DNA of 35,634 nt, from assembly GCA_015056545.1 (NCBI GenBank), contig SVGE01000010.1, positions 1 through 35,634 on the forward strand, in the 5' to 3' direction. A program made the translations under genes and the position numbers. The notes under the pieces were generated by a model that was not told the DNA's origin, ran no database searches, and saw only the letters and a program-made list of their open reading frames with translations. This DNA is from Clostridiales bacterium (GTDB lineage: Bacteria; Bacillota; Clostridia; TANB77; SIG350). The stretch's first letter is position 1, and every line of letters starts with the position of its first letter. Of the stretch, positions 1-35,634 are shown piece after piece.

Positions 1-222
1 TTTTAATTTTGGCAAACTAAAAGAACCTAAGACTATACTACGTTTTTTCGTAATATATTCTTAAGTTCTTTGTATTTTTTTGCATGTCAATTAAAGATGT
101 TTTTATACTATAAACATCCCCCCCCCCTAGTATTTAGCACTTTCTGGCACTTTGCTTTGGTTTTATTTGACAATTTTCTCACCTCTTGTTTGTAATATAT
201 CATAGGTAGTTTAAAAATTCAA
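1..222 (-). promoter_or_regulatory. Promoter plus structured leader element, copy A (cut by the window edge)
   Basis: Read on the minus strand this holds a sigma-A-type promoter (-35 TTGAAT at 217-222, 17-bp spacer, extended -10 TGA-TATATT at 194-202) and then the start of a structured leader that continues off the left edge. The leader has a run of ten G (118-127), a small hairpin with arms 96-102 and 112-118, and a long hairpin at 23-68 followed by a U-rich stretch. About 180 bp match copy B at 15897-16122 almost base for base. Copy B lies upstream of a prepilin/leucine-rich-repeat gene, so a related gene probably begins just outside the window on this side (inference). Confidence 0.75.
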
Positions 223-280
223 TAATTTTTTCATTAAAAAGTATCAATATTTTTTTAATCTCTAAATTGCAAAACAATTG

Positions 281-326
281 AAAGTACAAAATTCGAGTAG
301 GATACATTACTCGAATTCTGTACTTT
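281..326. terminator. Strong inverted repeat, probable terminator
   Basis: Arms 281-299 and 308-326 are complementary over 19 positions with one mismatch and enclose an 8-base loop. The tail is only moderately T-rich on either strand. It lies between the ATPase gene and promoter copy A, so it probably ends minus-strand ATPase transcripts before the next promoter. Confidence 0.65.
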
Positions 327-462
327 TGTTATTAGACATATTTTTTATTCCTATATTTCCTTTATTAACTCCTCTTTATATTTCATAATATTCTAATATT
401 ATTTTTTGATATTCACATGGTTTTACATAATAAATTAATTTTGGGCCACTCATAAAGCTATT
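327..462. other. Intergenic stretch downstream of the ATPase gene
   Basis: No recognisable gene. A minus-strand reading frame from ATG at 451-453 runs 25 codons to a stop, and the same frame then stays open for about 22 more codons into the hairpin at 281-326. There is no ribosome site at the first ATG and I recognise no family, so it may be the remains of a small gene or chance. Confidence 0.3.
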
Positions 463-1719
463 TTATGCATCTTTCAAACTATTTTCATTAAGTAGAAAAT
501 CATAAATACTAATATAAATTATGCCATTATCATCTTGCCATTTTATAAAACTATCATAAACAATAACCATTTTTTTAAAACTATCACCTACACTTAAAAG
601 TGATTGTACTTCCTGTTCTCTTTTATTCTTCTCTTCTATGCTGTATACAGATTGAATATAATATTTATCACTACCTTTGTTCGCAACGAAATCAATTTCT
701 AATTGTCTATAGTCTTTTTTACCATTTTTTAAATTGTTTCTTTTTTCTACAATTCCAACGTCAACATTAAAGCCACGTCTACGAAGTTCAGTATATATAA
801 TATTTTCCATTATATGAGTTTTTTCTAATTGTCTAAAATTGATTAAACTATTTCTAATACCAATATCTACAAAATAATATTTTGATGGCGTTTCAATATA
901 TTTTTTACCTTTAACATCAAATCTTTTAGATTTCTCTATTAAAAATGATTCTTCAAGATATTTTAAATATGATGCTATTGTTTTATTAGTAATATTCTTG
1001 TTTCCTTTACTAATAAATGTATTATATAACTTGGTTGGATTAGTAAGAGAACCAATACTTGATGATATTATTTCTATTAAAGTTTTTAGTTCTTCATCAT
1101 TTCTAATATCATTTCTTTCAATAACGTCATTGATATATACGTTATCTTTTTGAAAGTTTAAATAATCAATTTTTTCTTCTGCAGTTTCAAAATTAGTTAT
1201 TAAAGGAAGTCCACCGTAATTTATATATTCATTTAATCCATTTATCTCATTCCCGCTATAAACAGACATAAATTCGAAAAAAGAAAGTGGATAAACTTTT
1301 ATTTCATCACCACGTCCTCTAAATTCTGTAATGATATCTGATGATAGAAATTTAGAGTTACTTCCTGTTACATATACATCAAGATTTGGTTTTCTTAAAA
1401 AACTATTTAAAACACTTTCAAAATCTTTTACTTTTTGTATTTCATCTAAAATAACATAGTAAGTGTTGTTATCAATAGCTTTTTTCATAACATATTCATA
1501 AAGTTTTTTAGGATTAGTATATTCTTCATTTTCAATAGAATCCAATTCCAATTTAATTATGTGATTTTCATCAACTCCGTTATCTAACAAATAATTTTTA
1601 AAAATTGGATCTAACAAATATGATTTTCCGCATCTTCTAATACCTGTAACTATTTTTATAAGTTTGTTATTTCTTTTTGAAATTAGTTTATTTAAATAAT
1701 AACTTCTATTTATTTCCAT
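463..1719 (-). CDS. AAA ATPase of the AAA_14/DUF4143 family
   Basis: A 418-residue cytoplasmic P-loop ATPase. The N-terminal AAA_14 domain shows Walker A GIRRCGKS (about residues 26-33), Walker B YVILDEIQ (about 88-95), then a VTGSNSKFLS sensor segment and an EFRGRG arginine motif. The C-terminal half matches the DUF4143 region, with LIDF-like beta-strand segments such as QLEIDFVANK. These proteins are common, often strain-variable and of unknown role. The ATG at 1719 is preferred: GGATG sits about 7 bases upstream, whereas the ATG at 1728 overlaps that ribosome site. It stands alone on the minus strand behind a promoter-like TTGATA/TACTAT pair and ends before a hairpin at 281-326. Confidence 0.85.
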   Translation of the reverse strand: MEINRSYYLNKLISKRNNKLIKIVTGIRRCGKSYLLDPIFKNYLLDNGVDENHIIKLELDSIENEEYTNPKKLYEYVMKKAIDNNTYYVILDEIQKVKDFESVLNSFLRKPNLDVYVTGSNSKFLSSDIITEFRGRGDEIKVYPLSFFEFMSVYSGNEINGLNEYINYGGLPLITNFETAEEKIDYLNFQKDNVYINDVIERNDIRNDEELKTLIEIISSSIGSLTNPTKLYNTFISKGNKNITNKTIASYLKYLEESFLIEKSKRFDVKGKKYIETPSKYYFVDIGIRNSLINFRQLEKTHIMENIIYTELRRRGFNVDVGIVEKRNNLKNGKKDYRQLEIDFVANKGSDKYYIQSVYSIEEKNKREQEVQSLLSVGDSFKKMVIVYDSFIKWQDDNGIIYISIYDFLLNENSLKDA

Positions 1720-1728
1720 ATAAATCAT

Positions 1729-2022
1729 CCTTTCATACTACTAATAGTATATACTAAAAAATGAAATTTATCAATATTTTATTCCACAAAAACTGTCCTA
1801 TTCCACTTTTTGTGAATTTAATTTTTAAAACAAGTTTAACAATTTTTCATATTAAAAATATTGAAATGTCAAACATAAGCAATAATATATTTTTTCAGTT
1901 ATCTATTAAAATTTCATTTTACACCAATAAATACAAAAATCCAGTCTTTTATCAAATAACTCAAAAAAATGAGAAAACTTTTTTTATTTTGTTTTTTCAT
2001 TTTTTATATTTGGTTTCAAAAT
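1729..2022. other. AT-rich intergenic region with palindrome
   Basis: No convincing gene. The 87-codon plus-strand frame at 1761-2024 has no ribosome site and a composition dominated by Phe, Ile, Asn and Lys, as expected for random AT-rich DNA. The 12-bp palindrome TAGTATATACTA (1745-1756) overlaps the probable -10 of the ATPase promoter on the minus strand, with a possible -35 TTGATA upstream, and might be an operator. Confidence 0.4.
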
Positions 2023-2070
2023 AAAACTGAGCATTTATTCAATTTTACTTGATACATTCTGCTCAGTTTT
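2023..2070 (-). terminator. Terminator of the cyclophilin operon
   Basis: Arms AAAACTGAGCA (2023-2033) and TGCTCAGTTTT (2060-2070) are perfectly complementary and lie directly after the minus-strand cyclophilin stop codon. The T-rich tail fits minus-strand termination, though the 26-base loop is long. Confidence 0.6.
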
Positions 2071-2076
2071 TATATT

Positions 2077-2628
2077 CTACATTTTCTCTGGTTCCTCATA
2101 TTCTACATCAAAAGTTTCTACTGTAACTGATTTCATTACAGGTGGATTAACAGGTCTATCTTTAGCCATACTAAGTGGACTTCTTGAAACAACTTCTGAA
2201 TTAACTATTTCATCAACAACATTCATTCCTTCAATTACACTTCCAAATGCAGCATATTGTCCATCTAAAAATTCTGAATCGTCTGTTACAATAAAAAATT
2301 GTGAACCTGCACTATTAGGCATCATACTTCTTGCCATTGATACAATTCCTCTAACATGACTTATATTATTTTCTACTCCATTATCTCTAAATTCACCTTT
2401 TATTCCATATCCAGGTCCACCTGTTCCATTACCTTTTGGACAACCTCCTTGTGCCATAAACCCTGGTATTGTTCTATGAAATGTTAATCCATTATAGAAA
2501 CCTTTTTTTATTAAAGATATAAAATTCCTAACAGTTTGTGGCGCTTTAGTAGGATATAATTCTAATTTAATTATTCCTCCGTTTTCCATTTCAATTGTTA
2601 CTACTGGTTTTTTAGTTATTTGTTCCAT
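2077..2628 (-). CDS. Cyclophilin-type peptidyl-prolyl cis-trans isomerase
   Basis: A 183-residue cyclophilin that catalyses cis-trans isomerisation of X-Pro bonds. The core signatures are present in order: FHRTIPGFMAQGG with the catalytic Arg, then SMARSMMPNSAGSQFFIV and FLDGQYAAFGSVIEGMNVVD. It lacks a signal peptide or lipobox, so it should be cytoplasmic. AAAGGAG lies 7 bases before the ATG. The start overlaps the 3' end of the upstream small Cys-rich gene by 17 bases, so the two are translationally coupled and belong to the operon headed by the MFS pump. A clear terminator follows. Confidence 0.95.
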   Translation of the reverse strand: MEQITKKPVVTIEMENGGIIKLELYPTKAPQTVRNFISLIKKGFYNGLTFHRTIPGFMAQGGCPKGNGTGGPGYGIKGEFRDNGVENNISHVRGIVSMARSMMPNSAGSQFFIVTDDSEFLDGQYAAFGSVIEGMNVVDEIVNSEVVSRSPLSMAKDRPVNPPVMKSVTVETFDVEYEEPEKM

Positions 2629-2830
2629 TTTGTTTCTCCTTTCTTATATCGCAATTTCTGCACATATTATTTATTTTATCTGATTTGCAACCTAAACAAT
2701 TTACTTCAGATAAATCAATATTATATTTAATAGCAACTTTCTTTTTTCCTTCTATATCTTCTGAAATTGTTGCTATATACACACTACACTTTCTACAATC
2801 AAAATTGCAATATGATAATTTATTCTCCAC
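2612..2830 (-). CDS. Small Cys-rich protein, DUF3795-like
   Basis: A 72-residue protein with eight cysteines in a CxxDCRKC ... CLGCKS ... CRNCDIR arrangement, the pattern of short DUF3795-type proteins that probably bind a metal or iron-sulfur centre (family inference). It appears to start at GTG (2828-2830); a purine-rich GAGGAAGG lies about 14 bases upstream, rather far. It sits 21 bases after the MFS transporter gene and overlaps the cyclophilin gene, so it is the middle gene of a three-gene operon. Its biochemical role is unknown. Confidence 0.75.
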   Translation of the reverse strand: MENKLSYCNFDCRKCSVYIATISEDIEGKKKVAIKYNIDLSEVNCLGCKSDKINNMCRNCDIRKEKQNGTNN

Positions 2831-2851
2831 TTTTATTAATTTTCCTTCCTC

Positions 2852-4027
2852 TTATTTTATTAATTCTTTATTTGTTTTAAATATATTTACATATATTAAT
2901 ATAACAATTAATTTAAAACATTGCATTATTGCTAATGTATATACTACTCCAAAATTATCTGCTATAATTCCTACTAATAAAAAGAATATAGCCATAGATA
3001 TACTGCTTATTAATGACTTTATTGATGCCATACTTGCTCTATATTCATCTGTATATAATTTTTGAGAAATCTCTTCTTTTACAATATTTGTTGGTATAAC
3101 TGAATTAGTTACTAATACTAATGGTGACCATATATTATTTAATAAAGCACCTATTAAATTAGATAAAAAACTATATATATATCCACCTATCATAATTGTA
3201 GTATTTTTTACTTTCTTTAAAATTTTATCACTAAACCAATTTGCTAAAAATAATCCAATATTAGCTAAAACTCCTGGAATACCTAATGCCCACTCAGGCC
3301 ATAACATTTCATAAAATTTACTTCTAAATTGATATGTAGACTCTCCTACACCTTCACTTATACTATCTGCAACAACTTGTTTTAATAATGTTTTATTTTT
3401 AAAAACTAGTTTAATTGAATTAATAGCTTGACTATATATATTATTTTTATTTTCTGTAAACACTTTTGGTTCATATATAAACAGTGAAATAATTACATTT
3501 AGAAGTTTAGGAATTACTGATATCCACATTATTATTTCATATGAAGTAAAATATAAAATTATACCACCTGCTAATCCTCCTAGAATACTAGCTACTTGAT
3601 ACATAGAATTAGTTTTACCTAAATACTTGCTATATTCTTCTTCTCTGCTTTCTTCTTTAAGAGTATCATATAACAAAGCATTATTATTCCCACTGAAAAA
3701 TGCTATTTCTACCCCCTCAAATATTGCCCCCAATACTAACCAAACATAATTTTTACTTAGTGCAAATATTATAGAATATGTAAGAGATGCAATTGTCCCT
3801 AAAATTACAGTCTTTTTTCTTCCTACTTTATCCGATATAACTCCTGTAGGTAGTTCAAATAGTGCTGATGCTATCATTGTTATCGAAAAAGCACTCATTC
3901 CTAAAGTCATATTTCCAGCTACTTTTGTATAATATATAACAGCAATAACTCCATATAACTTTAAATCCATTAATAGATTTAATAATCCTATTATTATACT
4001 ATTTCTTTTTACATTATTTTTCTTCAT
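2852..4027 (-). CDS. MFS transporter, drug-efflux-like
   Basis: A 391-residue membrane protein with about 12 hydrophobic helices. The MFS motif A (GVISDKVGRKK) lies between helices 2 and 3, preceded by ALFELPTG, a pattern common in multidrug or macrolide/tetracycline-type exporters. The substrate cannot be told from sequence. The ATG is preceded by AAAGGAG at good spacing. It heads an operon with the Cys-rich protein and the cyclophilin. Its 5' region carries a promoter, a 10-codon leader peptide and a terminator-like hairpin, so expression is probably induced by ribosome stalling, as known for several antibiotic-resistance genes (inference). Confidence 0.85.
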   Translation of the reverse strand: MKKNNVKRNSIIIGLLNLLMDLKLYGVIAVIYYTKVAGNMTLGMSAFSITMIASALFELPTGVISDKVGRKKTVILGTIASLTYSIIFALSKNYVWLVLGAIFEGVEIAFFSGNNNALLYDTLKEESREEEYSKYLGKTNSMYQVASILGGLAGGIILYFTSYEIIMWISVIPKLLNVIISLFIYEPKVFTENKNNIYSQAINSIKLVFKNKTLLKQVVADSISEGVGESTYQFRSKFYEMLWPEWALGIPGVLANIGLFLANWFSDKILKKVKNTTIMIGGYIYSFLSNLIGALLNNIWSPLVLVTNSVIPTNIVKEEISQKLYTDEYRASMASIKSLISSISMAIFFLLVGIIADNFGVVYTLAIMQCFKLIVILIYVNIFKTNKELIK

Positions 4028-4070
4028 AAAAAAACTCCTTTGTCTATTAAATTAAATCATACTAGATTTT

Positions 4071-4117
4071 AATAAAACAAAAGAGAAATCTATATCAAGA
4101 TATAAATTGTTCCTTTT
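4071..4117 (-). terminator. Attenuator-type terminator hairpin before the MFS gene
   Basis: On the minus strand, AATTTATATC (4099-4108) pairs with GATATAGATT (4087-4096), and the stem extends outward through AAAAGGA with a TCTCTTTT segment. TTTTGTTTTATT follows (4071-4082). It lies between the leader peptide and the MFS start codon, where premature termination would silence the pump. Confidence 0.5.
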
Positions 4118-4118
4118 A

Positions 4119-4151
4119 TTATATTAAAATCACCTTTCTTAAGTTAATCAT
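4119..4151 (-). CDS. 10-codon leader peptide upstream of MFS pump
   Basis: The frame MINLRKVILI followed by TAA has one of the best ribosome sites in the region (AAAGGAG, 8 bases before the ATG), about 25 bases downstream of a probable transcription start. The stop codon abuts the 5' arm of the terminator-like hairpin at 4071-4117. Size, position and ribosome site match the leader peptides that control resistance genes by ribosome stalling. The peptide itself matches none that I recognise. Confidence 0.5.
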   Translation of the reverse strand: MINLRKVILI

Positions 4152-4182
4152 AAAATCATCTCCTTTCCACTTAACTTTAAAT

Positions 4183-4192
4183 ATTATATCAT
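4183..4192 (-). promoter_or_regulatory. Extended -10 promoter of the MFS operon
   Basis: The minus strand reads TGATATAAT (TATAAT at 4183-4188, preceded by TGA), a consensus extended -10. No strong -35 is visible, as is usual for extended -10 promoters. Predicted transcription start is near 4176, placing the leader peptide about 25 bases downstream. Confidence 0.55.
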
Positions 4193-4210
4193 AGAATAAA
4201 TATTAATTCA

Positions 4211-4252
4211 TTAAAAAAAGAAATTATTTACAATTCGTTAATAATTTCTTTT
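4211..4252 (-). terminator. Terminator after the winged-helix remnant
   Basis: Perfect 13-bp arms, AAAAGAAATTATT (4217-4229) and AATAATTTCTTTT (4240-4252). On the minus strand the second arm runs into seven T. It directly follows the stop codon of the pseudogene. Confidence 0.75.
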
Positions 4253-4257
4253 AATGT

Positions 4258-4479
4258 TTATTTATTAATTATTTTCCAATAGCCATTTTTAGTTGGACCT
4301 TTTCTTTCAACAATCCCTTTTTCTTTTAATATACGTATATTATATGCTATACCATCTCTTGTAATTTTCAATTTTCTAGCCATTTCATCTTGAGTAATAC
4401 TAGAACTATTTCTAATTAATTCAATAATTTTTTTCTTGTGTAGTTTCTTGTGTAATTTCTTGTGTAGTTGTTTTTCACA
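4258..4479 (-). pseudogene. C-terminal winged-helix remnant of an AlbA/AAA_4-type ATP-binding protein
   Basis: The last ~60 codons before the stop at 4258 read as a winged-helix domain: KKIIELIRNSSSITQDEMAR, then LKITRDGIAYNIRILKEKGI, ending KGPTKNGYWKIINK. This is typical of the C-terminus of ATP-binding proteins with a Schlafen AlbA_2 domain. Those proteins usually carry a Thr/Gln/Glu-rich linker (TTQE repeats) just before it. That linker is present here as ACACAAGAAA-type repeats, but in another frame, joined through a run of seven A, which suggests a +1 frameshift. Upstream the linker frame hits TGA at once and no start codon or ATPase part remains. I regard it as a decayed fragment. Confidence 0.65.
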
Positions 4480-4652
4480 TATTATCTAATGTTTAGCCTA
4501 TCATCTTTCTATAAACTCATCAAAACTACCCATATTATTACTATAATATGTTGATTATTAATACTCTTCTTCATATTTTATATTATAGTCAAGTTTTTTC
4601 ATTTTTTTGAAAAAACTTCTGTTTTTATGATAGTTTTTTCATTTATTTGAAA
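4480..4652. other. Intergenic stretch with hairpin
   Basis: No gene found. The arms AAGTTTTTTC and GAAAAAACTT (near 4592-4619) form a hairpin with an 8-base T-rich loop, located just after the minus-strand gene that ends at 4653, and may be its terminator. The rest could be degraded 5' sequence of the remnant at 4258-4479. Confidence 0.4.
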
Positions 4653-5432
4653 TTATATATTGTATAAATCTCTTTCAATAATTAAAATATCATTATCATT
4701 TGTTAAAATAATTACCTTCTCTACTATTGAATCTTTTATCATATTATATACTCTCTCTTTTACTATTTCTTTTTGTTTATTAGATATTGTATAAGGACTT
4801 TTCATTTTAACTAATATAGTTTTGGTTCCATCAATAATTTCAGGCATTTCATTTATGTATCTAGTATATTTATTAATCTTTCTTTGTATACTAAAATATA
4901 AATTTTCACTTCTAATTTTTTTATTTGTTTTAAATTTAGGCGCTACTATTATTCCATCAGAAACTTTCCTAATATTTAAATATTTTTTATAACTATCTTG
5001 ATACTTTGTATTTCCATAATAATATGTATTTAAACATTTTATTATCATTGCTTCTTGTCTAGTAACATCTTGAGTAACCTCAATATACTCTTCTTCATCA
5101 TTATTATATATTCTAAAATCAGGACATTCTCTTTTTTCAACTATATAATCTAGTTTATCTGTTTTTTCTAAATAATCATAAAGATAGCCATATTCGTTTA
5201 CTATTTTCTCATATTCAAAATTAAGTAATTTTCTGTTTAAAATATTGTATATCTTTTTCTTTAATTCTATTGTAAGATTATCTTGCAGAATTTTCATAGT
5301 TTTTGTACATATATTAAAACGGTATTTTCTTTCGTTTTCTTCAAAATATATCGTTTTTATACTATCTTTAAAACTTTCTGTTTTTGTATCAAATTCAAAT
5401 ATTATCCCATCAATTATATTATCTAATTTCAT
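4653..5432 (-). CDS. Uncharacterised protein with PD-(D/E)xK-like motif
   Basis: A 259-residue Lys/Glu-rich, probably cytoplasmic protein that I do not recognise. Residues 103-121 (CPDFRIYNNDEEEYIEVTQ) resemble the core of PD-(D/E)xK nucleases: PD at 104-105, then a beta-strand with E118. The usual Lys of ExK is Thr120, so activity is uncertain. A basic segment and a final beta-strand pair (KVIILTNDNDILIIERD) follow. AGGTG precedes the ATG, and only one base separates it from the Nudix stop codon, so it is the last gene of the seven-gene minus-strand run. It could be a solitary restriction-like protein. Confidence 0.6.
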   Translation of the reverse strand: MKLDNIIDGIIFEFDTKTESFKDSIKTIYFEENERKYRFNICTKTMKILQDNLTIELKKKIYNILNRKLLNFEYEKIVNEYGYLYDYLEKTDKLDYIVEKRECPDFRIYNNDEEEYIEVTQDVTRQEAMIIKCLNTYYYGNTKYQDSYKKYLNIRKVSDGIIVAPKFKTNKKIRSENLYFSIQRKINKYTRYINEMPEIIDGTKTILVKMKSPYTISNKQKEIVKERVYNMIKDSIVEKVIILTNDNDILIIERDLYNI

Positions 5433-5433
5433 A

Positions 5434-5937
5434 CTAACACCTACTTTTTAAAAGCTCTTTTATTTCTTCATATAATTCAAAATGTGAAGAAGCTACTTCA
5501 TTATTAGAAATCATTTTTTCAAATTCTTCAATTGATACCCATTTAACCGCTTCTACTTCTTCTTTTTGTAATATCATATCATTAATTTCTAAATCTTTAT
5601 TAGTATAATATATATCTATAAATGTATCATCATCCATACAAGTCTTTATGTATTCTAATTCATTTTCTTGTAATACCACTCCAAGTTCTTCACTAGTCTC
5701 TGTTATCATTCCTTGCAAACTTGTTTCTCCATGTTTTGGATGTCCTCCTGTTGTAGCCCATTTTCCTGGATAAGAGTTTTTAGTAAACGAACGCTGTTGA
5801 ATTAATAATTCTCCTTTGCAATTTTGTATCCATACAACTACAACTAGTATATATTTTCCTTTTGGAATAATTTCTCCTTTTTGTATTGTTTCCCCTGTTA
5901 AATTTAGATTTTTGTCATATAAATCTCTTAATTCCAT
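5434..5937 (-). CDS. Nudix hydrolase, IDI/YfcD-like
   Basis: A 167-residue Nudix protein that hydrolyses a nucleoside-diphosphate-linked or related phosphoanhydride; substrate unknown. The Nudix box GGHPKHGETS...ETSEELGV lies at about residues 71-94 and keeps the EExG core, but Thr replaces the usual Arg of REUxEE. The LIQQRS...PGKWATTGGHP segment resembles isopentenyl-diphosphate isomerase-like Nudix enzymes (YfcD group). AGAGG precedes the ATG. It sits 8 bases after the MBL hydrolase gene and 1 base before the next gene, within one operon. Confidence 0.9.
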   Translation of the reverse strand: MELRDLYDKNLNLTGETIQKGEIIPKGKYILVVVVWIQNCKGELLIQQRSFTKNSYPGKWATTGGHPKHGETSLQGMITETSEELGVVLQENELEYIKTCMDDDTFIDIYYTNKDLEINDMILQKEEVEAVKWVSIEEFEKMISNNEVASSHFELYEEIKELLKSRC

Positions 5938-5945
5938 AATTACCT

Positions 5946-6575
5946 CTATTTTATTAAAATATGTACTTCTTTATTAACTAATTTTTTAAACTCATTTCCA
6001 TCATTTTTATTTCCAACTATCTCTCCATAATGTGTTGGAACTATACATTTTGCATTAATTTTATTTGCTAAATCTGCTGCTTCTTCCACATTCATTGTAT
6101 ATGTTCCACCTACTGGAATAAATGCGACATCACATTTAATATTCCTAATTTCTGGAACATTGTCAGTATCTCCAGCAATATAATACTTAACATTATCTAG
6201 TTCAATTATATATCCTACCCATTCATTATCTATTGGATGAAATTGTTTATTTATATTATATGCTGGAATTGTTTTAAAATATAATCCATCTATATTATAT
6301 TCCTTATTTTGCTCTACACTGTATACTCTACACTCATCATTTAAAAATTCAACTGCTTTTTTATAAATATCTTTTGTTACAATTAATTTTGTATCTTTTT
6401 TTAATAAATTAGAAATATCTTCTTCTGAGTAATGATCATAATGTGAATGTGTGCAAAAAATATAGTCTGCATCATTATATTTTTCATCTATTCTAAATGG
6501 ATCTATATATATTTTCTTACTACCTTCTATTCTTATGCTGTTATGTTTAAAAACTGTTATATTATCTAATTCCAT
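5946..6575 (-). CDS. MBL-fold metal-dependent hydrolase (UPF0173/UlaG-like)
   Basis: A 209-residue metallo-beta-lactamase-fold protein with the metal motif THSHYDHYS (HxHxDH), a later AGDTDNVPEI strand with metal-bridging Asp, and PTHYGE near the C-terminus carrying the last metal-binding His. This matches the small MBL hydrolases related to UPF0173; the natural substrate is not known. The start at 6575 is chosen because AAAGGAG lies 8 bases before it. The in-frame ATG at 6605 lies inside the upstream gene and has no ribosome site. It is coupled to the TSCPD gene (1 base between stop and start). Confidence 0.9.
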   Translation of the reverse strand: MELDNITVFKHNSIRIEGSKKIYIDPFRIDEKYNDADYIFCTHSHYDHYSEEDISNLLKKDTKLIVTKDIYKKAVEFLNDECRVYSVEQNKEYNIDGLYFKTIPAYNINKQFHPIDNEWVGYIIELDNVKYYIAGDTDNVPEIRNIKCDVAFIPVGGTYTMNVEEAADLANKINAKCIVPTHYGEIVGNKNDGNEFKKLVNKEVHILIK

Positions 6576-6576
6576 A

Positions 6577-6843
6577 TTATTTACTCCTTTTATTAATCTC
6601 TTCAAAAGCCTCTCTTACTGCTATTGCTAGTTGATCACTACAAGATGTTGGTTTATCTGCACATCTAATTCCTTTAAATAAATTTTCTATCTCTTCAACT
6701 GTTTTACCTTCAATAACTCTTTCTAATGCTCTTAAATTACCTGGACAACCTCCAAAAAACTTAACATTTGTTATTATATTATCATTAATATCAAATTCAA
6801 TCTTTCGTGTACATGTTCCTTTTGGAATAAAACTATATCTCAT
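6577..6843 (-). CDS. TSCPD domain protein (TIGR03905 type)
   Basis: An 88-residue protein consisting of one TSCPD domain. It shows the family landmarks GTCTRKIEF, FFGGCPGN, GIRCADKPTSCSDQL with conserved cysteines (GTC, GGC, RC, SC), followed by a C-terminal helix. TSCPD domains also occur at the C-terminus of some ribonucleotide reductases, where the cysteines bind metal. The stand-alone form is common in Clostridia and has no proven function. It lies 9 bases after the S41 protease gene and directly before the MBL hydrolase in the operon. Confidence 0.9.
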   Translation of the reverse strand: MRYSFIPKGTCTRKIEFDINDNIITNVKFFGGCPGNLRALERVIEGKTVEEIENLFKGIRCADKPTSCSDQLAIAVREAFEEINKRSK

Positions 6844-6852
6844 AAATCCCCC

Positions 6853-8154
6853 TTATTTTAATAAATCAATAGCTTTTTTAAGCTGATTATCTTTATTAAC
6901 ATTAGTATTTTCAATTATATAATCTGGTATAACACCTATACCATGTATTTTATTACCATTTGCTCTAAAATATTCTGATGTTGTTAATTTTAATCCTGTA
7001 CCATCTGCAATTGGTAATAATGACTGAACGACACCTTTACCAAATGTAGTTGTACCAACTATTTTAGCAATGCCATTATCTTGCAAGCAAGATGCCATAA
7101 TTTCTGATGCACTTGCACTACCTTCATTTACTAAAACAACCATTGGAATATCTATGTATCCTTTAACTGAATTAAACTCAGTTTTCTCCCCTTTTGCATC
7201 AATAGTAGATATTATATTGTTCCCTTCTGGTATTAATATATCGCAAATATTTAATACTTCATATAAAAGTCCACCTGGATTGTTTCTTAAATCTACAATT
7301 ATTCCTTTAACACCTTTATTTAATAAAGCAAAATATGCATCATAAAAATCTGAATATGTATTTTTATCAAAAGATTTAATATTAATATATCCAATATTAT
7401 TTTCAATTACTTCATATTCTAATTCATATAATTCTATTATCTTTCTTTCAACTTTTACTTTAAAAGTTTTATTTCCTCTTTGAATAGTTAACTCAATAAA
7501 TGTTCCCGCTTCTCCAGTTTTTATATAATTAGTAGCTTTATCTAAATCATCTCCTGTATATTTAACTCCATCTATTTCAATAATATAATCTTCTGGTTTT
7601 ATATCTACTAAAGAAGATGGACTTCCTTTAATAGGTGATATAACTTGAATTAAGTTTTTAGTTTCATCAATTGTTAAATATAGTCCAATACCTGTATATT
7701 CTCCTTCTGTTTCTGTCATTAAATCTTTATACTCTTCTTCATTCATATATACTGAATATTTATCACCTAATGCATTTACCAACCCTTTTATTGCACCTTC
7801 TTCTAAAGCATCTTCTGAATATTGTCCATAATAGCTTTCTTTTATAATAGTATATATTGCATCTAATTTAGTTATATCATTACTAATTTTTTCATCATTT
7901 TTACTGTTAATAATTATTGTATCATCCTTAAAATCTATCTCATCACCTAATACTGTTCCTAATTCTCTTAATGCAAGATATGTTCTTCCTTGATAATTAA
8001 GTACTGGCATTTGAGATACATATTCTTTTCCATTAAGTTTTATATCAAATGGAGATAAAAATACATTAGCTACTTGGCTACCAGCATACACCAAACTACT
8101 TAACATTAATGTTGATATACTTCCTATAACAAATCCTTTTATTTCTTTTTTCAT
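6853..8154 (-). CDS. S41 carboxy-terminal processing protease with stalk and PDZ domains
   Basis: A 433-residue secreted or membrane-anchored serine protease of the CtpA/CtpB type. Residues 1-25 form a signal/anchor helix. Residues 38-82 match the copper-amine-oxidase-N stalk domain (GRTYLALRELGTVLGDEI). A PDZ domain spans about 150-235 (EYTGIGLYL...IIEIDGVKYTG). The S41 core follows, with RNNPGG at 290-295, the nucleophile region NEGSASASE at 343-351 and the Lys in TTFGKG (K373), so the Ser/Lys dyad is intact. GGAGG precedes the ATG. In Clostridia and Bacilli such proteases act in sporulation signalling or envelope quality control; which one applies here is unknown. Confidence 0.93.
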   Translation of the reverse strand: MKKEIKGFVIGSISTLMLSSLVYAGSQVANVFLSPFDIKLNGKEYVSQMPVLNYQGRTYLALRELGTVLGDEIDFKDDTIIINSKNDEKISNDITKLDAIYTIIKESYYGQYSEDALEEGAIKGLVNALGDKYSVYMNEEEYKDLMTETEGEYTGIGLYLTIDETKNLIQVISPIKGSPSSLVDIKPEDYIIEIDGVKYTGDDLDKATNYIKTGEAGTFIELTIQRGNKTFKVKVERKIIELYELEYEVIENNIGYINIKSFDKNTYSDFYDAYFALLNKGVKGIIVDLRNNPGGLLYEVLNICDILIPEGNNIISTIDAKGEKTEFNSVKGYIDIPMVVLVNEGSASASEIMASCLQDNGIAKIVGTTTFGKGVVQSLLPIADGTGLKLTTSEYFRANGNKIHGIGVIPDYIIENTNVNKDNQLKKAIDLLK

Positions 8155-8165
8155 ATTCTTTCCTC

Positions 8166-9341
8166 CTATTTTAATTCATTATTTTTAATTTGAATTTCTA
8201 ACATATTATTACTAATAACTTCTTTTTCAAAATAAAATGCAACATAATCATCTGTTAAATAAAATTTAACTTTGCTTATATTTCTACTTAAAACACTATC
8301 ATTATACAATTGTCTATCATATTTTATTTGAAATTTATTAATTAATTTTTCATTTAATTCATTTTGCGAAAGATTATGTATATCTGATAATTCTAATTCT
8401 TTACCAGTTAACAAATCATAATTTTTGCTAATTCTTTCTATTTCAATTTGTTCTCCTATATATTTTTTAATATTAATTACATATGATATTGTTTTATAGT
8501 CTAAATATTTTTGTTCATAATTTTCTATAATATAGTAATTATATTGCTCTATAGGCTTGATTTGTTCTTGCATATTATCAGTTACTAAATTTTGAGAAGC
8601 AATACTCATCCCTATATTTTGAAGTATTCTTATATTCTCATTATATCTACTTTCCGCTTCTTGTTTAATTTTTTTATTTATTTTATCTATTACTTTACTC
8701 TGTTCATTCCTAGATAAAATAGGATAATTACATGTAACATTTCCTATTACAATTCCATCATTATTTACTATTGTTTCAGTTAATTGTTGTGATGTTATTT
8801 TACATTCTTTTTCTATAATATACTCATTATATATATTATTAGCTCTTTTTAAAAGTTCACTTTCATCTTCTATTATATATGTGGACTCATCTTCACATTC
8901 TTTATTTATGCTTATTTGCTTATTATCCTTAAAGTAATATTTAATTTGGTCTAAATTATTATTTGATGAAGTAATATACATAACTAATTTTCCTTCATCA
9001 GTATAATAAAACTTTTGATTATTAATTTTTTTATCAAAAGAAATAAACTCTACTGAATTTTTAGTCATATTTGTTCTTATTCCTATTTCAGTCATATTAT
9101 TATTTTGAATATATTTAGATACTTGTTTACCTAATAGATCACCATTTACTTGCCAATTTCTTGAATATAGTATTTCTTGTTTATTAATTTCTTGTATGTA
9201 TTTATCCATATCCATTATATTCAATAAATTATCTGTTGTTTCTGGAATTTCAGGCATTACAAAATTATTTTTAGGAATGAAAGCAAATATACCTAAACAT
9301 ATAATTAAAATTGAAATAATAATTAATATTATTTTTTTCAT
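8166..9341 (-). CDS. Membrane-anchored protein with DUF3298/RsiV-like C-terminus
   Basis: A 391-residue protein with one N-terminal hydrophobic helix (residues 3-24) and a long extracytoplasmic part. The last ~100 residues resemble the DUF3298 domain of RsiV-type proteins: YDLLTGKELELSDI, then a helix, then VKFYLTDDYVAFYFEKEV. No lipobox cysteine is apparent in a standard position (the only N-terminal Cys lies inside the helix), so it is likely an uncleaved anchor. It lies between the spermidine-synthase-like gene (15 bases) and the S41 protease gene (11 bases), so all three probably act at the membrane together (inference). Exact role unknown. Confidence 0.65.
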   Translation of the reverse strand: MKKIILIIISILIICLGIFAFIPKNNFVMPEIPETTDNLLNIMDMDKYIQEINKQEILYSRNWQVNGDLLGKQVSKYIQNNNMTEIGIRTNMTKNSVEFISFDKKINNQKFYYTDEGKLVMYITSSNNNLDQIKYYFKDNKQISINKECEDESTYIIEDESELLKRANNIYNEYIIEKECKITSQQLTETIVNNDGIVIGNVTCNYPILSRNEQSKVIDKINKKIKQEAESRYNENIRILQNIGMSIASQNLVTDNMQEQIKPIEQYNYYIIENYEQKYLDYKTISYVINIKKYIGEQIEIERISKNYDLLTGKELELSDIHNLSQNELNEKLINKFQIKYDRQLYNDSVLSRNISKVKFYLTDDYVAFYFEKEVISNNMLEIQIKNNELK

Positions 9342-9356
9342 TTTTCTTCACCTTTT

Positions 9357-10877
9357 CTATCTATAAAATCTTGGTATTAAATTATCTACTGGGCAGTAAT
9401 TATCTGTTAATACTATTTCGTCATCTTCTATATAAATATCTACAGCTCCATCTATATTTAATTCTATATCTGTAGCTATAACCATAATATTATCTGCCTT
9501 AGTTTTATCTTGAAGATATAATTCATAATTACATGGTATAGTATAGACATTTTTAAAAAATTGCTTCAAAGTATTTATTTCTGCTTTTATAAATTTTGAA
9601 TCTTCTCCTTGAGTTGCAGATATTATATTAGTTAAATAAAGCCCATTTTCATTTAATGAATTATATATTTTTTCAACAGCTTCTTTTGTAGTTAATGTAG
9701 CTGCTGGCGTTCCTCCTGCAAAAGCATCATTTAATATTGCATCATATTTTTTAGTATTTTTATTTAAATATGTTCTTCCATCATCAGCGATAAAATTAAT
9801 TCTTTCTTGACCATATTCATTTATTAAATCATCTACAAAAAAATATTTCTTAGATAATTCAATTACTTTCTCATCTATTTCAACAACATCCATTTTCTTA
9901 TCTGAATAATGGCTAATATAATATTTAGGATATGAATTCCCAGCACCACCTATCATTAAAACATTGTCTATTTTATTTGGTGATTTGAACATTAAATCAT
10001 AATATTTTGTATATTCAAAAACTAATTCATACTTATCTTCATTAATATATGAACCTGATTCACTACCATTATCTATTTCAAGCATTCTATAAGGTTTCCC
10101 ATTATTTTCAACATTATATATTAATACTTTTCCATATTCAGTATCATATTCTACAAAAGTATTAAATTCACCATTTAAAACTGCTTTACCATTGCTAGCA
10201 TTTACCTTTATTGAATTTATCATTGTAAAAATAATTGATATAATACAAATTAAACTTAAAAAATATATAATATTATTTTTCTTATTAAATTTAATTTCTT
10301 CAATTATATATATTAAAAGTATTACAACAATTGCTAAACCATAAAGTAATTGTTTGCTTCCAATATTAGGTACTAACCAAAACCCTCCTAAAAATGTACC
10401 AAATATTCCTCCTAATGTTGATATAGCTGAAATACTTCCTGTTGTTTTACCAACTTTATCTATGCTTTCTAGTTTTAATTTAATAATATTTGGAGTTATA
10501 ATACCTATTAACATTGATGGTATAAAAAATAATAAAATTGTAGATATAATTGCTCCTAGTTTAATATTAGTTATAAAATACGTAATTAATACTAATAAAC
10601 TTTGTTCTAATATAGGTATTAAAAGAATTGTAAATGTAATTAATATCAATAATATCTTTAATACTTTTTTAATATTGGGATAATCATTTTTATCTGCAAT
10701 AATTCCACCTAAAAAATTACCTATACTACTACTTAATAAAATAATTCCTATAACACTTGTCCATACCATATTACTACTTCCAAAATACGGTGATAAAATC
10801 CTTGAAGCTATTAATTCAAGTATCATATATACTGCATTTATTATAAATATTAAAACTTCAAATCTATATTTTTTCAT
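9357..10877 (-). CDS. Membrane protein fused to a spermidine-synthase-like domain
   Basis: A 506-residue two-part protein. Roughly residues 1-225 hold several hydrophobic helices of the kind seen in fused MFS/spermidine synthases. From about residue 240 a Rossmann-type aminopropyltransferase-like domain follows, with MIGGAGNSYPKY (about 309), VVEIDEKVIELSKKYF (about 329), the DDGRTYL loop (about 365) and ILNDAFAGG (about 381). It binds decarboxylated S-adenosylmethionine or another adenosyl donor in related proteins, but many fused forms have no proven polyamine activity. GGAGG precedes the ATG. It is the first gene of the seven-gene operon. Confidence 0.88.
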   Translation of the reverse strand: MKKYRFEVLIFIINAVYMILELIASRILSPYFGSSNMVWTSVIGIILLSSSIGNFLGGIIADKNDYPNIKKVLKILLILITFTILLIPILEQSLLVLITYFITNIKLGAIISTILLFFIPSMLIGIITPNIIKLKLESIDKVGKTTGSISAISTLGGIFGTFLGGFWLVPNIGSKQLLYGLAIVVILLIYIIEEIKFNKKNNIIYFLSLICIISIIFTMINSIKVNASNGKAVLNGEFNTFVEYDTEYGKVLIYNVENNGKPYRMLEIDNGSESGSYINEDKYELVFEYTKYYDLMFKSPNKIDNVLMIGGAGNSYPKYYISHYSDKKMDVVEIDEKVIELSKKYFFVDDLINEYGQERINFIADDGRTYLNKNTKKYDAILNDAFAGGTPAATLTTKEAVEKIYNSLNENGLYLTNIISATQGEDSKFIKAEINTLKQFFKNVYTIPCNYELYLQDKTKADNIMVIATDIELNIDGAVDIYIEDDEIVLTDNYCPVDNLIPRFYR

Positions 10878-10906
10878 TTAATTTACCTCCAATATAATCT
10901 ATGCAT

Positions 10907-10915
10907 ATTTTATCA
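10907..10915 (-). promoter_or_regulatory. Extended -10 promoter of the seven-gene operon
   Basis: The minus strand reads TGATAAAAT about 30 bases before the first start codon; the -35 region is poor. It lies between the terminator of cwlD and the spermidine-synthase-like gene. Confidence 0.4.
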
Positions 10916-10953
10916 TATATAAATTAATTAATCTATTATATATATAAATTTAA

Positions 10954-10985
10954 TCAAAAAAAGATATAGAATAAATCTATATCTT
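10954..10985 (-). terminator. cwlD: Terminator of cwlD
   Basis: On the minus strand AAGATATAGA (10976-10985) pairs with TCTATATCTT (10961-10970), followed by TTTTTTGATT. The first arm overlaps the cwlD stop codon. Confidence 0.8.
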
Positions 10986-11688
10986 AATTATTATACCAAC
11001 TAATTATTCCATTGGCTATTCCTTGTGCTATTTGATTCTGATATTCTTCTGTATTGAGTCTTTGAGCTTCATCTTTATTAGATAAAAAACCACATTCTAT
11101 TAATATAGCTGGAATTGTAGATTTTTCAATTATTTTTACACCATTTATCTCCATAGCTACTCTGTTATTTTCTATTTGTGTAGTAGTTTTTATATTTTCT
11201 TGTATTAATTTTGCTACTTCACTACTATATACACAATTTTTTTTATAAAAAGTTTGCCACCCAGAATATTTTTCTTGTGGGAAACTATTCATATGTATTG
11301 ATACTAATAAATTTGCATTACTATTATTTACTATTTCTACTCTTTTGTTTAAATCTTGATTTTTTCTTGATTTAATTTTCTCTTCTTCATTATCACACAA
11401 ATCATTATCATCTTTTCTAGTTAAAATAACCTTTATTCCTTCTTTTTCTAGTATTTCTTTTACCTTTAATGTTATTTTTAAATTTAAATCTTTTTCAAGT
11501 AATCCATTTTTTGCCTCTGCACCACCATCTATTCCACCATGCCCAGCATCTAATACTATTATTTTTTCTACCACACTATTTGTTACAGGTACTGTAAACA
11601 TATAACTAAATGCAAAAACAATTAATACAATTCCTATAACAGGAATTATATATTTAACTTTTAATACTTTTTCTTTAATAAAATTCAC
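10984..11688 (-). CDS. cwlD: N-acetylmuramoyl-L-alanine amidase, CwlD-like
   Basis: A zinc amidase (Amidase_3 family) that removes stem peptides from muramic acid; CwlD does this for muramic-lactam formation in spore cortex. One N-terminal helix anchors it. Zinc ligands and catalytic residues are visible: LDAGHGGID (His), GLLEKDLN (Glu), LVSIHMNSF (His) and ILIECGFLSN (catalytic Glu). The WQTFYKK segment and the divergent gerM-like neighbour support CwlD over vegetative amidases. The start is taken as GTG at 11686-11688, where GGAGGGAG stands 5 bases upstream; the ATG at 11703 has no ribosome site and overlaps this one. Confidence 0.88.
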   Translation of the reverse strand: MNFIKEKVLKVKYIIPVIGIVLIVFAFSYMFTVPVTNSVVEKIIVLDAGHGGIDGGAEAKNGLLEKDLNLKITLKVKEILEKEGIKVILTRKDDNDLCDNEEEKIKSRKNQDLNKRVEIVNNSNANLLVSIHMNSFPQEKYSGWQTFYKKNCVYSSEVAKLIQENIKTTTQIENNRVAMEINGVKIIEKSTIPAILIECGFLSNKDEAQRLNTEEYQNQIAQGIANGIISWYNN

Positions 11689-11818
11689 AATATCTCCCTC
11701 CATAATAATCTATATTTTAAAAATATTATTTTATGATTTTTTATATATTAAACTTTTATGTACAAACATGAATTTTTTTTATTTACTTGAATACAATTAA
11801 GCAAAGGAGGATAAGTAT

Positions 11819-12364
11819 ATGATTAAAAAAGTATTTTTTATATTAATAATAATTGCAGGAATATTTGGTGTTGGTTATTACATATATAGTAATGTTTCAT
11901 TTGTTGAAGATATTGCAGAAGTTCCTATTGATGAGCCTCAAGTAAAAGAAGATGTTGTAGGTAATTTAAGTATTTATCTTATAAATAAAGATACAAATGA
12001 AATTCAAAAAGAAATTAGAAGTGTTTCTTTAAAAGATTTAAATTCATCGCCATATGAAACTATATTAAATGAACTTAAATTAGCTTCTACATCTTCAAAT
12101 CTATTAGCACCTATACCTGAAAATTGTTTAATACTTTCTGTTACAAGTAATCAAAATATATTAGAAATTACTTTATCTGAAGATTTTATTAAACAAGATA
12201 CTCAAAATGGAATTGATAAGCTAATATTAAAAAGTATTGTTACAACAATTAATAATTTAAAAGAAATTGATGGTATTAGAATTATTATAGAAAATAATAA
12301 TTCTCCTATATTAGGTAATTATAGTTTAGAAAATATTTATACAATATCTGATTTTAAAGAATAA
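11819..12364 (+). CDS. gerM: GerMN-domain protein, GerM-like
   Basis: A 181-residue protein with an N-terminal membrane helix (residues 3-24), a short acidic linker and a GerMN domain (about 48-175). The domain shows SIYLINKDTNEIQKEIRSV, an NELKLASTSSNLLAPIPEN helix-turn and ILEITLSEDFIK. In Bacillus subtilis GerM helps form the forespore-mother cell channel and is needed for normal germination. Length is about half that of B. subtilis GerM (which has two GerMN domains), so this is a single-domain form. AAAGGAGG precedes the ATG. Divergence from cwlD supports a sporulation role. A CATGAAT...GAATACAATT arrangement upstream vaguely resembles a sporulation-sigma promoter. Confidence 0.8.
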   Translation: MIKKVFFILIIIAGIFGVGYYIYSNVSFVEDIAEVPIDEPQVKEDVVGNLSIYLINKDTNEIQKEIRSVSLKDLNSSPYETILNELKLASTSSNLLAPIPENCLILSVTSNQNILEITLSEDFIKQDTQNGIDKLILKSIVTTINNLKEIDGIRIIIENNNSPILGNYSLENIYTISDFKE

Positions 12365-12371
12365 TTTCGGA

Positions 12372-12413
12372 AGCAATAAATTTGAATAATTCATATTTAT
12401 TGCTTTATTTTAT
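12372..12413 (+). terminator. Terminator of gerM
   Basis: AGCAATAAATTTGAA (12372-12386) pairs with TTCATATTTATTGCT (12390-12404), with one mismatch, followed by TTATTTTATT. Confidence 0.8.
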
Positions 12414-12415
12414 TG

Positions 12416-12445
12416 TTGACATAATTTTATATTCCATGTTATACT
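12416..12445 (+). promoter_or_regulatory. Sigma-A-type promoter of the SPFH gene
   Basis: -35 TTGACA (12416-12421), 18-bp spacer and extended -10 TGT-TATACT (12437-12445). It implies an untranslated leader of about 160 bases before the SPFH start. I see only a weak hairpin in it (TTTCTT/AAGAAA near 12502-12527). Confidence 0.7.
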
Positions 12446-12613
12446 TATATGGCAAATTAATTTTTATTTTACAATATTCATCTATTGAATGTTTCGTTTA
12501 GTTTCTTATTATAATTGAAAGAAGAAATAATATATGTAAAAACCATTGCTTTTATTTTTTTTATATGATATATATTAATTACAAATAAAAAGTAATTTAA
12601 GGAGGTTTTTTTT

Positions 12614-13786
12614 ATGGGTTTAATAAAAGCAGCTGCAAGCGCAATAGGTAGCACTTTCCATGATCAATGGAAAGAAGTCATTAGATGTGACGATATGGAC
12701 AACAACACTCTAATGGTGAAAAAAACAAATGATACAGGGGTTTTAACTAAAAAAAGTACAATAATTGTTGCTCCTGGCCAATTAGCTGTTATCTATGATA
12801 ATGGTAGAATAGTAGATGCAACAGCAGAAGAAGGGGTATATTCATTTGATGAATCAACTTCTCCATCTTTCTTTGCAGGACAATTCGGTGATGTTTTCAA
12901 AGAAATGTGGGAAAGATTCACTTATGGTGGTGGAACAGCAAAACAACAAGCTGTATTCTTCTTTAATCTAAAAGAAATTTTAGATAATAAATTTGGAACA
13001 CCTGCTCCAATTCCTTATGGTGATTGGGGACATCCTGTTATGAATGCAAGAAATAACAGCTACATCCCTCTTAGTGTAGAAATTAAATGTTTTGGTAAAT
13101 ATACATTTAAAATTGTTGACCCAGCAGTTTTCATGAGAGAATTAGCTGGAACAGCAAATATCTATACTAAAGAAATGGTTGAAGATGCAATCAGAACAGA
13201 GGTTATAGGGGTATTCACAAATCTATTAAATAGCTTAAGCTCAGAAGAACATAAAGTTGCTGCTCTTCAATTGCCAAATAAAACTGATGAAATCAAGAAA
13301 ATGATGGATGAAGTTATGTATGATGAACAAATCAGAAGAAGAGGTTTATCTATAATTTCATTTATTGTTGAATCAGTTACATTAACAGATGATTCTAAAG
13401 ATAAAATTGACGAGTATGAACTTGGTGGAGATGTATATGCTCAAAAAGCTAAACTTGTTGATTCTTATGGTGAAGCATTAAAATCTGCTGCTGCAAATGA
13501 AGCAGGTGCTATGAATGGATTTATGGGCATGGGATTCATGAACATGAATGCAGGTAATATGGCTGGTGGAGCTGTATCTAGTGCTATGAACCAACCAATG
13601 CCAACTGCCGAGGACATGCAAAAAAATAATATAAACGCAAAGAAATGTCCAAAATGCGGTGCAAGTGTAACAGGTAAGTTCTGCTCTGAATGTGGTACAG
13701 AAGTAGCTGAAAAGAAATGTCCAAAATGTGGTGCTACTATAACAGGTAAATTCTGTTCTGAATGTGGTGCTAACACAGAAGAATAA
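12614..13786 (+). CDS. SPFH-domain protein with two C-terminal zinc ribbons
   Basis: A 390-residue cytoplasmic protein of the YdjI/'virion core-like' SPFH group. The N-terminal part (about 1-290) holds the SPFH fold (NTLMVKKTND...APGQLAVIYDNGRIVDATAEEGVY). A Gly/Met/Asn-rich linker (about 295-335) follows, then two near-identical zinc ribbons, CPKCGASVTGKFCSECG and CPKCGATITGKFCSECG. B. subtilis YdjI acts with YdjG/YdjH to recruit PspA-type stress proteins to membranes; a similar scaffold role here is inference. AAGGAGG lies close upstream. The gene uses more C-ending codons than its neighbours, suggesting high expression. It has its own promoter and a strong terminator. Confidence 0.9.
   Translation: MGLIKAAASAIGSTFHDQWKEVIRCDDMDNNTLMVKKTNDTGVLTKKSTIIVAPGQLAVIYDNGRIVDATAEEGVYSFDESTSPSFFAGQFGDVFKEMWERFTYGGGTAKQQAVFFFNLKEILDNKFGTPAPIPYGDWGHPVMNARNNSYIPLSVEIKCFGKYTFKIVDPAVFMRELAGTANIYTKEMVEDAIRTEVIGVFTNLLNSLSSEEHKVAALQLPNKTDEIKKMMDEVMYDEQIRRRGLSIISFIVESVTLTDDSKDKIDEYELGGDVYAQKAKLVDSYGEALKSAAANEAGAMNGFMGMGFMNMNAGNMAGGAVSSAMNQPMPTAEDMQKNNINAKKCPKCGASVTGKFCSECGTEVAEKKCPKCGATITGKFCSECGANTEE
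13653..13771 (+). repeat. Tandem duplication encoding two zinc ribbons
   Basis: Two units of about 55 bases (near 13653-13709 and 13713-13771) share most bases, including AAATGTCCAAAATG and GAATGTGGT. They encode the duplicated CxxC...CxxC ribbons of the SPFH protein. Confidence 0.85.
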
Positions 13787-13801
13787 ATAATTTCTTAAGA
13801 T

Positions 13802-13833
13802 AAAAAGGTCAATTCATTTGAATTGACCTTTTT
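13802..13833. terminator. Bidirectional terminator between SPFH and mecA-like genes
   Basis: Perfect 15-bp arms: AAAAAGGTCAATTCA (13802-13816) and TGAATTGACCTTTTT (13819-13833) with a 2-base centre, giving a T-run on both strands. It serves the two convergent genes; its end overlaps the stop codon of the minus-strand gene. Confidence 0.92.
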
Positions 13834-14446
13834 AATAATATTTATTAATTTTTTGTATTGCATTATTTTCTATAATTACTTCACCATATTCAATTAATCT
13901 ACTCTCAAATAAACTTGAATTTTGAATATGATTACTATATTCAGATAAAACAAAATGAACCTTATTTTGTAATTTCTTATTTTCATTTAAATTGTATAAT
14001 ACTAAAAAATACTTATCATTGTATTTAAATAATGTATTAATGTATTTTTGAGGAAATCTTTTAAATTTATTACTAAAAGCTACAAAATCTTCAAAACTAT
14101 TAAACATATATATATTCACATTATTCTCTATATTAGCTTCTTTTCTTCTTACTTTAAGCTCTGGTGGATGTCTTAATGAATTATTCTCTATATTAACACC
14201 ATTTCCAATTTTAGTAACAGTTAAAATAAATCCTTCTGAAACACTATAATTTCCCTCAACTAATATTTGTGAATCAGATAAATCAAAATCACAAGTCATT
14301 TCTGCTTCATGTAAAATATCCCAAAATATTTCTTGTGTATCAAAACTATTTTTGCTTAATCTGTATAAATCTATGTTTTTATCTAATAAATCTTGTTTAG
14401 ATAAAAATATTTTTAATTTATTATCATCTATTTTTTCAATTTTCAT
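13832..14446 (-). CDS. mecA: MecA-like adaptor protein
   Basis: A 204-residue protein matching the MecA family, which delivers substrates to the ClpC/ClpP protease. The start MKIEKIDDNKLKIFLSKQDL matches the N-terminal domain that recognises substrates. QEIFWDILHEAE and the EGFILTVTKIG strand also fit. The C-terminal half (FNSFEDFVAFSNKF..., DKYFLVLYNLNENKK) corresponds to the ClpC-binding domain. The central linker is short and length is near the family norm. AAGGGGTG precedes the ATG. It is a single-gene unit with a consensus promoter lying inside a large palindrome, so it is probably repressor-controlled. Confidence 0.8.
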   Translation of the reverse strand: MKIEKIDDNKLKIFLSKQDLLDKNIDLYRLSKNSFDTQEIFWDILHEAEMTCDFDLSDSQILVEGNYSVSEGFILTVTKIGNGVNIENNSLRHPPELKVRRKEANIENNVNIYMFNSFEDFVAFSNKFKRFPQKYINTLFKYNDKYFLVLYNLNENKKLQNKVHFVLSEYSNHIQNSSLFESRLIEYGEVIIENNAIQKINKYY

Positions 14447-14473
14447 AGAGTATCACCCCTTGTATGTAAAGTC

Positions 14474-14508
14474 TAATATATTATACTCGTATAATATATT
14501 ATTGTCAA
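14474..14508 (-). promoter_or_regulatory. Consensus promoter of mecA overlapping a perfect palindrome
   Basis: Minus strand: -35 TTGACA (14503-14508), 17-bp spacer, -10 TATAAT (14480-14485), all consensus. TAATATATTATAC (14474-14486) and its exact reverse complement (14489-14501) make a 28-bp perfect palindrome covering the -10 and spacer. Such a strong promoter under a palindrome suggests an operator for a dimeric repressor. Confidence 0.75.
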
Positions 14509-14578
14509 ACAAAAAATATATTTTTTATAAAATATATCAATACATTGTATGAAAATCTTTTTATTGTGTTACAACAAA

Positions 14579-14620
14579 AAATAAAAACTTCAAATCTATT
14601 TCAAAATGAAGTTTTTATTT
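14579..14620 (-). terminator. Terminator of the pilin-like/leucine-rich-repeat gene
   Basis: Arms AAATAAAAACTTCA (14579-14592) and TGAAGTTTTTATTT (14607-14620) are perfect complements. On the minus strand the second arm continues into a T-rich tail. Confidence 0.85.
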
Positions 14621-14632
14621 CCATATTATTTA

Positions 14633-15760
14633 TTATAAATTAATTACTGAAACAACTGTTGTATCAATACCCCAACTTGTTGCATCATCTTCAGTAAAAC
14701 CGCTTCCTTCTCCTAATGTTATTGTTTTTAAGTTAGGACAATTGGCGAAAATATCATTACCTATACTAGTAACTGTCCCTGGTATTGTTATACTTTCTAA
14801 TGATGAACAAAAACTAAAGGCACTATCACAAATACTAGTAGTACTACTTGGTATTATTATATTTTTCACATCACTATATGAAAACATATGTTCACTTATA
14901 TAAGTTATCCCTTCTTCTAATATTACCGTATCTATTGAACTACAACAATCAAACAATTTATTGCCTAAATATGTAACCGTTCCTGGTATTGTTATATTGG
15001 TAATTTTTGTACCATAAAAGGCTTCTCCCCCTAAATATTCTAAATTTTTAGATAATGTTATATTAGAAAGGTCAGGTGATTCTCTAAATGCTGCACCACC
15101 TATTTTTTTAATGCTATCTGGCATTTTTACACTTGTAATATTTACACACCAAAAAGCTTGAGAAGCTATTTCAGTTACTTTAACAATATTTCCTTCATCA
15201 TCTATATACTCTTCAGGTATTATTAATTCTGTTTTTAAAGGAGTATAAGGAATAAAATTATAATACTTGTCTTCATCAGTTCTGTTATCATCCTTATATC
15301 CATATACAACTCCCTCTCTTATATCTAACAAACTAGCATATGAATTATCCCATATTGGCTCTACTGCTAATATTCCTAATTCTTCTAACCATGTGCTATA
15401 TGGTGTTTTGCTTTCTGCTCCTAATACTATCTCTCCATTATTTATTGCTATTATTCCTGCATATTCCTCTTTAAATTCTGGTATTATTGATTGTATTTCT
15501 TCTAATTTATTCGCATTTAATTCTTCTCCTTCTCCATTTCCGGTTGCTAAATTAATCATATTTTCCGCATTTTTTACTGCTAGTATTTCTTGATATGTTC
15601 TTATATCACTTTTAAATACTGCCTCCTTTGCCTTTTCTATTATTCCGCCTTCCATAAAAGTAACTATAACTGTAGCAGTTAATATTATTAGCACAATTAT
15701 TGTTACTATTAGTGCAACTAGTGATATACCTGATACTTTATTATTTCTTAAGTTTCTCAT
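14633..15760 (-). CDS. Prepilin-like protein with BspA-type leucine-rich repeats
   Basis: A 375-residue surface protein. Residues 6-30 read NNKVSGISLVALIVTIIVLI, a class III (type IV pilin-like) signal: Gly before a hydrophobic helix, but Ala instead of the usual Glu at +5. A pilin-like helical and beta segment follows (to about 200). The rest is BspA-type leucine-rich repeats (ITIPGTVTYLGNKLFDCCSSI, IPSSTTSICDSAFSFCSSL, IPGTVTSIGNDIFANCPNL). It should be displayed on the cell surface, perhaps as an adhesin. The ATG at 15760 is chosen for its AAAGGAGG; an upstream GTG (15808) lies in a hairpin without ribosome site. The long structured leader (copy B) precedes it. Confidence 0.85.
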   Translation of the reverse strand: MRNLRNNKVSGISLVALIVTIIVLIILTATVIVTFMEGGIIEKAKEAVFKSDIRTYQEILAVKNAENMINLATGNGEGEELNANKLEEIQSIIPEFKEEYAGIIAINNGEIVLGAESKTPYSTWLEELGILAVEPIWDNSYASLLDIREGVVYGYKDDNRTDEDKYYNFIPYTPLKTELIIPEEYIDDEGNIVKVTEIASQAFWCVNITSVKMPDSIKKIGGAAFRESPDLSNITLSKNLEYLGGEAFYGTKITNITIPGTVTYLGNKLFDCCSSIDTVILEEGITYISEHMFSYSDVKNIIIPSSTTSICDSAFSFCSSLESITIPGTVTSIGNDIFANCPNLKTITLGEGSGFTEDDATSWGIDTTVVSVINL

Positions 15761-16087
15761 AATCTTTTCCTCCTTTAAATTTTGTTGTACAATATAATCG
15801 TACAACACTTTTGGTTTTAGTTTAACTGTTTTGTTGTGTTTTTTTATTTTTATTCTCCTCCCTTCCTAGGTTCTTTATTTTATTATTACCAAAATTTTTT
15901 AATTTTGGCAAAAGAAAAGAACCTAAGACTATACTACGTTTTTTCGTAATATATTCTTAAGTTCTCTTGTATTTTTTTGCATGTCAATTAAAGATGTCCC
16001 TATTTTATAGAACACCCCCCCCCCTAGTATTTAGCACTTTTTGGCACTTTACTTTGGTTTTATTTGACATTTTTCCACCCTCTTTCT
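15761..16087 (-). ncRNA. Predicted ~327-nt structured leader RNA of the pilin-like gene (copy B)
   Basis: From a predicted start near 16087 the minus-strand leader holds, in order: two GTGC boxes; ten G (16015-16024); hairpin P1 (GGTGTTC 16010-16016 with GGACATC 15993-15999); hairpin P3 (15919-15964), with 9-bp outer arms GAACTTAAG/CTTAGGTTC and a 9-bp inner stem around AAAAAA, followed by TTTTCTTTT; and hairpin P4 (15865-15927), where CTTAGGTTCTTT pairs with AAAGAACCTAGG around an inner CCAAAATT/AATTTTGG stem. P3 and P4 share CTTAGGTTC, so they exclude each other, as in terminator/antiterminator pairs. A last hairpin (TGTTGTAC/GTACAACA, near 15783-15807) stands just before the ribosome site. 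No known riboswitch class is recognised. Confidence 0.6.
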
Positions 16088-16122
16088 TTTTATAATTTAG
16101 CATATGTAGTTTAACTTTTCAA
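15897..16122 (-). repeat. Leader/promoter repeat, copy B
   Basis: Near-identical to 1-222 over about 180 bp from the inner P4 stem to the GTGC boxes; the match then weakens but keeps the promoter boxes and their 17-bp spacing. Differences fall mostly in loops or preserve pairing (G·U and one U-A to C-G exchange in P1). Confidence 0.85.
16094..16122 (-). promoter_or_regulatory. Promoter of the pilin-like gene leader
   Basis: Minus strand: -35 TTGAAA (16117-16122), 17-bp spacer, extended -10 TGC-TAAATT (16094-16102). Copy A has the same layout (TTGAAT, 17 bp, TGA-TATATT), which supports this as a real promoter in both. Confidence 0.7.
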
Positions 16123-16132
16123 GTATTTAAGA

Positions 16133-16162
16133 ATAAAAAAATAGTTCTTTCGAACTATTTTT
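16133..16162 (-). terminator. Terminator of spoIIE
   Basis: AAAAATAGTTC and GAACTATTTTT (16136-16162) pair around a 4-base loop; the minus strand continues TTTTTTATTC. It overlaps the spoIIE stop codon. Confidence 0.85.
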
Positions 16163-18287
16163 CACATATTTTAGATACTATTACTGTCATATCATCTTTT
16201 GGTTTACCAAAATAATTATCTATTGCCTCTTGAAGTATAACATCTGCTAATCTTTGTGGATTATCTATATCTGTATTTTCTAATAAATCTATTATCCACT
16301 CTTCATTTAATTCTTTATTTGAATCAATTATTCCATCAGTTACCATTATTATATAATCATTTTCTTCTAATTTTTTTTCAGTTAAATCTATATCCACATC
16401 ATTGATTATTCCTACTGGTAGGCTCATTGAATTAATTATTTCTACTTTATCATTCTTTTTAATAAATGTAGGACATGCTCCAACTTTTAAAAACTCAATT
16501 TGTAATTTTTGAGCATCAATAGCAGATATATCTAACGTTGCATAGCTTTCTTGTTCTTCTGTTTTTAATAATATTAAAGAATTAACTAATTTTATTGCAT
16601 TTTGCTTATCAAATCCAGACTTTACAAGTTTTTCTAATGTATCTATTGCCAATTGACTATTTTTAGCTGCTTCATTTCCTGTTCCCATTCCATCACTTAG
16701 TCCAATTATATATTGTCCATTACTTAACTTTAGAATAACATTATTATCTCCATTTATCTGATTATTGTCTTTTGATACTTTAGCAACACCTGTTGAAATT
16801 TTTATTTTTGATTTATTTTCTTTATTATTCTTTTTATTATTAATATCTGCTACTATTGAAGTTAATACTTCTGAAAAACCTTTTAATTGCTTAGATATTG
16901 TCTCTTTGTTTTCTTGTAACTTTTTCTTCCATTCTTCATTTAATTTATATAGTTCATATGTACCATTTAAACCTTGTACAAATTCTTCTTTTTTTATGCA
17001 ATTTCCTTTTATTATCTTATCAAATTCTTCAATAGTCATTTCATTATTTTCTAATAGGTTATCTAATAGATCAAATATCATATTATATTTATTATACAAG
17101 TCTTTTTTCCAGCAAATTTCTGAGTTTGCGCAGCCACTACAAACTTTTCCTGTTACATCTTCCATAAATTGCATAACTTCTTGTTTTTCACTAACTAATG
17201 TAGAAGCACTTTCTCCTAATGTTTCAGCCATTTCATCAAATACTTCTGAAACAGTATTTAATTTATATACCACTTGCTCTTCTACATTAAAGCCACTTCC
17301 TCTACCTTCTGGTAAAAGTTCTGTTTTTTCAAATATATCATCAAAAGCATATTCTAATCTCTTTGGCATAAATATTAATGCTACTGATGCAACTAATATT
17401 TCTTTAATTAATATTATTGCTTGTGTTGAACCATTTGCAAACATCGCAAGTAAAGCATTTCCTAAAATAAAACCAACTATAACCCCTATTTTACCAAATT
17501 TTCTGAATATCCCTGCTAGTAGTCCACTAATAGCATATGATGCTATTAAGGTAATATCTCCAACACCTACTAACGCTAATATACTTCCTATTGTTACACC
17601 AGATGTTGCTCCTATACTCATTCCGTTTTTCCAACCAAGAACTAATACAACTAATATGCAAACAATATTTCTAACATTTAAGCCCAATACTGTAATAGGT
17701 CCAATTGCACTAATAAGCAGGCAAAGTAATATACTAGCACTAACCATTTCTTCTGTTGCAACAATAGCTTTATCTTTGTATGCTAATACTGTATATAATC
17801 CATATGTAAATACTGTATAAAACACTACTGTCGTTATTGCTGTTGTGATAGCTAAAACAATATCATATATTAATACTTGTCCAATAAATACATATGCTAA
17901 TTTTACTAATAATACAGACATAAATAATTTTGTTTTAGAAATATCTTCTCTATCATCTTTTTTTCTTCTAATTAAAACTTGCAAAACTAAAAACACAACA
18001 GTTGTAATAATAAACTGTAGCAAACTTGTCCATCCAAATTTAATAGTAGTTCCTAATGCCACTGCAATAAAAGAAATTATAAGTGGTAATTTATTAGCCA
18101 TATTAGCTGCTAAAATAGACATACCAAAAGGACTAAATCCTGCTACAAATTCAACTTGACTTACTAAAAAACTTATTACTAATGCAACTATATTTTTATA
18201 TGTAAATATTTTATTTTTTTGTTTTGTTTCTATTTCTTCATCATATTCAAATTCATCTATTTCATCTTCTTCATAAATTCCAAACAT
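16155..18287 (-). CDS. spoIIE: Stage II sporulation protein E (SpoIIE), PP2C phosphatase
   Basis: A 710-residue membrane phosphatase that dephosphorylates SpoIIAA to release sigma-F in the forespore. After an acidic ~30-residue N-terminus come about ten hydrophobic helices (to about residue 310), then a Cys-containing regulatory segment (VCSGCANSEICW, KGNCIKKEEF). The PP2C domain carries the metal motifs GLSDGMGTGNEA (about 532) and MVTDGIIDS (about 651), with DDMTVIVSKI at the end. AGGTGAG precedes the ATG. Length is somewhat below the B. subtilis protein. It is transcribed alone from a promoter with the unusual 21-bp spacing known for Spo0A-activated genes. Confidence 0.95.
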   Translation of the reverse strand: MFGIYEEDEIDEFEYDEEIETKQKNKIFTYKNIVALVISFLVSQVEFVAGFSPFGMSILAANMANKLPLIISFIAVALGTTIKFGWTSLLQFIITTVVFLVLQVLIRRKKDDREDISKTKLFMSVLLVKLAYVFIGQVLIYDIVLAITTAITTVVFYTVFTYGLYTVLAYKDKAIVATEEMVSASILLCLLISAIGPITVLGLNVRNIVCILVVLVLGWKNGMSIGATSGVTIGSILALVGVGDITLIASYAISGLLAGIFRKFGKIGVIVGFILGNALLAMFANGSTQAIILIKEILVASVALIFMPKRLEYAFDDIFEKTELLPEGRGSGFNVEEQVVYKLNTVSEVFDEMAETLGESASTLVSEKQEVMQFMEDVTGKVCSGCANSEICWKKDLYNKYNMIFDLLDNLLENNEMTIEEFDKIIKGNCIKKEEFVQGLNGTYELYKLNEEWKKKLQENKETISKQLKGFSEVLTSIVADINNKKNNKENKSKIKISTGVAKVSKDNNQINGDNNVILKLSNGQYIIGLSDGMGTGNEAAKNSQLAIDTLEKLVKSGFDKQNAIKLVNSLILLKTEEQESYATLDISAIDAQKLQIEFLKVGACPTFIKKNDKVEIINSMSLPVGIINDVDIDLTEKKLEENDYIIMVTDGIIDSNKELNEEWIIDLLENTDIDNPQRLADVILQEAIDNYFGKPKDDMTVIVSKICEK

Positions 18288-18318
18288 ATTCTCACCTCAC
18301 ACTTTTTTTATCATACAC

Positions 18319-18351
18319 ATTATATCCCTTGTATAATGCTTTTTTTGTCAT
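18319..18351 (-). promoter_or_regulatory. spoIIE promoter, Spo0A-type with 21-bp spacer
   Basis: Minus strand: -10 TATAAT (18319-18324) and -35-like ATGACA (18346-18351) separated by exactly 21 bp. B. subtilis spoIIE and spoIIG promoters share this wide spacing and are activated by Spo0A~P bound at the -35 region. The overlapping TATGACA matches the reverse 0A box TTCGACA at 5 of 7 positions. Confidence 0.5.
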
Positions 18352-18412
18352 ATTCACTTGTAGAATAAAAAAAGTTTTTTTCAAAAACTGTGTAGCTTAT
18401 ATATTTTATTAC

Positions 18413-18449
18413 AAAAATCCTCATTTTTCAATAGAAAAATAAGGATTTT
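18413..18449. terminator. Hairpin upstream of spoIIE
   Basis: AAAATCCT...TTTTTC pairs with GAAAAAT...AGGATTTT across 18413-18449 with one bulged or mismatched base per arm. No gene ends nearby on the plus strand, so its role (terminator of an unseen transcript, or insulating hairpin) is unclear. Confidence 0.45.
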
Positions 18450-18589
18450 ATGTGTATATTTAAAATTTATTTATTAATTTAATTTTCAGATAATCTAAAC
18501 AATAAAATTTAACCCAAAACATATTTGCTTTATTGTCAACTAATTGTCGAATATTGCGATGAAAAGTGTAATGGTTTGTTGTATTATTA
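18450..18589. other. Intergenic stretch between spoIIE and the type I toxin locus
   Basis: AT-rich with no gene, repeat or strong promoter that I can support apart from the toxin promoter that begins at 18590. Confidence 0.4.
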
Positions 18590-18618
18590 TTTACAATTCA
18601 TAAATTTAGTTATATAAT
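18590..18618 (+). promoter_or_regulatory. Promoter of the type I toxin mRNA
   Basis: -35 TTTACA (18590-18595), 17-bp spacer, consensus -10 TATAAT (18613-18618). Predicted start is near 18625, just before the TAGAGGAAT segment of the inverted repeat. Confidence 0.75.
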
Positions 18619-18627
18619 TACGTCAGC

Positions 18628-18654
18628 TAGAGGAATAAGCAGAGCGGTTAGCCT
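18628..18654 (+). repeat. 5' arm of long inverted repeat in the toxin mRNA leader
   Basis: This arm and 18850-18877 are imperfect reverse complements. They share TAGAGGAAT, GCA, AGCGGT and AGCCT in order. As a result the toxin mRNA and the antisense RNA begin with nearly the same sequence, and a full-length mRNA could pair its 5' and 3' ends. Confidence 0.8.
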
Positions 18655-18669
18655 CCACACAATATAAAA

Positions 18670-18692
18670 AATGCCTTACTTCTTAAGGTATT
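18670..18692 (+). promoter_or_regulatory. Leader hairpin before the toxin ribosome site
   Basis: AATGCCTTA (18670-18678) pairs with TAAGGTATT (18684-18692) around a 5-base loop, a 9-bp stem with one G·U. It stands about 10 bases upstream of AGGAGGTGG and may modulate toxin translation. Confidence 0.55.
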
Positions 18693-18713
18693 GCATCGAG
18701 AGGAGGTGGTTTT

Positions 18714-18803
18714 ATGGTAATATTATCGTACGATTGTTTTTTGATCTTAATTATTTTATTAACTATTATCATAAAACTGATAATACATAACATAAAAAAA
18801 TAA
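18714..18803 (+). CDS. 29-residue hydrophobic type I toxin peptide
   Basis: A 29-codon frame with a very strong ribosome site (AGGAGGTGG, 18701-18709). The peptide starts MVILSYDCF, continues with an uninterrupted Ile/Leu-rich membrane helix (about residues 9-24) and ends in a basic tail (HNIKK). This is the build of type I toxins such as Fst, TxpA/BsrG-type or holin-like peptides, which insert in the membrane when unrepressed. It lacks the IAP motif of classical Fst. It has its own promoter, a structured leader, and a convergent antisense RNA overlapping its 3' end. I find no close known sequence from memory; the locus architecture is the main evidence. Confidence 0.75.
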   Translation: MVILSYDCFLILIILLTIIIKLIIHNIKK

Positions 18804-18835
18804 TCGCTCCTGTTTTAGCTGAACAAGCGATTATT
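18799..18835. terminator. Shared terminator of toxin mRNA and antisense RNA
   Basis: AATAATCGCT (18799-18808) and AGCGATTATT (18826-18835) are perfect complements. The minus strand ends in seven T, an excellent terminator for the antisense RNA. The plus-strand tail (AATTAATACTTT) is weak, so the toxin mRNA may partly read through into 18850-18877. Confidence 0.8.
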
Positions 18836-18849
18836 AATTAATACTTTAA

Positions 18850-18877
18850 AGGCTCACCGCTTATGCGGATTCCTCTA
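18850..18877 (-). repeat. 3' arm of long inverted repeat
   Basis: Partner of 18628-18654; on the minus strand it is the 5' end of the antisense RNA. It contains its own CCGC/GCGG hairpin, absent from the other arm. Confidence 0.8.
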
Positions 18878-18886
18878 TCTATTTAT

Positions 18887-18915
18887 ATTTTAATATATTA
18901 TATTACCTTTGTCAA
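18887..18915 (-). promoter_or_regulatory. Promoter of the antisense antitoxin RNA
   Basis: Minus strand: consensus -35 TTGACA (18910-18915), 17-bp spacer, -10 TAAAAT (18887-18892). It is stronger at -35 than the toxin promoter, as expected if antitoxin RNA must be in excess. Confidence 0.75.
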
Positions 18916-18940
18916 TAAAAATACCAGTTTTTTCTATCCC

Positions 18941-19357
18941 TTATTTATATCTTTCTGTTCCCCACCACTTAGGCATTAACTCACCTAATGTTATAGTTTC
19001 TCTTCTTTCATAATCTACCATTATTTCCATATTTGCATTTTTAGGAGATAATTGCATTAGAAATTCTCTACATGCTCCACAAGGCATTCCACCATTGGCT
19101 TTTGGTGGTTCATTTCTAAAAGCAATTAATCTTTTAATTACTGTTTGTTTACTATTTAAATACATATTTAATGCAGCAACCCTTTCAGCACACAAATTCA
19201 TTACACCACTACAACTTTCTATACAAAAACCAGTATAAATAGTTCCATCTTCACTTTCTAATGCACAAACAACATGATGTACCCTAATAAATGGTGTAAT
19301 TTCTTCTGGGTTATATTCTTTCATTGCTTCATTATATAGTTTTTCCCATATATCCAT
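18941..19357 (-). CDS. cdd: Cytidine deaminase-family protein
   Basis: A 138-residue zinc deaminase that should convert cytidine/deoxycytidine to uridine forms in pyrimidine salvage. The zinc site is complete: CAE at 56-58 (Cys ligand and catalytic Glu) and PCGAC at 92-96 (two Cys ligands). FCIES at 44-48 stands where classical Cdd has a nucleoside-binding NxE, so a blasticidin-S-deaminase-like or other substrate is possible. It starts 11 bases after the smc stop codon on the same strand and is probably cotranscribed with smc, an uncommon pairing. Confidence 0.88.
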   Translation of the reverse strand: MDIWEKLYNEAMKEYNPEEITPFIRVHHVVCALESEDGTIYTGFCIESCSGVMNLCAERVAALNMYLNSKQTVIKRLIAFRNEPPKANGGMPCGACREFLMQLSPKNANMEIMVDYERRETITLGELMPKWWGTERYK

Positions 19358-19368
19358 AAAATCACCTT

Positions 19369-22300
19369 TTACACTTTCATAGAAATAAGTTTTGAAATAC
19401 CTTGTTCTTGCATAGTAACACCATATAGTGAGTCAGCTATTTCCATAGTACCTTTTCTGTGTGTAATCATTAAAAATTGTGTATTCTTAGCATATTCTTT
19501 AACAAATTGTGCAAATCTAAAAATATTAATATCATCTAATGCCGCTTCTATTTCATCTAGAATACAGAAAGGTGATGGATTTGTTGTTAATATACCAAAA
19601 AGCAATGCTATTGCCGTTAATGTTTTTTCTCCACCAGATAATAACATAATATTTTGAAGTTTTTTACCAGGTGGTTGTGCTTCTATTTCAACACCACAAT
19701 TTAAAATATCATTTTCATCTGTAAGTCTTATTTCCGCTTTACCACCACCAAATAATTTTTCAAATACTCTACCAAAGTTTTCATTAATAATTTTAAATTT
19801 AGTTTTAAATTGTTCCTTCATTACAACAGTAATTTCATTAATCAATTTTTTAAGTTTATTTTCAGTAGCCTCTAAGTCATTACGTTGTCCAGATAAAAAG
19901 TCAAACCTTTCTTTGCTTTCTCTATATTCTTCAATTGCATCAATATTTACACTACCTAATTCTTTGATATTTTTCTTTAAAGAATTAATTTCTCTTTGAA
20001 CTTTATTAGGCTCTTCAATTTCCATCTTTTGTTTAAATAACTCTTCTAATGGAATTTCGTATTCTTCAATCATTTTTGTTTTAAGTTCTTCCATTTCATC
20101 TTCGATTTTATTCTTCTTGTTTTCTAATTTTGTTAAATCATTTTTTAGTAAAGCAATATCATTTAATGTTGCTTCTAGTTTACTATCTAAACTATCTAAA
20201 TACCTATTTTTCTCTTCTTTTTCTTCTTTAACTTGTTTTATATCATTTTCAATATTATCCTTTTTACTAGTAGCTTGTTCAATCTCTACTAATATTTCTT
20301 TTACTCTATTATCAAAAGCTGCATTTTCTTCTGTTATTTTTACTTTTTGTTCTTCTTTTTTAGTTATGTTAATATTAGCTTTTTCAATTTCTTGACTAAG
20401 CATATTCATAACTTCTTCAAAAGATAAATTACTTTCATCAAAAGAATTAATAGATATTTTTAAATCAACAATTTCATCTTTTAAATCATCAATATATTTT
20501 TGTTCATCTTTAAAAGTATTAGTATATTCTTCAATTTCTTGTTTTAAATTTTCAGAATTTATTTCTATTTCTTCAATTTCTTTTTCTTTTTGAGCTACTA
20601 AATTAGCAATTTCTTCATTTCTAACTTTAATACTTTCTTGTTCATGTTTAATTTTATTATTTCTATCTTCAATAGATAAAATCTCATTTTTAAACATCTC
20701 TACTTTTTGAGTAGTTGTAGCTACTTTAATATTAATTTCATTTAAACTTTCATTAATACTAATAATATCTATATTTCCTGTATCAATATTATTTAAATAA
20801 TCTTCTTTTTCTTTAATAAGTTTTTCTATCTTTCCAGTTATGTTTTTAATATCTTTTTCTAAACTTTCAATTTCTTTTGTTCTACCTAAAATACTACTAG
20901 ATTTTTTATGTATGCTACCACCTGTCATTTGTCCTGATGTTGCTATAATATCTCCTTCAAATGTTACTATTTTATACATTTTTCCTATTTTTTTAGATAT
21001 GCGAATTCCATCTTCAATAGTTTCAACTATTACTGTTTTACCAAGTAAATTAAGTATAATTTGTTCATATTTTTTGTTATATTCAACTAAATCACTAGCT
21101 AAACCAACAAATCCTTGCTCTTTTTGTATGTTTTTTATATTATCTGCTTTTTTACCAGTAATTGCAGATATTGGCAAGAAAGATGCTCTCCCATAATTAT
21201 TAGTTTTTAAATATTCAATACATTTTTTTGCCGCTTCTTCAGTTAATGTAACAATATTTTGAAGATATCCTCCTAAAGCCATTTCAATAGCAACTTCATA
21301 TTCTTTTGGTGTTTGGATAATATCTGCAACACTACCTTCAACACCTTTTGAAAATTCAGTTTGCTTTTGAGAACTAATTAAAATTTCTTTAACAGCTCTT
21401 GCATAACCTTCTCTTTCTTTTTGTATATCTGTTAAAAATGCATGTCTAGCTTTTTTATTTTTTAGTTCACTAGTTAAATTTTCAATATCTTCATCATATT
21501 TTTTTGTTTTAGTTTCAATTTCATTTTTAATACTATTATATTTTTCTATTTCATTATCTATTTTTTTCTTTTCAGATAATATTTTATTTAATTCAAATTC
21601 ATAATCCTCACATTCAATTTTCTTAGCATCTTTAAAATGAATTTTTTCTCTGTATTCTTTTTCTAATTTAGAATATGTATTTTCATTATTAACACTTTCA
21701 TTATTTAAAGTATTAATTTCCATTTTAATATTCATTTTATCTTCATGCATTTGTTGAATTTTATCTTTTTTAGTTTCTACTTCTTCACCTTTGCTACTTA
21801 ATTTACTATATATTTCATCATACTCAGCTTGTTTTTTATTAAGTTCTGTTTCAAATTTAACTTTATTAGCAAGTAATACTTCTTTTTTACTATTTTTACT
21901 ATTTATCTCTTCTGTATTTTTTTCAATTAAAACTTTTAATTCTTCTATTTCTTTATCTAATAGCTCATAGTTTTCTTTATTATTATCTTTTTGCATATTA
22001 AGCATAGTGATTTCAGAATTATATTTTTCAACTAAACTATCACTTTCAAATTTGAAATTTTGGATAGTTTCTTGTTTTAAATCTAATTCTTCAATTTTAG
22101 TTTTTGTATCTATTTTTTCTTGTTGTATACTTGCAAGTTGTTGCTCACTATTAGTAATTTGCTCTGTTGCAATATCTATTTTTTCATTAACTTCATTTAA
22201 ATTATTTTCGCTTTTATCCATTGTATAATTAAAAAGGCCAATTTCTTTTTGTTTAAGTTCATCTCTATAATTTAAATATTTTTTTGCTCTTTCAGATTGA

Positions 22301-22920
22301 ATACATAAACTTTCTAATCTTCCATCAATTTCATTAATAATGTCATTTACTCTAACAAGATTATTTTTTGTATTTTCTAATTTTCTTTCAGCTTCATTTT
22401 TTCTGTATCTATATTTTAAAATACCAGCAGCTTCTTCAAACATATATCTTCTGTCTTCAGATTTTGAATTTAATATTTCTTCAACTTTACCTTGTCCAAT
22501 AATACTATATCCTTCTTTACCAACACCAGTATTTAAAAATAGTTGTTGGATATCTTTAAGTCTACATGCTGTTTTGTTTATTAAATATTCACTCTCACCA
22601 CTTCTATATAACCTTCTTGTTATAACAACTTCTTCATATTCAATAGGAAGTACTCCTGTTGAATTATCTACAACCAAATTCACTTCTGCAAAACCAACAG
22701 GTTTTCTTGCTTGTGTTCCAGCAAAAATAATATCTTCTGCTTTATGTCCTCTTAGGCTTTTCATACTTTGTTCACCTAAAACCCATCTGAAAGCATCAAC
22801 TACATTACTTTTACCACTTCCATTAGGTCCAATTACAGTTGTTATATCTGATAAAAATTCTAAATTTGTTTTATCTGCAAATGATTTAAAACCATTTAAC
22901 TCAATTCTTTTTAAAAACAT
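19369..22920 (-). CDS. smc: Chromosome segregation ATPase SMC
   Basis: A 1183-residue SMC protein that, with ScpA and ScpB, forms the condensin needed for chromosome organisation and segregation. All parts are present: Walker A GPNGSGKS (31-38), the Q-loop region, a long coiled coil, a hinge (around EGSVADIIQTPKEYEVAIEMALGG), the returning coiled coil, the signature LLSGGEKTLTAIALLF and Walker B FCILDEIEAALDD with the catalytic Glu. Start at 22920 is supported by AAGGAGAAAG; the longer frame from 22968 has no ribosome site. Length matches the family. The rnc/ftsY neighbours often seen are absent: upstream is divergent, downstream is cdd. Confidence 0.97.
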   Translation of the reverse strand: MFLKRIELNGFKSFADKTNLEFLSDITTVIGPNGSGKSNVVDAFRWVLGEQSMKSLRGHKAEDIIFAGTQARKPVGFAEVNLVVDNSTGVLPIEYEEVVITRRLYRSGESEYLINKTACRLKDIQQLFLNTGVGKEGYSIIGQGKVEEILNSKSEDRRYMFEEAAGILKYRYRKNEAERKLENTKNNLVRVNDIINEIDGRLESLCIQSERAKKYLNYRDELKQKEIGLFNYTMDKSENNLNEVNEKIDIATEQITNSEQQLASIQQEKIDTKTKIEELDLKQETIQNFKFESDSLVEKYNSEITMLNMQKDNNKENYELLDKEIEELKVLIEKNTEEINSKNSKKEVLLANKVKFETELNKKQAEYDEIYSKLSSKGEEVETKKDKIQQMHEDKMNIKMEINTLNNESVNNENTYSKLEKEYREKIHFKDAKKIECEDYEFELNKILSEKKKIDNEIEKYNSIKNEIETKTKKYDEDIENLTSELKNKKARHAFLTDIQKEREGYARAVKEILISSQKQTEFSKGVEGSVADIIQTPKEYEVAIEMALGGYLQNIVTLTEEAAKKCIEYLKTNNYGRASFLPISAITGKKADNIKNIQKEQGFVGLASDLVEYNKKYEQIILNLLGKTVIVETIEDGIRISKKIGKMYKIVTFEGDIIATSGQMTGGSIHKKSSSILGRTKEIESLEKDIKNITGKIEKLIKEKEDYLNNIDTGNIDIISINESLNEINIKVATTTQKVEMFKNEILSIEDRNNKIKHEQESIKVRNEEIANLVAQKEKEIEEIEINSENLKQEIEEYTNTFKDEQKYIDDLKDEIVDLKISINSFDESNLSFEEVMNMLSQEIEKANINITKKEEQKVKITEENAAFDNRVKEILVEIEQATSKKDNIENDIKQVKEEKEEKNRYLDSLDSKLEATLNDIALLKNDLTKLENKKNKIEDEMEELKTKMIEEYEIPLEELFKQKMEIEEPNKVQREINSLKKNIKELGSVNIDAIEEYRESKERFDFLSGQRNDLEATENKLKKLINEITVVMKEQFKTKFKIINENFGRVFEKLFGGGKAEIRLTDENDILNCGVEIEAQPPGKKLQNIMLLSGGEKTLTAIALLFGILTTNPSPFCILDEIEAALDDINIFRFAQFVKEYAKNTQFLMITHRKGTMEIADSLYGVTMQEQGISKLISMKV

Positions 22921-22956
22921 CTCTTTCTCCTTTTTTCCGTAAGTTTCGACAATATT

Positions 22957-22985
22957 AATATATATCAAATAGATGATAAAAGCAA
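22957..22985 (-). promoter_or_regulatory. Possible promoter of smc
   Basis: Minus strand: -35-like TTGCTT (22980-22985), 17-bp spacer, -10-like TATATT (22957-22962), about 37 bases before the smc start. Confidence 0.4.
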
Positions 22986-23041
22986 GAGAAAACCATAAAA
23001 ATTAACATTCCATAAGAATTTTAAAATTTTTATTTTTCCTA

Positions 23042-23070
23042 TTGTATTAATTTGTCACTTATGATAATAT
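23042..23070 (+). promoter_or_regulatory. Promoter of the Yip1-like gene
   Basis: -35 TTGTAT (23042-23047), 17-bp spacer, extended -10 TGA-TAATAT (23062-23070). Confidence 0.55.
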
Positions 23071-23100
23071 GATGTCAGATTAAAGAAAGGTGGTTTTTTT

Positions 23101-23760
23101 ATGGAATTTATAAAAAAATATTTAAAAACTCCTATTTCATCAGCTAGTGAAAAAGGAGAACAAGCAAGTTTAAAGTTTAGTATTATTTCATTAGTAATTT
23201 TTTGGGCCTATACATTTCTTTGTGATTTAGTATCAGCTTGGAAATTATCTACTATTTCATTTTACTCTGAATTAGATTTTGGAGATAAAGTTGAAAGATA
23301 TGTTGATTATCTTTTTGAAAATGAAGGTATTGTAGATATTTTAAAAGGTTCTTTAATTACATTAATAGTATTTGCTGTATTTGTATTATTCTTATTTGCA
23401 GTATTAAAAATATTTAAAAAAGAAAATGCAGATTATTTAAAAATTTCTACTACATTATTATTAACTAATTTATATATAGTTCCAATTAAATTAGTTCTTG
23501 GTATATTAGGAATTTTTGAAGCAAAATTCTTTGTATATGTTACATTATTATTATCTATAGTTTATGCAGTAGCATTTATCATATTAAACTTATTTGCTAT
23601 TCATAAAATGTTAAATGAAGAAGACCATGATAAATCATTTAGAATGATTATGATAGCTATAATAGGATTTATATTATTATTAGCTTTAGTAGTATTCTTA
23701 TTTGGTGATGATTTAACTAGTTCATTAAATATTATACAAGGTTTAAGTAGCTTAATGTAG
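23101..23760 (+). CDS. Polytopic membrane protein, Yip1-like
   Basis: A 219-residue membrane protein with about five hydrophobic helices (near residues 27-47, 82-104, 115-138, 143-167 and 183-203) and a short charged N-terminus. The layout and the spacing of helices resemble bacterial Yip1/DUF1282-type proteins, but I see no diagnostic motif, so the assignment is weak. AAAGGTGG stands before the ATG. It is monocistronic, with its own promoter (divergent from smc) and a strong terminator. Function unknown. Confidence 0.7.
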   Translation: MEFIKKYLKTPISSASEKGEQASLKFSIISLVIFWAYTFLCDLVSAWKLSTISFYSELDFGDKVERYVDYLFENEGIVDILKGSLITLIVFAVFVLFLFAVLKIFKKENADYLKISTTLLLTNLYIVPIKLVLGILGIFEAKFFVYVTLLLSIVYAVAFIILNLFAIHKMLNEEDHDKSFRMIMIAIIGFILLLALVVFLFGDDLTSSLNIIQGLSSLM

Positions 23761-23774
23761 TAAAAAGATGTTAT

Positions 23775-23805
23775 AAAGTGTTGGAGAAATTTCCAACACT
23801 TTTTT
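23775..23805 (+). terminator. Terminator of the Yip1-like gene
   Basis: AAAGTGTTGGA (23775-23785) pairs with TCCAACACTTT (23792-23802), followed by TTT and C. Confidence 0.9.
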
Positions 23806-23829
23806 CTTCGCTTTTGAATTTTATTTTTC

Positions 23830-23858
23830 TTTACTATTTTTATCTTATATGATATATT
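23830..23858 (+). promoter_or_regulatory. Promoter of the flavodiiron gene
   Basis: -35 TTTACT (23830-23835), 17-bp spacer, extended -10 TGA-TATATT (23850-23858). Confidence 0.6.
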
Positions 23859-23897
23859 TTAGTAGTAAATCAATCTTAATCTGAAAGGAGTAATATT

Positions 23898-25067
23898 ATG
23901 AAAGACACAAAAATAACTGAAAATATAAAATACATAGGTGTAGATGATAAAGAAATTAGACTATTTGAAGGACAATATGACGTACCTAATGGAATATCAT
24001 ATAATTCATATTTAATATTAGATCAAGCAGTTGTTATTATGGATACTGTAGATAAACGAGCAACAGATGAATGGTTTAATAATTTGATTAATGAATTAGA
24101 TGGCAGATACCCAGACTACCTAGTAATATCTCACTTAGAACCAGACCATGCATATAATATACAAAAACTAGCTAATAAATATCCTAATATGAGATTAATT
24201 GGAAATGCTAAAACATTTATGTATCTTCCACAATTTTTTGAAATACCAAATTTAGAAGAAAGAAAAATAGTTGTAAATGAAGGAGATATAATTTCTATAG
24301 GCAAACATACTCTGCAATTTTTTATGGCTCCAATGGTACATTGGCCAGAAGTAATGGTAACATATGAGCAAAGTGAAAAAATATTATTTGCAGCTGATGG
24401 TTTTGGTAAATTTGGAACATTAGATACTGATGAAGACTGGACTTGTGAAGCAAGAAGATATTATTTTAATATTGTTGGAAAATATGGCCCTCAAGTACAA
24501 GCACTTCTTAAAAAAACTTCAACACTTGATATTAAAATAATTTGTCCTCTTCATGGACCTATATTAAAAGATAATTTAGAATATTATATTCAAAAATATG
24601 ATATATGGAGTAAATATGAACCTGAAGATGATGGAGTCTTTATAGCATATGCTTCAATTCATGGATATACTAAAGAAACTGCTTTGAAGTTAGCTAAAAT
24701 ATTAGAAGAAAAAGGTGCTAAAAAAGTGACAACTACTGATTTAACTACTGATGATATGGCTGAAGCTATAGAAGATGCATTTCGCTATGATAAAATCATA
24801 TTAGCTGCTTCAAGTTATAATAATGGATTATTCCCTCCAATGGAACAGTTTTTACATCATTTAGAAAGTAAAAATTATCAAAATAGGAAAATTGGAATTA
24901 TAGAAAATGGAACATGGGCTCCATCTGCAGCAAGATGTATGAAAGATATTATAAATAAAATGAAAGATATTATAATTTGTAATACTACTATTACTATTAA
25001 ATCTAAAATGAATGAAAAAAATATTGAAGAGCTAAATACTTTAGCTGATGAAATTTTGAATAAATAA
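23898..25067 (+). CDS. fprA: Flavodiiron protein (FprA-type A-type flavoprotein)
   Basis: A 389-residue cytoplasmic enzyme that reduces O2 to water or NO to N2O, protecting anaerobes. The N-terminal MBL-type domain has the diiron ligands H79-x-E81-x-D83-H84, H148, D167 and H219. From about residue 250 a flavodoxin domain binds FMN (FIAYASIHGYTKETALKLA, ILAASSYNNGLFPPME, IENGTWAPSAA). No rubredoxin or extra reductase domain is fused, so an external donor is needed. GAAAGGAG precedes the ATG. It is monocistronic, bounded by its own promoter and a terminator shared with the ParE gene. Confidence 0.95.
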   Translation: MKDTKITENIKYIGVDDKEIRLFEGQYDVPNGISYNSYLILDQAVVIMDTVDKRATDEWFNNLINELDGRYPDYLVISHLEPDHAYNIQKLANKYPNMRLIGNAKTFMYLPQFFEIPNLEERKIVVNEGDIISIGKHTLQFFMAPMVHWPEVMVTYEQSEKILFAADGFGKFGTLDTDEDWTCEARRYYFNIVGKYGPQVQALLKKTSTLDIKIICPLHGPILKDNLEYYIQKYDIWSKYEPEDDGVFIAYASIHGYTKETALKLAKILEEKGAKKVTTTDLTTDDMAEAIEDAFRYDKIILAASSYNNGLFPPMEQFLHHLESKNYQNRKIGIIENGTWAPSAARCMKDIINKMKDIIICNTTITIKSKMNEKNIEELNTLADEILNK

Positions 25068-25074
25068 TTAATAA

Positions 25075-25106
25075 AAAGTTTTGGAACAAGTTTTCAAAAC
25101 TTTTTT
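25075..25106. terminator. Bidirectional terminator between fprA and parE
   Basis: AAAGTTTTG (25075-25083) pairs with CAAAACTTT (25095-25103). T-runs follow on both strands, serving the two convergent genes. Confidence 0.85.
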
Positions 25107-25107
25107 G

Positions 25108-25419
25108 TTATAATAAATCTTTTAAATTTCTTTTACTATATATAATTCTACTTACTTCCATAGTATAATCTTTAATAGTATAAAATATAGTATAATTGTT
25201 AAAATATATCCTATACCAATTATATTTTCCATCAATTGTTTTCCTATATACTTCAAAAGATTCAGGATTTAATAATCTTAATTCAATTTTCTTTTTAACT
25301 TCATTATAAAAATTTTTTGCTAATTCTTTATCCTTTAACGAATATTTCATATAATACAATATACTATTCAAGTCTTCGCTAAAAGAAGGAAGATATTTAA
25401 TTGTATAATTATTCTTCAT
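25108..25419 (-). CDS. ParE/RelE-family toxin
   Basis: A 103-residue small basic protein with the ParE/RelE fold pattern: YTIKYLPSFSEDLNSILYYM start, LAKNFYNEVKKKIELRL helix, then YRKTIDGKYNWYRIYFNNYTIFYTI and a final VSRIIYSKRNLKDL with basic residues. ParE members poison gyrase and RelE members cut mRNA on the ribosome; sequence alone does not decide, although the helix pair resembles ParE. It overlaps the antitoxin gene by 11 bases, as usual for translationally coupled type II pairs, and lies at the end of that operon. Confidence 0.88.
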   Translation of the reverse strand: MKNNYTIKYLPSFSEDLNSILYYMKYSLKDKELAKNFYNEVKKKIELRLLNPESFEVYRKTIDGKYNWYRIYFNNYTIFYTIKDYTMEVSRIIYSKRNLKDLL

Positions 25420-25693
25420 CTATTATCCTCCTTGCCTTTTCAAATACTTCTTCATGAGTAAGATATTTAGTATTAGAATTTGATGCCTCTATTTCTGCCT
25501 CATATAACATTTTCTCTACATATCTATCATATTCTATTTTTTCTAACAATTCTGAATATTTATCTAGACTCATTACAACCATTGACCCATAACCATTTTT
25601 AGTTAAATATATTGTTTTTTCTTCTCGTAATACTAAATCTTCTATTTCTGGATATTTATTTCTTAAATCAGATACTGGTCTAATATATATCAT
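25409..25693 (-). CDS. Phd/YefM-family antitoxin
   Basis: A 94-residue antitoxin. The N-terminal Phd/YefM fold is clear: IRPVSDLRNKYPEIEDLVLRE, then TIYLTKNGYGSMVVMSLDKYSELL. The C-terminal part (about 55-94) is acidic and helical and should bind and neutralise the downstream toxin. GGGAG lies before the ATG. Such proteins repress their own operon as toxin-antitoxin complexes. Tandem repeats in the promoter are the likely target. Confidence 0.9.
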   Translation of the reverse strand: MIYIRPVSDLRNKYPEIEDLVLREEKTIYLTKNGYGSMVVMSLDKYSELLEKIEYDRYVEKMLYEAEIEASNSNTKYLTHEEVFEKARRIIDEE

Positions 25694-25710
25694 TTTACCA
25701 CTCCCTTTCT

Positions 25711-25747
25711 ATATCATTATTTTATCATTATTTTATCACGCATACAA
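25711..25747 (-). promoter_or_regulatory. Promoter with tandem operator-like repeats for the antitoxin-toxin pair
   Basis: Minus strand: -35 TTGTAT (25742-25747), 17-bp spacer, extended -10 TGA-TAAAAT (25719-25727). The 11-base unit TGATAAAATAA occurs twice in tandem, followed by a partial third TGATA, spanning about 25712-25738 over the -10. This is a likely autoregulatory site. Confidence 0.6.
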
Positions 25748-25820
25748 TATATTATTCATAAATAATAATTTTTATCATCATTTTATAAATATATTCATAA
25801 AATATTTTAGGTGATAATAA

Positions 25821-27095
25821 ATGGAAATTTTAAAATATGGTTCAACTGGATATTTAGTTGAATTAGTTCAAAGCGTTTTAAAAAATTTAAATATATATAC
25901 TGGAAATATAGATGGCATTTTAGGCCTTCAAACTCAAAGTGCAGTTATTAATTTTCAAAAACAAAATAATCTTTTGGTAGATGGAATTATTGGGCAAAAT
26001 ACTTGGGATTTACTTTATCCATACATTTATGGTTTTAGGAAATATAAAATACAAAAAGGCGATACATTATATAATATATCTATGTCAAATAATATTACTG
26101 TTAATCAATTACTTTTTGCAAACCCTAATATTAATCCAGACAATTTATCAATTGGTTCTAATCTTACTATTCCTTTTGGCAACATTGTTCCAACTGATAT
26201 AAGTTATGTATATAATATTTTAGAAATGAATATATATTCACTTAAAAAGCTGTATCCTTTTATATTTGTTGGTTCAATAGGTAAAAGTGTTATGGGAAAA
26301 GAAATTCCATATATACGTATTGGAAAAGGTAGAAAAGAAATTTTTTATTCTGCAGCAATACACGCAAATGAATGGATAACATCTGTAGTATTAATGAAAT
26401 TTATTGAAGATTTTTCAAAATCATATGTAAATAACGAAACTTTATTTGATAAAAATGTGCGTGAAATATATGAAAACACAACAATATATATTGTTCCAAT
26501 GATAAATCCTGATGGTGTTGATTTAGTAAATAATAATATAAATAAAAATTCAAGTGCTTTTAAAAATGCTGAAATTATTGCTAATAATTATCCAGATATT
26601 CCTTTTCCAAATGGTTGGAAAGCAAATATTTTGGGAGTAGATTTAAATCTGCAATTTCCAGCAAATTGGGAACAAGCAAGGCAAATAAATTTTGAACAAG
26701 GATATACAAAACCTGCCCCAAGACAATATGTTGGAATAGGTCCATTAACTCAAATAGAGGCTATTAATTTATATAATTTTACACTAATGCATAAATTTAG
26801 ATTAGTATTATCTTATCATACTCAAGGCGAAGTTATCTATTGGCAATATCTTGATTATGTTATACCAGATGCAGAAGAAATAGGAAATGAGTTTGCAAGT
26901 GCAAGTGGATATACTCTTTCTCAAACACCATATGAAAGTAGTTTTGCAGGATATAAAGATTGGTTTATTGAAAAATATAGAAGACCTGGCTACACAATAG
27001 AAGTAGGTAGTGGAACTAACCCTTTACCTATATCTCAATTTTATGAAATATATTCTAAAAATATTGGTATATTAATTTTAGGAGCAATATTATAG
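25821..27095 (+). CDS. M14 carboxypeptidase with peptidoglycan-binding and LysM domains
   Basis: A 424-residue peptidoglycan peptidase, probably of the gamma-D-glutamyl-diaminopimelate type. Residues 3-66 are a PG_binding_1 domain (GILGLQTQSAVINFQKQN...DGIIGQNTW) and 74-118 a LysM (YKIQKGDTLYNIS...LSIGSNLTIPF). The M14 domain (about 130-424) has zinc ligands H181 and E184 (HANE) and H333 (SYHTQG), with catalytic E394 (TIEVGSG). No signal peptide is visible, as in several spore-associated hydrolases made in the mother cell, so a sporulation or cortex role is possible (inference). AGGTGATAATAA precedes the ATG; it is divergent from the toxin-antitoxin pair. Confidence 0.92.
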   Translation: MEILKYGSTGYLVELVQSVLKNLNIYTGNIDGILGLQTQSAVINFQKQNNLLVDGIIGQNTWDLLYPYIYGFRKYKIQKGDTLYNISMSNNITVNQLLFANPNINPDNLSIGSNLTIPFGNIVPTDISYVYNILEMNIYSLKKLYPFIFVGSIGKSVMGKEIPYIRIGKGRKEIFYSAAIHANEWITSVVLMKFIEDFSKSYVNNETLFDKNVREIYENTTIYIVPMINPDGVDLVNNNINKNSSAFKNAEIIANNYPDIPFPNGWKANILGVDLNLQFPANWEQARQINFEQGYTKPAPRQYVGIGPLTQIEAINLYNFTLMHKFRLVLSYHTQGEVIYWQYLDYVIPDAEEIGNEFASASGYTLSQTPYESSFAGYKDWFIEKYRRPGYTIEVGSGTNPLPISQFYEIYSKNIGILILGAIL

Positions 27096-27120
27096 AGTTA
27101 CAATAATCTGTAACTCTATA
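27091..27120. terminator. Inverted repeat after the M14 gene
   Basis: TATAGAGTTACA (27091-27102) and TGTAACTCTATA (27109-27120) are perfect complements with a 6-base loop. It lies between two convergent genes. T-tails are weak on both strands. Confidence 0.65.
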
Positions 27121-27136
27121 TATTTAAATTATTTAT

Positions 27137-30100
27137 TTACATAACAACTCGTATATTATGAGTTTGTTTATCATTTACAAGATTTATATATTCTATATCT
27201 ATTTTTACATTATCTAAATAAATCTCTTTTACTCCCTTTTGTTTATTATTTTCGTTTTCTACTTTTATATTATATCGTGTATCCAGATATCTATACTCTA
27301 TTTCATATTCTTTCCAATTACTATTTATACACGGCTCTATTTTTAGTTTGTTTCCTTCTTTTTTAAATCCTAATATATATTCTAAACCTGCTTTATACAG
27401 CCAACTAGCAGCACCTGTATACCAAGTCCAGCCACCTCTTCCTTCAAGACCTTTTGCTGAATATATGTCTGCTGCTACAACATATGGCTCAACTTTATAT
27501 TTTCGCGTTGCATAATTGGTACGTGCATGTTCAATTGGGTTTAATATTCTAAAATATTCTTCTGCTAAATTTCCATTTCCTAATATACACTCTGCAATAA
27601 TATTCCATATGGCACCATGTGTATATTGACCACCATTTTCTCTGATACCTGCTAAATATCCCTTTATATACCCAGGTTCAGCTGTAGTTTTATCAAAAGG
27701 TGGAGTAAATAATTTTATTAACATATTTTCTCTATCTACTAATAAATTATCTACACTTTCCATTGATAATTTTTTCTTTTCATCATCTGGAAAATTTGAA
27801 ATAACAGACCAAGCTTGTGGCAGGCTGTCAATTTTGCATTCATAATTTTCATTACTTCCAATCGCTTCATCATTTAAAAAATATGCTCTTTTAAACCATT
27901 TTCCATCCCAACTGTTTTTTAGTCCGTTTTCTAATCTTTTTATAACTTGTTTATATTTATTTATTTTATCATTTTCTAAATTAGGTAATTTAATAAATTT
28001 ATTAAGAATATCATAAATGAAAAAACCTAGCCATACACTCTCACCTAAAACATTGTTTAAACCATCACTCCAATCACCACCATTAATTAGAGGTAAATCT
28101 TTTTCTGTTAATTGTATTCCTTTATCTATTGCTCTAATCATATGATTATATATGCTTTCCTTTACTTCACTTATATTAGGTGTTTCGTATCTTTCTTTTT
28201 CATTTTCTTGTAATACATTACTTTCAAGATATGGTGTTTCTTCTTCTAATATACTATAATCTCCTGTTATCTTTATATATTCTAAGGTTATATATACAAA
28301 CCATAATAAATCATCAGAATATCTACTACGTATTCCATTTCCCTTTTCTTCATGCCACCAATGTTGAACATCTCCTTCTAAAAATTGATGTGCAGAATGT
28401 TTAATTATCCTATCTCTTGCCATATCCGGACATACATACATTATACTTAACATATCTTGCAGTTGATCTCTGAAACCAAATGCTCCACTTGACTGATAAT
28501 ACCCGCTTCTTGCATATAATCTACTAGAAATAGTTTGATATATTAACCAATCATTTAATAATATATTCATTGATTCAACAGGAGTTTTTATTTTAATAAT
28601 ACTATTAATATTTTCCCATTTATTTATTACTGTTTCTTTTTCTTTTAATATATTTTCTATAGTTAACTCATTTTCCACATTTGTTTCTGTATCCTGTGGA
28701 TTATTTTCAAAATCTATACACAAAACAACCGTTCTATTTTTTTGATAATTAAGTTCAACACTTAGAGCCATCTCGATATACGGGTTTTTAGCATTATCTA
28801 TTCTATATCCCTTTTTATCCACATTTTTATCCACACCATCTGTGAACATCTGTAAGCATACGGTTTTTTCATATTCACAATTATACACATTTATACAATA
28901 CAATTTTTCATCTTTAACATAAATATTATATATTTTATTTTGCAGTTCATTTCCTAATAAAATATTCAAATTATATAATAAATCTATATTTCTTGTTTGT
29001 TCCCTAGTATTTAAAATATCTAAAATTATTATTTTTCTCTTTTTATTTAATGGAACAAAAACTGTTTGTTTTATATATATATCATTAATATTACTTTCAA
29101 AAACCGAATATCCCCTAGCATGTTTTATATAGTACTTAGCAGCATAAACATTAATAGGAGTAGCTGTTGTAGACCAAATTTTATTTCCTTCTTTTATTAA
29201 AATATATTCACTATTTTCATCTATTACTTGGTCATTCTTCCATCTATTTAGCTTATTTTGACTACTATTAATATAATAAGTGTATCCTCCACCATTTTCA
29301 TTAATAATTGTTCCAACATATTCATTAGCAATAACATTAGACCATGGCATTGGTGTCATATATCCTTCTTTTAAAATTATATTATAATCACCTTTTTCAT
29401 CAAATCCACCTATTTCATTATAATACTTTAAATTTTCTATATCTATATTTAATTGGTTTCCTTTATTAAGCTCTGGATTAATTTCTATACTAGTTTTCTC
29501 TTCTAATTTTAATAAATTTTTTGTATTCTCTTTATTTTTATATTTTTTTAACTGAGTTAAAATAGCTCCCTCTTTTGAATTAAATTTAATTACAGCTAAT
29601 ATATCTATTAATTTTAAAATATTATTTTTAATATTACTTTTATCTAAAATATATATACCATTATTTATATAATATCCTAACATTAAACTAATAATATATT
29701 CATTTATTTTATTTTCAATTTCAACAACATATTCATTTTTCGAGTTAATTATTATTACTAAATCAAATTGTATCCCTTTACTATATATATATTTAAAAGA
29801 ATTTAATAGTTCTTTTAATATTGGTAATTCAATTTTTCTATTAATTTCAATAGTAATAATTGGCTTATCTCCTGATAAACTAATCTCCCATAAATTTGAC
29901 TGTTTTAAATCAATATCTAAATTCATATCACTAATAACTTTAGGTGTATTATTTTCTATTATATATTTCATAAGTTGCTGATATATATTAATTTCTTTAG
30001 ATGAATAATTATAGAATTTAGCTTCTATCAATGCTTTACTAAAAGCTAATTCAATTGCATTTTTAATATTTATATATGAATTATATTTTTTAATATTATT

Positions 30101-33100
30101 TTTTGCCAAATCAATATTTTTTTCAACTGTACTTACATAAGCTATATTAATGCTCTCGTCTGGCTTTAGTCTTATATTTATCTTATATGCAATTATTGGA
30201 TTTATACTTGTTTGTAAACTATTTGAAAGAGGAATTCCTTTTTTAATCATATTGGAATTATATATATTTTTATTTCTTCCAATAAATTTATATTTATCTA
30301 TTTCAAAATCTATACTCTCTATATTTTTATCACAAATAATTTGTGTAGTTAAATATATACTATTATCATCAAAATGCTTTTTTCTTCTATGAACAATTAT
30401 TCCATCTTCATATTTTTCATATTCCAAAAACATATTATTATATGCCATATGTGCTAAATCATTATTAAGTTTTGTAATAATTGGTTCTTGATAAAAAAAC
30501 ATCTCATAGTCTACAGTTTCTTCTGAAATATTTTTTATTTTTACATTTCTAATATTACCATATTCTTGACCTAAGATACTAATGTTAGTTTCTATTTTTA
30601 AGTCATCTATTTGTTTTTCAAAAACACTATTATATGATGTAAAAGTTACATTTGTCTCTTTCATAATATTATCTATTTTATTGTTTAATCTGTTTTTTAA
30701 TAATATTAAAACTCCATTTTCTTTTTCATAATTTCTATATCTATTTATATATATATCATTTACTTTTTCAAAATTAGCGCCTTCACTATTAATACAAAAC
30801 ATATATTCTTTATTTGAAAGTATATTATATTCTATATTTCCTAAAGATTTATCTACTTTATTTTGATATAATTCAATAGGTTTTTCACTTTCTTTTTTCT
30901 CTTGATATATAACATTATTATTCTTATTTTTTAAAACAATATTATTACTTATTTTTTCTTGCAACAAAATATCTAAAGCTTCGATTTCTACATTATTTGA
31001 AAACCTTTTTTGAATAATATTATTATTTATTGCATTATTTATTGCTATTAATATTAGACCTTGGTGGTGTGCCATAAATGTTTTTACTACTTTATATTTA
31101 TCTTCACTTACCCTTTCTTTTGTATAATCTATACTATCATAAAATCCATATTCTCCATATGCACCTATATTAATTAAATCATACATATTTTTTATTACTA
31201 TATTAGGATATTTAGGAAGCATCATAATACTAGCATATGGAGATATTACTAAATCATCTTTTAACCCTCTTTTTAAGCCTAAACCTGGAACTCCAAAAGC
31301 TTTATACTGATAATTATATTCCATATCGTAAAGATAAAATGCACTTTCTGAAATTCCCCATGGCATATTACGTTTTTTAACATATTCTTTTTGATTTACT
31401 GCAACACATTTATATGTTTCATCAAGTAAACTATATTTATATGATTTCATTAAACCATATGGCATAAAATATTCAAAACTAGTACCTGTCCATGATATTA
31501 AACCCTTGTATCCATTTTTTTCTGTTAAGTTTCTAGAAAGCTTATACCAATGTTTATATGGAACATCACCTTTAGCTATTGCTACATAACTTAAGGTTCT
31601 AGCTTCAGAAGCTAAAAGATCATAATATGATTTAGATAATTCATTTGTATTAGCTCTATATTCAATAGAAAATAACTGTTTATTTTCATCATATAATATA
31701 CTAAAATCTAATTCATCTATCATATTTTGAATTCTATCTACTAAGTTTTCATCATTTAATTCTTCTTTGCAAAAATTTTTTAATACAAATAAATAAGCAA
31801 TATAGTTTCCATTATCTACACTAGATATTCCATCATTTAATTTTTCTAATGTTTTAATATTATACCAATTAAACAAATTTCCTTTATATTTTTCTAATTT
31901 GTCTATTGAATTCAAAATATTAATTATATAACCGTATACACTATCTTTATCTATAAATTTCATATCATATGCACAAATCACAGCCATAAAAGATAACCCT
32001 ATATTAGTAGAAGATGTTCTATAAACAATTTTTTCATTTCTTTGCTCTTGATAATTATCTGGTATTAAATAATTAGTATTTTCATTTAAGTATTGTTTGA
32101 AAAATCCCCAAGTATCTAAACTTACTTTACTTAAAAATTCTATCTCTTTTTTACTAAGTAAATCTATATGTTTTTTTTCTCTGCTAATATACCATGCTAC
32201 AATTGGTGAAAATGTCCATATAATACCTAAAACATACGCAAACAAACTGTTTTCATATGTTCCAAATCTAAATGCTAATAATATATTAATAACGCCTACT
32301 AAACTTGATATATACATTTCATTAATATATGTTTTTATATTTTTACCCAATAATTTTTCCGCTTGTTCTGCAGTTAACCATTCTAATAAATATTTCTTAG
32401 ATATTTTCATTCTATAAATTGTTTTTATAAAAGTTTCTAAATTAGTTATAGCTTTATATGGTAAAAAAAATATATCTAATATTGTTCTATATACAGCTGC
32501 TTCAAAATCTTTTAGCATTGGTATATATTGTTTCTCAAATTTTATATTTTTAATATTTAATATTTTTTCCATAATAGCTGGTAAAAGGTATACGAGTAAA
32601 ATAGTTAAAATAACCCAATACCATTTAATTTTTAATATGCTTAATCCTAATAATATATATAGAAAAATTGAAATATCTAGAAATCCTCTTCTTAAATTGT
32701 CAAATATTTTCCATCTTGATAATATATTAAGAGGATTGTTCTTTTCCTTTTTAAATGAATTTTTGTTTATTTCCCTTATCTTTTCACCTATCCAACTTGC
32801 TATTTGAATATCTCCTCTAAACCATCTGTTTTGTCTAACAATATAATTTATATATCCACTAGGAAATCCATCTATAAATTCTACATTTGTAACTAAGCCA
32901 CAACGTAAAAAACTACCTTCTAACAAATCATGACTTAATACTGTGTTTTCTGGTATTTGATTATCTAAAATATCACTAAATACTTGCAGGTCAAATATTC
33001 CTTTTCCAGTAAAAATACCTTCATCCCACATATCTTGATAAATATCTGATATTGCATTTGTATATGTGTCTATTCCTCCATATCCAGCATATATTTTAGA

Positions 33101-35041
33101 AAAAATATTTCTATCTGCACATTCAATATTTGTAGAAATTCGTGGTTGCAAAAGTGCATGTCCTTTAATTACTGCACTTTTATTTTTATTTAAAATGGGT
33201 TTGTTTAATGGATGTGCCATTATTCCAATTAATTTACTAATACTATTAATACCTATTTGTGTATCAGCATCAATTGTTAAAACATATTTTACTTTACCAA
33301 TTTGCTTTGTATCAATATTTATATTGTTAAAATCTGCTATTTCGTTATATAGTAAGTATCTATTAAATTGAGTAATTAATCCTCTTTTCCTTTCCCAACC
33401 CAAAAACTTTCCTTGTTTTTGATTATATACCCTATCTCTATATGCAAAATAAAATTTAGGTATTTCAAATTTATATTTCTTATTTAATCTTTCTATTTCT
33501 TCATTTCCTACTTTAATTATTTCATCATCTAAATCTACATGTTTACTATCTATCTCACTAGCATCTCCTAATAATGTAAAATAAATATTATCCTGCTTAT
33601 TTAATAGATAATACATTTCTAAACTGCGAATAAGTTCTTTTACTCTTTTAGTTGAATTTAAAAGAGTAGGTATTATAACAAAAGTAGTATTCTCTTTAGG
33701 TACTTCTTTTTCATAATTTAATGAAGGTAATATATTAGGTGTTGTAAATTTAAGTATTAATTTATCTATAAAACATACTACCAATTGCGATATTGGAATA
33801 AACATTATTGTACTACTTAATAAAATATATAAAATTTGTTTTAATGAATTTTCTTTAAACTTAATACTAATGCAAAAAGCAAATGATATTGTTACAAAAA
33901 AAGTAATTCCTAAAATACATGCCAAATATATCCCTAAATTTATATTTCTTTTTTTCTCTTTTTCCCTGCTATACTCATTTTCTTTTATTGATTTAATTAA
34001 TTCATTTATTCCTTCTTCATTTAACAAATAATATCCACTATGAGCTTGTGTTCCTTCGTTTTTTGCACATAATTCAATAATTTTACTACAAATATATTTT
34101 TGTGACACTCCTATTTTTTTAGATAATTTATATACTCTTTTTCTATACATATCTAAAGTTTCTGAATCCATCTTAGAATATATCTGTGCCTTTTCTTGTG
34201 ATAATATAATATCTATTTCACTGATATTTTCTAATTCTTTTGAAAAATTAATATTATTAATATCTTTTAAAGATATTATTGAATTTCCCATAAAAGCCTG
34301 TTTTGTAACAATATCAAAATGAACTCTTGATACAATTTCATCAACAGTTGTCCCAAGTTTTAAAACTTGCTTATCAAATATATCTATATATTCTGTATCA
34401 TCATTATTTATATTTTTTAATTTATATGCCATATATTCAATAAATGGCATATTTATTTCTGAATTTTCATTGCTCTTTATTTTTATATTAAACTTTTGCT
34501 CATTTTTATTTTTTCCTTCTACTAATCTTTCAATAATACTTTCTACTTTATATCTCTGATTTTGAACATATACTATATCTTCACATATATTTTTAATATA
34601 TTTTATTAATTCGATTTTTAAACATAATGGAAATACCCATAATTCTTGCAGTGATATATATTTTACTTGACTATATCCTGTTAGAAAAGCCTTCATATTA
34701 CTTGCCTCTAATTTTCCATCTGCATATCTTATTAACTCATTAGCTAATACTAATATTCGTAACTTATTATCTACTTTAGGTAAATCATATTTGCTATTTT
34801 TATTTAATTCACTTTCCAAAAAAATAGCTTCTTTTTCAATTATATACAAATTATCTAATATCCACTCACCTGCTGGATGAATGGATATTCCTAATTCATT
34901 ATGCATATATAACTCATGATATGTTTCTTTTATATATTTTAAATTTTTTCTTAATTCATCTGCAATTTCTGAAACATTTCCCTTTTTACTAATATTATGT
35001 TTAATTCCTATTTTTTTACCATATTCAAATATATTTTCCAT
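27137..35041 (-). CDS. Cyclic beta-1,2-glucan synthase-like protein (GT84, glycoamylase-like, GH94)
   Basis: A 2634-residue membrane protein in the layout of cyclic beta-1,2-glucan synthases (NdvB/ChvB). Two helices lie near 370-430. A GT84-type glycosyltransferase spans about 450-760, with LTIDADTQIG (about 587), SHDLLEGSFLRCG and QNRWFRGD (about 739). More helices follow (about 780-990). A glycoamylase-like domain (about 1005-1380) includes YASIMMLP and MAHHQG. A GH94 phosphorylase part ends the protein, with GFRDQLQDML (about 2192), NGGDWSDG (about 2322) and GGQYTHGAIW (about 2471). Such enzymes start on themselves, extend, trim and cyclise beta-1,2-glucan. AGGAG precedes the ATG. It is monocistronic. 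A linear product is also possible. Confidence 0.88.
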   Translation of the reverse strand: MENIFEYGKKIGIKHNISKKGNVSEIADELRKNLKYIKETYHELYMHNELGISIHPAGEWILDNLYIIEKEAIFLESELNKNSKYDLPKVDNKLRILVLANELIRYADGKLEASNMKAFLTGYSQVKYISLQELWVFPLCLKIELIKYIKNICEDIVYVQNQRYKVESIIERLVEGKNKNEQKFNIKIKSNENSEINMPFIEYMAYKLKNINNDDTEYIDIFDKQVLKLGTTVDEIVSRVHFDIVTKQAFMGNSIISLKDINNINFSKELENISEIDIILSQEKAQIYSKMDSETLDMYRKRVYKLSKKIGVSQKYICSKIIELCAKNEGTQAHSGYYLLNEEGINELIKSIKENEYSREKEKKRNINLGIYLACILGITFFVTISFAFCISIKFKENSLKQILYILLSSTIMFIPISQLVVCFIDKLILKFTTPNILPSLNYEKEVPKENTTFVIIPTLLNSTKRVKELIRSLEMYYLLNKQDNIYFTLLGDASEIDSKHVDLDDEIIKVGNEEIERLNKKYKFEIPKFYFAYRDRVYNQKQGKFLGWERKRGLITQFNRYLLYNEIADFNNINIDTKQIGKVKYVLTIDADTQIGINSISKLIGIMAHPLNKPILNKNKSAVIKGHALLQPRISTNIECADRNIFSKIYAGYGGIDTYTNAISDIYQDMWDEGIFTGKGIFDLQVFSDILDNQIPENTVLSHDLLEGSFLRCGLVTNVEFIDGFPSGYINYIVRQNRWFRGDIQIASWIGEKIREINKNSFKKEKNNPLNILSRWKIFDNLRRGFLDISIFLYILLGLSILKIKWYWVILTILLVYLLPAIMEKILNIKNIKFEKQYIPMLKDFEAAVYRTILDIFFLPYKAITNLETFIKTIYRMKISKKYLLEWLTAEQAEKLLGKNIKTYINEMYISSLVGVINILLAFRFGTYENSLFAYVLGIIWTFSPIVAWYISREKKHIDLLSKKEIEFLSKVSLDTWGFFKQYLNENTNYLIPDNYQEQRNEKIVYRTSSTNIGLSFMAVICAYDMKFIDKDSVYGYIINILNSIDKLEKYKGNLFNWYNIKTLEKLNDGISSVDNGNYIAYLFVLKNFCKEELNDENLVDRIQNMIDELDFSILYDENKQLFSIEYRANTNELSKSYYDLLASEARTLSYVAIAKGDVPYKHWYKLSRNLTEKNGYKGLISWTGTSFEYFMPYGLMKSYKYSLLDETYKCVAVNQKEYVKKRNMPWGISESAFYLYDMEYNYQYKAFGVPGLGLKRGLKDDLVISPYASIMMLPKYPNIVIKNMYDLINIGAYGEYGFYDSIDYTKERVSEDKYKVVKTFMAHHQGLILIAINNAINNNIIQKRFSNNVEIEALDILLQEKISNNIVLKNKNNNVIYQEKKESEKPIELYQNKVDKSLGNIEYNILSNKEYMFCINSEGANFEKVNDIYINRYRNYEKENGVLILLKNRLNNKIDNIMKETNVTFTSYNSVFEKQIDDLKIETNISILGQEYGNIRNVKIKNISEETVDYEMFFYQEPIITKLNNDLAHMAYNNMFLEYEKYEDGIIVHRRKKHFDDNSIYLTTQIICDKNIESIDFEIDKYKFIGRNKNIYNSNMIKKGIPLSNSLQTSINPIIAYKINIRLKPDESINIAYVSTVEKNIDLAKNNIKKYNSYINIKNAIELAFSKALIEAKFYNYSSKEINIYQQLMKYIIENNTPKVISDMNLDIDLKQSNLWEISLSGDKPIITIEINRKIELPILKELLNSFKYIYSKGIQFDLVIIINSKNEYVVEIENKINEYIISLMLGYYINNGIYILDKSNIKNNILKLIDILAVIKFNSKEGAILTQLKKYKNKENTKNLLKLEEKTSIEINPELNKGNQLNIDIENLKYYNEIGGFDEKGDYNIILKEGYMTPMPWSNVIANEYVGTIINENGGGYTYYINSSQNKLNRWKNDQVIDENSEYILIKEGNKIWSTTATPINVYAAKYYIKHARGYSVFESNINDIYIKQTVFVPLNKKRKIIILDILNTREQTRNIDLLYNLNILLGNELQNKIYNIYVKDEKLYCINVYNCEYEKTVCLQMFTDGVDKNVDKKGYRIDNAKNPYIEMALSVELNYQKNRTVVLCIDFENNPQDTETNVENELTIENILKEKETVINKWENINSIIKIKTPVESMNILLNDWLIYQTISSRLYARSGYYQSSGAFGFRDQLQDMLSIMYVCPDMARDRIIKHSAHQFLEGDVQHWWHEEKGNGIRSRYSDDLLWFVYITLEYIKITGDYSILEEETPYLESNVLQENEKERYETPNISEVKESIYNHMIRAIDKGIQLTEKDLPLINGGDWSDGLNNVLGESVWLGFFIYDILNKFIKLPNLENDKINKYKQVIKRLENGLKNSWDGKWFKRAYFLNDEAIGSNENYECKIDSLPQAWSVISNFPDDEKKKLSMESVDNLLVDRENMLIKLFTPPFDKTTAEPGYIKGYLAGIRENGGQYTHGAIWNIIAECILGNGNLAEEYFRILNPIEHARTNYATRKYKVEPYVVAADIYSAKGLEGRGGWTWYTGAASWLYKAGLEYILGFKKEGNKLKIEPCINSNWKEYEIEYRYLDTRYNIKVENENNKQKGVKEIYLDNVKIDIEYINLVNDKQTHNIRVVM

Positions 35042-35110
35042 ATATACATCTCCTGTTTTTATTATTAACTTAAAAATGTATATATATTCATAATATTACA
35101 ATTATATGCA

Positions 35111-35143
35111 AACAAAAGAGAGACTTCATTTATGAAATCTCTC
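35111..35143 (-). terminator. Terminator of the right-edge gene
   Basis: On the minus strand GAGAGATTTCA (35133-35143) pairs with TGAAGTCTCTC (35118-35128) apart from a central mismatch, followed by TTTTGTTTGC. It lies about 20 bases after the stop codon of the gene at the right edge. Confidence 0.75.
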
Positions 35144-35161
35144 AATATTTTATGTTAGTTA

Positions 35162-35634
35162 TTAGTGTGTAATAATTACACTAGAACCATTTTTATTAAC
35201 ATTTGCATCATATATTGCTATACTTGCATTATCTGTTGAAACTGATAAGTCTTCAACTGATTTTCCATTTGGAAGAACTATTTGTCTATTTGATATCCAT
35301 TCTTCTCCTGGTTTTTGCCATTGTGTATTATGTAATGGATATTGATATGATAAGTATGCAGTTTCATCTGGTGAAGTTTTTGTTACTATATTAAAGTATA
35401 CTATTACATATCCTTTCTCTGTAATCGCGTTATTCACATCACTATTACCAGCACCATCTTTTATAACAAACCATGTATTTTCTGGTAATGTAAATTCTCC
35501 ATACCAATGTGAAGTTGATGCTAATATATTATTTATTCCATTTGCATCTGTAGTAACACTAGCATTTGTTTGATTATTTCCATATATATGTGCATAACTA
35601 TTATCTGCTGTTAATGGATTAATCGCTAATCTCT
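35162..35634 (-). CDS. C-terminal part of a probable surface/secreted protein (5' end outside window)
   Basis: The minus-strand frame is open from the window edge to the stop at 35162, giving at least 156 residues with no ribosome site at any internal start, so only the end of a larger gene is seen. The sequence is rich in Asn, Thr, Ser and Tyr, with few charges and no cysteine (for example SHWYGEFTLPENTWFVIKDG and VYFNIVTKTSPDETAYLSYQ), and looks like extracellular beta-sandwich material. There is no LPxTG motif and no C-terminal anchor helix. I recognise no family. It is followed by a terminator and then the glucan-synthase-like gene on the same strand. Confidence 0.6.
   Translation of the reverse strand, partial: RLAINPLTADNSYAHIYGNNQTNASVTTDANGINNILASTSHWYGEFTLPENTWFVIKDGAGNSDVNNAITEKGYVIVYFNIVTKTSPDETAYLSYQYPLHNTQWQKPGEEWISNRQIVLPNGKSVEDLSVSTDNASIAIYDANVNKNGSSVIITH

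Follow-up and report, generated by a model that had tools for sequence, protein, structure and literature searches.

In Streptococcus gallolyticus, changes in the number of GCAGA repeats in the leader of the pil1 locus lengthen a leader peptide, and the ribosome then opens a premature terminator (Danne et al., 2014; PMC3894217). The effect is lost in the presence of chloramphenicol, and mutants of the start codon and of the terminator gave the predicted outcome; the pil3 locus resembles pil1 in its layout and in how its repeats behave (PMC3894217). In the searchable open-access literature, no phase-variable leader-peptide attenuation was found beyond these two loci, both for pili and both from a single Streptococcus species. 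Attenuators of the trp type, which belong to amino-acid biosynthesis, also govern terminator formation by translation of a leader open reading frame (ORF), and in the phase variation of Neisseria, Haemophilus and Campylobacter by simple sequence repeats within genes, a reversible repeat length sets the reading frame.

The leaders described here, from an uncultured Clostridiales bacterium of the gut, are, on the present analysis, very probably phase-variable, translation-controlled transcription attenuators for prepilin-like surface genes. They have every pil1-type part that is testable from sequence. Like pil1 and pil3, they have a short ORF led by a Shine-Dalgarno (SD) sequence upstream of pilus or surface genes and a slippery repeat within this ORF, and the repeat number sets a stop either well ahead of a terminator hairpin or within or near it. 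The streptococcal leaders have GCAGA repeats at two loci, serve sortase-type pili in a cultured coccus and have been tested experimentally, whereas the present leaders have G runs (AC repeats in a relative), number about 30 loci per genome, precede type IV prepilin-like genes and are known here from sequence alone. They also have additional conserved structures, termed P1 and P4. No GCAGA repeat and no sequence homology to the pil1/pil3 leader was found in the leaders of this genome, and the assignment to the pil1/pil3 type refers to the mechanism and implies no common descent. In contrast to trp-type attenuators, there is no product-linked regulatory codon run and no antiterminator upstream of the terminator, and the switching would be by reading frame rather than by stalling of the ribosome. 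Unlike repeat variation within genes, it is the frame of an upstream leader that would govern transcription here, and the surface gene stays intact. The proposed mechanism is of an already known type; what is new is its extension to a genome-wide surface repertoire and to other repeats.

The window, i.e. the whole stretch of 35,634 nt that was analysed, is contig C11 of a genome (G000) of 1.45 Mb in 17 contigs. It has two leader copies, A (1-222), which the contig end cuts off ahead of its downstream gene, and B; all features of the two copies given below are on the minus strand. The window also has a 2634-aa open reading frame at 27137-35041. A preliminary description was based on the two copies, and the positions and sequences that it gave for copy A, P1, P3, the U-run and the P4 strand were all reproduced. 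The two copies are real, and as a view of the family they are incomplete: the leader is found at 36 places across G000 by BLAST, and a covariance model built from 30 leader copies gives 34 matches. This amounts to 31-34 loci, of which 31 have a leader start; three more, 3' pieces located at the ends of contigs, may belong to copies that were cut in two. Several contigs of G000 break off within a leader copy, as is expected because repeats break assembly. The assembly is of the metagenome type, there is one genome per species, and tract lengths are compared between paralogues only.

A TTGAAA-17-TATATT-like promoter is found 20-27 nt ahead of the leader start in nearly all 30 copies, which bears out the conserved promoter reported earlier. 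In copy B (16094-16122), it consists of a -35 sequence TTGAAA (16122-16117), 17 nt and a -10 sequence TAAATT (16099-16094); the copy A promoter (194-222) is TTGAAT-17-TATATT. The first reading did not include the SD-led short ORF, which in copy B starts at 16070 and contains a run of 10 Gs. An SD match of at least 4 nt together with an ATG or TTG start is present in 30/30 analysed G000 copies. The ORF opens with MSNK or a similar peptide, and the G run follows after 15-16 codons. Wherever a copy has a leader start, its tract is 7-13 Gs long, 10 being the commonest length; the length differs between paralogues, with flanking bases nearly invariant. Tracts of at least nine Gs are located in leaders in 25 of 27 cases in G000. 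The remaining two, at G000:C14 978 and 8556 (L086 and L087), belong to a different repeated sequence, with the C run on the opposite strand, close to a gene end.

Exactly one class of G number modulo three carries the ORF into the terminator-like hairpin P3 in 30/30 testable G000 copies. The stop of this "through" frame is within P3 in 29 of the 30 copies, and the product is 42-51 aa. In the other two classes a stop occurs 6-23 nt past the G run, mostly in the P1 loop and at least 25 nt short of P3; these frames end at codon 21-26, within or just beyond P1. The open class is a G number divisible by three (9, 12) in 28/30 copies, and in L002 and L022 the P1 region is one base shorter and the open class is shifted. 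P1 and the 5' arm of P3 are contained in the leader ORF in one of the three frames. The through frame of copy B (15929-16070) extends from ATG at 16070-16068, with SD GAGGGTGG, to TAG at 15931-15929 within P3; with the present 10 Gs (16015-16024, the proposed slippery switch) there is an early stop, TAA at 16007-16005. In copy A the through frame (38-173) extends from TTG at 173-171 to TAG at 40-38, also within P3, and with its 10 Gs (118-127) the early stop is TAG at 110-108. The frame thus predicts an "off" state for both window copies. Four of the 30 copies are at present in the through frame (L002, L003, L024 and L030).

The frame pattern is not rare by chance at a single unrelated locus, where 22-54% of shuffles show it. 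When the changes of each copy are re-placed at random, the property is kept with a probability of 0.25-1.0 per copy; the product over 29 distinct sequences, 2.6e-9, assumes independence and, as the copies are related, is indicative only. The frame rule carries weight as evidence because it is kept across many copies and recurs with different repeats.

P3 in copy B (15919-15964) has a predicted energy of -25.3 kcal/mol and a z of -7.4, 0/200 shuffles fold equally well, and the U-run TTTTCTTTT (15910-15918) is directly 3' of it. In copy A, P3 (23-68) is followed by TTTTAGTTT. A simple terminator pattern scan missed P3, and the terminator label therefore rests on the fold and the U-run. The P1 hairpin is GGTGTTC/GGACATC in copy B (15993-16016), with the early stop codon in the loop, and GATGTTT/AAACATC in copy A (96-118); the fold has a z of -3.9. 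As previously claimed, all seven pairs form in both window copies, with a U-A to C-G compensatory change, and the seven pairs are preserved in 29/30 copies, one pair being U-A or C-G with both sides changed. Covariation had been anticipated in P1, P3 and P4. It is seen as compensatory changes in P1 and P4, but P3 varies among copies only by one-sided U-A/U-G changes.

P4 is an alternative fold in which the strand AAAGAACCTAGG (15865-15876 in copy B) pairs with the 3' arm of P3. The P4 region has a z of -6.3, and the pairing is found in all copies with sufficient downstream sequence except L022, where an insertion is present; compared with shuffles, the pairing is highly significant in some copies and modestly so in others. 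The second strand is 8-13 nt (short class) or 42-46 nt (long class) past the 3' arm of P3. These two spacings match two classes of leader 3' half, and one pair is G-C, G-U or A-U. The P4 pairing first described is therefore real. The antiterminator role is rejected: wherever P4 is found, its second strand is transcribed after the U-run, and P4 is thus unable to decide termination. Perhaps P4 holds the readthrough RNA in the alternative fold. A frame switch does not account for P1, for P4 or for the extreme conservation of AAAGTGCTAAATACTAGGGG at the nucleotide level. Copy B also has an inverted repeat, GTTGTAC..GTACAAC (15784-15806, read by eye), upstream of the pilin SD. In long-class copies the inverted repeat is TTATACAATAAAATTGTATAA, of which L007 has a compensated variant, TTACACAAT..ATTGTGTAA (by eye). 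The inverted repeat of the window and of the long-class copies is 10-30 nt ahead of the pilin SD and may be a hairpin or an operator.

A search of G000 for the prepilin N-terminus gives 29 close-family genes, and 29/29 are directly downstream of a leader copy, which upholds the original proposal of a multicopy, attenuation-type leader family ahead of prepilin-like genes. Two distant prepilin-like genes in G000 have no leader. The downstream proteins have a common prepilin-like start, GISLVALIVTIIVLIILTAAVIVTF, and are divergent beyond it, some with BspA-type leucine-rich repeats. The predicted regulated gene of copy B (14633-15760) encodes 375 aa with the prepilin-like N-terminus and BspA-type leucine-rich repeats, and has the SD AAAGGAGG at 15776-15769. 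At G000:C13 22441-24428 there are two type IV pilus-type ATPase genes, on the same strand as leader copy L032 and about 2 kb upstream of it. Prepilin peptidase PF01478 (Peptidase_A24) was not found in the G000 genome.

These properties suggest the following mechanism. A constitutive-looking promoter would produce a leader RNA whose short ORF includes the G run, and slipped-strand mispairing would alter the number of Gs. When the number is divisible by three (ON), the ribosome would translate about 44-48 codons, into P3, and, by analogy with pil1, would keep P3 open, such that RNA polymerase proceeds into the surface gene. With other numbers (OFF), the ribosome would halt at codon 21-26, P3 would form and transcription would terminate. 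About 30 independent switches of this kind could lead a population to display many combinations of surface proteins. We infer slippage, termination and readthrough in these leaders. The parts are individually ordinary, and it is the combination that is striking, i.e. a genome-wide set of slippery-repeat attenuation switches.

Copies in relatives had been expected, but this leader sequence is missing from the 57 genomes of the order that were searched, where DNA searches and the covariance model gave nothing convincing; the design does recur there, with unrelated sequence. Exact core patterns of the leader have no match in viral_contigs or genome_contigs. Runs of at least nine Gs are missing from most relatives. 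Those of G003 (9/9) and G007 (2/2) are all in leaders with an SD, an ORF, a G run and a terminator. G003 corresponds, by a database scan, to Clostridia bacterium RGIG9151, a MAG from the ruminant gut. One of three frames reaches the terminator in each of these leaders, their sequence is unrelated to that of the G000 leader, and a secreted or pilin gene is next in most cases where the neighbour is visible. An exception is L089 of G003, where the poly-G leader is ahead of an internally repetitive protein of 511+ aa with no evident signal peptide. A G-run pattern gave 0 matches over 385 genomes of the order, the pattern being too narrow, and a class-wide G-run-plus-U-run pattern gave mostly unrelated tracts, with only the family f21 loci L114, L124 and L126 being similar. 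These three are SD-ORF-G-run-terminator leaders situated 280-520 nt ahead of secreted proteins whose von Willebrand A matches are weak; in L114, two frames are through.

G001, from a sister genus of the same family, has (AC)8-14 in leader ORFs ahead of prepilin-like genes, with peptides of the form ...HTHTHT... There are about 25 or more such leader ORFs in G001 (e.g. L216-L242), with two terminator-half subtypes, as in the window genome, and related (AC)n leaders are present in G006, from another family. A terminator is detectable at 20 (AC)n loci, 18 in G001 and two in G006, and these form the testable set. Exactly one frame is through in 18/20 (17 in G001, one in G006), always at a repeat number divisible by 3; one of these loci, L227, with nine AC repeats, is now in the through state, and L224 of G001 has no frame through. 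In one G001 subtype the distances from the repeat to the through-frame stop (94, 88, 82 and 64) differ by multiples of three with the phase unchanged, which points to selection on frame. The codon-position bias of the G001 through frame is 50, 22 and 43 for first, second and third positions, with no clear third-position excess. Thus in G001 leaders it seems to be the frame that is conserved and not the peptide.

The recurrence with (AC)n bears on whether the repeats change at the DNA level. RNA polymerase or the ribosome might instead slip on 9-10 Gs with the DNA unchanged, giving mixed leaders and steady partial readthrough in each cell. In its favour, most copies are one base off the through frame (10 or 8 Gs versus 9), and long G runs are generally slippery. 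It is nonetheless unlikely, since tract lengths differ between paralogues despite the nearly invariant flanks and since the same design is built on dinucleotide repeats; (AC)n is a typical DNA-slippage tract and a poor transcriptional slippage site. The GGG codons also raise the question of classical leader-peptide attenuation, in which glycine supply would be sensed, given that the G run translates to Gly codons in the leader ORF. Most tract lengths are not multiples of three, the downstream genes encode surface proteins and G001 has His-Thr repeats in place of Gly, all of which make glycine sensing extremely improbable.

A further rival is a riboswitch-like sensing attenuator, in which a ligand or protein would act on P1, P3 and P4, with the short ORF incidental. 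Preservation of P1 and P4 with compensatory changes and the strong nucleotide conservation ahead of the G run are in its favour. The window has 0 Rfam matches at the gathering threshold, however, and the parts indicate a leader ORF that is translated and contains a slippery repeat; G003, G007 and G001 preserve the ORF-repeat-terminator layout with unrelated leader sequences, and the second strand of P4 comes after the U-run. A sensing role is therefore very improbable. At about 30 dispersed loci the leaders and the prepilin N-termini are almost the same in sequence and the C-terminal parts are different, and this would suit leaders that are mainly anchors for homologous recombination, reshuffling surface-gene cassettes, with the G run as a recombination or DNA-structure element. 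As such anchoring predicts neither the frame rule nor the terminator, and as every copy has its own promoter and start, there is very little chance that it is the main function, but it could be a role additional to the switch.

With phase-variable attenuation as the preferred reading, it is somewhat probable that arrays of about 30 independent repeat-length switches, acting by leader-ORF attenuation, run much of the surface proteome in several uncultured gut Clostridia families. The repeats would be lineage specific, (G)n or (AC)n, the design would have arisen or been rebuilt more than once, and the arrays would represent a general means of diversifying a pilin repertoire. If true, this would make it a general way of varying the surface among gut bacteria that are known only through sequencing. 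The on/off state of each gene would be readable from the genome, as tract length modulo three, and surface genes may be silent in most cells despite being intact.
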